Source: Acidobacteriota bacterium (GTDB lineage: Bacteria > Acidobacteriota > Terriglobia > Bryobacterales > Bryobacteraceae). From it: a DNA stretch of 64,000 nucleotides. Where the stretch lies: positions 1-64,000 of the forward strand of contig JAPKYX010000085.1 of the NCBI GenBank assembly GCA_026394075.1. The letters are read 5' to 3'. Both the position numbers and the translations under genes were made by a program. The notes below the pieces were generated by a model. It made no database searches, had not been told where the DNA came from, and was given only the letters and a program-made list of their open reading frames with translations. Shown in pieces: positions 1-64,000 of this stretch (positions are counted from its first letter, which is position 1; every line of letters starts with the position of its first letter).

Positions 1-102
1 CAGGTAGCCGATGGTCTGGAAGTTGACGCCCACAGCGTCGGCCAGTTCCTTCCTCGACAATCCCCGCTCTGCCCGAAGCAAGCTGATCCTGTTGTGAATC
101 AT
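1..102 (-). CDS. XRE-family transcriptional regulator, N-terminal part (cut by window edge)
   Basis: The minus strand from the ATG at 102-100 reads 34 codons to the window edge: MIHNRISLLRAERGLSRKEL followed by ADAVGVNFQTIGYL. This is the first half of a Cro/C1-type helix-turn-helix, with the recognition helix around VNFQTIGYL. Small regulators of this kind (65-80 residues) bind a palindromic operator and often repress their own promoter. The upstream DNA fits: a consensus-like promoter and two dyads lie at 111-163. The C-terminal part and any partner gene lie outside the window. Confidence 0.8.
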   Translation of the reverse strand, partial: MIHNRISLLRAERGLSRKELADAVGVNFQTIGYL

Positions 103-110
103 GGTCTATA

Positions 111-163
111 TGTATCTAATATACAACACATAAAGACCGTGTCAATACATTTTGTATTGACAC
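111..163 (-). promoter_or_regulatory. Promoter and palindromic operators of the XRE gene
   Basis: Minus-strand -35 TTGACA at 145-140 and -10 TATATT about 16 bases further on give a near-consensus sigma-70 promoter for the leftward XRE gene. An 11-bp perfect inverted repeat (GTGTCAATACA, three T, TGTATTGACAC) covers 139-163 and overlaps the -35 box. A second dyad, TGTAT-N5-ATACA, covers 111-125 at and downstream of the -10 box. The shared TGTAT/ATACA core suggests two operator sites for autoregulation; that is inference. Confidence 0.65.
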
Positions 164-218
164 AGCACAATTCTGTTCCGAGCCACCAACATCCGGGTAG
201 GACACGCAAACGGCACCC

Positions 219-259
219 AAAAAAGAGAAGGGCCCACCGGATTGTTCCGGCAGGCCCTT
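219..259 (-). terminator. Rho-independent terminator of gyrB
   Basis: Downstream of the gyrB stop codon on the minus strand, a long stem (AAGGGCC, a small bulge, CCGGA, loop ACAA, then the complement) is followed by CTCTTTTTT. The hairpin covers 229-259 and the T tract about 219-228. It has the classical intrinsic terminator layout. Confidence 0.85.
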
Positions 260-289
260 TGGTCACTTTACGTTGCTGTTTGAGTAGTG

Positions 290-2767
<2,478 letters not shown>

Positions 2768-2777
2768 TCAGACCCGT

Positions 2778-3893
2778 TCAGATCCTCATCGGCATGACGA
2801 TGTAGCGGTATCCAAACTCCACTTCGTCACCAGCCGGACGCAGCTCACCAGCCGAATTGCCATCCTTAAAATGGAAACCGGCCTTTGATTCGCCCAGCGC
2901 CTTCAGGAACTCGGTCAAGTAATGGGCATTAAACCCGATCTCAACCGACGGACCCGTGTATTCAACCGGAATGCTCTCTTCGCTCTCGCCCGTATCGGAC
3001 AACGACGAATGAATCCTCACTTCGCCATCGTTCACCTGGAGGCGGATAGCGTGCGAACGGTCATCGGAGAACTGCGCGACGCGTTCAATTGCGCCCTTCA
3101 GCTCATCTTTGGCCATCGACACGGAGTGCGGCTGTTCTTTCGGTAAGACGCGCTCGTAGTCAGGGAAGTTTCCGGTCAGCTTCCGGGACAGCAGCAGACG
3201 CTCACCCAATTCGAAGAACAGGTGATTCTCGTCACCCGAGAACTGCACCTTGTCTTCCGGTCCAGCTTCGGCGGCCAGCCGTACCAGCTCCTGCATGGCC
3301 TTGCGGGGCAGCAGAGCCTTGTACACGCCGCTGATCTCAGGCAGCTCATACGCCTTCTCCACCATCGCCAACCGGTGGCCGTCCGTGGCGACCATCGTCA
3401 AGCCATCGGACTTCAACTGCAGCAACGCGCCATTCAGAGTAAACCGGCTCTCTTCAGCCGAGATGGCAAAAATAGTGCGCGAGATTAACCCCGCCAGCAC
3501 TTTCGCCGGAATCTCAGCCACCTTCTCGGGCATGGCCGGCAGTTCCGGAAAGCTTTCCCGGGACATCCCCGCAATCTTTGTCTTGGACCGGCCGCACGTG
3601 AGAGAAGCCCAGTGGTTTTCACCCACCTTGACGTCGACGTCCGCATCGGGCAGCAACCGCACATAGTCGAGCAGCCGCCGCGCCGGGATGGTCCCGCTGC
3701 CGGCCTTCTTCACCCGAGCCGGGCAAGAGCAGCGGATGCCCAGCTCCAGATCAGTGGCTGTCAACGTGATCCGGTCGCCCGAGGCTTCAATCAGCACGTT
3801 GGACAGAATCGGTATCGTGGTCTTTTTCTCGACCACTCCCTGCGAGAAGCTCAGTTCCCGGACCAGGTTCGCCTTGCTAACGGTGAATTCCAT
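2778..3893 (-). CDS. dnaN: DNA polymerase III beta subunit (sliding clamp)
   Basis: The 371-residue product is the ring-shaped processivity clamp that tethers DNA polymerase III and other partners to DNA. Start MEFTVSKANLVRELSFSQGV and the C-terminal YRYIVMPMRI are characteristic. The length fits the family (about 366-380) and its three tandem clamp folds. It lies between dnaA and gyrB, all on the same strand. The upstream gap carries a TATAAT element and a perfect DnaA box, so control by DnaA is plausible. Confidence 0.96.
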   Translation of the reverse strand: MEFTVSKANLVRELSFSQGVVEKKTTIPILSNVLIEASGDRITLTATDLELGIRCSCPARVKKAGSGTIPARRLLDYVRLLPDADVDVKVGENHWASLTCGRSKTKIAGMSRESFPELPAMPEKVAEIPAKVLAGLISRTIFAISAEESRFTLNGALLQLKSDGLTMVATDGHRLAMVEKAYELPEISGVYKALLPRKAMQELVRLAAEAGPEDKVQFSGDENHLFFELGERLLLSRKLTGNFPDYERVLPKEQPHSVSMAKDELKGAIERVAQFSDDRSHAIRLQVNDGEVRIHSSLSDTGESEESIPVEYTGPSVEIGFNAHYLTEFLKALGESKAGFHFKDGNSAGELRPAGDEVEFGYRYIVMPMRI

Positions 3894-4122
3894 TTCAGGG
3901 GTTCTCCCTAACGTTCCTTCAAGTAATTACCGATACAGATCTAAGAGAACTATCTATTGGGCCTGTGAAAATGTGGATAACAGCCTAAATTATACTAAAA
4001 TCAGGCGCTTCCCGCTACAACTGCCTGTCGATAACCCTTAGTCCTCCTCGGAAGATCTCACTACCACCAAAACTGTCCACAGCTCCCACCAGCCCTTTGG
4101 CCGGATCGCTGTGGACACATCG
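3894..4122. other. dnaA-dnaN intergenic region with DnaA boxes (possible origin half)
   Basis: A perfect 9-mer DnaA box TGTGGATAA lies at 3971-3979 and a one-mismatch copy TGTCGATAA at 4026-4034. Weaker relatives occur at 4074-4082 and 4110-4118, and TGTGGATGA at about 4152-4160 inside the end of dnaA. An A+T-rich stretch (about 3985-4000, containing TTATACTAAAAT) lies beside the perfect box. This resembles the dnaA-dnaN half of split origins such as that of Bacillus. Boxes are seen; origin function is inference. Confidence 0.55.
3989..3994 (-). promoter_or_regulatory. Possible -10 element of dnaN
   Basis: On the minus strand TATAAT reads from 3994 to 3989, about 100 bases before the dnaN start. 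No good -35 hexamer is seen at the usual distance. The perfect DnaA box at 3971-3979 lies 10 bases downstream of the hexamer, near the expected transcription start, where bound DnaA could regulate the promoter. Confidence 0.35.
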
Positions 4123-5439
4123 CTAACCCACAGTTAATGTGTCAGATAGACTGTGGATGAACTTGTTTAAATCTGGGTCCTTCAACCGCAGAGCCTCAAT
4201 TTTCTGAACGGAATGCAGAACCGTCGTGTGGTGCTTGCCTCCAAATGCCCGCCCAATCTCTGGTAGCGAAGCATTCGTCAGCTCTTTGGCCAAGTACATG
4301 GCGATCTGCCGCGGGTAGGCGATCTTCCGCTCATTCGACTTCTGCTTCAATTGTGCCGGCTGCATCGAATGCTTTTCCGCCACCAGGCGGATGATCGATT
4401 CCAGCGAAATCCGCTTGTCGGTACCTTGGGAAAGATGGCGAAGTACCTGCTGCGCCATGGGCAGGGAAATAGGCTCGCCCGTCACGCTGGAGTAGGCGGT
4501 CAGCTTGATCAACGCGCCTTCCAGCTCCCGCACATTGGACTTCGTCTTGGTGGCCAGGAAGATGCGGACCTCGTCCGGCAACACCATTCCCTCCGCCTCG
4601 GCCTTCTTATCCAGAATGGCCATCTTGGTTTCCAGATCCGGCGGCTGGACGTCCACCATCAAGCCCCATTCAAAACGCGACCGCAACCGCTCAACCAGGC
4701 CCGGCGTGTGCTTGGGAACGCTGTCGGAGCTGAGCACGATCTGCTTTTGCCGCTCCTGCAACTCATTGAAGGTATGGAAGAACTCTTCCTGAGTCCGCTC
4801 TTTCCCCGCAAAGTGCTGAACATCATCCACCAACAGCACATCAGCGCTGCGGTAATGCTGCTGAAAAACCGACATCCGGTCCGACTTCAGGCTCTGGACC
4901 ATCTGGTTCACGAACCGCTCGCTGGTGGTGTAGACCACGCGCAGGTCAGAGTACCGTTCCACCAGACTCCGCCCAATCGCGTGCATCAGGTGGGTTTTGC
5001 CCATGCCCGTGCCGCCATAGATGAACAACGGATTGTAGCCGCTGGCGGGGTTCTTCGAAACATGAATCGCCGCCGCGTGCGCAAACTGATTGCAGGAACC
5101 GACCACGAAACTGTCAAAGGTCAAACGGGGGTTCAGGATCAGGTTGCTGAAATTCAGAGGATCAACGCTAGCGGCCGACTGGCCGTTTGAAGGAGCCCCG
5201 ACGAAACCGTTCTGGTAATTGACCGACCGGATGGGCAAACCAAGTGTCCGTATCACTCGCTGAACCTGAGCAGAATACTCAGTTTCCATCCACTGCCGGG
5301 TGACGTCATTCGGAACGCTCACCCAAAGCGTCTCGCCATCAACGTGGCTGAGCTTGGTTTTCGAGACCCAGTTCTGATACCCCTCAGCGGTGATCTCACT
5401 GGCCAGCTGGCGCTTAATCTCTTCCCACAAATCCATCAA
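4123..5439 (-). CDS. dnaA: Chromosomal replication initiator DnaA
   Basis: The 438-residue AAA+ protein binds 9-mer boxes at the origin and opens the duplex. Domain I starts with MMDLWEEIKRQLASEITAEG. Domain III carries Walker A GGTGMGKT (about 142-149) and Walker B VLLVDDVQ (201-208). Domain IV ends with the DnaA signature around IAYPRQIAMYLAKEL and GRAFGGKHHTTVLHS, the box-binding helix-turn-helix. Domain II is short (about residues 80-100). The second Met, three bases downstream, is an equally possible start. It heads the leftward dnaA-dnaN-gyrB series and is flanked by DnaA-box clusters on both sides. Confidence 0.97.
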   Translation of the reverse strand: MMDLWEEIKRQLASEITAEGYQNWVSKTKLSHVDGETLWVSVPNDVTRQWMETEYSAQVQRVIRTLGLPIRSVNYQNGFVGAPSNGQSAASVDPLNFSNLILNPRLTFDSFVVGSCNQFAHAAAIHVSKNPASGYNPLFIYGGTGMGKTHLMHAIGRSLVERYSDLRVVYTTSERFVNQMVQSLKSDRMSVFQQHYRSADVLLVDDVQHFAGKERTQEEFFHTFNELQERQKQIVLSSDSVPKHTPGLVERLRSRFEWGLMVDVQPPDLETKMAILDKKAEAEGMVLPDEVRIFLATKTKSNVRELEGALIKLTAYSSVTGEPISLPMAQQVLRHLSQGTDKRISLESIIRLVAEKHSMQPAQLKQKSNERKIAYPRQIAMYLAKELTNASLPEIGRAFGGKHHTTVLHSVQKIEALRLKDPDLNKFIHSLSDTLTVG

Positions 5440-5760
5440 CGCTTCAACACCCCGCTACCGAACTACCCAGCGTCCCCCCCTCGAAAACAGCCAAATCCCC
5501 ATCCGGCCATCTCAAGGTAAAGTTTTCCCACACGTTTTCCACATCTGTGGAAAACCCATACGATCCCGAGGACTAGGGGGGATTGTCCTGCTTCAAGTCG
5601 AGGCGGCTGGAACCCTGACCGGATCCCTGAAATCTGCCCCGCGGACTCTTAGTCTAGCACAGGGTTCCAGAGCTTCAAGGGGTGTGTGAAAAATTCTTTA
5701 ACACTATATAAACAAAAGAGTTGACTCTTGTGACAGAACAGTTTCAGGACCTTCTGTTTC
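5440..5760. other. Candidate replication origin upstream of dnaA
   Basis: No gene is seen in this stretch. A tight DnaA-box cluster lies at 5524-5554: TTTCCCACA (5524-5532), TTTTCCACA (5535-5543) and, inverted two bases further on, TGTGGAAAA (5546-5554). Beyond it an A+T-rich tract at about 5688-5720 (AAAAATTCTTTAACACTATA and onward) could be the unwinding element. Together with the dnaA-dnaN gap this gives a bipartite oriC pattern. DNA unwinding and box use are not shown by sequence alone. Confidence 0.6.
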
Positions 5761-5768
5761 AGCTCGGT

Positions 5769-5797
5769 TTGACAGGCGCCCGAACCTGCGCGATACT
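5769..5797 (+). promoter_or_regulatory. Promoter of the tRNA-Gly gene
   Basis: TTGACA at 5769-5774 and GATACT at 5792-5797, spaced by 17 bases, lie about 20 bases before the tRNA 5' end. The layout is typical of a sigma-70 stable-RNA promoter. Confidence 0.65.
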
Positions 5798-5817
5798 GGT
5801 AGTCGCGCCACTCGATT

Positions 5818-5893
<76 letters not shown>

Positions 5894-5971
5894 ATTTCCT
5901 CTCTACCCCTTCCACCGGCGCACCACCAAAGTTTGGCTTTGATCTTTTGGCCTAGTCCAGATGGACTGCGT

Positions 5972-6499
5972 CTACTTCTTCTGCATCTTCTGCGCCCGGG
6001 CGGTCGTGGGCGGGGTAATACCTTTCACGCGCATGTAGCCCACCAGATTGCCGTAATGTTCGTTCCAGCTGTTCAGCAGCCCGATCATGATGCTGGCCGG
6101 GACAATCTTGCGACCACTGGCGCCATCCATCTCCTTCAGCGCCTTCTCGTCGTTCATCGCGTTGAAGCCCTTGTCGCAGTACTGGAAAGACTCTTCGAGT
6201 GCCTTTTCGAGAACCGGCTTCGACATTTCGCCCTTCTTCACCTTGTCCTTGGGAGCCGGTTCGCCCAGTAGCGTGGAGCAGAGGTTGTAGTTCATCTCCA
6301 CGTTGTGCTCCATCCAACCGGCAAAGCTCCGCTGGACGGGCGTCAGCTTGAACTCGTAATCAGGCGCCGGCATGACGGCGGCGGTTTCGATTAAATTCAG
6401 CTTGGCTGTCGCATAGCGCGGCAGGATGGCCTTCATCAGCGGGCCTTCCTGAGCTGCCGCCAAAGCGGAAAACAGGGCAACCGAATACATCAGTTTCAT
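5972..6499 (-). CDS. DinB-family protein, probably exported
   Basis: From MKLMYSVALFSALAAAQEG the product has about 175 residues with a likely signal peptide, which is why this Met is preferred over one nine codons upstream. The rest fits the DinB/YfiT four-helix fold: a first metal-site His in GWMEHNVEMN and the C-terminal WNEHYGNLVGYMRVKGITPP, typical of acidobacterial DinB-like proteins. DinB domains bind a metal through three His and include thiol-dependent transferases. The substrate is unknown. A second DinB gene (18541-19064) occurs in the window. Confidence 0.75.
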   Translation of the reverse strand: MKLMYSVALFSALAAAQEGPLMKAILPRYATAKLNLIETAAVMPAPDYEFKLTPVQRSFAGWMEHNVEMNYNLCSTLLGEPAPKDKVKKGEMSKPVLEKALEESFQYCDKGFNAMNDEKALKEMDGASGRKIVPASIMIGLLNSWNEHYGNLVGYMRVKGITPPTTARAQKMQKK

Positions 6500-6630
6500 G
6501 CTCGTGATTGTATCCTGATCGTCCACCCTGGCTGAGAACCGATCGCGTCAAACAGCGCGACTACGGGCCAAACAAAAATTTTTTGGCAAACGTTTGACCC
6601 TCCCCTCACGGGAGGCTTTTCAATAGGATT

Positions 6631-7431
6631 ATGTTCGGCATTGGCGAATTCTCCCGGCTGGCGCGCATTAGCGTCAAGACGCTCCGCTATTACGACGAGG
6701 CGCAATTGCTGCAACCGGCCTACGTGGCTCGCGAAACCGGCTACCGTTACTACCGGGCGTCGCAGCTCCCGCGGCTGAATCGAATCCTCATCCTCAAGGA
6801 GCTTGGCTTCTCGCTGGAGCAGATCGCCTCCGCCCTGCAGCAGGGCGTCACCCAACAGGAGCTGCAGGGGATGCTGCGCCTTCGCCGGGCCGAACAACAA
6901 ACCAAAGTTGAACAGGAGAGCAGCCGCTTGGCGGCCATTGAACTGATGATTGAACAAATCGCCCGCGAAGGTACCCCACTTGAGGTGGTGATCAAGGAAT
7001 CGGCCCCGGCCTGGGTCGTCAGCGTCCGGGGCATCGTCCAAAGCTATCCCGAGATCGGCCGCCTCTATCCGGAGGTCTATGGGCAGCTGGGAGCCCGCGC
7101 GATGCAAGGCACCCCCATCGCCATCTGGCACGACAACGGAAACCAGGCCGACATTCAAGCCGAAGCCGGCGTGCTATTCGCCGAGCCCGTCCCGGTCAGC
7201 AGCCCGGTGGAATGCCACCCGCTACCCGCCGTGCGCGTCGCCAGCTTTGTCCACCACGGCAGCTTCCAGCAGTTCAAGGGCGTCTACGAACGCCTGACGC
7301 GCTGGATGGAAGACACCGGGTGGCGCCCGTCCGGACCGTGCCGTGAAATCTACCTTCACATCGGCAACCCGGTGAACCAGGACGACGAAAGCTACGTCAC
7401 CGAAATCCAATTTCCGGTCGAGAAAGCATAG
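6631..7431 (+). CDS. MerR-family regulator with GyrI-like effector domain
   Basis: The 266-residue protein begins with a MerR winged helix-turn-helix (FGIGEFSRLARISVKTLRYY, residues 2-21) and a dimerising coiled coil at about 75-115. A GyrI/BmrR-type ligand-binding domain follows from about residue 120. BmrR relatives bind lipophilic cations and untwist a long-spaced promoter. The gene stands alone, divergent from the DinB gene, with the TPR gene convergent downstream, so its target is not evident from context. Confidence 0.85.
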   Translation: MFGIGEFSRLARISVKTLRYYDEAQLLQPAYVARETGYRYYRASQLPRLNRILILKELGFSLEQIASALQQGVTQQELQGMLRLRRAEQQTKVEQESSRLAAIELMIEQIAREGTPLEVVIKESAPAWVVSVRGIVQSYPEIGRLYPEVYGQLGARAMQGTPIAIWHDNGNQADIQAEAGVLFAEPVPVSSPVECHPLPAVRVASFVHHGSFQQFKGVYERLTRWMEDTGWRPSGPCREIYLHIGNPVNQDDESYVTEIQFPVEKA

Positions 7432-7487
7432 CCCTCGATCCGGCGCTTCGCGATAACGCGGCGGTCTCCCAGGCGGGAGAACCATCC

Positions 7488-8390
7488 TCAAGCCGTCGTT
7501 GTCACCCGGTGGCTTGAGATCAACGCCGCGCCCTGCAGCTTCTTCATTTCCCGGCGCGCGATGGTGGCCCAGCTACTGGTGGGGTCCAGCTTGAGGTAGG
7601 TCCGCCAGTGCTTCAGCGCTTTCATCGCCTGACCGGTGGTTTGAAACAGCAGAGCGAGATTGTAGTGCGCATCGGCATAGCCTGGCTTCAGCCGGAGCGC
7701 TTCCTCATAGTGATGAAAAGCCCGCGCGCGGTCACCACGCTCGTCATACAGGTTCGCCAGGTTGAAGTGGGCCAGTGGATAGTTGGGGTCAGCCTCCAGC
7801 GCCTTGGTATAGTGCTTCTCGGCCTCCTTCCAGGAGCGGGCGTTGAAAAAAATCGTCCCGAGATTGACGAACGCTCCCGCTGAGGTGGGGTCCAACTCAC
7901 CCGCCTGGCGGTAGGCCGCCATCACTTCATCCAGTGGTGCCCCGGACTGCTCCAACTCCAAGCCGCGCTGGAAATGCCGCTCGGCTTCCTGACGCTGGCG
8001 GCGCAACTCATTCTCTTCCGCCCGCGGCCGCTTGGCGACGCTAACCGTCTCCATGGCCTCGAAACTCAACTGCATTTGGCCGCTCCACAGCTCCAGTTCC
8101 TGGCCTGGAAGCTTAATGAGCAGGCGTTTGCCGCGCCGGTAGATGCGGATCTTTTCGAGCGGCCGTTCCAGTTCGCTTAAACGCGACGCCAGCCATTCCA
8201 GCGCCCGCCGGAGCTTCTTGCCCGATAGGCCCACGGCCTTCATGCCAGCAAGCGCACGGATAGTTACGATGTCTTGGTATTCAAAGGCATCGGCACAAGT
8301 CAACAATCCTTGCTGCTGCCAGCTACGGAGCTGCTGCGCCGAAACCCGACCGTGGCGGCAGGCCTGCTGTGGCGAGTAGACCTGTGCCAT
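7488..8390 (-). CDS. MerR-type DNA-binding domain fused to TPR repeats
   Basis: From MAQVYSPQQACRHGRVSAQQ the product has 300 residues. The first 70 residues resemble a MerR winged helix (VSAQQLRSWQQQGLL, then IVTIRALAGMKAVGLSGKKL). A linker region of about 90 residues includes the basic stretch KIRIYRRGKRLLIKLP. At least four tetratricopeptide repeats follow (for example AGAFVNLGTIFFNARSWKEA, LAHFNLANLYDERGDRARAF, ADAHYNLALLFQTTGQAMKA). TPRs mediate protein contacts, so a partner-responsive regulator is likely. The longer frame upstream of this Met lacks family-like sequence. No operon partner is close. Confidence 0.7.
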   Translation of the reverse strand: MAQVYSPQQACRHGRVSAQQLRSWQQQGLLTCADAFEYQDIVTIRALAGMKAVGLSGKKLRRALEWLASRLSELERPLEKIRIYRRGKRLLIKLPGQELELWSGQMQLSFEAMETVSVAKRPRAEENELRRQRQEAERHFQRGLELEQSGAPLDEVMAAYRQAGELDPTSAGAFVNLGTIFFNARSWKEAEKHYTKALEADPNYPLAHFNLANLYDERGDRARAFHHYEEALRLKPGYADAHYNLALLFQTTGQAMKALKHWRTYLKLDPTSSWATIARREMKKLQGAALISSHRVTTTA

Positions 8391-8461
8391 CGCAGAGATG
8401 GCCACGGTTTGAGTGTAGCATCGGACCCCTAAGAAACAAGCCTCAGAAGCGCCGGACGGGG

Positions 8462-9520
8462 TCAAAACCGCTTCGAAACACCAAAAATGATCGAATAGTC
8501 AGCAAAGGCCGCATCGCCATGAATGCGGTTCTGGTAGTCCGGGACACTCTTGCGGCGATTGCGTTCCACCGCCACGGGGGCGTTCAACGAAAACGTCCAG
8601 GTGCGGTGACCGTACATCAGGCCCGGGTCGATTGAGATTGCATAGCCCGGCCGGCGGAAGCCATTGCTGGCTCCAAAAGCATCGCGGACCGGGACACCTT
8701 CCATCCGTCCGCCAAAGCTCCACGCCCAACCGCGAAGCTTGGGCACAGGTGCCGTAAAGCCGCCGCGATAGAGATACTGATCGGTGACCGAAAACACCGT
8801 CTCCCCCGGACGCGTGCGGAAAGTCGAGACGCCATTGGTGTTGGCCGGGTTGAACAGATACGTACCCTGCGCATACAGGAACGTCTTCCAGTAAAACGGC
8901 GTGTACGCGTTCAAGTCGAGTGAGAAGCCCACGCGGCCATCGCCCGTCTGGATGGATTGATCCGCCGTTGCCACGATGACGTTGCCATTGCGGTCCCGGG
9001 CCGTCCCCATCAGGTTGTACCGGCCAGTGGGCAACTTCACGCCCATGCCGACAGCAACATTGCTACGAGACTCAGTGGGTGGCCGGAAAAGCCAGGCCCG
9101 CGCGCCGACGGTGGCGTCACCCTGGGCGAAATTCGTGAAGACGCCCGTGGGCACATACAACTGATTCCGGTAGTTCTTGACGAACGGCACCGCCGCATAG
9201 ATGCCCCACCGATTGTTCAGCTGATAGGACAGCGAAAAATCGAAAATGTGGGTGTCGTTGACGATCTGGGTGCCCAGTGTCTCCCGCTGCTTCTGCTCCA
9301 CCGTCCCGACGTAGTGCCGGAATGAGTTGAGATAACGGTAACCGAAACCGGCTTCCCAGCGGGTCTTCTTGGGGATCCCACCCTCTTTAGGCCTTTCACA
9401 AAGCACGCCAAGCACGGGCGCGCTACGACGGGCCGCTACTCAACCCTGGCCCTGGGCGGGCCGGCCGAGCACGATCAGCAGTGCGGCGACCGAGGCGCAC
9501 TGAAAGAAAAACCGCTTCAT
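8462..9520 (-). pseudogene. Outer-membrane beta-barrel-like protein, interrupted by in-frame TGA
   Basis: An ATG at 9520-9518 opens a clear signal peptide, MKRFFFQCASVAALLIVLGR then PAQGQG. An in-frame TGA follows at 9442-9440. The same frame then stays open for more than 320 codons to 8462. The body contains alternating aromatic strands (AGFGYRYLNSFRHYVGT, FDFSLSYQLNNRWGIYAAVP) and ends in FGVSKRF with a terminal Phe, as outer-membrane barrels do. Starting at the GTG at 9415 would give a protein without an export signal. Either the gene is newly inactivated, bases are missing at 9440, or the consensus is wrong. Exact function is not recognised. Confidence 0.6.
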
Positions 9521-9611
9521 TCTTTCTCAGCGTACCCCACTTGCTTACCAGACGGGCGTCCCGCACGCCACCCCGCGTTACCGTCCCGGCGAATTCGCGA
9601 TATGCTGTGAT

Positions 9612-9854
9612 TTGCAACTGAGTGGCAACAACGCGCGCACCGTGGCCGATCTGGCGCACCACGAAACCGGTGTTCTGCTCAGCCTGGACCTGGAACCCGC
9701 CTTGGCGGACCGGCTGATGTTGCTGGGCTTTCTACCGGGCGAAATGGTCGAGGCCGCCCAATCGGCCCCGGGTGGCGATCCCCGCGTGTATCGCGTGGAC
9801 GGGACTGAGATTGCCTTGCGTCGCGAAACAGCCTTGCGGCTGATGCTCAAATGA
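9612..9854 (+). CDS. feoA: Ferrous iron transport protein A
   Basis: The 80-residue protein has the SH3-like FeoA pattern, including LADRLMLLGFLPGEMVEAAQ. FeoA is a small cytosolic partner of FeoB in ferrous iron uptake. The start codon is a TTG; an ATG just upstream (9602) is followed by TGA after one codon. The stop overlaps the feoB start as ATGA, implying translational coupling. Confidence 0.85.
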   Translation: MQLSGNNARTVADLAHHETGVLLSLDLEPALADRLMLLGFLPGEMVEAAQSAPGGDPRVYRVDGTEIALRRETALRLMLK

Positions 9855-11719
9855 CCGTCTCGTCTCCGGGACGCTCCGCCGCGTCCGGCACCAGCCTGGT
9901 GGCATTAATCGGTCCACCCAATTCCGGCAAGACCACTCTGTTCAACCGGCTTACCGGTCTCCGCCAGAAAGTAGCCAACTACCCGGGCGTCACGGTGGAG
10001 CGCCACGTTGGCCGCGCCCAACTGGGTGAACACGCGCATGTTGATCTACTGGATCTGCCCGGCGTCTATAGCCTGCATCCACGCACCGAGGACGAGAAAG
10101 TCACCAGCGATGTCCTGTTGGGCAAGATGCCCGATCTGCCGCGGCCGAATGCCGTGTTGCTGATCCTGGACTCCACCAACCTGGGACACAATCTCGCTTT
10201 GGTGGCCCCGATCCTCGCACTGGGCTTGCCCACCATGGTCATCCTGAACATGGCCGATGACCTTGATGCTCGGGGTGGTGCGGTGGATCTCAAGGCGTTG
10301 AGTCAGGAGCTTGGGGTGCCGGTGGCGCTGGTCAGTTCCGTCCAGGGCACCGGTGTTGATTCTGTCCGCAATTTTCTCCGGGGCCCGGCCGCCCCCGCGG
10401 CCAATCCCTTCCCGATTCTGCAGAACGTACAGGATGCTCCCCACTGCCGCCGTTGGGCGGCTACGGTAACCGCTTCCGCGGGCTATCGTGCCCCCGCGCC
10501 CCCGGCCTGGACCCGACGCCTGGACGCAACTCTGTTGCATCGCGTGTGGGGACCCACCATCCTCACCCTGCTGTTGATGGCCATCTGGTGGACCATCTTC
10601 GCCGGTGCCAAGCCGGCCATGGACGCGGTGGAACTGGTGATTGCCACCAGCGGTGGTTGGTTGAAAGCCCAGCTGCCGGACACATTGTGGCGCGGGTTGC
10701 TCATTGATGGCGTCTGGGCCGGGGTCGGCAGCATTGTGGTCTTCCTGCCCCAGATCCTGATCCTCTCGCTGTTTATCGGCATCCTCGAGGATTCGGGCTA
10801 CATGGCCCGCGCGGCGCTGATTGCGGACCGTATGCTGGCCCGCGTCGGCTTGCAGGGTAAAGCCGTCATCCCGCTGGTCTCCGCCCTGGCGTGCGCTGTG
10901 CCCGCCATCATGGGCGCGCGCATGATCGAATCGAAGCGCGATCGCCTGGCGACGATCATGGTGGCACCGTTCATGGTCTGTTCCGCACGGCTGCCGGTAT
11001 ATACCCTGCTGATCGCCGCTTTTGTACCCGGAGCAGCGTGGATGCAGGCGCTGGTGCTGGCCGGCCTGTACGTGTTGGGCGCGGCCGCCGCTTTTGGCAC
11101 GGCCCGCTTGCTGAAATCGACCATCCTAAAAAGCGAGCGCATGCCGTTCGTACTCGAGATGCCTCCCTACCGGTGGCCCACTTTCCGCTCCCTCAGCCTG
11201 CGCCTGATCGACCGCACGCGCGTCTTTCTGCGGCGGGCGGGCACGATCATTCTGGGCGTGGCGGTGGTGCTGTGGCTGATGGCCACCTTGCCCCTGAAGT
11301 CCGATGGGACGGCGGCCGACGTAGGCGACTCTATCGCGGGCACCATCGGCAAGACCATTGAACCGGCCATCCGGCCCCTGGGCTTCAACTGGAAAATCGG
11401 CGTGGGGCTGATCACGTCACTCGCCGCCCGCGAAGTGATCGTCTCCACCTTGGGCACCATCTATGGGATCGAGAGTACGGACGAGGACGCCGTCAAAGAG
11501 AGCCTCCGCACGGAACTGCACCGCGACCTCACCCCTGGCGGCGCGGCCGCGTTGATTGTCTTTTTCGCCTTCGCCATGCAGTGCATGTCCACCGTGGCCG
11601 TCATTCGACGGGAGACCGGTGGATGGAAGTGGCCGGCGCTGCAGTTTGGGTATATGTTGGCGCTGGCCTACCTGGGCGGTTGGGCGGCCAATGGCATCAC
11701 CACCTGGTGGCTGGCCTAG
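9851..11719 (+). CDS. feoB: Ferrous iron transporter B
   Basis: The 622-residue protein joins an N-terminal GTPase to a membrane permease for Fe(II). G1 is GPPNSGKTT (about 21-29), G3 is DLPG and G4 is NMAD. The membrane half has several helices and the Gate-like motifs ILEDSGYMARAALIADRML and PLVSALACAVPAIMGARMIE. The total is shorter than the E. coli protein (773) because the GTPase-to-membrane linker is compact. It follows feoA with a 4-base overlap. No FeoC gene is seen. Confidence 0.95.
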   Translation: MTVSSPGRSAASGTSLVALIGPPNSGKTTLFNRLTGLRQKVANYPGVTVERHVGRAQLGEHAHVDLLDLPGVYSLHPRTEDEKVTSDVLLGKMPDLPRPNAVLLILDSTNLGHNLALVAPILALGLPTMVILNMADDLDARGGAVDLKALSQELGVPVALVSSVQGTGVDSVRNFLRGPAAPAANPFPILQNVQDAPHCRRWAATVTASAGYRAPAPPAWTRRLDATLLHRVWGPTILTLLLMAIWWTIFAGAKPAMDAVELVIATSGGWLKAQLPDTLWRGLLIDGVWAGVGSIVVFLPQILILSLFIGILEDSGYMARAALIADRMLARVGLQGKAVIPLVSALACAVPAIMGARMIESKRDRLATIMVAPFMVCSARLPVYTLLIAAFVPGAAWMQALVLAGLYVLGAAAAFGTARLLKSTILKSERMPFVLEMPPYRWPTFRSLSLRLIDRTRVFLRRAGTIILGVAVVLWLMATLPLKSDGTAADVGDSIAGTIGKTIEPAIRPLGFNWKIGVGLITSLAAREVIVSTLGTIYGIESTDEDAVKESLRTELHRDLTPGGAAALIVFFAFAMQCMSTVAVIRRETGGWKWPALQFGYMLALAYLGGWAANGITTWWLA

Positions 11720-11786
11720 CCGCAAGACTGGCCGCCCTTCTGTTTCCATCGCACGGCAATGTCCAGTGTGATAGGATCGCCGGGCT

Positions 11787-13121
11787 TTGAAAGATCAACG
11801 CTCCACCTATGCCGCCGTTCTAGTGTTGTTCGCCGTGAACGTGCTGAACTTCTACGACCGCAATATTGCCGGAGCGCTGACGGAACCCATGCGCAAGGAG
11901 TTCGGGCTCACCGATACTCAGATTGGTCTGCTCGGTAGCGCCTTCATCTGGATCTATGCCGTCGTCGGCGTGCCCTTTGGCCGCATCGCGGATCGCTGGA
12001 GCCGCAAGAAGCTGTTGGTGGGCGGGCTGCTCATTTGGACCTCGCTGACCGCCTTTGCGGGCTTGGCCAGCTCCTATGCCATGCTGCTGGCGTCACGTCT
12101 GGGTGTGGGTGTGGGCGAAGCGGTGTGTGCGCCCACGGGCACCAGCTGGTTGGGCGATCTGTTTCCGCCAGACAAGCGCGCCCGAGTGCTGGCGATCTTC
12201 ATGCTCGGCGTGCCGATCGGGGGCGCCTTGAGCTACTTCATCAGCGGGCCCGCCGCCCAAGCATGGGGCTGGCGGACGGCCATGGTAATCGCCTCACTTC
12301 CAGCCCTGGTGCTGGTTCCGGCGCTCCTGATGTTGAAGGAACCGCAGCGCGGCGCGTCGGAGCAACAGCCACTGGCCGCGACGCACACCGCCGATGGCGG
12401 TAAGAATCCCGTGATGGCCGTGCTGTCGATTCCCACGCTGTGGTGGATCATCGCCTCCGGCGTCTTCCTCAACTTCAACATGTACGCCATTGGCACATTC
12501 ATGCCTGCGTTGTTGAGCCGTGTCCACAAGCTTTCGCTGGCCGCTTCCGGCACCGCCACCGGCATTACCTACATCGTGGGCGGCATTGGGGGAGGTCTTA
12601 TCGCGGGCTACTTTGGGGACCGCATCATCCGCACTCACCCCAACGGCCGTCTGGTGATCGCCAGCATCGTCTCGTTGATCGGCGTGCCGCTGGCCTACTT
12701 CGGCGTAGTGCAACCGGCGGGCAACATCGCGATCACGCTGGTCTGCCTGACGGCCGCCTACGGCACGATGAACACCTACTACGGGCTGGTCTATTCCTCC
12801 ATCCAGGACATCGTCGCCCCCACCCAGCGCGGCCTGACCATGGCGCTCTACTTCATGGCCATGTACCTGTGCGGTGCCTCCTTCGGCCCACTGCTGACCG
12901 GCAGCATCAGTGACCGCATGGCGCGCCAAGCGATGGCGGAGGCGGGGGCCTCGCACATGACCGAAGTGTTCAAGGCGATTGGCCTGCAGCAAGCCATGGT
13001 GATCATCCCCGTGCTGTCGGCCGCACTGGCGGTGGTGTTGTGGATGGCCTCGCGGACGTTTGTGAAGGATGTGGCGAAGCGGGATCGGGCGATGCAGGCA
13101 ATGGGCGCCTCCCAAAGCTGA
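11787..13121 (+). CDS. MFS transporter (Spinster-like)
   Basis: The 444-residue protein has about 12 hydrophobic segments and the major-facilitator loop 2-3 motif GRIADRWSRKKLLVGG. The N-terminal NFYDRNIAGALTEPMRKEFG is typical of the Spinster-type subgroup of MFS. The start is taken as TTG because the next Met lies within the first loop. Substrate cannot be read from sequence. It follows feoB by 67 bases on the same strand, but a role in iron transport is not indicated. Confidence 0.85.
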   Translation: MKDQRSTYAAVLVLFAVNVLNFYDRNIAGALTEPMRKEFGLTDTQIGLLGSAFIWIYAVVGVPFGRIADRWSRKKLLVGGLLIWTSLTAFAGLASSYAMLLASRLGVGVGEAVCAPTGTSWLGDLFPPDKRARVLAIFMLGVPIGGALSYFISGPAAQAWGWRTAMVIASLPALVLVPALLMLKEPQRGASEQQPLAATHTADGGKNPVMAVLSIPTLWWIIASGVFLNFNMYAIGTFMPALLSRVHKLSLAASGTATGITYIVGGIGGGLIAGYFGDRIIRTHPNGRLVIASIVSLIGVPLAYFGVVQPAGNIAITLVCLTAAYGTMNTYYGLVYSSIQDIVAPTQRGLTMALYFMAMYLCGASFGPLLTGSISDRMARQAMAEAGASHMTEVFKAIGLQQAMVIIPVLSAALAVVLWMASRTFVKDVAKRDRAMQAMGASQS

Positions 13122-13147
13122 CAGCGCCAACGCTCCCCCAGTCAAGC

Positions 13148-13582
13148 CTAAGAAACTCTTGTTGGTCCTCCAACCGGATCGTCCAACCGCAACTCATAAC
13201 GCAGCATTTGCCGCATCTCGTTGTTGAGGTCAAGCACCGCCACCGTTGCTCTCCCTTCGGCGCTGCGGCCAACGATAGCGATACCGGCGGGAATGAGTGT
13301 TTCAACGCCCCAGGAAAAGTGCTGCTCCCAAACGTCCGACCGCGGATTGAAGAGCCGCGTGACCAGGCCGGTCATCGGATCGAGGCCCGTCAGATTAGGG
13401 CCCTTCTTTAGATTGCAGCGGGCGCAAGCCAATGCCAAATTTGCCAGCGTCGCCAAGCCGCCGTGCTGGCGCGCAACGATATGCTCCAGGTGAAAAGGCC
13501 GCGTGAAAGCCCGCTGAGGGATGCGGCAATACTCGCAGCGGCCATCAGCGCGCAGACGCACTTGGCTGGCTAGGTCAGTCAT
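13148..13582 (-). CDS. HNH endonuclease-like protein
   Basis: From MTDLASQVRLRADGRCEYCR the product has 144 residues. A zinc-knuckle HNH motif is plain: CEYC near the N-terminus, HLEHIVARQHGG, then NLALACARCN. HNH nucleases nick or cut DNA, but many such small free-standing proteins are uncharacterised. The ATG overlaps the stop of the upstream gene (ATGA at 13579-13582), so the two are probably co-translated. The C-terminal third (VGRSAEGRATVAVLDLNNEM) is typical of this subgroup. Confidence 0.8.
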   Translation of the reverse strand: MTDLASQVRLRADGRCEYCRIPQRAFTRPFHLEHIVARQHGGLATLANLALACARCNLKKGPNLTGLDPMTGLVTRLFNPRSDVWEQHFSWGVETLIPAGIAIVGRSAEGRATVAVLDLNNEMRQMLRYELRLDDPVGGPTRVS

Positions 13583-13857
13583 TCCGACGGACGAATCGCC
13601 TGCCGGGCCTTCGCCTGCCAAAACGCCAACAGGTCAGAGATGTTGACGTAGGTCTCCAGCTCAATCGCTTCTTCCGGCGTCAAACGACCGTCATTCGCGC
13701 GCTGGCCAAGTTCGTCCATGCGGGCCGCATCATCCGGGGGAAAATCGAGCGCCAGGATACCCTCGGCTAATGGCTGTGATAGACCTCGTCCGGCGAGATC
13801 GAACACACCGCGCAAAACCTCAGCATGGGGTTTTGCATGAAACAGCGAAGCGGCCAT
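13579..13857 (-). CDS. Small conserved protein coupled to HNH nuclease
   Basis: From MAASLFHAKPHAEVLRGVFD the product has 92 residues, mostly helical and acidic, with no recognised domain. It contains GRLTPEEAIELETYVNISDL and ends ARQAIRPSE. The tight ATGA overlap with the HNH gene suggests a functional pair, for example a nuclease and its inhibitor or specificity partner. That is inference only. The frame extends 19 codons further upstream, but the internal Met starts the better-looking protein. Confidence 0.6.
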   Translation of the reverse strand: MAASLFHAKPHAEVLRGVFDLAGRGLSQPLAEGILALDFPPDDAARMDELGQRANDGRLTPEEAIELETYVNISDLLAFWQAKARQAIRPSE

Positions 13858-13952
13858 AATGCTCCCAGTGTACGCCTGGAATGGCTGTTGCGGGCGCATA
13901 TTGTGGGAGCACATAGTCCACCATCTTCGCGCCCGTCTGCTACATTGCGAAG

Positions 13953-16900
13953 ATGCTCCGCTCGCTTCGCCGATCCCTTGTCATCCTGCTATCTTGCGCC
14001 GCCTTTGCCGCGCCTGATCCCAAGCTCTATCAGTCGCTGAAGTACCGCCTGGTCGGCCCCTTCCGGGGTGGTCGTGTGACGGCGGTGGCGGGGGTCGCTT
14101 CGCAGCCCAACACTTACTACTTCGGGGCCACCGGCGGCGGCGTGTTCAAGACCACCGATGGCGGCTTCAATTGGGAGCCCATCACCGACGGCCAGATCGG
14201 CACCGGCTCCGTCGGCGCGGTCAGCGTTTGTGAAGCGGACCCGAATGTGATCTACGCGGGCATGGGCGAAGTGCCGATCCGCGGCAATGTCTCGCATGGC
14301 GATGGCGTCTATAAGTCCACCGACGCGGGCCGCACCTGGACCCGGGCGGGCTTGGGCGACACCCGCCACATCGGCCGTATCCGCATCCACCCGAAGAATT
14401 GCGACATCGCCTACGCGGGCGTCCTGGGCCACATCTTCGGGTCCAGCAAGGAGCGCGGCGTCTACCGCACCCGCGATGGCGGCAAGACCTGGCAGCAAGT
14501 GGGCCCTGTCCGCAATGACCGCACGGGCGTCATCGATCTCGCCATGGACCCGGGCAATGCCAATGTCCTCTATGCCGGTTACTGGGAAGTAAAGCGCACG
14601 CCCTGGAGCCTCGAATCCGGCGGCGCGGGCGGCGGCCTCTTCAAGAGCGTCAACGGCGGCGACACCTGGACCGAACTGACCCGCAATCCCGGCGGCCCCA
14701 AGGGCATCGTCGGCAAGATCGGCTTGACGGTATCGCCCGTCAACCCGGACCGTGTCTGGGCGTTGATCGAGGCCGAAGACGGCGGCGTCTTCCGTTCGGA
14801 GAACGGCGGCAAGACCTGGACCCGCGTCAATGAAGACCGCAACCTTCGCCAGCGTGCCTGGTACTACTCCCGCATCTACGCCGACCCGCAGATTGCGGAT
14901 CGCGTCTATGTGTTGAACGTGCAGTTCTGGCGGTCAAACGACGGCGGCAAGACTTTTGAGGCGATTCCGACGCCGCATGGCGACAACCATGACCTCTGGA
15001 TCGCGCCCCATGATTCGCAACGCCTCATCGAGGGCAACGACGGCGGGGCCAACGTTTCCGGCAACGGCGGCAAGGCCTGGACCTCGCTCTACAATCAGCC
15101 GACCTCGCAGTTCTACCGCGTCACCACTGACAATGAGTGGCCCTACAACATCTACGGCGCGCAGCAGGACAACACTACTGTCCGCATCGCCAGCCGGACG
15201 CTCGATGCTGGGATCGACGAGCGGGCGTGGCACTCGGCAGGCGGCGGCGAATCCGGTTGGATGGCACCGCACCCCAAGGATGCGAACGTCATCTTTGCCG
15301 GCAGCTACGGCGGCTTGCTCACCCGCTATGACCACCGCACGCGGCAGGTCCGCAACGTCACCGTCTGGCCCGACAATCCAATGGGCTATGGCGCTGAAGG
15401 CATGCGCTACCGGTTCCAGTGGAACTTCCCGATTCTGTTTTCGCCGCACGATTCGAACCTGCTCTACGCCGGTGGCAATCGCCTGTTTGCCAGCACCAAT
15501 GAAGGGCAGAGCTGGAAGCCCATCTCGCCCGATCTGACGCGCGACGACAAGTCGAAACAAGGCTCCAGCGGCGGACCGATCACCAAGGACAACACCGGTG
15601 TCGAATACTACTGCACCATCTTCACGGTGGCCGAATCACTGCGCACAAAGGGCGTCATCTGGACCGGGTCCGACGATGGCCTGGTCTATGTGACGCGCGA
15701 TGGAGGCCAGAAGTGGGACAACGTGACGCCGCCCAAAGAGATGATGCCGGAATGGATCCAGATCAACTCGATTGAGTCCTCACCGCACGACCCCGGCACC
15801 GCCTATGTCGCCGCCACCATGTACAAGCACGACGACTTCCAGCCCTATCTCTACAAGACCTCCGACTACGGCAAGACCTGGAAGAAGATCGTCTCGGGCA
15901 TCCCGGCGACGACGTTCACGCGCGTCATCCGGGAAGACCCGGCCCGTCGCGGGCTCCTGTTTGCGGGCACGGAGACGGGCCTCTACGTCTCGTTCAATGA
16001 TGGCGACGCCTGGCAGCCGCTGCAGTTGAATTTGCCCACCGTGCCGATCACCGACTTGACGTTCCAGGCTCGCGAGAAAGATCTGGTGGTGGCGACACAA
16101 GGCCGCGCCTTCTGGGTGTTGGACGACCTGCCGTTGCTGCACCAGTTGACTGACGACCTGGCGGCCAAAGACCTGCATGTCTTCGCGCCGAAGGACGCTT
16201 ATCGCCTACCTGCCGTGGGCTTTAGTGAAGGGCGAGCTAGCGGACCCGTGGGCCAGAATCCCGCGCCCGGGGCTGCCGTCCAGTTCTGGCTGAAGGCGAA
16301 GCCGAAGGACGACGTGAAGCTCGAGTTCCTGGACAGCACCGGCAAGGTGATCCGCGAGGACAAGATGAAGGCGGAAGGTGGTCTCAACCGCTACGTGTGG
16401 GATCTTCGCCATGCTGACGCCAAAACCTTTCCGGGCATCATCATGTGGGCGGGCAACGTCCGCGGACCCCGCGTAATGCCCGGTAACTATCAGGTTCATG
16501 TCACCGCGGCGGGTGCCACCCAGACGCAGAGCTTGACCGTGAAGAAGGACCCGCGCGTCACCACCACGCCGGCCGAGTATCAGCGCCAGCTTGAACTCAG
16601 CCTCCAGCTGCGCGACAAGCTAAGCGACACGCACCAGGCCATTTTGGACATCCGCGACATCCGCAAACAACTCGACGGCGTCACCGATCGCTGGAAAGAT
16701 GCGGCGGAAGGCAAGAAGGTAGTGGAAGCGGCCAAGGCACTCAATGAAAAACTGACGGCGATTGAGCAGGAGCTGTATCAGACCAAGAACCGCTCCAACC
16801 AGGACCCGCTGAATTACCCCATCAAGCTCAACAACAAGCTGGCCGCGTTGCTGGGAGTGGTGCAAAGTGCCGATGCCGCGCCGACCGATCAATCCCGGAT

Positions 16901-17033
16901 GCTGCAGGAAGAACTCAGCACGGCCATCAATGCGCAGATCGGCAAACTGGGTGCGGTGAAGAGGGACGAAGTGCCGGCGTTCAACAAGCTGGTGCGGGAT
17001 GCCAACCTGCCGGCGATTGAGGTGAAGAAGTAG
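13953..17033 (+). CDS. Secreted BNR/sortilin-like beta-propeller protein
   Basis: The 1026-residue protein starts with a signal peptide (MLRSLRRSLVILLSCAAFAA). The body is filled with Asp-box/BNR repeats such as TTDGGFNWEP, STDAGRTWTR, TRDGGKTWQQ, SVNGGDTWTE and SENGGKTWTR, which fold into VPS10/sortilin-like propellers. The last 250 residues form a beta domain (around FLDSTGKVIREDKMKAEGGL) and a helical tail (RKQLDGVTDRWKDAAEGKKV). Large proteins of this type are numerous in Solibacter-like genomes and often labelled glycosyl hydrolase, though no catalytic site is evident here. It is monocistronic. Confidence 0.85.
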   Translation: MLRSLRRSLVILLSCAAFAAPDPKLYQSLKYRLVGPFRGGRVTAVAGVASQPNTYYFGATGGGVFKTTDGGFNWEPITDGQIGTGSVGAVSVCEADPNVIYAGMGEVPIRGNVSHGDGVYKSTDAGRTWTRAGLGDTRHIGRIRIHPKNCDIAYAGVLGHIFGSSKERGVYRTRDGGKTWQQVGPVRNDRTGVIDLAMDPGNANVLYAGYWEVKRTPWSLESGGAGGGLFKSVNGGDTWTELTRNPGGPKGIVGKIGLTVSPVNPDRVWALIEAEDGGVFRSENGGKTWTRVNEDRNLRQRAWYYSRIYADPQIADRVYVLNVQFWRSNDGGKTFEAIPTPHGDNHDLWIAPHDSQRLIEGNDGGANVSGNGGKAWTSLYNQPTSQFYRVTTDNEWPYNIYGAQQDNTTVRIASRTLDAGIDERAWHSAGGGESGWMAPHPKDANVIFAGSYGGLLTRYDHRTRQVRNVTVWPDNPMGYGAEGMRYRFQWNFPILFSPHDSNLLYAGGNRLFASTNEGQSWKPISPDLTRDDKSKQGSSGGPITKDNTGVEYYCTIFTVAESLRTKGVIWTGSDDGLVYVTRDGGQKWDNVTPPKEMMPEWIQINSIESSPHDPGTAYVAATMYKHDDFQPYLYKTSDYGKTWKKIVSGIPATTFTRVIREDPARRGLLFAGTETGLYVSFNDGDAWQPLQLNLPTVPITDLTFQAREKDLVVATQGRAFWVLDDLPLLHQLTDDLAAKDLHVFAPKDAYRLPAVGFSEGRASGPVGQNPAPGAAVQFWLKAKPKDDVKLEFLDSTGKVIREDKMKAEGGLNRYVWDLRHADAKTFPGIIMWAGNVRGPRVMPGNYQVHVTAAGATQTQSLTVKKDPRVTTTPAEYQRQLELSLQLRDKLSDTHQAILDIRDIRKQLDGVTDRWKDAAEGKKVVEAAKALNEKLTAIEQELYQTKNRSNQDPLNYPIKLNNKLAALLGVVQSADAAPTDQSRMLQEELSTAINAQIGKLGAVKRDEVPAFNKLVRDANLPAIEVKK

Positions 17034-17060
17034 GGGCGGGCCAGCATCACCCAAATACGA

Positions 17061-17090
17061 AGGGCTCCGGGATAAAACTCCTGGAGCCCT
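17061..17090. terminator. Hairpin between convergent propeller gene and trxB
   Basis: AGGGCTCC (17061-17068) and GGAGCCCT (17083-17090) form an 8-bp stem, extended inward by GGGA/TCCT around loop TAAAAC. No long T tract follows on either strand, so efficient intrinsic termination is uncertain. It lies between two convergent stops. Confidence 0.5.
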
Positions 17091-17132
17091 CAAGTGCGGA
17101 AGCCAACCTAGGCTCCGCCGTGTACCTATTCC

Positions 17133-18056
17133 CTAGTGGCCTTCGGCTTCCAGGAAGCGCTCCACTTCGATCGCCGCCATGCAACCCGCTCCGGCGGCGG
17201 TGATGGCCTGGCGGTAGGTGCGGTCCTGGACGTCGCCCGCGTGGAAGACGCCGGTGATGTTGGTGCGGGCGCCGCCGTGGGAGATGATGTAGCCGTCCGG
17301 GTCGAGGTCCAGTTGGCCCACAAAGGGCTTGGTGTTGGGGATGTGGCCGATGGCCACAAAGAAGCCCGAGACCTCCTGCCGCCAGACTTCGCCCGAGACC
17401 ACGTTCTTCAGCGTGACGCCGTTGACCGTGTTGGCTTCCACATCGTGGATCTCTTGCACCACCGTGTTCGGCAGCCATTTGATCTTGGGGTTGGCCTTGG
17501 CCCGGTCCAGCATGATCTTGGAGGCGCGGAAATGTTCGTTGCGATGGATCAGCGTCACTTCGCTGGCAAACCGGGTGAGGAAGTTGGCTTCCTCCATGGC
17601 GGAATCGCCGCCACCGACCACGATCACCTTCTCGCCGCGATAAAAGGCGCCGTCACAAGTGGCGCAGCTCGATACGCCATGGCCCACCAGCTTCTTTTCG
17701 CTTTCCAGGCCCAACCAACGGGCGGAGGCTCCGCTGGCCACAATCAGCGTTCGGGTCTCCTGCCATTCGCCATCAATCGAGATGCGGAACGGGCGCTTGG
17801 AGAGGTCGGCTTCAACGACCGTGCCCCAGCGGTACTCCGCGCCGAACCGCTCGGCCTGCTTCTTCATGTTCTGGACCAGCTCCGGGCCCATGATGCCTTC
17901 CGGGAAGCCCGGGAAGTTCTCGACATCGGTGGTGATGGAGAGCTGGCCGCCGGGTTCATGACCTTCCAGAACCAACGGCTTCAGACCGGCGCGCGCCGTG
18001 TAAATGGCTGCGGTGTTTCCGGCGCAGCCTGATCCCAGAATGACAACGTTATGCAC
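17133..18056 (-). CDS. trxB: Thioredoxin-disulfide reductase
   Basis: The product, about 307 residues from the GTG at 18056 (VHNVVILGSGCAGNTAAIYT), is an FAD/NADPH flavoprotein that reduces thioredoxin. Seen are the FAD Rossmann motif GSGCAG (Cys where most TrxB have Pro), the redox-active SCATCDG, the NADPH motif VVGGGDSAMEEA and the C-terminal HAGDVQDRTYRQAITAAGAG. The GTG is preferred over a TTG ten codons upstream because TrxB normally begins directly at this strand. The gene lies 36 bases downstream of the DoxX gene on the same strand. Confidence 0.94.
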   Translation of the reverse strand: MHNVVILGSGCAGNTAAIYTARAGLKPLVLEGHEPGGQLSITTDVENFPGFPEGIMGPELVQNMKKQAERFGAEYRWGTVVEADLSKRPFRISIDGEWQETRTLIVASGASARWLGLESEKKLVGHGVSSCATCDGAFYRGEKVIVVGGGDSAMEEANFLTRFASEVTLIHRNEHFRASKIMLDRAKANPKIKWLPNTVVQEIHDVEANTVNGVTLKNVVSGEVWRQEVSGFFVAIGHIPNTKPFVGQLDLDPDGYIISHGGARTNITGVFHAGDVQDRTYRQAITAAGAGCMAAIEVERFLEAEGH

Positions 18057-18092
18057 AATCCCAGCGTATCGCGACTTGTGCGGCAAGGGTTC

Positions 18093-18500
18093 CTATGCGG
18101 TCGCGGAGCGAACCGGCGACGTTGGTTTATCGGGCTGCGTGCACCACAACACCCACCAGATCAACACCGCCTGCACCGGCAACCGGACCCACAGCACCCA
18201 CTGTGGCACCGGCGCCCCCAACGGAATCTGGTTCAGCGCCATGTGCACGTTGGCCGGGAAGACGGCCACCAACAACGCCACCAGCCACCACGCCGCATAA
18301 CGGCGCAGGGCCGGAATTAAAAGCCCGACACCCCCCACGATCTCCGCCACGCCGCTCAAATAGACCAGCTCCAAGTGCCAGGGCAGGTAGGGCGGCATGA
18401 TCTTCAGGTACGCGGGCGTATTGGTGAAGTGTGCATAGCCCGCAAAGATATAGGCCAGCGCCGCCAGCACCAGGAGTATTCGGCGAATCCAGAAGAGCAC
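18093..18500 (-). CDS. DoxX-like small membrane protein
   Basis: The 135-residue protein has four hydrophobic helices with the DoxX-like pattern LAALAYIFAGYAHFTN, LSGVAEIVGGVGLLIPALRR and a conserved NVHMALNQ. DoxX relatives sit in the inner membrane; characterised members include a quinol oxidase subunit and redox or stress proteins, but most are unknown. The neighbouring trxB could hint at thiol-redox work. Confidence 0.75.
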   Translation of the reverse strand: MLFWIRRILLVLAALAYIFAGYAHFTNTPAYLKIMPPYLPWHLELVYLSGVAEIVGGVGLLIPALRRYAAWWLVALLVAVFPANVHMALNQIPLGAPVPQWVLWVRLPVQAVLIWWVLWCTQPDKPTSPVRSATA

Positions 18501-18540
18501 ACCCTACTGTAGGTGATCCAGGGCGAGCCCGCGGAATCCC

Positions 18541-19064
18541 TTACTTCGACCAGGGCGGCGTCACGCCGATCATGCGCGCATAGGCGATCATCTGGCCCAT
18601 GTGCTCATGGCTGTGCACCAGGATGCGGAGGAAGACGGCGTCGGAGGTAGTGTCCTTGCCCAGAAACTTAATCTTCTTGCTGCGATCGACTGCGGGGTAG
18701 ACCTGCTTCACCGCCTTCTCCGACCGGCCCAACCAAGCCAGCACTTCCGCCTTAGCGGTGATCTTCTTTTCCAGGTCCGGCCGGATCTCCGGCGTATCGT
18801 CGGGAATCTTGCCACCCGCCTGGTCGAGCAGATAGAAGTTGCCGAGCGCGACGTGCATCAGCACCTCGCTCACCGACCGGACACGGGCGCGGGCCGCCAA
18901 GAATACTTGTCCGCCGGAATCGCCTCGGCCAGCTCCTTGATCTGACGAGTAGCCAGCGAAAACTCCGGCATCCAGCCGAGCCCTATTTCGGGATACTGGG
19001 CCTTCGCAGCCACTGCCGCAATCACCAACAGCACACCAGCTTGAGCTAGCCATCGTGTCTGCAT
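18541..19064 (-). pseudogene. DinB-family protein with frameshift
   Basis: ATG at 19064 opens MQTRWLAQAGVLLVIAAVAA, a signal peptide, then a DinB N-terminus (YPEIGLGWMPEFSLATRQIK) reaching ADKYSWRPAP. That frame stops at VSGR. A second frame from about 18885 continues exactly where the family should (VRSVSEVLMHVALGNFYLLD) to ILVHSHEHMGQMIAYARMIG and a stop at 18541. Adding one G near 18884-18886 would restore WRPAPGVRSVSEV. The metal-site His in both halves are intact, so this is a recent mutation or a base-call error rather than an old pseudogene. Confidence 0.8.
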
Positions 19065-19150
19065 GCCCCTATTGAAGCACGCCCTATTCACAGAGAAGCG
19101 CGGTGGTGAAACTCGCCGATGAGAAAATCGCGATGAGCCGGGAGACAACC

Positions 19151-19441
19151 TCAGCGCTCGCTCGCCATCCGCTCCCGCAGGATCTCATTGATCCGGACCA
19201 GATGTCCTTCGCCCTTTGACTTCAGCCAATCCAGCACTTCGTTGTCAATGCGAAGCGAGATCTGGGTCTTTAGCGGCCGGAAGTACTTGCCGATGGACGC
19301 ACCGGCCCAATAGCTGGGCGGCAACTGCGGAGCCTCTACGTCTTTGTCCAACGAGCGGTCCCGCTTCCCGTACACCGCTGTTGTCGCTGGGCTGATCTTC
19401 AGCTTCTTATCGGAACTGGTCTTGGTAGATGCTTTCTTCAT
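19151..19441 (-). CDS. brnA: BrnA-type antitoxin
   Basis: The 96-residue protein ends in a ribbon-helix-helix: KTQISLRIDNEVLDWLKSKG then RINEILRERM. It has the basic, disordered N-terminus usual for BrnA. BrnA binds and neutralises BrnT and represses the operon. The ATG at 19441 is preferred over a TTG two codons upstream. It overlaps the end of the toxin gene by 35 bases. Confidence 0.88.
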   Translation of the reverse strand: MKKASTKTSSDKKLKISPATTAVYGKRDRSLDKDVEAPQLPPSYWAGASIGKYFRPLKTQISLRIDNEVLDWLKSKGEGHLVRINEILRERMASER

Positions 19442-19691
19442 ACTCAACTGCCTTTCGCGCTGAAATGATGCGGATCAGGTCTGAAGCTGGCTCAACAAAC
19501 ACCACCAGCAGCAGCGTCAGCTTCCGGGTCATGCCAATGATCTGGAATCGCTGCTCGCCCGCGTCCTCAATGAAGTAGTTGTCGCCCACTACATGGTTTG
19601 GGTCCTCGAAAATCTCTGCTGCGGTCGTGAAGGAAACCCCGTGGAGTTTTTCGTTCTTCCTGGCTTTGGCCGGATCCCACGTGAATCTCAT
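19407..19691 (-). CDS. brnT: BrnT-type ribonuclease toxin
   Basis: The 94-residue protein shows the BrnT pattern: FTWDPAKARKNEKLHGVSF, then FEDPNHVVGDNYF, EQRFQIIGMT and the C-terminal IRIISARKAVEYEESIYQ. BrnT is a RelE-like fold ribonuclease that blocks translation until bound by BrnA. Toxin precedes antitoxin, the canonical brnTA order. Confidence 0.9.
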   Translation of the reverse strand: MRFTWDPAKARKNEKLHGVSFTTAAEIFEDPNHVVGDNYFIEDAGEQRFQIIGMTRKLTLLLVVFVEPASDLIRIISARKAVEYEESIYQDQFR

Positions 19692-19768
19692 TTCCGTATC
19701 ACATTATCGTATACCTATCACCATCGAAACACGCAACGGGCCGGACAACTCAGAAAACACTTGCATCC

Positions 19769-19794
19769 CTAGCGTTCTACATGTAGAGTTCTAG
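19769..19794. promoter_or_regulatory. Palindromic operator before the PadR gene
   Basis: A perfect 12-bp palindrome TCTACATGTAGA (19776-19787) is flanked at 3 bases on each side by CTAG (19769-19772 and 19791-19794). It ends two bases before the PadR start codon, so the PadR protein could block its own expression there. The function is inferred from position and symmetry. Confidence 0.55.
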
Positions 19795-19796
19795 GT

Positions 19797-20129
19797 ATGG
19801 CATCTGGCCGCGCGGATTCACTACAAGGGGCGCTCTCCCTACTGGTCTTGAAGACCTTGGCATTTGGCGAAATGCATGGCTACGCGATAACGCAGCACAT
19901 CCAGCGGGCTTCTCAAGAAGCGTTGCGGGTGGAAGAAGGGTCCCTTTACCCGGCCCTGCACCGCATGGAGCAGACGGGCTGGATTGCGAGCCAGTGGAAG
20001 CTGACCGAAACCAATCGCCGGGCGCGCTTCTATTCGCTCACTGAGGAAGGCCGTCGCCAACTGGAGGCGGAAGAGCAGAACTGGGCGCGGCTGACCACCG
20101 CCGTGGCGCAAGTGCTGGCCTGGAGCTAA
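19797..20129 (+). CDS. PadR-family transcriptional regulator
   Basis: The 110-residue protein has the PadR winged helix: LQGALSLLVLKTLAFGEMHG, YAITQHIQRAS, VEEGSLYPALHRMEQTGWI and FYSLTEEGRRQLEAEEQNW. PadR proteins are dimeric repressors. It precedes the ADOP permease by 2 bases, the standard pairing in Acidobacteria, and probably controls both genes through the upstream palindrome. Confidence 0.92.
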   Translation: MASGRADSLQGALSLLVLKTLAFGEMHGYAITQHIQRASQEALRVEEGSLYPALHRMEQTGWIASQWKLTETNRRARFYSLTEEGRRQLEAEEQNWARLTTAVAQVLAWS

Positions 20130-20131
20130 CC

Positions 20132-22717
20132 ATGGGACTTCTTAGCAAGCTTCGTAACACGTTGGGCGGTGGCGACCGCGTGGCCGATGATGTCCAGGCC
20201 GAAATGCAGTTTCATCTGGAGCAGACGGCGGCCGATCTGATGGCGTCAGGCATGACACGAACTGAAGCCCAGCGCGAGGCTCGGCGGCGGTTCGGCGCGG
20301 TCACCCGCTTGCAGGATGAGGCTCGCGACGCGGACATGATTGCGTGGCTGGAGGGCTGGCTGCGCGACCTGCGCCTGGCCGCCCGCAGCTTGCGCCGCCG
20401 GCCGGGCATGACGCTGACCGCGGTCGCGTCACTGGCTATTGGACTGGGAGCCACGGCGGCCATCTTCACGATTGTTGACGCGGTGCTGTTGAAGCCGCTG
20501 CCCTTGCCCGAACCCGACCGCCTGATGGTGATCCGCGAGTTCCGCAATGGCCAACAGTCAGGCGGCAATCCTCAACGTTTGAAAGATTGGGCCACCATGA
20601 TCCCAGCCTTCCAAGCAACTACTGGATTCTACGAGGAGACCTTGATTCGACGCGGAGCGCGGGGACCGGAGAAGGTGAACGTCTTGCGGACTTTCGGCCA
20701 GTTCCTCGGCGTACTTGGTGTGCCGCCCGCGGAGGGCCGGCCCTTCACCACCGCGGAAGAGATGCAGGGTGCTCCGGTGGCGGTCTTGTCGCATCGCTTC
20801 TGGAGCACGCGCCTCAATGCCGACCCCGCCATCCTGGGCAAGACCCTGGCCCTGAATAGCGCCACCCTCACCGTGATCGGCGTGCTGCCCCCGTCCGTCC
20901 AGTATCCGGAAGAACTGGAAGTGATCACCCCGGCGACGCCCGAAATGCAGAAAACCCAACGCCGGGCTGGATTCCTGGCTGGCCTGTCGCGGCTGAAGCC
21001 GGGCGTCACGTTGGCGGAGGCACAAGGTCAGGTGAGCACGGTCGCCGCCGCCTTGGCCGCGCAGTACCCGGACACCGACAAGAATCGCAGCGCGCGGTTG
21101 ATGCCGTTCATAGAAGATCAAGTGGAGGATGCGAGGCCCGCGCTCTTACTGTTGCTGGCCACGGTGGTCAGCGTCCTGTTGATCGCTTGCGTGAATGTGT
21201 CCGGCCTCCTGCTCGCACGCGGCGCGGAGCGCAGCAGGGAGTCATCGATCCGCGTTTCGCTGGGCGCGGGCCGCGGCAGCCTGATTCGCCTCCAACTTGC
21301 GGAAAGTCTGCTGCTGGCCCTGATGGGTGGAACCCTCGGAATTACGTTGGCCTTGGTGGGGGTGGATGCCCTGAAAGCTCTGCTTCCGGCGGGCACGCTT
21401 CACCGCCTGGAAACTGCTGCCGTGGATGCCCGTGTAGTGGGCTTCATGGCCGCGATGGTGGTGTTGTCGGCCCTGGTGGCCGGGTTGGCACCGGCCCTCA
21501 AGCTCTCTCGCGTCCAACTCTCGGCCGGCCGCGTCTCCAAGACTCGCAACAGCCGCCATTTGCGGACCGCTCTGGTGGTGGGGCAGGTGATGCTGTCCAC
21601 CGTCCTGGTGGTCGGCTCGGCGTTGCTCGCTCGCAGCCTGTTTGAGATGAAGTCCGCCCCGCTCGGCTTCATTCCGCAGCGGCTGACGATTGTCGAAATC
21701 GACTTCCCGTGGGACACCGAGAAGGTCCGCCTGGAGCAGTTTACGCAACAAGCACTGGACGCCTTCCGCGCCATCCCGGGTGTCAGCGCCGCCTCCGTCA
21801 CCGACCGCCTACCCACGCAAGGCGGCTCCCAATCAGGGCCCATCCTGGTTGTCGGCCGGACGCTGACGCCCGAGCTTTCAGAGCGATCGGTGTCGATGCG
21901 GGGGGCGAGTCCCGAATATCTCGCCACCATCGGCGCGACGCTCAAATCCGGCCAATGGCTCACGCCGCGCGGCGCCAACGGTCCCCGGGAAGCGATCGTG
22001 AATGAAACGCTGGCCCGGCTGTACTTCCCCGACGGACGCGTGCTGGGCAGTGAAATCGCCTTTCAGCGTGGCGGTAAGGCCGTGCCGTACCGCATTGTCG
22101 GCATCATGGCTGATCTGCGCCAAAGTTTGACCAACCGCGAGCCCGCGCCGGAAGCCTTTCTCCCGATGAGCGATGTTTACTGGCCGATGCTCCGCTTCGC
22201 GTTGCGCTCCGAGAGCACCAGTCTGGCCCGGCCGGTCCGGGAGGCGGTGGCCCAGTTTTCACCGGACACGATCATCGACAAGATCTCCACCATGGACGCA
22301 GAGCTGGAAAAGGCGGCCTCATCCCCATCGGTGATCACGTACCTGTTGTCGGGCTTTGCGGGCGTGGCCCTGCTGCTGGCGGCCATCGGCCTGTTCGGTA
22401 TCATCGCGGGTGAAGTAGCGGAGCGCACCAAGGAGATCGGCATCCGTCTGGCTCTGGGTGCGGCCCCGGGGCGCGTTCAAATGGAAGTCCTGCGGCGCGG
22501 CTTGATCGTGGCCAGCGTTGGCTTGGCGGCGGGCCTGCTGGCCACCCTGGGCACCAGCCAGCTGCTGGAATCGATGCTCTATGGCGTCACTTCTCGCGAC
22601 GGCTTGTCGCTGGTGGCCACCGTGGGCGTCCTGCTGGTGGTAGCCGCTTTCGCCTCCTGGATCCCCGCGCGCCGGGCGTCCCGAGTGGACCCCACCGTCG
22701 CGCTGCGCTCCGAATAG
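20132..22717 (+). CDS. ADOP-type FtsX/MacB-like ABC permease
   Basis: The 861-residue protein starts with the cytoplasmic ADOP N-terminal domain (FHLEQTAADLMASGMTRTEA, ARRRFGAVTRLQDEARD). Two FtsX-type permease units follow: a helix at LTAVASLAIGLGATAAIFTI, a large periplasmic MacB-like domain, three helices around 340-430, and a repeat of this order to the end (IIAGEVAERTKEIGIRLALG, ASWIPARRASRVDPTVALRS). ADOP (acidobacterial duplicated orphan permease) proteins occur without an ATPase gene beside them, and none is seen here. Substrate unknown. The preceding padR is likely its regulator. Confidence 0.92.
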   Translation: MGLLSKLRNTLGGGDRVADDVQAEMQFHLEQTAADLMASGMTRTEAQREARRRFGAVTRLQDEARDADMIAWLEGWLRDLRLAARSLRRRPGMTLTAVASLAIGLGATAAIFTIVDAVLLKPLPLPEPDRLMVIREFRNGQQSGGNPQRLKDWATMIPAFQATTGFYEETLIRRGARGPEKVNVLRTFGQFLGVLGVPPAEGRPFTTAEEMQGAPVAVLSHRFWSTRLNADPAILGKTLALNSATLTVIGVLPPSVQYPEELEVITPATPEMQKTQRRAGFLAGLSRLKPGVTLAEAQGQVSTVAAALAAQYPDTDKNRSARLMPFIEDQVEDARPALLLLLATVVSVLLIACVNVSGLLLARGAERSRESSIRVSLGAGRGSLIRLQLAESLLLALMGGTLGITLALVGVDALKALLPAGTLHRLETAAVDARVVGFMAAMVVLSALVAGLAPALKLSRVQLSAGRVSKTRNSRHLRTALVVGQVMLSTVLVVGSALLARSLFEMKSAPLGFIPQRLTIVEIDFPWDTEKVRLEQFTQQALDAFRAIPGVSAASVTDRLPTQGGSQSGPILVVGRTLTPELSERSVSMRGASPEYLATIGATLKSGQWLTPRGANGPREAIVNETLARLYFPDGRVLGSEIAFQRGGKAVPYRIVGIMADLRQSLTNREPAPEAFLPMSDVYWPMLRFALRSESTSLARPVREAVAQFSPDTIIDKISTMDAELEKAASSPSVITYLLSGFAGVALLLAAIGLFGIIAGEVAERTKEIGIRLALGAAPGRVQMEVLRRGLIVASVGLAAGLLATLGTSQLLESMLYGVTSRDGLSLVATVGVLLVVAAFASWIPARRASRVDPTVALRSE

Positions 22718-22748
22718 TCTGCTCAAGTTTCTGCCGGGCGGGGCTAAA

Positions 22749-23216
22749 ATGAGATTGATGCCCCGCCTTGCTTTCGTCGCCGTCGTGTTCGTTCTCGGCT
22801 CCGCCGCCCTTGCGCAACAGCTGCCCGAAGGCCCCGGCCGCGCCGAAACCGAGAAGCTGTGCAAGCAGTGCCACGAAGTGGCCCGCTCCATTTCTCCGCG
22901 CCTCGACCGCGATGGCTGGGGCCAGACGATGACCAAGATGACCGCCTTCGGCATGAAGAGCACTTCGGAAGAGTACGCCCTGGTGCTCGACTACCTGGTG
23001 AAGAACTACCCGGCCGAAGACGTGCCGCGCATCAACGTCAATCAGGCCACCGCAATCCAGTTGGAAAGCGTGCTCGGCCTGCGCCGGTCACAAGCCAAGG
23101 AAGTGCTGGCTTACCGCGAAAAGAACGGAGACTTCAAGACGATCGATGATCTGAAGAAGGTGCCCGGTCTGGATGCGGCCAAGCTGGACGCCAAGAAGGA
23201 CCGGATTCTGTTCTAA
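22749..23216 (+). CDS. Exported cytochrome c / helix-hairpin-helix fusion protein
   Basis: The 155-residue protein has a signal peptide (MRLMPRLAFVAVVFVLGSAA), one haem c site CKQCH, and a ComEA-like helix-hairpin-helix from about residue 95 (INVNQATAIQLESVLGLRRS, FKTIDDLKKVPGLDAAKLDA). Haem attachment places it in the periplasm, where a ComEA-like domain could bind DNA. Its paralogue is convergent at 23238-23738. Electron transfer role is not known. Confidence 0.8.
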   Translation: MRLMPRLAFVAVVFVLGSAALAQQLPEGPGRAETEKLCKQCHEVARSISPRLDRDGWGQTMTKMTAFGMKSTSEEYALVLDYLVKNYPAEDVPRINVNQATAIQLESVLGLRRSQAKEVLAYREKNGDFKTIDDLKKVPGLDAAKLDAKKDRILF

Positions 23217-23237
23217 GCAGGCAGCCGCCCGCAGCCC

Positions 23238-23738
23238 TCAAAAGTCGATCCGGTCTTTGCGCGCATCGACGGCCTGCGTGTCGAGTCCGGGAACCTTCTT
23301 CAAGTCATCGATCGTCTTGAAGTTGCCCTTGGCGCGGCGGTGCTCCACCAGTTTCACCGCTTGGTCCTCCGCCAAACCCAGCACCTCGGCTAGCTCTGCG
23401 GCTTCGGCGGAATTCACGTTGACGCGGCGGACGGCGGCGGCTTTCGAAAAATTCTGGACCAGGTAGTCCATCACCATCACGAAATCTTCGTCCTCACCTT
23501 TAGCGCCACGGCGGATCATGTCGTCCACGATGTCGGCCCAGCCTTCGCGGTCTAGGCGGCGCTTCGTGAAGATGCCGGGGCCATGGCAGTTGCCGCAGAT
23601 GCGTTGGGTGACCGCTTTGCCTGGACCATCGGGCATTTGAACCTTGCTGGCCTGGGCGTGGGCCAACTCGCTGGTGCAGCCGGCGGCGATCAGCCACAGC
23701 AGGGGGGAACGCAGGTGGGTGATGGAGTAACGGAGCAT
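23238..23738 (-). CDS. Exported cytochrome c / helix-hairpin-helix fusion protein, paralogue
   Basis: From MLRYSITHLRSPLLWLIAAG the product has 166 residues with a signal sequence, a haem site CGNCHG and the same C-terminal HhH (VNVNSAEAAELAEVLGLAED, FKTIDDLKKVPGLDTQAVDA). The longer frame upstream lacks a signal-like start. It shares the domain order and the stretch FKTIDDLKKVPGLD with the convergent gene at 22749-23216; their stops are 21 bases apart. Confidence 0.8.
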   Translation of the reverse strand: MLRYSITHLRSPLLWLIAAGCTSELAHAQASKVQMPDGPGKAVTQRICGNCHGPGIFTKRRLDREGWADIVDDMIRRGAKGEDEDFVMVMDYLVQNFSKAAAVRRVNVNSAEAAELAEVLGLAEDQAVKLVEHRRAKGNFKTIDDLKKVPGLDTQAVDARKDRIDF

Positions 23739-23827
23739 GATGGTCCAAGGTGGTGGCACGGACCGCACAGCCCAGCCATTACAGGCATTTTCTCAGATTC
23801 TGCGCGCACCCACGCCAGCGCTATAAA

Positions 23828-25081
23828 ATGCAGGCCATGCTCCTACGCCTGATTGTTGGTGGATGCCTGCTCGCCCTGATGGTGGAAGCCCAGCCCTATA
23901 CGCTGCTGATCAAGGGCGGCACCGTGATTGACCCCAAGAACCGCCGCAATGGCCGACTGGATGTCGCGATCACGGGCAACAAGATCGTCAAAGTGGCCGC
24001 CAACATTCCCGCCGACCAAGCTCGGCGCGTGGCGCGCGCCGATGGCCTTTATGTGGTGCCAGGATTGATCGACATGCACGCCCACGTCTACGCGGGCACG
24101 GGCGTCAAGGCCTTGACCGGAGACAGCAGCGTCTACCCGGACGGATTCAGCTTCCGCTCCGGCTGCACGACGCTCGTCGATGCCGGCTCGGCTGGCTGGC
24201 GCAACTTCGAAGACTTCCGCCAACGCGTGATCGACCGGGCGCAGACGCGCGTGCTCGCCTTCGTCAACATTGTCGGCAACGGCATGAGCCCCGCCGGCGA
24301 AGACGATTCGAAGGAGATGCTGGGCGAACGGGCCGCCGCCGTCGCCACCAAGCACAAGGACATCGTGGTCGGCTTCAAGACCGCCCACTTCGCGGGTGAA
24401 GGCTGGCCGTCGGTGGATGGCGCTCTGGCTGCGGGGCGGGCGACGGGGTTGCCCGTGATGGTCGATTTCGGCTTCTTGAGCCTGGACCGCACGCTATCCA
24501 CGCTGCTGGCCGACAAGCTGCGGCCGGGTGACATCTACACCCACTGCTACTCCGGCCATCGCGGGGAGCTAGGCGAAGACGGCAAGGTGAACGCCGCCAT
24601 GCTGGCGGGACGCAAGCGCGGCGTCCTGTTTGATGTCGGCCACGGCGGCGGCAGCTTCTACTGGCCAGTGGCGGCGGCTCTCACCCAGCAGGGCTTCTGG
24701 CCGGATTCCATCTCCACTGATCTGCACACCGGCAGCATGAATGCCGGCATGAAGGACATGGCCAACGTGATGTCGAAAATGCTCAGCCTGGGCGCGCCGC
24801 TGGAACAAGTCATCCGCCAAAGCACCTGGAGCCCGGCGCAGTTCATTAAGCGGCCCGAGCTGGGCCATCTCGACGAAGGCGGAGAGGCCGACGTCACGGT
24901 GCTCAAACTGGAAACCGGCGACTTTGGCTTCCTGGATTCCGCCGGGGCCGTCAAGAAGGGCACGCAGCGTCTGGTGCCGGAAGTGACCATCAAGGCCGGC
25001 CGCGTCATGTGGGATCTGAATGGCCGCGCCGCCACCGACTGGCAGTCGTTCAAGTACCAGAAGCGCGCCTCGCGCCCGTAA
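23828..25081 (+). CDS. Amidohydrolase/deacetylase-family metallohydrolase, exported
   Basis: The start MQAMLLRLIVGGCLLALMVE gives a signal peptide; a second Met three codons later is equally possible. The body is a dihydroorotase/D-aminoacylase-like TIM barrel: IKGGTVIDPKNRRNG, the metal-binding DMHAHVY, a probable carboxylated Lys in GFKTAHF, then STDLHTGSMN with the catalytic Asp region. Similar proteins include Atu3266-type deacetylases acting on N-acyl amino acid esters. Substrate is not determined. An AGGAG site and only 11 bases separate it from the next gene, so the two form an operon. Confidence 0.82.
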   Translation: MQAMLLRLIVGGCLLALMVEAQPYTLLIKGGTVIDPKNRRNGRLDVAITGNKIVKVAANIPADQARRVARADGLYVVPGLIDMHAHVYAGTGVKALTGDSSVYPDGFSFRSGCTTLVDAGSAGWRNFEDFRQRVIDRAQTRVLAFVNIVGNGMSPAGEDDSKEMLGERAAAVATKHKDIVVGFKTAHFAGEGWPSVDGALAAGRATGLPVMVDFGFLSLDRTLSTLLADKLRPGDIYTHCYSGHRGELGEDGKVNAAMLAGRKRGVLFDVGHGGGSFYWPVAAALTQQGFWPDSISTDLHTGSMNAGMKDMANVMSKMLSLGAPLEQVIRQSTWSPAQFIKRPELGHLDEGGEADVTVLKLETGDFGFLDSAGAVKKGTQRLVPEVTIKAGRVMWDLNGRAATDWQSFKYQKRASRP

Positions 25082-25092
25082 AAGGAGCCAAC

Positions 25093-25839
25093 ATGCTGAT
25101 CGCCAACCCCAAAGGTAACTACTCGTTCGTCCAAGGCATCGCGCCCTATTCAGCGGGCGCTGTGGCGGAGCCCGGCTTTGAGATTGTCCACGTTCGCTTT
25201 CAACAGCCCATCCCACTGGCCCAGGGGTTTGAGCGCGTGAAGGCGCATCTCACCTCGCGCCAGCGGCCTCTGCAAGCACTCTGCGGCATGGAGCTCCGCT
25301 CGCCCAAGCCTTTCACCTTCCAGGGCTTTGCCGACTTCAATGCCAGCTACATCAACGTCCTGAAAGGCTGGGACATCTTTTTGGGGCCCACCAACCCCGT
25401 CGCCCGCACCAACATCGCCCCTGAGATGGGCGCTCCGCCCGTGCCGTCGCTCTATGGCTTCAGCTATACACTAGCCAGCCCGCGTCGCGAGAAGACGTTT
25501 GTGGTGGCCGGTGCGGGTGAGCTGCCAGAAGGCTCCCTGGACCCGCACGATGTCGTTCGTGCCGGGCAAACCACACCCGAGGCCTTGCGCGAAAAAGCTC
25601 GCTACGTCATGGGCCTGATGACCGGCCGCTTGAAGGGCCTGGGAGTCGGCTGGGACCAGGTGAGCGTCACCGAAGTCTACACCGTCCACCCGATCTGTAG
25701 CTTCCTGGCGCAGGAGATCGTCCGGCCCATGGGTGCCTCGCAGATCCATGGCGTCACTTGGCATTACGCCCGCCCGCCGATTGTCTCCATCGAGTTCGAG
25801 ATGGATCTCCGCGGCTGCCGGCAGGAACTCGTGCTGTAG
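25093..25839 (+). CDS. CnbZ-like protein (2-aminomuconate deaminase-related)
   Basis: The ATG at 25093 has a good ribosome site (AGGAG, 25084-25088); the longer frame runs into the previous gene. The 248-residue product begins MLIANPKGNYSFVQGIAPYS and contains FADFNASYINVLKGWDIFLG, TFVVAGAGELPEGS and VSVTEVYTVHPI. I recall such sequences as related to 2-amino-5-chloromuconate deaminase CnbZ and the RidA-like deaminases. That family assignment is from memory and moderate. The pairing with a secreted amidohydrolase suggests catabolism of an N-containing compound. Confidence 0.55.
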   Translation: MLIANPKGNYSFVQGIAPYSAGAVAEPGFEIVHVRFQQPIPLAQGFERVKAHLTSRQRPLQALCGMELRSPKPFTFQGFADFNASYINVLKGWDIFLGPTNPVARTNIAPEMGAPPVPSLYGFSYTLASPRREKTFVVAGAGELPEGSLDPHDVVRAGQTTPEALREKARYVMGLMTGRLKGLGVGWDQVSVTEVYTVHPICSFLAQEIVRPMGASQIHGVTWHYARPPIVSIEFEMDLRGCRQELVL

Positions 25840-26081
25840 CAGCGTTTTTATCTTTACTTAATTATACATTCGTCGTATCTCTACTGCGCCTAGCCGTGCT
25901 CTCCCCTGGATGGACGGAAAATCAGGATTTTTTGTCAACTTTCCGTCACAGGCGACCCGTACATATTCAGCGCCAAACATTATCCGTTTAGACGAATTTT
26001 TCACTGGCAATTCAAGATTACGTCGGATATACTCAGCCCACGGCGCGGAACACCGCGCATCACTTCAGTTCAGGGGGCTAT
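25840..26081. other. A+T-rich gap before the sugar dehydrogenase gene
   Basis: These 242 bases hold no convincing gene. The composition drops clearly (TTTTTATCTTTACTTAATTA near 25846, TTTTTTGTCAACTTTCC near 25926). A promoter for the rightward sugar dehydrogenase is expected here, but no clean -35/-10 pair can be chosen by eye. Confidence 0.4.
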
Positions 26082-27683
26082 ATGTACTTTCGCGAAAGCT
26101 GCCGTTCGGCGGCCCGATCTGTCGCGTTCTCACTCATGGTTTCGCTGGCGGCCAACGCCGCGCCAGCGCTCCGGGATCCCAACCTAAAGGTGACCACCGT
26201 CGTCACCGGTCTCACCCAAGCCACCGGTATGGCCTTCATTGGTCCCAACGACTTTTTCGCGATTGAGAAAGCGTCCGGCCGGGTGAAGCGCGTCACCAAC
26301 GGTGTGGTGGTGGCCACCGTGCTGGACCTGCCGGTGAATTCGAATTCTGAGCGTGGCCTGCTGGGCATCGCCCTGCATCCCAACTTCCCCACGACGCCTT
26401 CGGTCTATCTCTACTGGACCGAAAGCAGCACCGGCGCCGACTCCACCGTGGTGCTAGAGGTGGGCAACCCCTCTTCAGCCTTCACCCCGGGCACCCCGCA
26501 ACCGCTGGGCAATCGCGTGGACCGCTTTACGTGGCTGCCCACCAGCAACCAGTTGACCTACGACCGGAACATCATCCAGCTGCACGCGCGCCAGAGTGAT
26601 TTCAATAGCACGGCGACGCCGCTGGTGGCCACTCCGGCGGGCAATCACAACGGCGGCAAGATCGCCTTTGGTCCGGATGGCAAGATCTACATCATGATTG
26701 GCGACAACGGCCGCCGCGGCTGGATGCAGAATCTGGCCAATGGGCCGTACTTGCCGCCAGGTGTCGATGACGAATTTGGCGGGCCGGCTCCGGACAACGC
26801 GCACGTCACGGGCTCGATCTTCCGTCTGAACGATGACGGGTCCACGCCTGCTGATAACCCGTTCTACGCGGCCGGCGCCGCGATTGGCGGTCAGGCGGGT
26901 GCCAACATCCAGAAGCTGAACTCTTACGGCCACCGCAATGGCTTTGGGTTGGCCTTTGATCCGCTCTCGGGCAACCTTTGGAACTCGGAGAACGGTGATG
27001 ATTCCTTCGACGAGATCAACCGAGTGGTACCGGGTGGGAACTATGGCTGGGTGCAGGCGATGGGCCCGATCAGCCGCCTGGCGCAATTCAAGCTGATCGA
27101 GATGAACATGTTCACCCCCAGTGCCACCACCGTCATTGGTGCCGTGCAGCAACTGCGCTATCCGGTGAGCCGCATTGCCTACTCTCCGGCCCTGGCCATG
27201 TCCCGCTTGCTGATGCTGCCCGGAGCCACCTATCGGGACCCTGAAATGAGCTGGCGCTACTCCATCCCGCCGTCGGGTTTGGGCTTCGTCCAAGGCAACG
27301 GCCTGGGCGCGGAATATGCGGGCACCCTGTGGTCCGGCGAAGCGCGCACCACCAACATCATTAATGGCAGCACCGGGACCTTCGCCGGTGGCGTGCTGAT
27401 GCGCTTTAAGCTGACCGCCGACCGGGCACACCTCGACCTCAGCGCTGACCCGCGCCTGGCGGACAAGGTGGCCGACAACGGCATTGGCTATCCGCTGCCC
27501 GTTGGCACTCCGGCCGGCACCGCTGGCTACAAGTTCGACGGCCGCGAGAGCGAAACCCTGATGGTGGGCGACGGCTTCGGCGTCATCACCGACATCAAGA
27601 CCGGCCCGGACGGCAATCTGTATGTGGTGTCCAACACGGACAACGCGGTCTACATGATCAGCCGCAACGTCCTGCTTCCCTAA
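26082..27683 (+). CDS. PQQ-dependent sugar dehydrogenase-like protein
   Basis: The 533-residue protein has a signal peptide (ending near AANAAPA) and the six-bladed propeller fold of soluble glucose/sorbosone dehydrogenases. Evidence: TQATGMAFIGPNDFFAIEKA, ERGLLGIALHPNF, GGKIAFGPDGKIYIMIGDNG, SYGHRNGFGLAFDPLSGNLW and the C-terminal TDIKTGPDGNLYVVSNTDNA. Such enzymes oxidise sugars in the periplasm using PQQ and calcium. Whether this copy binds PQQ is not shown. A PEP-CTERM protein follows 29 bases after it on the same strand. Confidence 0.85.
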   Translation: MYFRESCRSAARSVAFSLMVSLAANAAPALRDPNLKVTTVVTGLTQATGMAFIGPNDFFAIEKASGRVKRVTNGVVVATVLDLPVNSNSERGLLGIALHPNFPTTPSVYLYWTESSTGADSTVVLEVGNPSSAFTPGTPQPLGNRVDRFTWLPTSNQLTYDRNIIQLHARQSDFNSTATPLVATPAGNHNGGKIAFGPDGKIYIMIGDNGRRGWMQNLANGPYLPPGVDDEFGGPAPDNAHVTGSIFRLNDDGSTPADNPFYAAGAAIGGQAGANIQKLNSYGHRNGFGLAFDPLSGNLWNSENGDDSFDEINRVVPGGNYGWVQAMGPISRLAQFKLIEMNMFTPSATTVIGAVQQLRYPVSRIAYSPALAMSRLLMLPGATYRDPEMSWRYSIPPSGLGFVQGNGLGAEYAGTLWSGEARTTNIINGSTGTFAGGVLMRFKLTADRAHLDLSADPRLADKVADNGIGYPLPVGTPAGTAGYKFDGRESETLMVGDGFGVITDIKTGPDGNLYVVSNTDNAVYMISRNVLLP

Positions 27684-27712
27684 ACCAAAACTAACAACGG
27701 AGAACTTTATCC

Positions 27713-28423
27713 ATGAAACAATTCCTTCTCTTGACCGCCCTCCTGGGGGCACTGGTGCCGGCCCAGGCCGGCCAACTGATCACCAACGGTGGCTTTGAAG
27801 CGGGCTTCACCGGCTGGACTCGCGCCGACACGTTGGGTAGCGACGGCACTTTCACCATTCAATCGGGCACCGCCAGCCCCGTCAACGGGGACACGGTTCC
27901 AGCGCCCCCGGGTGGCAGCAACGCCGCCATGAGTGACGCCGCTGGACCTGGTAGCCACGTGCTCTATCAAACGATCACGCTGCCGGGCTTGATGGTCACT
28001 TCCGCGACGCTCAAGTTTGACCTGTTCATCGGCAATCGGGGCGACCTGTTCGCCACGCCCGCCTCAGGAACCCTCGACTTCGGTATCAATGCGTTCAACC
28101 AACAGCTTCGCGTGGATCTGATGGTGGAGGGCAGTGATCCGTTCAGCGTGACGGCTGCCGACATCCTGCAGAAGATCTACCAGAGCAAAGCGGGTGACAC
28201 CCTCATCACCGGCTACAACAACTTCACCATCGATGTGACGTCGCTGGTGAACTCGAACCTCGGCAAGAATATCCGCCTCCGGTTCGCCGAAGTGGACAAC
28301 TACGCTCCGCTGCAGGTGGGCATCGACAATGTCAGCCTGAATGCCGTCCCCGAGCCTTCCTCGGTGGTGATGGCCCTCAGCGCCGCCTTGATCGGCCTGG
28401 TCCGGTTGCGCCGCCGGCCGTAG
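27713..28423 (+). CDS. PEP-CTERM sorting-domain protein
   Basis: The 236-residue protein has a signal peptide (MKQFLLLTALLGALVPAQAG), a jelly-roll-like beta domain (LITNGGFEAGFTGWTRADTL, DNYAPLQVGIDNVSLN) and a classical C-terminal PEP-CTERM tripartite end: VPEPSS, hydrophobic helix, then RLRRRP. Exosortase recognises this tail and processes the protein for the cell surface or extracellular matrix. A purine-rich CGGAG ribosome site precedes the ATG. Likely co-expressed with the sugar dehydrogenase upstream. Confidence 0.9.
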   Translation: MKQFLLLTALLGALVPAQAGQLITNGGFEAGFTGWTRADTLGSDGTFTIQSGTASPVNGDTVPAPPGGSNAAMSDAAGPGSHVLYQTITLPGLMVTSATLKFDLFIGNRGDLFATPASGTLDFGINAFNQQLRVDLMVEGSDPFSVTAADILQKIYQSKAGDTLITGYNNFTIDVTSLVNSNLGKNIRLRFAEVDNYAPLQVGIDNVSLNAVPEPSSVVMALSAALIGLVRLRRRP

Positions 28424-28449
28424 CCATCACTCTTACAACCCACCCTCAA

Positions 28450-28484
28450 CCCGCCGGTCCCAGGATCGGCGGGCTTTCTTCTTT
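28450..28484 (+). terminator. Rho-independent terminator after the PEP-CTERM gene
   Basis: CCCGCCG (28450-28456) pairs with CGGCGGG (28467-28473) around a 10-base loop, followed by CTTTCTTCTTT. The hairpin begins 27 bases after the PEP-CTERM stop. Confidence 0.75.
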
Positions 28485-28543
28485 AGCCCACCCAAAGAAA
28501 GGTACGCCGTCAGGCGGCTGCCGCACGGTAAACTATCGGCGTC

Positions 28544-29729
28544 ATGAGAGTCGCGAAGGTCGAAGCTTTCCTGCTGAGTTGCCCGCTGCCGGAGCCGCTG
28601 ACTCTGCGCTACCACGGCGGGGAGCGGAGATCGGAAGAGCACGGTAGGGAAAGACCACCGCCACATCGAGAGCAAAGTGGCGCCTTTCCTGGTGGGTCAG
28701 CTGTTGAATGATCCCGATCTGCTGCGCGTCAAGTTTCTCCAGCTGTTTCCGGAAGACCCCGCCGCCCGCAAGGCCTACGCGATGGTGGAAATTGCTCTCT
28801 ATGATCTGGCCGCCCAAGCGCAGGAGATCCCCGTATCGGAGCTATTAGGCGGCCGGGATCGGGACCGGATGAAGCTCTATGGTTCAGGCGGCATGTACAT
28901 GCCAGCGGAGCAATACGCTGAAGAGGCCGCGGCGGTTCAGGAGTTGGGCTACCTGGCTTACAAAATGCGGCCAGGCCTCGGCCCGGTGGAAGATCTCCGC
29001 ACCGTTCAATTGATGCGCGAAGCCACCTCGCCCGATTTTGGCTTGATGGTGGACGCCCACACCTGGTGGCGCATGGGCGACCTGAGCTATTCGCCCGAAA
29101 CCGTGTCCCGCCTTGCCCAGGATCTGGCCGAGTTCGATATCGAATGGCTGGAAGAGCCGCTGCCGCCGGATGACCATGAGGCCTATGCCCGCTTGCGCGC
29201 CGAAGGTGCCGTGTCGCTGGCCTCCGGTGAGCATGAGCCATCGGACGAACGCTTCTTCCATCTGATCGCCAACGAGTGCGTCGACTTTGTCCAGGCGGAT
29301 CTGGTCTGCCAAGGCGGCTACTACAGTGGCCGCCGGGTATTGAACGAAACAGCCCGGCAGGATCTGCGGTTCGCCTTCCACAGCTGGGGTACGGAGCTGG
29401 AGGTGATGGTGGCCGCTCAGCTGGGCATCTGCTATCCGGAGTCCGTCGCGGAGTGGCTGGAGTACCCGCTCTACCGGCGCCCGGGCGTGCCGGTGATGTA
29501 CCCGTTCCCGCTGGCGCAAGAGATTTTGGCGGAGCCGCTGCAGATCGAAAATGGTGACCTGATCGTGCCACGGACACCGGGCCTGGGAATCAAAGTGAAT
29601 GAGAAAGTGATCGAGAAGTATCCCTGGATTCCGGGGCCCTGGTCACGGTTCAAGCTGGAATCGCCAGCCGGTGTCTGGGATGTCTCGGGCGACCATAGCG
29701 TCCGCTGGGCCGGGACGGCCGACCACTAA
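28544..29729 (+). pseudogene. Mandelate racemase/muconate lactonizing-type enolase, broken by adapter-like insert
   Basis: ATG at 28544 opens MRVAKVEAFLLSCPLPEPLT then LRYHGGER, a normal N-terminal capping domain. At 28628 the sequence turns into the adapter-like segment. A different frame then carries the rest of the enzyme (HIESKVAPFLVGQLLNDPDL onward, open from GTG 28677) to 29729. The barrel shows YKMRPG, the metal ligands MVDAHTWW and WLEEPLPPDD, SGEHEPSDERFFHLI and FHSWGTELEVMVAA. About 30 residues of the capping domain are missing and the frame is shifted, so the displayed sequence cannot make intact protein. In the real genome the gene is probably intact; it acts on an unidentified acid sugar or similar acid. 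Confidence 0.75.
28628..28654. other. Illumina adapter-like sequence (assembly artefact)
   Basis: AGATCGGAAGAGC at 28628-28640 is exactly the common 13-base start of Illumina TruSeq adapters. It is followed after 3 bases by GTAGGGAAAGA (28644-28654), which is also found a few bases further on in the read-2 adapter. The segment lies inside a conserved gene, replaces about 30 codons and shifts the frame. Confidence 0.85.
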
Positions 29730-29760
29730 GCAACGCAAGCTAGCCCAAGGAAACCAATTC

Positions 29761-30039
29761 ATGTCACCCGCCCTCTCACCCCAACCGCTGACCGACGACG
29801 AACTGGTGGCCCGCATCATCGCGGTGATCGCCCAGACCACGCACAAGCCGGTTGAGGCCTTTCAACCGGATTCGACTTTTGAGGCCCTGGGCATCGACTC
29901 ACTCGACGGCATCCAAATTCTGTTTGCGCTGGAGCAGGAGTTCGATATCTCGATCCCCGATGACGAAGCCAAAAAGATCCGCGCCGTGCCCGATGTCCTG
30001 GCCGGTGTGAAGCAACTACTGGCAGCCAAGCATGCTTAG
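29761..30039 (+). CDS. Acyl carrier protein
   Basis: The 92-residue protein contains the phosphopantetheine site GIDSLDG with the modified Ser, in the setting FEALGIDSLDGIQILFALEQ, and the helical frame ISIPDDEAKKIRAVPDVLAG. It carries acyl chains as thioesters during fatty acid or polyketide-like synthesis. The ATG at 29761 is chosen over in-frame upstream starts inside the enolase gene. It lies 6 bases upstream of a ketosynthase gene, so the two form a unit probably distinct from the housekeeping acpP-fabF. Confidence 0.9.
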   Translation: MSPALSPQPLTDDELVARIIAVIAQTTHKPVEAFQPDSTFEALGIDSLDGIQILFALEQEFDISIPDDEAKKIRAVPDVLAGVKQLLAAKHA

Positions 30040-30045
30040 CCCCCT

Positions 30046-31227
30046 ATGCGCCGCGTAGCCGTCACGGGGCTGGGCGTGGTCAGCGCGATCGGGCAGGGCG
30101 TCGCGGCATTCCGCGATTCGCTGATGGCCGGACGTAGCGGGATCACGGCCATCGAACAGATTGACGTCTCGAAGCTGAAGTTCCGGCATGGTGCGGAGGT
30201 GAAGAACTTCAGCTGGGGCGATGACCGGGAGAGGGTGCTCTACGACCGCTTCGCGTTGATGGCTGGCGCGGCGGCGGAAGAGGCACTGGCCCAAGCGGAG
30301 CTTCCCGCGGATCGCACGGCGGTTGTCACCGGCAGCTGTCTCGGGGGCAATCATTTTGAAGATCAAAGCTTCCGTGAACTTTATGGTGAGCAGCGCACCC
30401 GCTTCAACCCGCTGACCATTCCGCGGATCATGGAGAACGCCCCGGCCAGCCTGATCAGCATGAAGTGGGGTTTTCGCGGACCGGCCTATACCGTGGCCTC
30501 GGCCTGCTCTTCGTCCAACCATGCCATCGGCCAAGCGTTCTGGATGGTGCGCGGCGGCGTGGTGGACGCAGCGGTGTGCGGCGGGTCCGATGCGACGTTC
30601 TCCCTGGGCATTCTGCGCGCCTGGGAGGCGATGCGCGTGGTCAGCCCGGACACCTGCCGCCCTTTCTGCGCCGGCCGTCCAGGCATGATTCTGGGCGAAG
30701 GGGCGGGCATGCTGGTGCTGGAAGAATGGGATCGCGCGGTGGCCCGTGGCGCCACCATCTACGGCGAGATCTGCGGCTTTGGCATGTCCGCCGATGCCCA
30801 TCACATCACTCAGCCCTCGGGCGCTGGCGCAGTGCAGGCGATGCGCTCCGCGCTGGCCGACGGAGGAGTGGCGGCGGAGGCCGTGGGATACATCAACGCC
30901 CATGGCACCGGCACGACGGCCAACGATCCCGTGGAATGCCAGGCCATCCGCCAAGTCTTCGGCAGCAGCAACCCGGCCATCTCGTCCACCAAATCGATGC
31001 ACGGCCACACGCTGGGCGCGGCGGGAGCCATTGAAGCAGTGGCGACCCTGGAGGCCATGAAAGAAGGCTTTCTGCCGCCCACCGCCAACTTCACCACGCA
31101 GGACCCCGAATGCCCGGGCGACATCATCGCCCACGATGCACGCTTGGTGCCGGTGGAGTACGCACTGTCGAACTCGTTTGCCTTTGGTGGCCTCAACGCA
31201 GTGCTGTTGTTGCGCACGGCGCGTTAA
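30046..31227 (+). CDS. Beta-ketoacyl-ACP synthase (FabF/FabB-like)
   Basis: The 393-residue thiolase-fold enzyme condenses malonyl-ACP with an acyl chain. Start: RRVAVTGLGVVSAIGQGVAA. The catalytic Cys lies in TVASACSSSNHAIGQ, the first His in NAHGTGTTANDPVE and the second in KSMHGHTLGAAGA. The C-terminal SFAFGGLNAVLLLR is typical. It follows the dedicated acyl carrier protein. Whether the pair makes special fatty acids or a lipid modification is unknown; the usual reductase and dehydratase genes are not next to it. Confidence 0.92.
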   Translation: MRRVAVTGLGVVSAIGQGVAAFRDSLMAGRSGITAIEQIDVSKLKFRHGAEVKNFSWGDDRERVLYDRFALMAGAAAEEALAQAELPADRTAVVTGSCLGGNHFEDQSFRELYGEQRTRFNPLTIPRIMENAPASLISMKWGFRGPAYTVASACSSSNHAIGQAFWMVRGGVVDAAVCGGSDATFSLGILRAWEAMRVVSPDTCRPFCAGRPGMILGEGAGMLVLEEWDRAVARGATIYGEICGFGMSADAHHITQPSGAGAVQAMRSALADGGVAAEAVGYINAHGTGTTANDPVECQAIRQVFGSSNPAISSTKSMHGHTLGAAGAIEAVATLEAMKEGFLPPTANFTTQDPECPGDIIAHDARLVPVEYALSNSFAFGGLNAVLLLRTAR

Positions 31228-31296
31228 GCGATCCGCGGCGGATTGAAGCGCTCCGGTGGGGCATACTACGATAGCGAAGACTCCCTTCGACCAACC

Positions 31297-31539
31297 ATGC
31301 GAGCCCCCATCCGCAAGTCCGGCAAATCCCTGGCCGTGATCCTTCCCGGAGCGTTGCTACGTCAGGCCGGCATCACCGACGAAGTGGAGGTGTCCCGCCA
31401 CGGAGACTGCATCGTCTTGCGCAAGCCCGACCCACGTCTAGGCTGGGCCGAGGCCACCGAGACGCTCGCCGAAAACAGCGCCGGTGAGCACCACTGGCCC
31501 GTGTTTCTCGACATCGACGACGGGACGCCGCGATGGTAG
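31297..31539 (+). CDS. AbrB/MazE-type antitoxin
   Basis: The 80-residue protein starts MRAPIRKSGKSLAVILPGAL and continues LRQAGITDEVEVSRHGDCIV, a swapped-hairpin AbrB/MazE DNA-binding domain. The acidic tail (ENSAGEHHWPVFLDIDDGTP) would wrap and block the toxin. The toxin gene begins 22 bases downstream. Confidence 0.82.
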   Translation: MRAPIRKSGKSLAVILPGALLRQAGITDEVEVSRHGDCIVLRKPDPRLGWAEATETLAENSAGEHHWPVFLDIDDGTPRW

Positions 31540-31561
31540 TGCCGCCTGAGTTGAGGCCAGC

Positions 31562-31873
31562 ATGGTGAAGCAGGGCGAGGTCTGGTTGATGGGTCTCGAA
31601 ACGGAAGGCGCGCTTCAAGAGACCCGCGTCTGCGTCGTCCTGCAGCCACCGGAGCTGGCACTTTTGCCGACGGTGATCGTTGCGCCGATGAGCTCGACGG
31701 CGGCGGCCACGCCATTCCGTGTGCCGGTCACCTTTCGCGCACAGCCGGGGTTGATCGTCACCGATCAGGTCCGCGCCATCGACAAGACCCGCCTGGTGAA
31801 GCGCCTGGGAAAAATTCCAGCCACCGCACTCGCCGCCACGTTGACCATCCTGCGCGAGATGTTCGGCGGCTAG
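31562..31873 (+). CDS. MazF/PemK-type endoribonuclease toxin
   Basis: The 103-residue protein has the MazF fold pattern: KQGEVWLMGLETE near the start, RVCVVLQPPEL, TVIVAPMSST, then LIVTDQVRAIDKTRLVKRLG and a helical end. MazF toxins cut mRNA at short sequences. The usual GsEqxG loop is altered (GLETEGALQETR), so activity should be tested. Partner antitoxin is immediately upstream. Confidence 0.85.
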   Translation: MVKQGEVWLMGLETEGALQETRVCVVLQPPELALLPTVIVAPMSSTAAATPFRVPVTFRAQPGLIVTDQVRAIDKTRLVKRLGKIPATALAATLTILREMFGG

Positions 31874-31893
31874 CGCAGCGTAAGCATGGCCGC

Positions 31894-32700
31894 TTACGGC
31901 CGCGGGCGGGGCGTGGCGTCGCCGTCGGTCAGCTTCAGCGCCCACTTGATCGCTTCCAGATACATCTTCTGCACATCCGGGCGATCCCAGGCGTCTTCGC
32001 GGTGGCCGAACGTCGAGTAGAAGACGCGGCCGTTGCCGTACATCTTGGACCAGGCCACGGCAAAGTCCTTGTCGGTGCGGCGGACGTTCTTGTTGCCCAG
32101 GTCCAGCTTGGTTTCATCCAGGCGGGCCAGTACACGCACCTTGTCGCGCGAGAAATCCTTCACCTGATAGATCTCGTCCATCACGATGAACTGCTTGGGG
32201 AAGTGCTTCATCGCCGGGAAGTTTGAATCCTCGATGATGATCGGTGCCTGGAACTGGTTCCACGGGTGGAGGTCAAAATAGCCGCCCACCATCTCGCCAA
32301 ACTCGGGCCACTTGTAGAACGTGTCGATGGCGGAGTGGACGCCGATAAATCCCTTGCCGTCTTCCTTGATGAACTTCATGAAGTCGGCCTTCTGCTCGTC
32401 ATCGAGATCCAGCTCACCGGTGGTGTAGAAGACCACGGCGTCGAAGTAATCCAGGTTCTTGGCGTTGCCGCCCAGCTTCTTCTTGGTCAGCAGTTGGGTG
32501 TCAGTGCGGATGTAGGTGTCATAGAGGCCGGATTCCTGGCCCAGCTTCCAGATCGTGGCCAACCCATGCGATGTGGCATCGTGCTGGAATCCCTTTACGG
32601 CACCGATGCACAGCACCTTCTTGCGCTTGGGCGCTTGCTGCGCCAGAGAGAGAGAAGCCGCCGCCAGGGCGAGAACGAGGATGAGCCGCAGAGTCCGCAT
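31894..32700 (-). CDS. ThuA-domain protein, exported
   Basis: From MRTLRLILVLALAAASLSLA the product has 268 residues with a signal peptide. ThuA-like class I amidotransferase-fold motifs follow: KVLCIGAVKGFQHDATSHGL, FDAVVFYTTGELDLDDEQKA, GFIGVHSAIDTFYKWPEFGE, and VAWSKMYGNGRVFYSTFGHR near the C-terminus. Exported ThuA domains are common in Bacteroidetes, Planctomycetes and Acidobacteria; ThuA itself is named for trehalose utilisation, but biochemical role here is unknown. It lies convergent with the mazF gene. Confidence 0.88.
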   Translation of the reverse strand: MRTLRLILVLALAAASLSLAQQAPKRKKVLCIGAVKGFQHDATSHGLATIWKLGQESGLYDTYIRTDTQLLTKKKLGGNAKNLDYFDAVVFYTTGELDLDDEQKADFMKFIKEDGKGFIGVHSAIDTFYKWPEFGEMVGGYFDLHPWNQFQAPIIIEDSNFPAMKHFPKQFIVMDEIYQVKDFSRDKVRVLARLDETKLDLGNKNVRRTDKDFAVAWSKMYGNGRVFYSTFGHREDAWDRPDVQKMYLEAIKWALKLTDGDATPRPRP

Positions 32701-32732
32701 GTCGCCGCTATGATATCGCGGTGGACCGGCCC

Positions 32733-33602
32733 TTAGGCGGGGCCCCGCTCCGGTTGATCGCGCTGCAAGCGGCGCAGCGTGTAGGCGTCGGCGTCCAAGG
32801 TCACCTGGGCCATCCGCTCCCAATCGTCATTGACATGGAAGAGACGGCCGGTGACGTGATTGGACTTGGGTGAGGCCAGCAACAGGGCCAGGTTCAATTG
32901 ACGGTCCGTCGCCGCGCCACCGGTCAAGCGGACCTGCTCGGCCCGCCGCACCTCAGCGTCTCCGGCCTTTTCCCCTGCCCGCAGGATCTCGTCGGTCATG
33001 GCGGTGTAGGCCCCACCGGGGGACATGCAGTTGGCCTGCACGTTGTGTTCTGCTACCTCGGCGGCCAGGGTTTCCATGAAGCGGGCGATCGCGGTTTTGG
33101 AGGCCGCATAAGCGGAGAAGTTCGGCCGGGCACTGGCCACCCCGCCTCCCGTCAACGCGATCAACTTGCCGGAACGGTTCTTGATCATTCCCGGCAGCAC
33201 CGCCCGGCAGGCGTTTACGGTGCCGCCCAGGTTGGTTTCGATCACCTGCCACCAAGCCTTCGGATCTGCTTCCACGGTTGGGCCGATCGGACCCTGGATA
33301 CCGGCCGCGCAGATCAGTATCTCCACCTCGTGGGCAAACTTGACCGCCGTGCTGTTGGCCGTCACCGCCAGAAATTCGTGATCCCGTACATCGCCCGCGA
33401 AACGGGCCGACGAGCCGCCGGAGTGTTGGATCTCCAGATGCGTCAAATCCAGTTCGGCCCGGCTGCGCGCCACCAGCGCGACATTGGCTCCGCGTGCCGC
33501 GAACTCCAGTGCCAGCCGCTTTCCAATGCCGCGGCCCGCGCCGGTGATCAGAACCACCTTGCCCGCGACGACTGCTTCTAACGAACCCTTTGTCTTGCTC
33601 AC
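32733..33602 (-). CDS. Short-chain dehydrogenase/reductase
   Basis: From the GTG at 33602 ([20 protein letters not shown]) the product has 289 residues. NAD(P)-binding GAGRGIG, AAG in [10 protein letters not shown], the catalytic Ser in [14 protein letters not shown] region and YAASK (Tyr and Lys) are visible. The oxidoreductase substrate cannot be read. The C-terminal extension of about 40 residues ([20 protein letters not shown]) is longer than in classical 250-residue SDRs. The upstream in-frame extension is not SDR-like. Confidence 0.85.
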
Positions 33603-33705
33603 GTCCGCCCGCAGTGTAACGCACTTGGGCGGGCGCGGCGTATACTCATTAGTGGTACTGCTGCGGAATGCGGCAGTGCACTGTTTCAATTTCTTACGGA
33701 GGCGG

Positions 33706-33924
33706 ATGAGCAAAGAAGATTCGATCGAAGTCACCGGCACGGTTTCGGAAAAATTCCCGAGCGGCCTGTTTAGTGTCACGTTGGACCAGGACCGTACCGT
33801 GCTCGCCCACTTGGCGGGCAAGCTGCGCCGCAACCGCATCCGGGTGCTGGCGGGCGACCGCGTCACTTTGGAAATGTCGCCCTACGACTTAACCAAAGGC
33901 CGCATCACCTATCGTCACAAGTAA
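33706..33924 (+). CDS. infA: Translation initiation factor IF-1
   Basis: The 72-residue S1-like OB-fold protein binds the 30S A site during initiation. Key stretches: [40 protein letters not shown] and [13 protein letters not shown]. The ATG at 33706 has a strong GGAGG site a few bases before it. It stands alone rather than in the ribosomal spc operon, as is often so for extra or relocated infA copies. The N-terminal [11 protein letters not shown] is typical. Confidence 0.94.
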
Positions 33925-34187
33925 TCTTCACGACCACGCCGGACTAGCCCTGCCCGAAAAGTGGCGCTGGGCCGGACGCTGTCAAAGTCCTATTGTTGGG
34001 CTGCGCAGCCGGGTCAGCCCGGTTGATCACAACCCTCCGGCGATATTTTCTCCGGCGTACGATTCCGCGCTAACAAATTCAAATCAGAAGTTCTACGCTC
34101 TCTCCAGCCGCTTCCCTCAAGCGGTTGGCGCTCTCGAATCCCCTGTTTCGAGTTTCTATACTTTCGGTGGCTCCAAAGGGGGGCAGC
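33925..34187. other. Intergenic region after infA
   Basis: No gene is supported. Two adjacent dyads are seen: the palindrome GGCTGCGCAGCC (33999-34010) and CCGGGTCAGCCCGG (34009-34022), with no T tract. A direct repeat CTCCGGCG occurs nearby (about 34035 and 34052). Confidence 0.4.
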
Positions 34188-35225
34188 TTGAAGGTATCCA
34201 CCACAGTTTCAAAATTACGGCGGACAAGTCCGGAAGCCGCGTCGTCGCTGGAAGGCCAGCTGAACGCCCGGCTGATTGGGCAAACTCAAGCCACCCGCGC
34301 GATTGTTCCCTACGTCCAGATGTTCCAGGCCGGGCTGTCGCTGGAAGGCCGTCCGGCGGGCGTCTTCCTGTTGCTGGGCCCCACCGGCACCGGCAAGACG
34401 CGCACCGTCGAGACGCTGGCCGCCGCTCTCCATGGCAGCGAACGGAACCTCGTCAAGATCGATTGCGGCGAATTCCAGATGGAGCACGAAGTAGCCAAGC
34501 TGATCGGCGCGCCGCCCGGCTATCTGGGCCACCGGGAAACGCCGCCCATGCTGACCCAAGCCAAGCTCTCCGCCGCCGCCAGCGAGAAATGCCCGCTCTC
34601 GATTCTGCTGTTCGACGAGATCGAGAAGGCGGCCGCCTCCATGACCCGGTTGCTGCTGGGCGTGCTCGACAAAGCCAGCTTGCGGTTGGGCGACAACACC
34701 ACCGTCAACTTTGACCGCACCCTGATCTTCCTCACCTCCAACCTGGGCGCGCAGGGCATGGCGAACGAGCTCCGCCCCGGCCTGGGCTTTGAACGGCCCG
34801 TGGCCCCGGTCGAGGAGCGCCGCGCGCGCCTGGAGACCGTAGCCACCAGCGCCATGAAGCGCAAGTTCACACCCGAGTTCGTGAACCGCATCGACAAAGT
34901 GATCACCTACCAGCCGCTGGACCGCCCGGCGTTGGAGCGCATCCTGGGCCTGGAACTGGACGAAATTCAGCGCCACATCGATCGGCGGCTCACTGCCCGT
35001 GCCTTCCAGTTGGAAGTGCCCCTCCGCGCTCGCCGGGCGCTGCTGGACCAAGGCACCAGCGCGGAATACGGCGCCCGCGAACTGAAGCGCACCCTGCAAC
35101 GCTCCATCCTGCAACCGCTGGCCGCCCTGGTAGCCGACAACCGCATCGCCCCGGGGAGTACCGTGCGCGTGGAGTTTGATGGCCAGGATTTTGTGCTGGA
35201 CCCGCCGTCCAGCCAGGCGGCGTAA
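34188..35225 (+). CDS. Stand-alone Clp/Hsp100-type AAA+ ATPase (D2-like)
   Basis: About 345 residues correspond to one AAA+ module of the ClpA/ClpB D2 class with its C-terminal domain. Walker A GPTGTGKT, Walker B SILLFDEIEKA, sensor 1 LTSNLG, arginine-finger region FTPEFVNRIDKVI and sensor 2 EYGARELKRTLQ are all present. The pore-loop region reads GAPPGYLGHRE. The N-domain, D1 and the ClpP-binding loop are missing. The TTG at 34188 has AAAGGGGGG five bases upstream; GTG 34167 or TTG 34125 are alternatives. A full-length Clp relative is 750-860 residues, so this is a naturally short unfoldase or adaptor-driven ATPase. Confidence 0.82.
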   Translation: MKVSTTVSKLRRTSPEAASSLEGQLNARLIGQTQATRAIVPYVQMFQAGLSLEGRPAGVFLLLGPTGTGKTRTVETLAAALHGSERNLVKIDCGEFQMEHEVAKLIGAPPGYLGHRETPPMLTQAKLSAAASEKCPLSILLFDEIEKAAASMTRLLLGVLDKASLRLGDNTTVNFDRTLIFLTSNLGAQGMANELRPGLGFERPVAPVEERRARLETVATSAMKRKFTPEFVNRIDKVITYQPLDRPALERILGLELDEIQRHIDRRLTARAFQLEVPLRARRALLDQGTSAEYGARELKRTLQRSILQPLAALVADNRIAPGSTVRVEFDGQDFVLDPPSSQAA

Positions 35226-35274
35226 GGTAGCTTGGGCGCATGTGACACCTTCGGAGCGTGGTATGGTCTTTGGT

Positions 35275-35547
35275 ATGGCCACCACCAAGATCACCATCAC
35301 CGTTGACGACGCCCAACTGAAAGAGATCCGCGCCCTGGTGGCCGCCGGAGAGGCGGCCAACGTCTCTGCTTTTGTGAAGCACGCCGTCGCCGTCTCCCTT
35401 TCCGATGTGGCCGGGTGGCGGGAGATGCTGGCGGCGGGGCTCCAAGAAACGGGTGGACCGCTCACGAAGAAGGAACGCGAGTGGGCGGATTCGATCCTGG
35501 CTCCACGCAATCCGCGAGCCGCCAACAACAAGGACAAGGCTGCGTGA
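35275..35547 (+). CDS. Antitoxin of a VapBC-like pair
   Basis: The 90-residue protein starts MATTKITITVDDAQLKEIRA, a ribbon-helix-helix strand and helix, then VSAFVKHAVAVSLSDVAGWR and the charged tail TGGPLTKKEREWADSILAPR. Such tails cover the PIN toxin active site. Another ATG lies four codons upstream (35263). It overlaps the toxin start as GTGA. Confidence 0.82.
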   Translation: MATTKITITVDDAQLKEIRALVAAGEAANVSAFVKHAVAVSLSDVAGWREMLAAGLQETGGPLTKKEREWADSILAPRNPRAANNKDKAA

Positions 35548-35921
35548 GTGGGGTCACCTTCGATGCGGGCGGCCTGATCGCGCTGGACCGGAACGACCGC
35601 CGCATCCTGGCGCTTTTGGAACGCGCCCGGGAGCGTGGCCTGCGGATCACCATCCCCGCCACAGCACTAGCGCAAGCGATGCGGAATCCCGCCCGGCAAG
35701 CCCGCCTCTCCCGCCTAATCCGTCAACCCAGCACCGACCTTATGCCCCTCGACGGCCCATCCGCCACCGCCGTCGGGCTACTGTTGGCCCGCACCGGGAC
35801 TTCTGATATTGCGGATGCGCACGTTGTCGTTTGCGCACAAAGGGCTGGTCAGGTGATCGTCACCAGCGACCCGGATGACCTGCGAGGTCTTAGTGATGGG
35901 CTGACCCTGGTGGTCGTGTGA
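35544..35921 (+). CDS. PIN-domain toxin, VapC-like
   Basis: From the GTG at 35544 the product has 125 residues: SGVTFDAGGLIALDRNDRRI with the first PIN Asp, TIPATALAQAMRNPARQARL with a Gln/Ala at the usual Glu site, then TSDIADAHVVVCAQRAGQVI with the two C-terminal Asp and IVTSDPDDLRGL. VapC toxins are magnesium-dependent RNases cutting tRNA or rRNA. The usual second acidic residue seems missing, so reduced activity is possible. Antitoxin lies directly upstream with a 4-base overlap. Confidence 0.82.
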   Translation: MSGVTFDAGGLIALDRNDRRILALLERARERGLRITIPATALAQAMRNPARQARLSRLIRQPSTDLMPLDGPSATAVGLLLARTGTSDIADAHVVVCAQRAGQVIVTSDPDDLRGLSDGLTLVVV

Positions 35922-36046
35922 GTTTCGGCTGGTCTCACGATGCTTGTTGCTGCTCTCCGAGCGTTCGAATCTGTTCTACCGTAAGGTAGCCGGGCGCTCA
36001 CTCTTGATTCGGCACTGGCTTTCGGGGGCAATAGAAGTGGGACGAC

Positions 36047-37324
36047 ATGGGGCCAAGAACTCTTTTCGACAAATCGTTTCTTCAGTCCTTAAACATTGAT
36101 GAAGCGGTGGTCTTCGACCACTTTTTCTACTCCGTTGTGTGTCCGATGTTTTATGTCGAGACCCTTGCCGATCTTGCGAAGCGCGTGCGTCCAGGAAGAA
36201 CGCCTGAAGATGAAGTTAGAATCATTGCCCGGAGGTTTCCTGAAATGCACGGAACCCCGTGTCCCCACTACGTGGATCTGTGCACCCTTAACCTGATGGG
36301 CCAAGCGATCCCGATGACCGGTCAGGTGCCGATGCTTGGCGGAAGACTAGTCAAGGTGGACGACCGAAGGGGTGTCATCTTCGACGAGCGCCCCGAAGCC
36401 GAAGCATTTCGGCGTTGGCAAGCCGAAGAATTCTCCGAGGTTGAACGCCGGTTTGCCAGAGCTTGGCGAGCAGGGACATTCGGAGTCGACACACTTACCA
36501 TGGCCGCCGGACTACAGGCAATGGGTATTGATGCCCAAACATGCAAGACGCTGGAGGACGCCAAGGCGCTAGCGAACGAGTTCGTAGCCGCTGAATCCAT
36601 GCCCCACGACCGCCTTAAACTGGCCGTGATCGCATTGCAGTTGCCCCCCGAAGAGGAAGCGTTCATCGGGAAGAAATGGGAGGCAAGCGGGCTCCATTCC
36701 CTTTTAAGGTATGCGCCATATGCAGCCCACGTGCTAACGGTCGAACTCTTCGGCCACATTGCCGTACAAGCGGGACTCCTCACTGATTACGATAGACAGG
36801 ACATCGGCTATATTTCGTACCTGCCGTTTAGTTTCCTGTTTGTGTCCTCCGACAAGTTACAGCGCCAAAGTGCCCCAGCATTTATGCGGAAAGATCAGAA
36901 GTTCATTTGGGGGCCCGAACTCAAAGCTGATCTTGCCGGAATTGTAGAACAGTACAAGAATCTGCCCCAAGATGAGCAGGAGAGGGGAATGACCAAGTAC
37001 GCTCCGTCTCCGCCGAAAGGAAGTCTGGTGGCGGTTCTCGTGAAAGACTTTGGCGAGATGATGAGGCGCCATGAGCAGGAGCGGTTAAGAGAGCTTTTTG
37101 ATAAGCCGCCCGTCGAAGCGCCAGCGCTCAGACACCTAAAGCCGTTCCCAAAAGCCGAACCGGATCTGGCCAAGCACCTAAGCCGGTTTAGGGATGCCCC
37201 AGAACTCGCCCCGGAAGACATCGACTTCGACACGGCAAATCCAGATGTTTTGTCCGTCCAACGCGTGGTGCACAAGCGTCGTGGATCGTTCTGGCAGTTT
37301 CCTAAGGATTCGAAAGACTCTTAG
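36047..37324 (+). CDS. Uncharacterised 425-residue protein with PIN-like acidic motifs
   Basis: No family is recognised by name. The N-terminus MGPRTLFDKSFLQSLNIDEA has an Asp (D8) followed by FYSVVCPMFYVETLADLAKR with Glu38. Much later QDIGYISYLPFSFLFVSSDK gives Asp252 and Asp269. This order (D, E, D, then SSDK/TnDk) is that of PIN nucleases, with an insertion of about 200 residues between the second and third sites. The insert includes PHYVDLCTLNLMGQAIPMTG and a charged helical part. Base composition is visibly lower in G+C than neighbours and codon use is less GC-biased, so transfer is likely. It lies between VapBC and a BrnA remnant. Nuclease function is inference. Confidence 0.7.
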   Translation: MGPRTLFDKSFLQSLNIDEAVVFDHFFYSVVCPMFYVETLADLAKRVRPGRTPEDEVRIIARRFPEMHGTPCPHYVDLCTLNLMGQAIPMTGQVPMLGGRLVKVDDRRGVIFDERPEAEAFRRWQAEEFSEVERRFARAWRAGTFGVDTLTMAAGLQAMGIDAQTCKTLEDAKALANEFVAAESMPHDRLKLAVIALQLPPEEEAFIGKKWEASGLHSLLRYAPYAAHVLTVELFGHIAVQAGLLTDYDRQDIGYISYLPFSFLFVSSDKLQRQSAPAFMRKDQKFIWGPELKADLAGIVEQYKNLPQDEQERGMTKYAPSPPKGSLVAVLVKDFGEMMRRHEQERLRELFDKPPVEAPALRHLKPFPKAEPDLAKHLSRFRDAPELAPEDIDFDTANPDVLSVQRVVHKRRGSFWQFPKDSKDS

Positions 37325-37677
37325 GTGCGATAAGTCTCAGAAAGATCCAGCATCATGGACCGGTCGGTCGAGCCGTGAGAGGACGGCGAGGGACGAGGAG
37401 TCCTTCTGCTCTTCGGATCGCAATGCGTGCGGCGTTGGCATGCTCTTGGACTGGCCGCGGGGTCCTCACGTGGCTGAGATCGAAGGGGCCGGGTCACTTG
37501 AGCCGGATCAATGCGATCCTGGCCAACGTGATGGATGCCGAGCAGCGACTGAAGAGCGCTTAAGCGTCCTAGCGCTGCACCCCGCGATCCTGAGTAATAC
37601 GGATCACACAGGCGACAAACCACTGCTTCTGATGCTGTTGCCCACAGCACCCGAAAAACGGCGCAGTCAAGATGCAA
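37325..37677. other. Gap between PIN-like and JAMM-like genes
   Basis: Besides the decayed BrnA fragment there is nothing that looks like an intact gene, promoter or terminator here. Part of the region may be what remains of a complete toxin-antitoxin locus. Confidence 0.45.
37423..37563 (+). pseudogene. Decayed BrnA-type antitoxin fragment
   Basis: The frame ending at 37563 reads LTWLRSKGPGHLSRINAILA then NVMDAEQRLKSA, matching the C-terminal ribbon-helix-helix of BrnA (compare LDWLKSKGEGHLVRINEILR in the intact copy at 19151-19441). Upstream the strand that should hold LRID..VL is disrupted by about eight extra residues and no proper start is present. Confidence 0.55.
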
Positions 37678-38718
37678 CTATCGCCCGGCCTCAGACTCCA
37701 CCGTCTCCATCACCACTGACCCCGCCATCTGCCGGACCTCCAGCGAGAAGCGTGTTGAACCCGTGGCATCAGAGTAGAGCAGCCAGCCGGCGCGCAGTTG
37801 GTCGAGATCGAGCGGGACGGTCTTGTCACCACCGGCTGTGCGGATCTGCAACTGGCCCCGCGTGGCCGTGCGGAAGACGGGGGAACTGGCGTTCCAGCTC
37901 AGGCGGCGGCCATCGGGCTGCGGCTGGACGGTCAGCGACAAGGCGTAGTGTTCTGGGTCTGGCGGATGCGTCAAGGCGCGTCCGGCAAAGAAGCCTCCAC
38001 TCCAACCCAGGACCACGGCCATGGTCAAGGCTGCCGCCACGATGCCCTTGCTGGCCCGGATTCGGGTAACTCCCGCACCCGCAACCTCACCGGCAGACGA
38101 CTGAGGGGCGGTGGAGTTGCTGGGAGGGGCGGCCCCATCCGGCGGCATCTCTGCCGCATCGCTGGGCCGAGACCGTCGTTCGCGTTTGCCCCCGCCCAGC
38201 TGCTTCCGCGCAAAGGCAAATTCGGCCGGCGTGACGGATTCCAGTAAGCCCCCACGGCGATGGAAGAAGCCGGCTTGGCTGAGCCGGGTGGCAAAGGGCT
38301 GGATAATCAGCAGCACCGCCTCCGGCGGTTGCGGGGCACCCGGAAAATGCTGGTCGAACAGGTTCTGGTCCTGCGCGCGCGGGCTGAGGCCCTCGTCCGT
38401 GTGGCTGCGCCAAATGCCCACGGCCTTCAGTGGCCGCGGGACGGCCAAGGCGGCCGCAACCCGGCCCTTCTCGCTGTCACTGAACTGCCAGGCGGGGCCC
38501 AGGCGATGGTCGCAGGCCACTTGCTCAAAGCCATCAATCACGACCACCCCGGCTTCTACCTGACCCAGCAGAATACCGCCCACTTCGGCACCGCGCTTGG
38601 GCACCGCACCAAAGCCCCGCATCACGTCCTGCAGCATCGCGTCGACAACGTCATAGGCGATCTTGACGGGCGCTTGGGCGCCTTCTGGTTGCCAAAGGTA
38701 GTGAGTGGGTGTTTCCAT
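37678..38718 (-). CDS. Membrane-tailed protein with degenerate JAMM/MPN-like domain
   Basis: The 346-residue protein has an N-terminal MPN-like part: EVGGILLGQ (Glu45) and GIWRSHTDEGLSPRAQD (Arg104, Ser105, His106, Ser112, Asp117). The JAMM pattern E...HxH...S..D is kept except that the first His is Arg. A proline/charged linker (about 175-215) leads to one transmembrane helix at about 225-247 (GIVAAALTMAVVLGWSGGFF), then a beta-rich C-terminal domain (HYALSLTVQPQPDGRRLSWN). JAMM enzymes are zinc isopeptidases. Topology suggests the MPN part faces the cytosol. Not recognised as a named family. Confidence 0.65.
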   Translation of the reverse strand: METPTHYLWQPEGAQAPVKIAYDVVDAMLQDVMRGFGAVPKRGAEVGGILLGQVEAGVVVIDGFEQVACDHRLGPAWQFSDSEKGRVAAALAVPRPLKAVGIWRSHTDEGLSPRAQDQNLFDQHFPGAPQPPEAVLLIIQPFATRLSQAGFFHRRGGLLESVTPAEFAFARKQLGGGKRERRSRPSDAAEMPPDGAAPPSNSTAPQSSAGEVAGAGVTRIRASKGIVAAALTMAVVLGWSGGFFAGRALTHPPDPEHYALSLTVQPQPDGRRLSWNASSPVFRTATRGQLQIRTAGGDKTVPLDLDQLRAGWLLYSDATGSTRFSLEVRQMAGSVVMETVESEAGR

Positions 38719-38850
38719 GACGTTTCTGGGGCGGCCACCGGCGAAAGCGCCACCCTTTCGGATTGTCGCGCCATCGGGACTCCTATGGGAAGCGCCCCGG
38801 GAATGGGCCGCGTTTGGCGTGGGGTCCGCCGTGGCTTATTCTTTTAGTCA

Positions 38851-39672
38851 TTGACCGGAACACTCTACCTTGTCGCCACCCCCATCGGGAACCTGGAGGA
38901 CATCACCTATCGCGCCGTCCGCATCTTGCGCGAAGTGGACCGGATCGCCTGTGAAGACACGCGCCAAACGCGCAAGCTGCTGAACCACTACGCGATCGAC
39001 CGGCCACTGGAAGCCATCCACGAACACAACGAGCGGGAACGCTGCGCGCAACTGGTGGACCGGGTCATCGCCGGCGAAAACGTCGCGCTAGTCTCCGACG
39101 CCGGCACGCCGCTGATCTCCGACCCCGGCTACCGTCTGGTGCGCGAAGCGATTACCCGGCAAGTGCCTGTAGTGGCCATTCCCGGTCCGTCGGCCGTCAT
39201 GACCGCCTTGGCGGCATCGGGTCTGGCCACCGATGAGTTTCTCTTTGCCGGCTTCCTGCCGCCCAAATCCGGTGCACGGCGCAACGAACTGGCGCGCCAT
39301 CAAGCCGAGCAACGGACCGTGATCTACTTTGAAGCCCCGCACCGGGTTCTGGAAACGTTGTCGGACATCGCCGAGACGCTCCCGGGCCGCCCCGTGGTGG
39401 CGGCGCGAGAGTTGACCAAGCTGCATGAAGAAGTTCTGCGCGGAACGCCCGCCGAAATCCGAGCCACACTGGCTGGTCGCCCGGCGGTGCTAGGCGAATT
39501 CACTTTGCTGATCGGGAAAACAGAAGGAACGGCCGCCAAACCCACGGACGAGGCGCTACTGGAAGCAGTGGCTCAACGCATCGCAGCTGGGGAATCCCGC
39601 ATGGATGCCATCAAAGCCGTGGCCCGGCACTATGGGTTAGCCAAAGGCGATGTCTACCGCATCGCCGGATAA
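38851..39672 (+). CDS. rsmI: 16S rRNA (cytidine-1402-2'-O)-methyltransferase
   Basis: The 273-residue protein is a tetrapyrrole-methylase-fold enzyme using SAM to methylate C1402 of 16S rRNA. Clear RsmI motifs: TLYLVATPIGNLEDITYRAV, CEDTRQTRKLLNHY, VALVSDAGTPLISDPGYRLV, IPGPSAVMTALAASGL, FLPPKSGARRNELA and FYEAPHR-like YFEAPHRVLETL. It has the C-terminal RsmI domain (SRMDAIKAVARHYGLAKGDV). Start codon is TTG. It is divergent from the JAMM-like gene, with about 130 bases between them. Confidence 0.95.
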   Translation: MTGTLYLVATPIGNLEDITYRAVRILREVDRIACEDTRQTRKLLNHYAIDRPLEAIHEHNERERCAQLVDRVIAGENVALVSDAGTPLISDPGYRLVREAITRQVPVVAIPGPSAVMTALAASGLATDEFLFAGFLPPKSGARRNELARHQAEQRTVIYFEAPHRVLETLSDIAETLPGRPVVAARELTKLHEEVLRGTPAEIRATLAGRPAVLGEFTLLIGKTEGTAAKPTDEALLEAVAQRIAAGESRMDAIKAVARHYGLAKGDVYRIAG

Positions 39673-39689
39673 ACGGACAACTTCGCCAA

Positions 39690-40040
39690 CTAGCTATGCC
39701 ACATCTCCAGCGTCTTGCGCACCGCATCGCGCACCTCGGCCTGGACGGAGGCTTCCACTTCCAGGAAGTTAAACCCTTCCAGCAGCCACTTAGAGAGATT
39801 CGGCGCCACTAACCGATAGAAAACACGGCGTCCATCGCGACGCTCCACCACCACCCGGTGAGCCCGCAGCACAGACAAGTGCTGGGAGACGCGGGAGTGG
39901 CTCACTTCCAGAATGGCTTGCAGACCGTTGACGTCCAGCTCACCGTCACGAAGTTCCTCGACGATACGAATCCTATGGGGGTGCGCCAGAATCCCTAGGA
40001 ACGTAGCCATCTCTTTGGATGCAAAAGCTCGCGCTGGCAT
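39690..40040 (-). CDS. ArsR-family transcriptional regulator
   Basis: From MPARAFASKEMATFLGILAH the product has 116 residues; AGGGAG lies 8 bases before this ATG. Winged-helix motifs: HPHRIRIVEELRDGELDVNG, ILEVSHSRVSQHLSVLRAHR and VVERRDGRRVFYRLVAPNLS. The metal-binding ELCVCDL motif of metal-sensing ArsR is absent (QAILEVSHSRVS instead), so a non-metal signal is likely. It is divergent from the type I secretion operon and probably controls it. Confidence 0.88.
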   Translation of the reverse strand: MPARAFASKEMATFLGILAHPHRIRIVEELRDGELDVNGLQAILEVSHSRVSQHLSVLRAHRVVVERRDGRRVFYRLVAPNLSKWLLEGFNFLEVEASVQAEVRDAVRKTLEMWHS

Positions 40041-40301
40041 GATATTGCTCCCTATCATTTCACGAACATCTGCCTGTGCGCAAACCTTTTCACATCCAGA
40101 TGTCGTCATGTATCGAAGTTCCGCTCAGTTGACAGGTGGTCTACAGACGGTGTTCACTGAAAGAGACGTAAGATTAAAATATGTTTATTAATGGGATCCA
40201 TCCGGCGGCCTCGACCTTAGGCCAGCGCTACCCCTTCATCATTCCATCGCCCCGGACTTCTCAGTCGGTGGTGTCGGCAAACCACCCCGGCGGAGGTGTT
40301 T
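40041..40301 (+). promoter_or_regulatory. Shared control region of arsR-like gene and secretion operon
   Basis: Candidate rightward elements are TTGACA at 40129-40134 and, separately, TTCACT (40153-40158) with TAAAAT (40175-40180) at 16 bases. An A+T-rich near-symmetrical stretch TTAAAATATGTTTATTAA lies at about 40174-40191 and may be the ArsR-family operator. Choice between promoters is uncertain. GGAGG at 40292-40296 is the ribosome site of the ABC gene. Confidence 0.35.
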
Positions 40302-41999
40302 GTGTCTGGTTCTAGTTCATCTTCCGAGCATTCCCACCCCTGGCATGGCGTCTCGCCGATGACGCGGCTGGGACGTCTGCTGGAAGCGGAGCGGCAGGAC
40401 ATGTGGGTGGTGGTGGCATATTCGCTGGCCATCGGCATCCTGACGCTGGTCGTTCCGGTGGTAACCCAGTCGGTCGTCAATACCATCGCCTTCGGTACTG
40501 TTTTACAGCCGTTGGTCCTGCTAGCGCTGATCGTTTTCCTGGCGTTAGCCTTCTCGGCCGCGCTCCGTGGCTTGCGCCATTGGGTGGTGGAAGTGTTGCA
40601 GCGCCGGATCTTCGTCCGGGTGATCTCCGACGCCGTGATGCGTTTGCTGCGGGTGCGCGTGGAGGCCTTTGACGCCGGACACGGGCCGGAACTGGTGAAC
40701 CGCTTTTTCGAAGTTGTGACGGTCCAGAAGGGCGCGGCCATCCTTCTAATCGACGGCTTGGCGATTCTGATCCAAACGGTGGCGGGCTTGATGCTGCTGG
40801 CGGTCTATCATCCGCTGCTGCTGGCGTTCGGCGCGGTGCTGTTTGCGGCGATCTTCGTGATCGTGGTTCCCCTGGGCTTTGGAGCGATTTCCACCGCCGT
40901 GACGGAATCGAAAGCCAAGTACGAGATGGCGGCTTGGCTCGAAGAGATCGCCCGCCATTCGGCCACCTTCAAATCTCCCCATGGAGCTGCTCTGGCGACG
41001 GCGCAGGCCAATTCGTTCACCAGCAAATACCTGACGGAGCGTGCCAAGCACTTCAAGATCCTCTTCCGCCAGATCATCAGCTCGCTGGTGCTGGAAGCCG
41101 TGGCCAGTGCGGTGCTGCTGGGTGCGGGTGGCTGGCTGGTGATGCAGCGCCAACTGACGCTGGGCCAATTGGTGGCGGCGGAACTGATTGTGGCGGTTGT
41201 CGTGGGTGGCTTCGCCAAATTCGGCAAACAACTCGAGACCTTCTACGACCTCCTGGCGGCCATGGACAAATTGGGCTATCTGACCGATCTGCCGCTGGAG
41301 CACGCCGGTGGCGAACCGCATTCCGCCACTGGACCGGCGGCCCTCCGGTTGCACAACGTCGCCTTCTCCTTTAACGGACATCGCAACGTCTTTGAAGGGG
41401 TTAACGCCGAAATCGCGCCCGCTTCCCGCGTGGTGCTTTATTCCGGCCTGGGCCAAGGCAAGAGCACACTCATCGACCTGCTCTACGGCCTCCGCATCCC
41501 CTCGGAAGGCACCATTGAGCTGGACGGTCACGACTACCGCGACCTTTCCGTCGCCGCCTTGCGGCAGCAGACCGCCCTGGTCCGCAACGCAGAGATTTTC
41601 CACGGGACACTGGCGGACAACGTCCGACTGGGCAACAACTCCATCACGACCGGCGAGATCCGGGAAGCGTTGACCAGAGTAGGCCTGGGTGAGGCCTTAA
41701 TGGCCCTGCCGGATGGACTGCAAACGGTCCTCAACACCGGTGGTCTACCGCTTTCGCAGGGCCAGCTCCGGTTGCTGATGTTTGGCCGGGCGATCTCCCA
41801 AAAGCCGCGGCTGCTGTTGATCGATGAAGCAATCGACGCGATTGACGACACCGCGGAACGCGACCGCCTCCTCGACACCCTCTTTGCCCCGGACGCCCCC
41901 TGGACTGTCGTGATGGCCACCCGGAACGCCGCCTTGGCCGGACGCTGCGCCCAAACCCTTCCATTGCGCCGCACCATTCTTGAGGAGAACAAGGCATGA
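40302..41999 (+). CDS. Type I secretion-type ABC transporter (membrane + ATPase)
   Basis: About 565 residues, with roughly six transmembrane helices in the first 320, then an ABC ATPase. Walker A SGLGQGKSTL, signature LSQGQLRLLM, Walker B RLLLIDEAIDAID are present. The switch His seems replaced by Arg (VMATRNAAL in place of the usual THR). No C39 peptidase is at the N-terminus. GTG at 40302 is chosen because GGAGG lies five bases before it; the GTG six bases upstream overlaps that site. Followed with a 4-base overlap by the adaptor gene, it is the inner-membrane motor of a tripartite exporter. Confidence 0.85.
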   Translation: MSGSSSSSEHSHPWHGVSPMTRLGRLLEAERQDMWVVVAYSLAIGILTLVVPVVTQSVVNTIAFGTVLQPLVLLALIVFLALAFSAALRGLRHWVVEVLQRRIFVRVISDAVMRLLRVRVEAFDAGHGPELVNRFFEVVTVQKGAAILLIDGLAILIQTVAGLMLLAVYHPLLLAFGAVLFAAIFVIVVPLGFGAISTAVTESKAKYEMAAWLEEIARHSATFKSPHGAALATAQANSFTSKYLTERAKHFKILFRQIISSLVLEAVASAVLLGAGGWLVMQRQLTLGQLVAAELIVAVVVGGFAKFGKQLETFYDLLAAMDKLGYLTDLPLEHAGGEPHSATGPAALRLHNVAFSFNGHRNVFEGVNAEIAPASRVVLYSGLGQGKSTLIDLLYGLRIPSEGTIELDGHDYRDLSVAALRQQTALVRNAEIFHGTLADNVRLGNNSITTGEIREALTRVGLGEALMALPDGLQTVLNTGGLPLSQGQLRLLMFGRAISQKPRLLLIDEAIDAIDDTAERDRLLDTLFAPDAPWTVVMATRNAALAGRCAQTLPLRRTILEENKA

Positions 42000-43345
42000 G
42001 CACCCCGCATTCGCAAACCACCGAAACGTTTGACGCCGAGCTGGAGGTATTGCCCGCATTCGCCCTGGCCGGCCGCACCCGCGGTGCCCGGATCCTGGCC
42101 TGGCTGCTGGTGCTGCTGCTGGTCGTCATGATCCTGGTGCTCACCTTTGGGCCCTGGGTGCAGAATGTCTCCGGCACCGGCCGCGTGATCGCGCTGACGC
42201 CAGTGGAGCGCCAGCAAACCATTGGCGCACCGGTGGAAGGCCGCATCGGCAAGTGGCACGTGGTGGAAGGCAGCCGCGTGAAGCAAGGCGACCTGATCGC
42301 CGACATCACCGACAACGACCCGCTGATCCTGGGACGCGTGGAGGAAGAACGCAACGCCGTCATCGTCCGGCTGGAGCAGGGCAAAAGCCGCGTCGTCTCC
42401 CTGGAATCCCGGGTGGCGCAGTTCGATCTGTTCCGCCAGAACGCCCTCCAAGTGGGCCGCAACGACCTGTCGGCCGCCATTGAAAACGTGAAAGCGGCGG
42501 AGCAGGTCATCAAGTCCGCCGAAGCCAGCCTCGTTGCCGCCAAACAGAATATTGACCGCACCACGGTCCTGCAACAAAAAGGCCTCTCCGCTGTTCGCGC
42601 CGTGGAAGTGGCCCAACAGGACTTCGCCCGCGCGCAGGCCGAAGTCGATCGAGCCAAAGCATCACTGGGTGCGACGATGAATCAGAAACTGGGCCGCGAA
42701 TCCAATCTGTTGCAGATTGAGAGCGACTTCCGGACCCGCCTGGACGACGCCCGCGCCAGCCTGGCCACCGCTCGGGCCGATGTTGGCAACGCCAACGCTG
42801 AACTCCAGCGCGTCGAAGTGCGCCTGTCCCGTCAAACGCGGCAGCAGGTGGTGGCACCCCGCGAAGGTGTGATTCTACGCTTGCTGGCCCAACCAGGTGG
42901 CGAGTTCTTGAAAAGTGGCGATCCGGTGGCGTTGTTCGTGCCGGAATCGGGGCAGTTGGTGGTGGAGATCTTCATGGATGGCAACGACATTCCGCTGATC
43001 CACGCCGGGGACTCGGTCCGGCTGCAGTTTGAAGGGTGGCCCGCGATCCAGTTTGCCGGATGGCCCTCGGTCGCGGTGGGCACCTTTGGCGGCAAAGTGA
43101 CGCTGGTGGATGCCACGGACAATGGCCAGGGCAAGTTCCGCATTCTGGTCCGGCCGGACGAGCGGGATGAACCATGGCCCAATGGCCGGTATCTGCGCCA
43201 GGGAGTACGAGCCAACGGCTGGGTGCTGCTGAACGAGGTCTCGCTAGGCTTTGAGCTATGGCGCCAATTCAACGGCTTCCCGCCCACCGTGACGCCGCAG
43301 GATTCCACCGCCGCCGGTGGTAAGGCTGACAAGGGAAAGAAATAA
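41996..43345 (+). CDS. HlyD-family periplasmic adaptor
   Basis: The 449-residue protein has a short cytosolic N-terminus, one transmembrane helix (LAWLLVLLLVVMILVLTFGP), a lipoyl-like half (TIGAPVEGRIGKWHVVEGSR), a long coiled coil (about 110-280, including SAAIENVKAAEQVIKSAEAS), the second lipoyl half and a beta barrel. It would bridge the ABC transporter to TolC. ATGA overlap with the upstream gene; the TolC gene follows after 13 bases. Confidence 0.9.
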   Translation: MSTPHSQTTETFDAELEVLPAFALAGRTRGARILAWLLVLLLVVMILVLTFGPWVQNVSGTGRVIALTPVERQQTIGAPVEGRIGKWHVVEGSRVKQGDLIADITDNDPLILGRVEEERNAVIVRLEQGKSRVVSLESRVAQFDLFRQNALQVGRNDLSAAIENVKAAEQVIKSAEASLVAAKQNIDRTTVLQQKGLSAVRAVEVAQQDFARAQAEVDRAKASLGATMNQKLGRESNLLQIESDFRTRLDDARASLATARADVGNANAELQRVEVRLSRQTRQQVVAPREGVILRLLAQPGGEFLKSGDPVALFVPESGQLVVEIFMDGNDIPLIHAGDSVRLQFEGWPAIQFAGWPSVAVGTFGGKVTLVDATDNGQGKFRILVRPDERDEPWPNGRYLRQGVRANGWVLLNEVSLGFELWRQFNGFPPTVTPQDSTAAGGKADKGKK

Positions 43346-43358
43346 CTCCATCGACACC

Positions 43359-44867
43359 ATGAAGCCCGTTGCCCTACTGTGCCTAGCCCTGACGTGCGCC
43401 TGGACGCAGACGCCACCTTCGGGATCTCTTTCGCGAACGGCGGCCTCACCCGGGATCGCTTTCAGTCAAGCCAACGCTGCTGGACAGCTGCCGGCCCCGG
43501 CCGCAGCTTCCACTGGCACGGCCACTCTCACACTGGCCGAGGTGATTGCTTCGGTCAACCGCAACTATCCGCCGTTGCTAGCCGCCCTGCAGGAAAAGCA
43601 GCTGGCGGAGGCCGATGTGCTCTCCTCTCTGGGCCGGTTCGACCTGGTCCTGAAGGCCTCCGGCAACGCTGACGAACTGGGCAAGCTTTATAGTGACCGC
43701 CAGTTCAACACCCAGTTGGAACAATCCATCGCCACCGGCGGTATCAGCTACTTCACCGGTTATCGCCTCTCCCGGGGCACTTTTGCCGACTACGATGGCA
43801 AGGAACAGACCAATGCGGCCGGTGAGTATCGCGCCGGCATCCGCGTACCGCTGTTCCGCGATCGCGCCATCGACTCGCGCCGCGCGGATCTGTACAAAAC
43901 GCGCCTGGGCTTGAAGCTCGCTGACTTGAGCATCGACCAACAGCGCATCGTCATCACCCAGGCCGCCACCCGCCGCTACTGGGACTGGCTCTCGGCTGGC
44001 CGCTTGTTCGGGGTCGCCCAAGCCATCCTGCAGATCGCCGAAGCCCGGGACGCCTACCTCAAGGAAGCGGTGGACCGCGGAGCACTGCCGCGCATCGACG
44101 TCACCGACAACGCGCGCGTGATCCTGCAACGCCAGAGCAATCTGGTGGCCGCCCGCCGCATTCTGGAGCAGACCGGTATTGAGCTTTCGCTGTTCTACCG
44201 CGATCTCAACGGGGACCCGGTGATTGCCGGGGCAGACCGTCTCCCGCCCGGCTTTCCCGATCCCGCGGTGATCGACAACAACCGCCTCCGCACCGACATC
44301 GAAATGGCACTCACCCGCCGGCCGGAAGTCACCCGCCTGCTTGCCCAGCGCGACCAGGTGGAGATCGACCGCAAGCTGGCCGTGAATCAGCAGTCCCCCG
44401 GCGTCGACTTCCTGTTCAGCTACGCCCGCCAGTTGGGCGACCAGCAAACCAAACGCGGCCCGGACGAAGTACGCTCCACGCTCAACTTCGACCTCCCCCT
44501 CCACCGCCGCGCGGCCCGGGGCCGGGAGGACGCCGCCGAGGCCCGCTTGTCGCAGCTCGACCAACGGGTCCGCTTCCAGAAAGATCAGATTGGCGCCGAA
44601 GTTCGCGATGCCGTCTCGGCCGTGCGGGCCGCCTACGAGCGGACGCGCGTGCTGGCCGACGAAGTCCGGGTGACCAAGGAAGTGGAGAATGCCGAACGGG
44701 AGCGCTACGAATTGGGCGACTCCAACCTGTTCACGCTGAACCTGCGCGAGATCGCCACCGTGGACGCCCAGGTGCGCGAAGTGAATGCGCTGGCGGACTA
44801 CTACCGCGCCTTCGCTCTTTACGAACTCTCGATCGCCCAGGCGCTAACGGCGCGGCCCCAACCCTAA
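43359..44867 (+). CDS. TolC-family outer membrane efflux/secretion protein
   Basis: The 502-residue protein has a signal peptide (MKPVALLCLALTCAWTQTPP) and two OEP repeats typical of TolC: TLAEVIASVNRNYPPLLAAL, then QQRIVITQAATRRYWDWLSA, and in the second half EIDRKLAVNQQSPGVDFLFS and LDQRVRFQKDQIGAEVRDAV. It forms the trimeric outer-membrane duct. ATG 43359 is chosen over the earlier frame start because it opens the signal peptide. It completes the ABC-adaptor-TolC operon. Confidence 0.9.
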   Translation: MKPVALLCLALTCAWTQTPPSGSLSRTAASPGIAFSQANAAGQLPAPAAASTGTATLTLAEVIASVNRNYPPLLAALQEKQLAEADVLSSLGRFDLVLKASGNADELGKLYSDRQFNTQLEQSIATGGISYFTGYRLSRGTFADYDGKEQTNAAGEYRAGIRVPLFRDRAIDSRRADLYKTRLGLKLADLSIDQQRIVITQAATRRYWDWLSAGRLFGVAQAILQIAEARDAYLKEAVDRGALPRIDVTDNARVILQRQSNLVAARRILEQTGIELSLFYRDLNGDPVIAGADRLPPGFPDPAVIDNNRLRTDIEMALTRRPEVTRLLAQRDQVEIDRKLAVNQQSPGVDFLFSYARQLGDQQTKRGPDEVRSTLNFDLPLHRRAARGREDAAEARLSQLDQRVRFQKDQIGAEVRDAVSAVRAAYERTRVLADEVRVTKEVENAERERYELGDSNLFTLNLREIATVDAQVREVNALADYYRAFALYELSIAQALTARPQP

Positions 44868-44896
44868 GCTGCTCCCGGACCCACTACACTGGGCCG

Positions 44897-45673
44897 ATGG
44901 AGTGCCGGTTTCTCGAAGTTACGGTAGCGGACGGCCTTGCCCGCGTGAAACTGAATCGTCCGGAGCGGCGCAACGCTCTCTCGCTGGACCTGATGCGCGA
45001 ACTGATCGCGTGTCTGGATGCACTGGCCGCCCAACCGCAGGTGCACGTCGTGATCCTCGCCGCCGCGGGCAAGGTCTTCAGCTCCGGCCATGACCTGGGG
45101 GAGATGACCGGCCGCAGTGAGGCCGACTATGGCGAGATCTTCTCCACTTGCACCCGGATGATGGCGCGTGTGCAGTCCATCCCCCAGCCGGTGATCGCGG
45201 AAGTCCAAGGCATGGCCACCGCTGCGGGCTGCCAACTGGTGGCCACCTGCGACCTGGCCATCGCGGCCGAAGACGCCCAGTTCGCCACCCCCGGGGTGAA
45301 GATCGGCCTCTTCTGCACCACCCCGGCAGTGGCGCTGGTGCGCGCGATCGGGCGCAAGCGCGCGCTCGAAATGCTGCTCACCGGAGCGCCCATCTCCGCG
45401 CAGACAGCTGCCGAATGGGGCCTCATCAACCAATCCGTGCCTGCGGCGGAGCTACGCGCCGAAACCGAACGCCTGGCCGCCCGCATCGCCAACGCCAGCG
45501 GCTTTGTGGTGGGCCTAGGAAAACGCGCCTTCTACGAACAAATCGACCGCCCCCAACCCGACGCCTACGCCTGTGCCGAACAAGTGATGCGCCGCAACGC
45601 GCTGGCTGGCGACGCGCAGGAAGGGGTGACGGCGTTTCTCGAAAAACGGGCTCCGCAGTGGCGGGGGGAGTAG
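44897..45673 (+). CDS. Enoyl-CoA hydratase/isomerase family protein
   Basis: The 258-residue crotonase-fold protein has the CoA/oxyanion-hole segments LNRPERRNALSLDL and AAAGKVFSSGHDLGEM, and QPVIAEVQGMATAAGCQLVA. Position of the second catalytic Glu of hydratases is occupied by FATPGVKIGLF (no clear Glu), so isomerase or another crotonase activity is possible. Related to human ECHDC3-like proteins by GHDLGEM. Gap of 29 bases to the TolC gene; probably independent. Confidence 0.87.
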   Translation: MECRFLEVTVADGLARVKLNRPERRNALSLDLMRELIACLDALAAQPQVHVVILAAAGKVFSSGHDLGEMTGRSEADYGEIFSTCTRMMARVQSIPQPVIAEVQGMATAAGCQLVATCDLAIAAEDAQFATPGVKIGLFCTTPAVALVRAIGRKRALEMLLTGAPISAQTAAEWGLINQSVPAAELRAETERLAARIANASGFVVGLGKRAFYEQIDRPQPDAYACAEQVMRRNALAGDAQEGVTAFLEKRAPQWRGE

Positions 45674-45701
45674 CCTCGACTACTCCTGTTACGATGGGCT
45701 T

Positions 45702-45911
45702 ATGCAGCGGTATCAGGTGTTGGTTCACCCGGAACCCGACGGCGGCTATTGGGGGGAAATTCCCGTCCTCGAAGGCTGCTACTCCCAGGGAGAAACCATC
45801 GAAGAGTTGATGTCGAACCTGCGGGAAGCGGCCGCTGGCGTCCTCGAAGTGATGGCCGAAGACGGGCAGGCACCCGGGCAAGAAGCACAAGTACTCGAGT
45901 TAGCTCTTTAG
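45702..45911 (+). CDS. hicB: HicB-like antitoxin (short)
   Basis: The 69-residue protein has the HicB partial RNase-H-like fold: YQVLVHPEPDGGYWGEIPVL, EGCYSQGETIEELMSNLREA and AAGVLEVM. It lacks a C-terminal DNA-binding domain, as do many short HicB proteins. Its stop overlaps by 4 bases the stop of the HicA gene on the opposite strand. Confidence 0.85.
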   Translation: MQRYQVLVHPEPDGGYWGEIPVLEGCYSQGETIEELMSNLREAAAGVLEVMAEDGQAPGQEAQVLELAL

Positions 45912-46126
45912 AGCAAAGGCAGCCCTGCATCGCGCAAGATTCGCAGTAGCAATCCCGGACCCAGGGTCTTGTTACCGTGAACCGGAACCGTAATCAGCCG
46001 CGAATGGCCCGGCTTCTTATAAATGTGGTGACTGCCGCTGATCCGGCGCAGAACCCAACCAGCCCGCTGCAGCATCCGGCAGACTTCCAGTCCGGTCTTT
46101 GGTTGGAGCGGCGGCACAACCTCCAT
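45908..46126 (-). CDS. hicA: HicA-like mRNA interferase toxin
   Basis: The 72-residue protein has the dsRBD-like HicA pattern: EVCRMLQRAGWVLRRISGSH then HIYKKPGHSRLITVPVHGNK and LGPGLLLRILRDAGL. The conserved active-site His is in GSHHIY. HicA cleaves RNA. It lies tail-to-tail with HicB rather than in the usual co-directional operon. Confidence 0.85.
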   Translation of the reverse strand: MEVVPPLQPKTGLEVCRMLQRAGWVLRRISGSHHIYKKPGHSRLITVPVHGNKTLGPGLLLRILRDAGLPLL

Positions 46127-46189
46127 CGTAAACGCCCGGGCCAGCTACTCTGGGCATGCACTCGCAGGGCAATAGGCTCTTTAAAGAAA

Positions 46190-46220
46190 GAGAGCACCGT
46201 GGGTCTCCCCAGGTGCTCTC
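46190..46220 (-). terminator. Rho-independent terminator after the Gfo/Idh gene
   Basis: GAGAGCACC (46190-46198) pairs with GGTGCTCTC (46212-46220); inside, TGGG pairs with CCCA. On the minus strand the stem is followed by TTTCTTT. It lies about 45 bases after the Gfo/Idh stop. Confidence 0.8.
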
Positions 46221-46264
46221 CCTTGTGGCGCGAACTGAACTAACTCTGCCTTTCGGCAATCGTC

Positions 46265-47467
46265 CTACGAGAAGCGGTACTTCTGCGTCTTCTCATCCCA
46301 CAGAACTTTCTTGCCGTTCTTGTAGGAGAGCGTTGCCAGGTGGCCGCCCACTGCTGCCTGCTGACCCGCGCGGGCCGGGGCGATCAGTTTGGCTTTGCCG
46401 GCGATGGCTTCAAACAGATTCTTCACATGGTTCTGCACGGCGGGGATGTCGTTGCCGGGTAGGTGGATGTTGATCGGCTTGCGGGCGGCCACTTTGGCCG
46501 GGGGCTTGCCGCCGAACTTCTCGGGGTAGTAGTTCAGGATCTGGCGATTCAACACCTCGATGGTGCCTTCGCCGCCCATGAACTGTTCGCCGTAACCGAA
46601 CCAGTCGTTGCCAAAGAAGCACGAGTAGTTGATGTGGAACTTGTTGGGGTACTCGTAGATGGCCGACAGCGTATCCGGCACTTCACGGTCGTCCTGGGTC
46701 CAGCGGTAGATGCCGCCGGAGGCCATGCAGGAGGTGGGCTCGGTTTTGCCGCAGACGAAGTTGGTGATGTCGGTCTGGTGCACCAGCAGGTCAGTGGAGA
46801 TGCCGCCGGAATAGTCCCAGTAGAGACGCCACTGGTAGTAACGCTGCTTGTCGAAGGCGCGCTTCTTGTCAACGTAAGGCGCGGTGCCCAGGAACTTCTT
46901 CCAGTCGGTGTTCTGTTCGCTGGCATCCTCGGGGATCTTGTAGCGCCAGGCCGGATTGTCTTCGAGCGAGTTGCGGTACCAGAAGGCGCGCACATAGTGG
47001 ATGTCGCCAATCATGCCGTCTTCCACCATCTTCTTGGCCTGCTGGTAGAGCGAATTGGAGCGGTTCTGCGTGCCCACCTGCACCATCCGCCCGGAGGCCT
47101 CGGCGGCCTTCACAATCTCCGCGCCTTCTTCCAGCGTGTGCGCAATCGGCTTTTCCAGGTAGATGTGCTTCTTCGCCTTCAACGCAGCCATCGCCATCTC
47201 GTAGTGCAGATGCTCCGGCGTGGCGATGACGACGACGTCGATGGACGGATCGGCAATCAGGTCCTTGTAATCAGTAAAGGTCTTGGGAGTGTTCTTGCCC
47301 TTGGTCTGGACGTTGTCCTTGCCTTTGGCCAGGTTGCCCGCGTAGGTGTCGCAGACCGCCTTCACTCAACCCACCTTCAGGCGGGAATTCGCATTCTGGG
47401 CCGACAGGAGCGCCGGGGCCGCAATCGCGCTCGACAGGATCGAGCGGCGGGAAATAGTGTCAGACAT
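46265..47467 (-). pseudogene. Gfo/Idh/MocA-family oxidoreductase, Tat-exported, with in-frame TGA and missing NAD motif
   Basis: ATG at 47467 opens MSDTISRRSILSSAIAAPAL then LSAQNANSRLKVG, a Tat signal (SRRSIL). At 47368-47366 an in-frame TGA follows, then VKAVCDTYAGNLAKGKDNVQ continues the protein in the same frame to 46265. A normal homologue has about 20-30 residues with GxGxxG between KVG and KAVCD; these are absent. The rest is intact: VVVIATPEHLHYEMAMAALK, KKHIYLEKPIAHTLEEG with the EKP motif, and VHQTDITNFV. Either a small deletion in the gene or an assembly error. Intact relatives are NAD(P)-dependent sugar oxidoreductases. Confidence 0.75.
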
Positions 47468-47649
47468 GGATGACCTCGTGGGGCGTCTCTCACAGAGCGC
47501 ACCCGACTCTCAGTTTAGCCAACTGGCGGCGGATTGGAGGATCCCGGTTCATTCCGGCAAGCACCCAAGTAGCGGACCGCGGCTGCGCTTGAACTGCTGG
47601 GCATCACTCGATCTAGGTTTTCCTTAGCGCCGCCCGCTACAATACTGGG

Positions 47650-48225
47650 ATGCCGGTTCCCGCACCGGGCGTCGTTACCAGCTTGCTGGCCGATGCCAAC
47701 AATGGTGACCAGAGGGCGATGGAGTCGCTGCTGGCGATCATCTACCCCGAACTGCGCCGCATCGCGGGCGCACTGATGCGGAAGGAGCGGCCCGGCCATA
47801 CCTTGCAAAGCACGGCGCTGGTCCATGAGGCCTTTATGCGGCTCTTCGACGGCGTTCCGATTCCCTGGGCTGATAGCCGCGGATTCCTGGTGGGAGCTGC
47901 CCGTGAAATGCGGCGGACACTGGCCGATCATGGCCGCCGCAACCGGCGGCAAAAGCGAAGCCACCACTTGGCCACCCCGATGCCCACTCAGCTGCCGTTC
48001 GACCCCAAGGATCCGCTGGATGTCATCACGGTAGACCAGGCACTAACCGAACTCAGCCAGATTAGTGACCAAGTGGTCCGCGTGGTGGAACTGAAGTTTT
48101 ACCTGGGGCTAACCGTCGAAGAGATCAGCGCTGTGCTGGGTATTCCGGTCAGTGCCGTTAAGGGCGAATGGAAGTACGCCCGGGTCTGGTTGAATCAATA
48201 TCTCAGCGGAGCCGGGCGGCATTGA
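47650..48225 (+). CDS. ECF sigma factor (ECF43-like, kinase-coupled)
   Basis: The 191-residue sigma-70-family protein has region 2 (MESLLAIIYPELRRIAGALM, TLQSTALVHEAFMRLFDGVP) and region 4 (FYLGLTVEEISAVLGIPVSA and VKGEWKYARVWL). The sigma2 helix reads STALVHEAFMRLF in place of the usual acidic DxxQExF motif, the variation seen in ECF43 sigma factors that are activated by Ser/Thr phosphorylation. The stop overlaps the TTG of the kinase gene. No anti-sigma gene is nearby. Confidence 0.88.
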   Translation: MPVPAPGVVTSLLADANNGDQRAMESLLAIIYPELRRIAGALMRKERPGHTLQSTALVHEAFMRLFDGVPIPWADSRGFLVGAAREMRRTLADHGRRNRRQKRSHHLATPMPTQLPFDPKDPLDVITVDQALTELSQISDQVVRVVELKFYLGLTVEEISAVLGIPVSAVKGEWKYARVWLNQYLSGAGRH

Positions 48226-50945
48226 ACGTACGGCTGGACCGGGAAATCAAGCGGGTCTTCGATTCTCTGGTCGAGTTACCCGCCGACCAGCAGTTGGCGA
48301 CCCTGGCTGCGCTGGACCCGCAAGTCCGCCGCGGAGTAGAGCAGTTGCTGTCATTCGACTCGCCCGCCGACGGCTTCCTGCTGCCGCTACCGGAACGCCT
48401 GGGCCTGCGCGAAGCAGCCGAAGAAGAAGTACTGACACCGATCGCGCCCGGCACCTTGCTCAACAACCGCTACCTGGTGGAGCGCTATTACCGCTCCGGT
48501 GGCTTCTCCACTATCTACCTGGCTCGCGATCAGCGTTTGTGGAACAAGCAAGTGGTGGTGAAGGCGCTGGACCGGCTGAAAGGTGCGTCGCTCGAAACGG
48601 GCCTGGACAGTGAGATCCGGGCGCTTTCGCAACTCAATCATCCCAGCATCGTGTCGCTCTATGATTACGGCTGGCTGGATTCCGGCATCCCTTTCCTGGT
48701 GATGCCCTATGTGCCCGGCCTGACCCTGGCCGAGGCAGTGGAGGCGGAGGGGATTCAACCGCAGCGCGCCCTGGCCATTCTGCGGGAAGTGGCTCTGGCG
48801 ATCGGTGCGGCTCATCAGCAGGGCGTATGGCACCTGGATATCAAGCCGCAGAACGTCATGCTGAGCGAACCCGGCACGACGGGCGAAAAGATCAGCCTGG
48901 TCGACTTTGGTATCGCCCGGGTGCGGGAAAGTGCCGGCGGGCTGCGCGCCGGCTCAGCGGACTACATGGCACCGGAACAGCAGCGCGGGGTGCCCTGTGC
49001 GCAGAGCGATATCTTTTCGCTGGCGGTGCTAGGCTGCTTCATACTCACCGGCCGGCCCATCCGTGCTCCCCATGAGGCCAGCGCGGAACTGACCGGCATT
49101 CCCACCGCCGCGCGCGATGCCCTGGTGCAAGCGCTCGCAGAAGATCCGGATCACCGGCGTCCCTCCACCGGTGAAGCCTTTGCGGCAGCGCTGGCCTCCG
49201 GCCGCCCCTGGTGGCAACAGACCTGGGTAGCGGGATTGGGCGCAGTGGCGCTGGCCGTCCTGCTGATGGGGATCCGGTTGTTTGAAGCGCTCCATCAACC
49301 TACCCCAGCCGTCCATCAGGAGCCTTTGCCGTTTACCCATGAAGCGGGCGTCGAACAGTACCCGGCGTTCTCGCCCGATGGCCAGCTGGTCTATTACTCC
49401 GCCGGAGGAGACGAGAAGGCGGACATCTGGGTGAAGTCTGAGGGCGGGCCGCCGCGGCGGTTGACCTCCGGCGGGCATGGCGATATCAAACCGGCCATCT
49501 CTTCCGATGGCCACCGAGTGGCTTTCCTGCGAAACCATGGTTCCCCGGCAATGGATCTCATGGTGATGAACGCTGATGGCTCCGGTATCCAGATGGTGTT
49601 GGAGCGACAACCGTTCCGCAATGTCGAGTGGGGCCCCCAGGACCGGATGCTGATCTATACGGTCGGGCTGCAATCGCCTGGAGGCCAGAACCTCAACCAA
49701 GTGCGGGCCGTGGACTTGGCCACCAAGCAGAGCTGGGAGATCATGCCCGCACCTGCGGGCAGCCGGGGGGATATCGATCCGCGCTACTCCCAGGTGCGCC
49801 AGGCCCTTGTGTTCAGCCGCTATGAGACGCGCGAATCCTCCGATCTCTGGGTGCAACCGCTTACCACCCAGGGCCGGTCGGCCGGTGCGCCTTGGCGGTT
49901 AACGTTTGAGCATCAACGCGTGGGGTGGCCCAACTGGACTCCGGATGGGAAGGAAGTCATCTACCTGTCCGGGACGCTGGCCCGCAAGTCCATCCGGCGC
50001 GTCGCCGCTACGCCCACCGCGGTTCCCCGCACTGCCTCAGCGATCTCGACCGGTGAAATCGCCATGCCTCGCGACGCCTGGAAGCTGGCCTTTGTCCGGG
50101 AGACGTCCGACGTCAATCTCGGGCTTCTGCGCCGCCGCGGTGCCGCGTGGGAGGACGCCGGGGTGGTTGCCGCATCCTCGTTCACCGATGAGGAGCCGCG
50201 GATCTCGCCGGATGGCCGCATGGTGGCGTATGTGTCAGATCGCAGCGGCCGGGAGCAGGTTTGGCTGGCACCGCTGGCGGGCGCCCAGTCAACGCCGGCG
50301 GAGCCGCCACGGCAGATCACCTTCCTGGACCGTTCCGATACGTTGTTCGTTTGCTGGATGCCCGATGGGGAGCAGTTGATGATCTCCACCCGGGATGCGG
50401 TGCAAGGTGCCTCCACTTTTCTCGTTCCCAGAACCGGGGGCTTGGTCCGGCAGGTCAGCCAGGAGACGGGCGTCGCCGCCGGGCACGATGGGCGCTCCAT
50501 TTACGTCCGCAGCGACCGCACCGGCCGCCCTGAAATCTGGCGCCTCCAGCTTGATAGCGGCGCTACCACGCAAGTCACCCGCGGCGGCTCAACCGGCGGC
50601 GTCGAGTCCCCGGACGGCCGGTACTTCTACTTCAATCGCACCCAGAATGATCTCGGCATCTGGCGCGTTCCCGCAGCCGGTGGGCCTGAAGAGCAGATCG
50701 TCAAGGAGCCGCTGGCGCGCCGCACCCTCTATGCCGTCACTAACTCCGGCATCTACTACATCGCGGGCGGAAAGCCAGCCGAGTTGCGTTACCGGCCCCT
50801 CAACGCCACTCGCTCCACGCCGCTGCTGACCATCGCCAAGACGCTGTTCTGGGGTTTTGATGTTTCCCTCGACGAGAAACTGATGGTGTTCAGCGAGTAT
50901 GACGTCGAGAACACCGACATCATGCTCATCTCCGACTTCCGCTAG
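48222..50945 (+). CDS. Transmembrane Ser/Thr kinase with TolB-like propeller
   Basis: The 907-residue protein starts at a TTG that overlaps the sigma gene stop. Kinase motifs: YRSGGFSTIYLARD, Lys114 in VVVKALDRL, HLDIKPQN with Asp206 (Leu replaces the usual Arg, an RD-negative form), DFG 228-230 and MAPE. One transmembrane helix follows at about 350-370 (VAGLGAVALAVLLMGIRLFE). The rest is a periplasmic TolB/PD40 propeller (YPAFSPDGQLVYYSAGG, RISPDGRMVAYVSDRSGR). The propeller may sense an extracellular ligand and the kinase may phosphorylate the adjacent sigma factor. Confidence 0.9.
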   Translation: MNVRLDREIKRVFDSLVELPADQQLATLAALDPQVRRGVEQLLSFDSPADGFLLPLPERLGLREAAEEEVLTPIAPGTLLNNRYLVERYYRSGGFSTIYLARDQRLWNKQVVVKALDRLKGASLETGLDSEIRALSQLNHPSIVSLYDYGWLDSGIPFLVMPYVPGLTLAEAVEAEGIQPQRALAILREVALAIGAAHQQGVWHLDIKPQNVMLSEPGTTGEKISLVDFGIARVRESAGGLRAGSADYMAPEQQRGVPCAQSDIFSLAVLGCFILTGRPIRAPHEASAELTGIPTAARDALVQALAEDPDHRRPSTGEAFAAALASGRPWWQQTWVAGLGAVALAVLLMGIRLFEALHQPTPAVHQEPLPFTHEAGVEQYPAFSPDGQLVYYSAGGDEKADIWVKSEGGPPRRLTSGGHGDIKPAISSDGHRVAFLRNHGSPAMDLMVMNADGSGIQMVLERQPFRNVEWGPQDRMLIYTVGLQSPGGQNLNQVRAVDLATKQSWEIMPAPAGSRGDIDPRYSQVRQALVFSRYETRESSDLWVQPLTTQGRSAGAPWRLTFEHQRVGWPNWTPDGKEVIYLSGTLARKSIRRVAATPTAVPRTASAISTGEIAMPRDAWKLAFVRETSDVNLGLLRRRGAAWEDAGVVAASSFTDEEPRISPDGRMVAYVSDRSGREQVWLAPLAGAQSTPAEPPRQITFLDRSDTLFVCWMPDGEQLMISTRDAVQGASTFLVPRTGGLVRQVSQETGVAAGHDGRSIYVRSDRTGRPEIWRLQLDSGATTQVTRGGSTGGVESPDGRYFYFNRTQNDLGIWRVPAAGGPEEQIVKEPLARRTLYAVTNSGIYYIAGGKPAELRYRPLNATRSTPLLTIAKTLFWGFDVSLDEKLMVFSEYDVENTDIMLISDFR

Positions 50946-52153
50946 GCCAGCACCCGGGCCGTCTTCAGATAATCGGCGTCGAACTCAACTCCCAGGCCAG
51001 GCGTTGCCGGGACTTTCACCGCGCCCCCACGCACCACAAAGTTGGGTGTGTACCAACTGGCCGGCTTCGGCTCTTCACGCCAAGGGAACTCCATGAACGG
51101 CCCGATGTTGGGAATGGCTGCGGCAAACTGCATGATCTTGCAGGCGGCGGCATCGGTCTGCGTGTTGTGCGGAACGATGGGCATATTGGCCTTGGCCGCC
51201 ATCCGGGCAATGCGGGCCGCCCGGAGGATGCCGCCGCAATAGTTCAAGTCCGGCTGGATGATGTCCACCGCCCGCTGGTCCACCATCCACTGGTAGCGCC
51301 AAAGGGACTGGTCGCACTCGCCCCCCGCCACCGGGATCGTCAGCGTATCGGCCACCCGTTTCGTGAGGGAGAGCTCTTCCCACGGGCTGGGCTCCTCGTA
51401 GAAGGCATACTTCAGCTCTTCCATTACCCGCCCCACCCGCACCGCCTCACGATAGTCGTAGGAGCCATTGGCATCGGCGTACAGCACCGCCTTGTCGCCG
51501 GCCAGCTTTCGCGCGAGCGTCAGCATCTTCTCCGTTCGGCCCGGCGTGGCGTCAGCGTTGCGGGACATCCGTCCGCCGATCTTCAGCTTAAAGCCCGCCG
51601 CCCCGGTGGCCTTCATCCCGTCGACGTAAACCTGCACCTCCTGCTCGGCACTGGTATCGCGACCGGAGCCCGACAGATAGACCGGAATCGACGACCGCTT
51701 CATTCCACCCAACAACTCCGCGACGGGCTTGCGGGCGGTGCGGCCCAGCATGTCCAGCACGGCATGCTCCACGGCGGCGGCGGGTGACCAGAAGGCCTGC
51801 CCGGAGATCTTGTAATGGGCGATGTAGAGATCGTCCATCAGCCGCTCCAGCTGGCGCGCATCCTTGCCTTGGAAGAACGGGGCGATGCGCCGCAGCAGGA
51901 TCGGAAGAAAATCCTCGATCTCTTTCGTGCGGACGACGCCCACGACACCATCGGTGGAGACCGCACGGACAAAATGGGCTTTGCCGCGCTCCAATACTTC
52001 GATCCGGGCAATCTTTATGGGACCGGTGAACAGACGGGACCAATCAAACAGCGGCGCTTCCCACGCCGGTGCCTCCCAATCAACACTCGCGGCGGCGGGC
52101 ACGGCCGCGGCCATGCTCAGCCACTGCCGCCGCGTGAAAGCTTTGCCCGCCAT
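50942..52153 (-). CDS. Enolase-superfamily protein, Tat-exported
   Basis: From MAGKAFTRRQWLSMAAAVPA the product has 403 residues with a Tat signal (TRRQWLSM). The body is mandelate racemase/muconate lactonizing-type: FKLKIGGRM with Lys, YADANGSYDYREAV (first metal Asp), AFYEEPSPWEE (Glu), VAGGECDQSLWRYQ and PHNTQTDAAACKIMQ. An exported member of this usually cytosolic superfamily is unusual but common in Bryobacterales. Its stop overlaps the stop of the kinase gene (CTAG). It lies 4 bases downstream of the PQQ-propeller gene. Confidence 0.85.
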   Translation of the reverse strand: MAGKAFTRRQWLSMAAAVPAAASVDWEAPAWEAPLFDWSRLFTGPIKIARIEVLERGKAHFVRAVSTDGVVGVVRTKEIEDFLPILLRRIAPFFQGKDARQLERLMDDLYIAHYKISGQAFWSPAAAVEHAVLDMLGRTARKPVAELLGGMKRSSIPVYLSGSGRDTSAEQEVQVYVDGMKATGAAGFKLKIGGRMSRNADATPGRTEKMLTLARKLAGDKAVLYADANGSYDYREAVRVGRVMEELKYAFYEEPSPWEELSLTKRVADTLTIPVAGGECDQSLWRYQWMVDQRAVDIIQPDLNYCGGILRAARIARMAAKANMPIVPHNTQTDAAACKIMQFAAAIPNIGPFMEFPWREEPKPASWYTPNFVVRGGAVKVPATPGLGVEFDADYLKTARVLA

Positions 52154-52157
52154 GACG

Positions 52158-53771
52158 CTAATGCTCGATCGGGAAGCTGAAGGCGTATTGGGTGCCTTCA
52201 TGCGTACCCACGTAAATGCGGCTGCCGCCAGCTGACAGCGTGCCGGAATGCACAAACGACGTGATCGTCTTGCCGCTGGACCACAGTTCTTTGCCTGTCG
52301 TACTGTCCAGCGCGTACACCACGGCCGGGACTGACTTCTGCGCGCGCTGCGCCGCCGTCATCTTCGGATCAGCTGAACGGAACTCCCCGCTGGAGAGCGC
52401 AAACACCACACCGTTCACCACCACCGGCGCCGTCGGCGACACCAGATCCCGCGACATCCAGCCGGGGGCCAGTGCCGGAACGCCACCCTTGTCCACCACC
52501 TTCCACGCCACGACGGCGCCGTTGGTCACCGCTCCATTGCTGGCGGTGAAACCGGCAGTGGCGGCAACAGAGCCGCTGGCCGGGGCCAGAATCCAACGCG
52601 TACCGGACGGGTCCTGCCAGCTGGTCAACGCTCCGGCAGCGTAGCCTGCGCCCGAGAACGCCGCGCTCTTGTCCAGCGGCGTGGCCAGCGTGGCCGTGTC
52701 CACCAGATGCAGACGGCCATCGGTGCTGGTGACGGCAGCCAGGTTCTTGCCCTTGTACTCAAACACGACCGGCGAAGAGGTCAGCGCCGAATCGGCCTTG
52801 TAGCTACTCAGCGGCTTCAGAGTCTTGGCTTCGAGTGCGGTCAGATCATTTCCTGACGCCATGTACAGCGTGCCATCCGGGCCCGCTGCTGGTCCGGCAG
52901 TTCCTGCCACGTTGCCAGCGGCCTTCCACTGGGAGACGGTCTTCGAAGCCAAGTCCAGCGCCCAGACGCCATTCGCCGCACCGCCACAGCTGTTCACGGT
53001 GGCCACGTAAGCGGTGTTGTCGAACACCATCAGGCCCTTTGCATGGGCTCCTGCCGGAACAAACGGAACCGCGGGGTTGGGCTCTTCACCGTTGGACACA
53101 TAAACCGAGTGCAGCTTGCCGTCACCCGTCAACCCCACCGCCCACTGGATACGCGGCGCGAACGGATTGAAAGCGGCCGCCGCTGGGCCAGCCGGTTTGG
53201 CGGGCATCGGCTTCGGCGGAGCCACGGGGCGATTCTTCAACGTCACCGCGCCTTCGTAAGGCTCACCCACACCACCCTTGGCGGGCGTGCCACGCCCTGG
53301 GCCTGCACCCGTGGGCACGGGCGGATACGCCAGCGACAGCGGCCGCGTGACGCCTGCGGTCAAACCGCCGGGGCAATCGATCGTTCCCGCGGGCGCTGCT
53401 GCCGTGGAATAGTTCTTCTGCCACTCAATGCGAGCCAAATCGATGTCCACGCCAATCATGCGGTCCGACGAGGCGCCAAAGAAACCCAGTGCCCGGAAGC
53501 CCCGGTGGCCGATAAAAAAGTCGAGCAATGCGGGCGGCGTGACGGTGTTCAGCTGACGGGCGGCATTGTCGAACTTCAGCTTCCACACCAGTTCAAATCC
53601 GGGCTTCGCCATGCTGTCGCGCGAGATCTTGCCATCGTTGCGGACCCAGTTGGAACGCTGTGCATCAAAGCCGGCGGTCATCCAGTCGCCGGTCCCGCGT
53701 TGGGCCAGCGCCACCGTCGCGGTCGCCAGCAAGGTCAGCGTTGTCGTCACAGCCAGGGAAAGTCGTCGCAT
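52158..53771 (-). CDS. PQQ-binding-like beta-propeller protein, exported
   Basis: From [20 protein letters not shown] the product has 537 residues with a signal peptide. Propeller blades of the PQQ-dehydrogenase type: [40 protein letters not shown] and [15 protein letters not shown]. Early [20 protein letters not shown] matches alcohol-dehydrogenase-like propellers. Catalytic PQQ ligands cannot be confirmed by eye. Upstream partner of the enolase gene, divergent from a second propeller gene with 181 bases between. Confidence 0.82.
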
Positions 53772-53952
53772 CACGGAAAAAGATCCTCTCGCGGTTTCAG
53801 GTATTCGAACATCGATCATATACCGAATGCCACGCTGCCTACCTTACCGGCGGCGCGGGCGTCGGGCCGTTCGATTGATATATAGTGTGAGCTTTGTAGC
53901 GGTTGATTCGGCGGCGGTGCTGGTTGCCCGTGCCATCCTGAAAGGTCTGCCC

Positions 53953-55497
53953 ATGAAAATATTCCAGCTGGTCCCTTTTCTAGCCTTGTCCGCGTTGTCC
54001 GCCCTGGCGGCCGACTGGTTGACCGACGGCGGTGACTCCAAGCGCAACAACTGGCAGAAGGACGAAAAGATCCTCACCAAGGCCAACGTCAAAGGCATGC
54101 AGCTGCTGTGGAAGACCAAGCTGGACAACCAGCAGCGTCAGATGCACTCCCTGCTGGAACCGCTGGTGATCGGGCAGGTGACGACGCCCAAGGGCCCGCG
54201 CGAACTCGTCATCCAGGCCGGGGTTTCGGACAACGTCTACGCCCTGGATGCCAAGACGGGCGAGCTGGTCTGGAAGCGCCAGTTCGACAGCAGCTACCAG
54301 GACCCGCCCAACGGCCGTGGCCCCAGCGTGCTCTGCCCCGGCGGCATGACCGCCAACGTCACCATCGGCCCCGGCGAAGGCCCCGGCAAGTACACCATCT
54401 ACGCCGCCAGCTGGGATGGCCGCCTGCATGTGATCAATGCCGCCGACGGCGAAGCGATGTCGCCGCCCCGCAAGTTCATGCCGCCCAACGGCAAGCCCTA
54501 CGCGCTGAATCTGGTGAACAATGTCATCTACACGCACAGCGCCCAAGGCTGCGGCGGCAACCCCAACATGGCCTACACCTACGACTTGGCCACCCACAAA
54601 GTGGGCAGCTGGGGTCCGGCTGGTGGCGGCATGTGGGGCCGCTCCGGCCCGGCCGTCAGCAAGGATCTGGTGATGTACACCGGCACCGGCGACGGCCGCT
54701 GGGATCCCGAGAACGGCGTCTACGGCAACGGCATCATCGGCGTTAAGCAGGACCCCAAGACCAAGGGTCTCGATCTCGTGGACTACTACGGCCCCTCCAA
54801 TGCCGAGTGGCTGTGGAAGCGCGACCTGGACATGCAGGTGACGCCCGCCATCTTTGACTACAAGGGCAGAGAATACATGATCGATGCCAGCAAGGAATGC
54901 CGCATCTACCTGATGGACACCGAATCGATCGGCGGCGACGACCACCGCACCCCGGCCTATCGCACGCCGCTGATCTGCAACGAGATTGTGGACTTCGCCG
55001 AAGCGGGCATCTGGGGCTCATTGGCCACCTGGGAAGACGGCCCCACGCGCTGGATCCTGACGCCGTTCTGGGGGCCGAAGCACCCCAAGTTCAAGGCGCC
55101 GCTGGAATACGGCGAAGTGAAAAAGGGCGCCATCGCGGCCTTCAAGATGGAGACCGTGGGCGGCAAAGTCCAGCTGACCCCGGCTTGGGTGTCGCGCGAC
55201 ATGAACCAAGCCGAACCGCCGCTGATCGCCAACGGCATGATCTTCGCCTATGGCAGCGGTGAGAATACCGCGCAGGCCTTCCCCGACGTCGGCCTCGATT
55301 TCCGCATGGAGCGCCGCATCCCGCTGTCGACGCACGCGGTGCTCTATGTGCTCGATGCCACCACCGGCAAGGAGCTCTGGTCCAGCGGCAAGCAGATCAC
55401 CAACTGGAACCACTGGAGCGGCATCGCGGTCTCCAACGGCCAGGTCTACATCAACACCTACGACGGCCACCTCTATTGCTTCGGTCTCAAAAAATGA
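53953..55497 (+). CDS. PQQ-binding-like beta-propeller protein, exported (second copy)
   Basis: From [20 protein letters not shown] the product has 514 residues. Blade motifs [32 protein letters not shown] and [20 protein letters not shown] and the start [20 protein letters not shown] resemble the divergent paralogue. The ATG is preferred over the upstream frame because it opens a signal peptide. It overlaps by 4 bases the GDSL-like gene. Confidence 0.85.
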
Positions 55498-56258
55498 TCC
55501 GGCTGGCAGGCGTGCTGGCATTGTTGGGAGCGGCCGGCTTGATGGCGCAAAACGCGCCCGCCGAACCCACCCGCGCCCAACTGGAGCAGGAACTGGATGC
55601 CTATCGCCGCATCTTGCTCGATTGGGGCGGCCTGACGCACTACGGTAGCGAGAACGCCGAGTTACGCCCGGCGGACAATCGCGTCGTGTTTTTGGGTGAC
55701 GAGATTACGGAACGGTGGGGGCAGGGCACGGCGAAGTTTTTCCCCGGCAAGCCGTATCTCAACCGCGGCATCACCCGGCAAACAGCCGCGCAGATGCTGG
55801 TCCGGTTCCGGCAGGATGTGCTGTCGCTGAAGCCCAAAGTCGTTATCATCGCGGCCGGCACCAATGACCTGGGCAGCGTGATGGGGCCCTCGACTGAAGG
55901 CACCATGGCGGAGCACTTTATGTCGATGGTGGACCTGGCCCTGGCGCACAACATCCGTGTCGTGCTGGCTTCTGTCACACCGGTCTGCGATTGTTTCGTC
56001 AAGCAGACCGCCCGGCGCCCGATCGGCAAGATCATCAGCTTGAACAACTGGCTGAAGAGCTACGCGGCCGAACGCGGCCTGGTCTATCTCGACTATTACA
56101 GCGCTCTCGTTGAAGGCCGCGCGATGAATCGGGCACTGACGGTGGACGGCTTTCTGCCCAATGATGCCGCCTACGAAAAGATGGCTCCTCTGGCGGAAAA
56201 GGCGATCGCCCAAGCGCTGGCCCAGCCCGGGGGCGTCCCCTCGGAGCGCCGGCCCTAG
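55494..56258 (+). CDS. GDSL/SGNH-fold protein lacking catalytic residues, exported
   Basis: The 254-residue protein opens with a signal peptide ([20 protein letters not shown]). SGNH blocks: [12 protein letters not shown] where Glu70 replaces the catalytic Ser of GDS, block [11 protein letters not shown] (Gly92), block III AGTNDL (Asn124), and [17 protein letters not shown] where Leu221 replaces the catalytic His of DGLHPND. The fold is preserved but the catalytic dyad is gone, so it probably binds rather than hydrolyses. ATGA overlap with the propeller gene, hence co-translated. Confidence 0.82.
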
Positions 56259-58690
56259 CCGCGCGGCAGCCCTTCCAGCACGGCACGCAACCTAGCCAGA
56301 TCGATCGGTTTCGCGAGATAACCGTCCATGCCACTTTGCAGACACCGGCGGCGCGTCAGCTCCTCGGTACTGGCGCTGACCCCAATCACCCGCACCCGTT
56401 CCCGCCCAACCACCTGCCGGATGCGCACCGTCGCCGCAAATCCGTCCAGTACGGGCATCTGACAATCCATTAGGATCAGGCCGTAGCCGCCGTCGAGGAA
56501 CTTCTTCACCGCCTCCTCTCCATCGGTGGCAAAATCCACCTGGCAACCTAGCCTCTCCAGCAGCCGGCCGAGCACTTTCCGGTTGACCGCATTGTCGTCC
56601 ACCACTAGAACGGGCTTCGTCAGGGGTTCCATCGTGGCCGGCCTAACTGGCGAAGTCGTGGAGGGGCATAGCAGGCGGAGAAAGCCCACTGTCACTGGCC
56701 AAGTGCCACAAATGTGGAATGCGGCCAGGACGGCGCTGTCACTCTGCTTCAATTCCTGGTGCGTGCCCATCAGTACCCAGCGGATGCCCGGTGGGGCGGC
56801 TTGCACCAGTGCCAACGGGGACGGCGATGCACTCACGTCCACGATCGCGCAAACTGGCTGGCCCGGTGGCACCCGCGTCAGTTCCGCCGACAACGCCGCC
56901 TCATCCGGGCAAACCTGCAGTGGCACGTGCAGCCCGGACAGGGTATCCAGCAGAAAACGATGACGCAACTCGGTCTGCCCCAACAGGAACACTCGCGCCA
57001 TGGGCTGTGCGGCTCCGGCCTCCAGTACTTGGAGCCAGCTCCGCCGCTCCGCCGTTCGTTCTACCGGAATCCGGACGGCAAACTCCGTGCCACTTCCCAC
57101 CACGCTGTTCAGCTGGATCTCGCCGCGCAGTGCCGACACCAGCCGCTGGACGATGGCCAAGCCCAGACCCACCCCACCATGACGGCGGCGGTCCGAGGAA
57201 TCAAGCTGGGTGAAGGGCTCAAAAATGCGCTTCTGTTCGGCCAACGGAATACCGGGGCCGGTGTCGGTCACGGTCAGCGCCAGATTCCCCTGGCCGTCCG
57301 CGCCCTCTTCGTACCGCATGCCCAGCCGGACACTGCCCTGTTCGGTGAACTTCACCGCGTTCCCCGCCAAATTCATCACCACCTGCAGCACCCGCGATGA
57401 ATCCGTGACCACCACCGCCGGCACTTCCGGGCCGATCCGAACCGACATCACCAAACCCTTGGCTTCCGCCTGTGGCCCCACCGCCGCCACCACTTCGTCG
57501 AACAGCAGGCAAGGGTCACATGGTGCCAGCCGCAGGTTCACGGTGGCCGCCTGCATGTGTGAGAAGTCTAGAATCTCCGACACCATACCCAGCAGTGCGG
57601 CGGAGGCCCCCCGGCCTTCGCGAGCCAGCAGCTTTTGGTCAGGACTGAGGGCCGTATCGGCCAGCATGTCCAAATACCCGACCACCGCGGTTAGCGGCGT
57701 CCGGATCTCATGGCTCATGGTTGCCAAAAACTCCGTCTTGATCGCCAAGGCCCGCTCCGCCTCGCGGCGCGCCACGACGGAGCGCTCCCGTTCCCGGCGC
57801 ATCTTGAAAGCCCAATATAGGCTCAGCAGGCCGAAGGCCAGCGCCGCCAACAAGGCGCGCTCCAAGCCCACTTGCCGGCCCTTCTCCTCCACGCTTGACC
57901 GGATAAGGTTGGCGTTGCGCATCGACACCATCGGGTAGGCCTCGGCGATTTTGGCCAACGTCCCGTCCTGCGTCATCTCCCGGACCCGGGTCTGGATGCG
58001 GTTTGCTAACGCCTGCTGGGCAAACGGCGCAGCAATGGAGAGTTCGCTCTGCAGCCGATCCTGACTCACCAGGCGCAAGGCAATTCCGTCGCACGCGCCT
58101 GCCCGCCTCAAGAAAAAGGCGAAAAGACTGGGATGGTTCAGCAGCGCGGCTTCCGCCTCACCCCGGCACACGGCATCGGCGCGGTCGTCCGGACGGTCCA
58201 GCCGGATCCCTTTGACGCCCGGGAAAGCAGCATCGATGCTCATGGCCATGGGAGGAGCATTGCCATAAGCGACCCGCCGCCCAGCCAGATCGGCCACACT
58301 TTTGATGGGGCTACCGGCATTCACCAACAGGTAGTAATCGTCCTCCCACCAAGGCTCTGCGAAGTACATCAGGCGGCGCCGTCCAGGATTCGCCACCGCG
58401 GCGGCCCACAGGTCAACCGACCCTGAGGCCAGCGCTGCTTCCAGGCCTTCCTGGCGCAACGAATACTCCAACGCCAGCCCCTCGCGCCGGGCTGCTTCCC
58501 GCATGACGTCGACGTAGAAGCCCGCCGGTTGGCCGTTGGCATCCGCATAGGCCAACGGTGCCAGCGCCGCGCTGGCAATGCGGATCTGTTTCGCTTCCGA
58601 GGGCAGGGATTGACAGCCAGCACTCAGCGCAAGGAATCCAGTTGCCAGATATCTCCAACCGAGAAGTCCGGCGACACCACTACCCGGCAT
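56255..58690 (-). CDS. BvgS-like hybrid sensor histidine kinase
   Basis: The 811-residue protein begins with a lipobox-like signal (LSAGC, Cys26), then a periplasmic solute-binding domain of family 3 (IRIASAALAPLAYADANGQP to about 255), a transmembrane helix at 278-296, a HisKA H-box ATMSHEIRTPLT (His327), a HATPase with N and G boxes (NLAGNAVKFTE, DTGPGIP, GGVGLGLAI), a degenerate receiver-like region (around 555-665) and a true receiver (VLVVDDNAVNRKVLG, LILMDCQMPVLDGF). No HPt domain follows. It would sense a small ligand. Its partner regulator is not adjacent. Confidence 0.87.
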   Translation of the reverse strand: MPGSGVAGLLGWRYLATGFLALSAGCQSLPSEAKQIRIASAALAPLAYADANGQPAGFYVDVMREAARREGLALEYSLRQEGLEAALASGSVDLWAAAVANPGRRRLMYFAEPWWEDDYYLLVNAGSPIKSVADLAGRRVAYGNAPPMAMSIDAAFPGVKGIRLDRPDDRADAVCRGEAEAALLNHPSLFAFFLRRAGACDGIALRLVSQDRLQSELSIAAPFAQQALANRIQTRVREMTQDGTLAKIAEAYPMVSMRNANLIRSSVEEKGRQVGLERALLAALAFGLLSLYWAFKMRRERERSVVARREAERALAIKTEFLATMSHEIRTPLTAVVGYLDMLADTALSPDQKLLAREGRGASAALLGMVSEILDFSHMQAATVNLRLAPCDPCLLFDEVVAAVGPQAEAKGLVMSVRIGPEVPAVVVTDSSRVLQVVMNLAGNAVKFTEQGSVRLGMRYEEGADGQGNLALTVTDTGPGIPLAEQKRIFEPFTQLDSSDRRRHGGVGLGLAIVQRLVSALRGEIQLNSVVGSGTEFAVRIPVERTAERRSWLQVLEAGAAQPMARVFLLGQTELRHRFLLDTLSGLHVPLQVCPDEAALSAELTRVPPGQPVCAIVDVSASPSPLALVQAAPPGIRWVLMGTHQELKQSDSAVLAAFHICGTWPVTVGFLRLLCPSTTSPVRPATMEPLTKPVLVVDDNAVNRKVLGRLLERLGCQVDFATDGEEAVKKFLDGGYGLILMDCQMPVLDGFAATVRIRQVVGRERVRVIGVSASTEELTRRRCLQSGMDGYLAKPIDLARLRAVLEGLPRG

Positions 58691-58792
58691 ATCTCCCAGC
58701 TTATGCCAACCGGTGCGTAATCACTAATTGTGATCACAAATAGTTGTTAACGGGAACGCGAAGCCACCGGCGTGGAAGTGGCCGCTGACCGG

Positions 58793-59830
58793 TTAGGGTT
58801 GTAGCGTGATTACACCCCAAGGTGAGCCCGTCAAGGAGATCTTCCGCGTAACCGCGCGCGTCGCCAGATCCACCACGGACAAGTCATTCGACGGGCCATT
58901 CGCCGTGTAGAGCGTCTGGCCGTCGGGCGAAAGCGCCAAGCCCCAGGGCCTGGTACCCACTTCCACTGAGCCCTCAATCTGCTTCGTCGCGGTGTTGATG
59001 ACAAACACCTTCTTGCCTCGGCCGGTGGTGACGTAAAGCTTGGCCGCATCCTTGGACAAGCGCACGCCCATGGGCTTCACCGCTCCCGGCGCGCCCAACG
59101 AGATTGTTTCCACCACCGCCGGTTTCAGCGCGTCCACCAGACTAATCGTGGCGTCATTCTCCGCATTTACCCAAAAGTGAGTATTGTCCGGCATAAATGC
59201 CGTGGTCCGGGGGCGCCGGCCCACTTTGATGGTCTGTAGAACTTTCTGTGACGCGGTATCGATCACCACCACAGTGCCCTCATCCTCGGACGTAACCAGG
59301 ACATACTTGCCGTCCGGGCTCATGTGGACCCCTTCCGGTTCCTCGCCCGTGGGAATGGTGGCCACCACTTTCTCGGTGGCCAAATCCAGGATCGTCACGC
59401 CCGCGGCATCCTCGTTTGAGACGTAGATCAGCTTGCCATCCAGGCTTAAATCAAACTCTTCCGGGTCGGACCCGCACTTGATCACGCGCACGATCTTGTT
59501 CTGGGCCACGTCGAACACGCCGATGCCGTCGGCACTCTTGTCCGCCGGCGGCAACTTACTCTCATCAACACCGGGCCCACCGATGGGCGAACCGCTCAAG
59601 GCGACATAGATGGTTTTGCCATCCGGGCTCGCGTGGATGCCCCGGGGCCGCTTGCCCAACGGCACCGTGGCCACCACATTCAACGTCGCGGAATCGATGA
59701 TGCTCAGGTCACCGGAGGTCTCATTGGTGACATAGATCCGGTAGCCCACCTTCTCGGCCGCTGGCCGGGAGCAAGCCGTTGTCAGCAGCGCCACTGCGAC
59801 GGGCGCCATCCACATGATCTTGAAACTCAA
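58793..59830 (-). CDS. YVTN-repeat beta-propeller lipoprotein
   Basis: The 345-residue protein has a lipoprotein signal (LLTTACS) and seven or so YVTN blades: YRIYVTNETSGDLSIIDSAT, KTIYVALSG, KLIYVSNEDAAGVTILDLAT, KYVLVTSEDEGTVVVIDTAS, KLYVTTGRGKKVFVINTAT and LYTANGPSNDLSVVDLAT. Such propellers often accompany c-type cytochromes and quinoprotein systems. It is the last gene of the operon with the cupredoxin-like and cytochrome peroxidase genes. Confidence 0.87.
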   Translation of the reverse strand: MSFKIMWMAPVAVALLTTACSRPAAEKVGYRIYVTNETSGDLSIIDSATLNVVATVPLGKRPRGIHASPDGKTIYVALSGSPIGGPGVDESKLPPADKSADGIGVFDVAQNKIVRVIKCGSDPEEFDLSLDGKLIYVSNEDAAGVTILDLATEKVVATIPTGEEPEGVHMSPDGKYVLVTSEDEGTVVVIDTASQKVLQTIKVGRRPRTTAFMPDNTHFWVNAENDATISLVDALKPAVVETISLGAPGAVKPMGVRLSKDAAKLYVTTGRGKKVFVINTATKQIEGSVEVGTRPWGLALSPDGQTLYTANGPSNDLSVVDLATRAVTRKISLTGSPWGVITLQP

Positions 59831-59832
59831 AG

Positions 59833-60609
59833 CTATTCTCCTTGGAACGTAAAGGCTGCTGTCACCTTACCCGCGGGCGTCACAGTCAGCGTCTGTTCCT
59901 GTGTACCCAACTTCTCCTGCCACGCCGCCAGGGTGTAGGTGCCCGGCGGCACATGCCGCAACTCAAACTTTCCGTCCGCCCCGGTCACGGCGAAGTACGG
60001 GTGATCGAGCACCCCAATCCAGGCCCGCATCCAGCGATGGACGTTGCACTTCACCCGCACCATTACCTCAGGACTCAAAAACTTCCGGGTAAACGGCGCC
60101 TCTTCCGGTGCCTGGCTATGGTTCCATTCGCGATTCACCTGGGCCAGTGGGTGAATATTGTGGGTCACCGGGTCCGAATTGGTGACCGTCAGCAGTTGCC
60201 CAGTTTGGATGCCCAGCACCCGTGGCGCAAACCAGCAGCCCTTCTGGTCAATCGTCACTGTAGCCGCCGGGGGAGCAAACGTCTTGCCTTCCAGTCCGCT
60301 CTTGAGATAGACAAAAACATTCCGGAGCGTGCCGTTGCGGTTCACCACCACCGCCTCATCCGGAACGGGTGAGTTCCCGTGCAGCTTGGCGCAGTCGGCA
60401 TCCTGGTCCATGTCGATCAAGGGCGCCGCCGGCTTCACCCCCGAGAACCGGATGGTGCCCGTGACGGTGCCCTCCGTCGCCGCGTCTACCTGAAAGTACA
60501 CGGGCGGGGCGGGCGCGGCCTCCGACGGCGGCACGGGCGCGGAAGTGCGGTTGCAGCCGGGCAATAGCGGGAGTAGCAACCACGGGGCCAACCGGAGCAC
60601 TTGGACCAT
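59833..60609 (-). CDS. Cupredoxin-like/carboxypeptidase-regulatory lipoprotein
   Basis: The 258-residue protein starts with a lipoprotein signal (LLPLLPGCN). The middle has GTIRFSGVKPAAP, TVTIDQKGCWFAPRVLGI, TVTNSDPVTHNIHPL with His, and VKCNVHRWMRAWIGVLDHPY with Cys and His, a plausible type 1 copper site of the plastocyanin kind, and the C-terminus is a carboxypeptidase-regulatory-like beta sandwich (GADGKFELRHVPPGTYTLAA). It lies between the cytochrome peroxidase and the YVTN genes with 2-14 bases between. Confidence 0.75.
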   Translation of the reverse strand: MVQVLRLAPWLLLPLLPGCNRTSAPVPPSEAAPAPPVYFQVDAATEGTVTGTIRFSGVKPAAPLIDMDQDADCAKLHGNSPVPDEAVVVNRNGTLRNVFVYLKSGLEGKTFAPPAATVTIDQKGCWFAPRVLGIQTGQLLTVTNSDPVTHNIHPLAQVNREWNHSQAPEEAPFTRKFLSPEVMVRVKCNVHRWMRAWIGVLDHPYFAVTGADGKFELRHVPPGTYTLAAWQEKLGTQEQTLTVTPAGKVTAAFTFQGE

Positions 60610-60623
60610 ATTCGCTGACCAGT

Positions 60624-61748
60624 CTACTGCCTTGACGGCGCGCCCGCAGCCGGAGGTGGTCCAGCTTGCGGTGGAACCGGCCCGCTCAGCGATTCCAGAA
60701 ATGCCACCAGGTCGCCGCGCTCCTGCCCCGTCAGTTCCAACGGCCGGACCCGACGGTCCAACTGCGGGTTGGAATTCCCGCCGCCCACGTAGTAGTCCAC
60801 CACCTGCCGCAGTGTCTTCAGGCTGCCGTCGTGCATGTAGGGTGCCGTGGCACCGATCTGGCGCAGCGTCGGCGTCTTGAACGCCCCCCTGTCCGCCGGC
60901 GCTTGGGTTTCAGCGAAGCGGCCCGCATCTTTGAAACCACCCTCCGCATCCGCCCCAATGCCGATGTTGTGGAACAGCCCATCGGTCAGCAGGGCGTGCT
61001 GGTCACCGATCAAGTGGCAGGAAGCGCAGTTGCCCTTCTGCGGATCCAGGAACACGGCCAGGCCCCGCTGTGCTTCCGGCGACAGCGCCTGCGCGTCTCC
61101 GCCATAGCGGAAACGGTCGAATGGCGAATCGCCGCTCAGCAGGGTCCGCTCAAAGCTGGCCAGCGCCTGCTGCACCATCTCCATGGAGATCACCTCCGAA
61201 CCAAACGCCTTCTGGAAAGCCGCGCGATAGCTCGCCTCGGCCTGCAGCCGCGCCACGCAGACCTCATGCGGCAGATTCATTTCGATCGGATTGGCGATCG
61301 GGCCACCGGCCTGCGCCTCCAGGCTGGCCGCACGCCCATCCCAGAACTGCCTGCGTGAATAGGCCGCATTCAAGACCGTCGGCGCGCTCCGCGTCCCGGT
61401 CTGGGCCCCCACACCCAATGCTGTCCGCCGCCCATCCGCGAAGCCCTTGTCCGGGTGGTGGCAGGACGCACAGGAAACCGTCCGGTCCACCGACAACAGC
61501 GGGTCAAAGTACAGCTGCCGCCCCAGCGCGATCTTCTCCGCGGTCAGCGGATTTGTCTCCGGCACCGGCACGTCCGGCAGCCCCAGTGGAACCCTCACCG
61601 TCTGGGGCGTTCCCACCCGGGGCAAACTCGACACCGCCCGCGGCACCGGCGCAGTCCCGCAGCCGACCAGGGCACCCATCAGCATGATCGTGCACCATGC
61701 CTTCCGGCTGCCTGCCACCGCGCTGCTCCACCTGTCCCGCTGGGCCAT
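60624..61748 (-). CDS. Di-haem cytochrome c peroxidase-like protein (MauG/CcpA family)
   Basis: The 374-residue protein has a signal peptide with a lipobox-like LVGC and two haem c sites, SCASCHHPDKGFADG and NCASCHLIGDQHALL. Other family marks: ALGRQLYFDPLLSVDRTVSC, APTVLNAAYSRRQFWDGRA and FKTPTLRQIGATAPYMHDGS. It reduces peroxide or oxidises a protein partner. First gene of a three-gene leftward operon with the cupredoxin-like and YVTN proteins, which may be electron partners. Confidence 0.9.
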   Translation of the reverse strand: MAQRDRWSSAVAGSRKAWCTIMLMGALVGCGTAPVPRAVSSLPRVGTPQTVRVPLGLPDVPVPETNPLTAEKIALGRQLYFDPLLSVDRTVSCASCHHPDKGFADGRRTALGVGAQTGTRSAPTVLNAAYSRRQFWDGRAASLEAQAGGPIANPIEMNLPHEVCVARLQAEASYRAAFQKAFGSEVISMEMVQQALASFERTLLSGDSPFDRFRYGGDAQALSPEAQRGLAVFLDPQKGNCASCHLIGDQHALLTDGLFHNIGIGADAEGGFKDAGRFAETQAPADRGAFKTPTLRQIGATAPYMHDGSLKTLRQVVDYYVGGGNSNPQLDRRVRPLELTGQERGDLVAFLESLSGPVPPQAGPPPAAGAPSRQ

Positions 61749-61897
61749 GCTGAATTCATTATTTCAGCTTCCGGCCTCGCTTCCGGAGCACTTTACCCCA
61801 GCCACAAGCAAACTGGTATTGACCTTTGTTCCAGCCCCCAGTAAACTCCCCTGAGGACGATTGCCGGATTACGGGCAAGTCCTTTTAGGAGCCAACC

Positions 61898-62431
61898 ATG
61901 CTGAAAAAGATTCTGACCGGCCTGGGAGGCTTCCTGGTCGCTTTTGTCGCTGTCGTCGCCACCCAGCCCGGCGCCTACAAGGTGACGCGGACAACCAACA
62001 TCGCCGCTCCGCCCGAAGCCGTCTTCAATCTGATCAACGACTTTCACCAGTGGGAAGGCTGGTCCCCCTGGGCCAAGCTCGACCCCACCATGAAGACCAC
62101 CTACAGCGGTGCCCCCACCGGTCCCGGAGCCAAGTATCACTGGCTGGGCAACAGCGAAGTGGGCGAGGGCCGCATGACCATCCTCTCCACCGAACCGCCG
62201 AATGTGGTGAAGGTGAATCTGGAGTTCATCAAGCCCTTCGAATCCGAAAGCATCACCACGTTCAGACTGGCGCCGGATGGCACGGGAACGCGGGTTGAAT
62301 GGATGATGGAAGGCCAGAGCGTCTTTCTGATGAAAGCCTTCATGCTGTTCACCAGCATGGACAGCACGGTCGGCCCGGACTTCGAACGCGGCTTATCGCA
62401 GATGAAGCAGCTGGCCGAAGCCAAGAAGTAG
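61898..62431 (+). CDS. SRPBCC-superfamily (polyketide cyclase-like) membrane-anchored protein
   Basis: The 177-residue protein has an N-terminal hydrophobic stretch (KKILTGLGGFLVAFVAVVAT) and a START/SRPBCC fold: RTTNIAAPPEAVFNLINDFH, EGWSPWAKLDPTMKTTYSGA, TTFRLAPDGTGTRVEWMMEG and the C-terminal helix. The pocket usually binds hydrophobic ligands. Function unknown. The gene is divergent from the cytochrome peroxidase gene and well preceded by AGGAG near 61888. Confidence 0.8.
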   Translation: MLKKILTGLGGFLVAFVAVVATQPGAYKVTRTTNIAAPPEAVFNLINDFHQWEGWSPWAKLDPTMKTTYSGAPTGPGAKYHWLGNSEVGEGRMTILSTEPPNVVKVNLEFIKPFESESITTFRLAPDGTGTRVEWMMEGQSVFLMKAFMLFTSMDSTVGPDFERGLSQMKQLAEAKK

Positions 62432-62436
62432 CCGCG

Positions 62437-63528
62437 CTAGTAGGTGGAAAAGATCCGGTTCAGCGCAGCCACATCGCGCGTCTTGGTCAGCGCCAGCATC
62501 AGCAGGATGCGGGCTTTCTGCGGATTCAGTGTGTCCCCTGGGATTATGCCTAGCTTGTCGTATTCGTCCCTCGCCGTGACCCGTCCGCTGCCCGTCCGGT
62601 TGGAGCGGACCATCACCGGCCGCCTCTGCGCCGGCATCGCAAAGGCCGGCTGCAATGCCGCCTTCTCGGCGCTGGAGATCAGCCCCGCACCGGAACCGGC
62701 AAATACAATCCCCGGCGCGCCGCTGGCCAGCAGTGCCTTCAGTAACACGCCGCTCGGCTCGACGTAGGAATAGAGAATCTCCACCTGCGGCAGCGTGGTC
62801 CGCCCCTTCACGTCGAACTCTGAGTTCACTGTGTGGCGCCGGGTGGGCGCGCGGTAAAAGGAAACGCGATCGCCATCGGCATAGCCCAGAAATCCCAGGT
62901 CCTGGCTGCGGAATGTTTCGACGCGCAAGGTGTTCGTCTTGCTGACGTCCCGCGCGGCGTGGATCTCATCGTTCAGCACCACCAGCACTCCTTTGCCCCG
63001 CGCCTCAGGCGACAGCACCGTGCGCACGGCGTTCAACAGATTCAACGGGCCATCGGCACTGATGGCGGAGGCGGGCCGCATGGAGCCCACCAGCACCACC
63101 GGCCGGTCATGCTTTACCGTGAGGTTCAGAAAGTAGGCCGTCTCCTCAATGGTGTTGGTGCCGTGCGTGATCACCACGCCAGCCGTGCCGGGCTCCTCGG
63201 TGAAGATCTGGTTGATCCGGTTGGCCAATTGCAGCCAATGCGCCACGGTGATATCCGCGCTGCCCACATTGGCGATCTGCTCGGTCTTGATCTGCGCGAT
63301 CGCCGCAATCTCCGGCACCGCCCGCACCAGGTCGGCACCAGTCAGAGAGCCGCCCTTGTAGTTGGTCAGATCGGTGGATGAAGACCCCTGTCCGGCGATG
63401 GTTCCGCCCGTTGACAACACCCATACCCGGGGCAATGGCTTGGCAGCCGGGGCCGATTGGGCCGACGCCACACAGGCGGCCGTGGCCAGGATCAGTACTG
63501 CGCGAAGCGGCCAACACGAAAGAGGCAT
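62437..63528 (-). CDS. Type II L-asparaginase
   Basis: From MPLSCWPLRAVLILATAACV the product has 363 residues with a signal peptide. Motifs: VWVLSTGGTIAG with the nucleophile Thr, ITHGTNTIEETAYFLNLTV with the second Thr, RPVVLVGSMRPASAISADGP with Lys-Asp region and LNDEIHAARDV. It converts asparagine to aspartate in the periplasm. Start is chosen at the signal-peptide Met rather than the long frame upstream. Confidence 0.92.
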   Translation of the reverse strand: MPLSCWPLRAVLILATAACVASAQSAPAAKPLPRVWVLSTGGTIAGQGSSSTDLTNYKGGSLTGADLVRAVPEIAAIAQIKTEQIANVGSADITVAHWLQLANRINQIFTEEPGTAGVVITHGTNTIEETAYFLNLTVKHDRPVVLVGSMRPASAISADGPLNLLNAVRTVLSPEARGKGVLVVLNDEIHAARDVSKTNTLRVETFRSQDLGFLGYADGDRVSFYRAPTRRHTVNSEFDVKGRTTLPQVEILYSYVEPSGVLLKALLASGAPGIVFAGSGAGLISSAEKAALQPAFAMPAQRRPVMVRSNRTGSGRVTARDEYDKLGIIPGDTLNPQKARILLMLALTKTRDVAALNRIFSTY

Positions 63529-63550
63529 GGCAAGGTATCTCCGCAGCGTT

Positions 63551-63712
63551 TCAGCTGCTCTTTCTATAGAGGGCAATCCAAGTCTTGAGGGCCAGGCCCG
63601 CCAGAAACACCCAGACGGCCAGCCGCATGGGCCCGTCCAGCTGCCGAAACGCCACTGCGGCCAGAATTCCATAGCTGCCCATCGCCATCCAGAACCGTCG
63701 CCGTATGTCCAT
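63551..63712 (-). CDS. Small membrane protein
   Basis: The 53-residue protein (MDIRRRFWMAMGSYGILAAV onward to ALYRKSS) has two probable transmembrane helices. Start at the Met in MDIRRRFW overlaps nothing; it begins 4 bases after the end of the TonB-like gene. No family recognised. Probably co-transcribed between the TonB gene and the asparaginase gene. Confidence 0.55.
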   Translation of the reverse strand: MDIRRRFWMAMGSYGILAAVAFRQLDGPMRLAVWVFLAGLALKTWIALYRKSS

Positions 63713-63716
63713 CGCG

Positions 63717-64000
63717 TCAGGGCACCACCGGCATGTTGTAGGCAAAGCTCAACTGCAGCCGGATCTGGTCGCCCTTGAACTCGGCGGGCAGCGGCGGAAA
63801 TGGGTTCGAGGCGCTGATGCCCGCCACCGCGGCCCGATCCAGGGCATCAACGCCCGACGGGGTGGAGATCACCAGCTTGGGCACGCGCCCTTCTCGGGCG
63901 ATCGCAAACTGGATCAGCACCCGGCCGCGTTGTCCAAAGCGTGCGCTCTCCGGCAGCACCGCAAACCAGTTGCGTCGCACGGCGGCCAGCACGCGGATCA
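63717..64000 (-). CDS. TonB C-terminal domain protein (cut by window edge)
   Basis: About 94 residues of the C-terminus are seen: WFAVLPESARFGQRGRVLIQ, FAIAREGRVPKLVISTPSGV, ALDRAAVAGISASNPFPPLP, then KGDQIRLQLSFAYNMPVVP. This is a TonB/energy-transducer C-terminal fold. The N-terminal part with its membrane anchor and proline-rich span lies outside the window. Confidence 0.8.
   Translation of the reverse strand, partial: IRVLAAVRRNWFAVLPESARFGQRGRVLIQFAIAREGRVPKLVISTPSGVDALDRAAVAGISASNPFPPLPAEFKGDQIRLQLSFAYNMPVVP

Follow-up and report, generated by a model that had tools for sequence, protein, structure and literature searches.

Adapter contamination of microbial assemblies is known and is concentrated at contig ends (PMC11536531). 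TruSeq contamination of draft assemblies combines the universal AGATCGGAAGAG(C) with, directly after it, read-2-specific sequence (CGTCGTGTAGGGAAAGAGTGT, printed in the same paper), and is usually an exact adapter at a contig end. The window, by which we mean the whole 64,000-nucleotide stretch of DNA analysed here, likewise belongs to a draft assembly and carries the same succession of universal and read-2-specific adapter bases, but in an internal position, where it has ACG instead of GTCGT and takes the place of 89 native bases. The interrupted gene resembles the MR_MLE acid-sugar dehydratases of the enolase superfamily in its MR_MLE_C domain, in the part of an MR_MLE_N domain that is still matched and in having close intact Bryobacteraceae relatives, and differs from them in that the artefact interrupts the window copy and in a best NCBIfam equivalog score under the cutoff (116 bits against 750, with none of the equivalog cutoffs reached). 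We are almost certain that the consensus has incorporated a remnant of a library adapter and that the break in the gene is an assembly error, not biology.

The remnant is of Illumina TruSeq read-2 type, foreign to the genome, and occupies positions 28628–28654 on the plus strand as AGATCGGAAGAGC, ACG and GTAGGGAAAGA. The first motif (13 bases), which contains the universal 12–13 adapter bases AGATCGGAAGAG(C), is exact at 28628–28640 on the plus strand, and the second (11 bases), which belongs to the read-2-specific part and follows GTCGT there, is exact at 28644–28654 on the same strand. The two motifs keep the adapter order and are separated by 3 bases (ACG), compared with 5 (GTCGT) in the real adapter. 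As alignment queries we used what we take to be the Illumina TruSeq read-1 and read-2 adapters. Aligned locally with the read-2 adapter, the 27 bases cover 29 columns, of which one is a mismatch and two are single-base gaps, and score 18; among 60-base stretches taken from both strands of the rest of the window at 20-base steps, none scores above 10. The first 15 of the 27 bases are in addition identical to the read-1 adapter, so the segment may be a mixture of the two adapters.

AGATCGGAAGAGC has a sole copy in the window, even with one mismatch allowed (0.05 expected), and each of the two motifs occurs once in the 5,765,239-base, 302-contig assembly. When the assembly was searched by BLAST with both adapters concatenated, the 27 bases were the top match of the genome, and no second place was convincing, the other matches being 14–19 bases long with E values of about 3 or more. 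The segment is missing from the homologous sequence of relatives. The 29-column alignment and the uniqueness of the motifs bear out the reading, made in an earlier note, of positions 28628–28654 as an Illumina adapter.

The adapter segment lies in an MR_MLE gene of the enolase superfamily that extends from an ATG at 28544 to a stop at 29729. Translation and alignment with two sister loci divide this gene into a 5′ fragment of 28 codons (28544–28627, plus strand; MRVAKVEAFLLSCPLPEPLTLRYHGGER), after which the sequence is out of frame, and a 3′ part in another frame (28655–29729, plus strand) that shares 99% protein identity with the intact copy of the first sister. The sister loci are L001 (CANGYQ010000001, a Bryobacteraceae MAG) and L002 (JAPKYZ010000081, a Lac Pavin MAG). 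We equate them with two genomes of the same genus, G001 and G002 respectively, and the gene is intact in both. In comparison with them, 89 native bases are swapped for 27 at 28628–28654, a net change of −62 bases that removes about 30 codons and therefore the frame, exactly at the adapter, as the earlier note had proposed. In the sisters, the 89 bases are conserved in-frame coding sequence and stand between GGGGAGCGG and CCACCGCC (CTCACCGCC in L002). The start of the adapter coincides exactly with the end of the native sequence, which is what ligation predicts. A search for the missing native segment across the assembly, including contig ends and a possible second copy, returned distant paralogues only.

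The gene-caller ORF within the 3′ part covers 28677–29729 (350 residues) and starts at an internal GTG at 28677. Its MR_MLE_C barrel domain is complete (PF13378, E=4.8e-45), and upstream of the barrel the MR_MLE_N capping domain is matched above the cutoff at profile positions 63–117 only, compared with positions 22–117 in the intact sister, a shortening that results from the artefact. The assignment to the enolase superfamily in the earlier note holds, and its expectation of an intact gene of about 1.2–1.3 kb fits L001, in which the frame is open from the gene's own ATG through the whole 350-residue match. The intact relatives belong to the MR_MLE group, their nearest PDB match is the galactonate dehydratase 5olc (E=6e-40), and the sequence likely denotes an acid-sugar dehydratase-like function, for which we leave the substrate unspecified. 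In the living organism, the gene is most likely intact, about 1.25 kb long, and encodes a sugar-acid dehydratase-like member of the mandelate racemase/muconate lactonizing group.

Both flanks of the lesion are collinear with G002 (left, 25975–28632; right, 28656–31226), and the right flank follows G001 closely from 28649 onwards, in an alignment of 3,228 columns (3.2 kb) that has 94% identity and contains 4 gap bases. It follows that the two pieces are genuinely adjacent and that the assembly orders and orients them correctly. The surrounding genes, all on the plus strand, are intact: upstream, a gene for a 236-residue protein with a C-terminal PEP-CTERM-like motif (27713–28423; Pfam score 19.6, just under the cutoff of 20.7), and downstream, genes for an acyl carrier protein-like protein with a PP-binding domain (29761–30039) and a beta-ketoacyl-ACP synthase II (FabF)-like protein (30046–31227). 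A neighbouring glucose/sorbosone dehydrogenase-like gene is also an uninterrupted ORF. Given the collinear flanks and the intact neighbouring genes, the damage is local. The surrounding consensus had been called doubtful, and this holds for the lesion itself but is overstated beyond it, where the flanks match the sisters and the neighbouring genes are full length.

Several features count against an artefact. The adapter match is imperfect, with ACG for GTCGT; the segment is internal, 28.6 kb into a contig of 78,650 bases, and so lacks the usual outward-pointing position at a contig end; the assembly holds only one instance; and the native CATCGGCTGGGCACC of the sister is partly like AGATCGGAAGAGCAC, so that MAFFT is able to align both. 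Contig-end location is a usual, not a defining, trait of adapter contamination. That part of the 27 bases can be aligned with native sequence (ATCGGxxGxGCAC) would suit a natural deletion pseudogene, a very recent frameshift in the population that arose through one deletion of about 52 bases, another of about 10 and a few substitutions, with the adapter likeness due to chance; the intact look of the rest of the gene and of its neighbours is also what a very recent pseudogene would present. We regard this origin as highly improbable, since the 13- and 11-base motifs, each present only once in 5.77 Mb, stand together in adapter order, and since the adapter score of the segment is nearly twice the best found elsewhere in the window. 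The homologues point the same way: none of 68 carries a similar lesion. Upstream of the matched region, every one of the 68 testable homologous loci has 60 or more open codons, compared with 25 open codons in the window, the last few alone being native, and the 30 homologous loci displayed share a conserved segment, with KRD at its core, that is absent from the window. The adapter match and the intact homologues together support the view that the break is an assembly error.

Our preferred reading, the incorporation of an adapter remnant during assembly, would begin with short-insert read-through, through which a contig ending at 28627 came to carry an adapter tail. Merging, scaffolding or gap-closing would have joined this tailed end to its true neighbour, starting at about 28655, and the joining step would have kept the tail untrimmed and lost the 89 native bases. 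We infer the joining of a tailed end from the position of the adapter, 28.6 kb inside a 78.65-kb contig, in comparison with the contig ends at which it is found in viral assemblies (below). Alternatively, an adapter fragment may have been ligated between genomic pieces in the library, yielding a physical chimera and not a software join, which would still be an artefact. Faults in oligo synthesis could account for the single mismatch and for both of the one-base gaps seen here. Random fragments, however, would rarely be adjacent, ordered and co-oriented as these flanks are; since these two lie close together and in the correct order, we rank ligation in the library below contig-end joining and consider it unlikely.

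Adapter sequence is also found in other assemblies. Of 297 genomes sampled from the phylum, 34 contain AGATCGGAAGAGC and just a handful contain the same string read backwards; among 396 genomes of the phylum, none besides the present one contains the motif pair. One genome of the phylum, G302, has 23 exact copies of AGATCGGAAGAGC, several of them at contig base 1 on the reverse strand, and its assembly is heavily adapter-contaminated. The exact 27-base hybrid was not found in IMG/VR viral contigs, and a search of these contigs with a relaxed spacer returned at least 120 ordinary TruSeq read-2 adapter tails. In all 83 viral-contig cases examined, the motif pair points outward from the nearer contig end, at a median of 13 bases and a maximum of 299 bases from it, and the spacer is GTCGT in 81 of the 83. 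Some of the tailed viral contigs (L112–L191), among them L152, L158 and L171, are tailed at both ends and could pass for contigs with inverted terminal repeats. The present case is ordinary, known contamination, unusual solely in its internal position.

The importance of the lesion is confined to data quality. Automated annotation would report either a pseudogene or a 350-residue protein whose N-terminal domain is truncated, and a reader could mistake the pair of gene fragments for a biological frameshift. Adapter scraps can lie buried inside contigs, where contig-end trimming would miss them.

The comparison with the sister genomes also revealed differences outside the lesion. G001 lacks the stretch corresponding to window positions 25841–28500, which holds the glucose/sorbosone dehydrogenase-like and PEP-CTERM-like genes and is collinear in G002; its alignment skips from window position 25840 to approximately the start of the MR_MLE gene across about 200 bases. 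This difference between G001 and G002 would be a lineage-specific gene loss or gain. Finally, window positions 13936–18649 align with G001 at about 94% identity in an orientation inverted relative to the adjoining collinear blocks.
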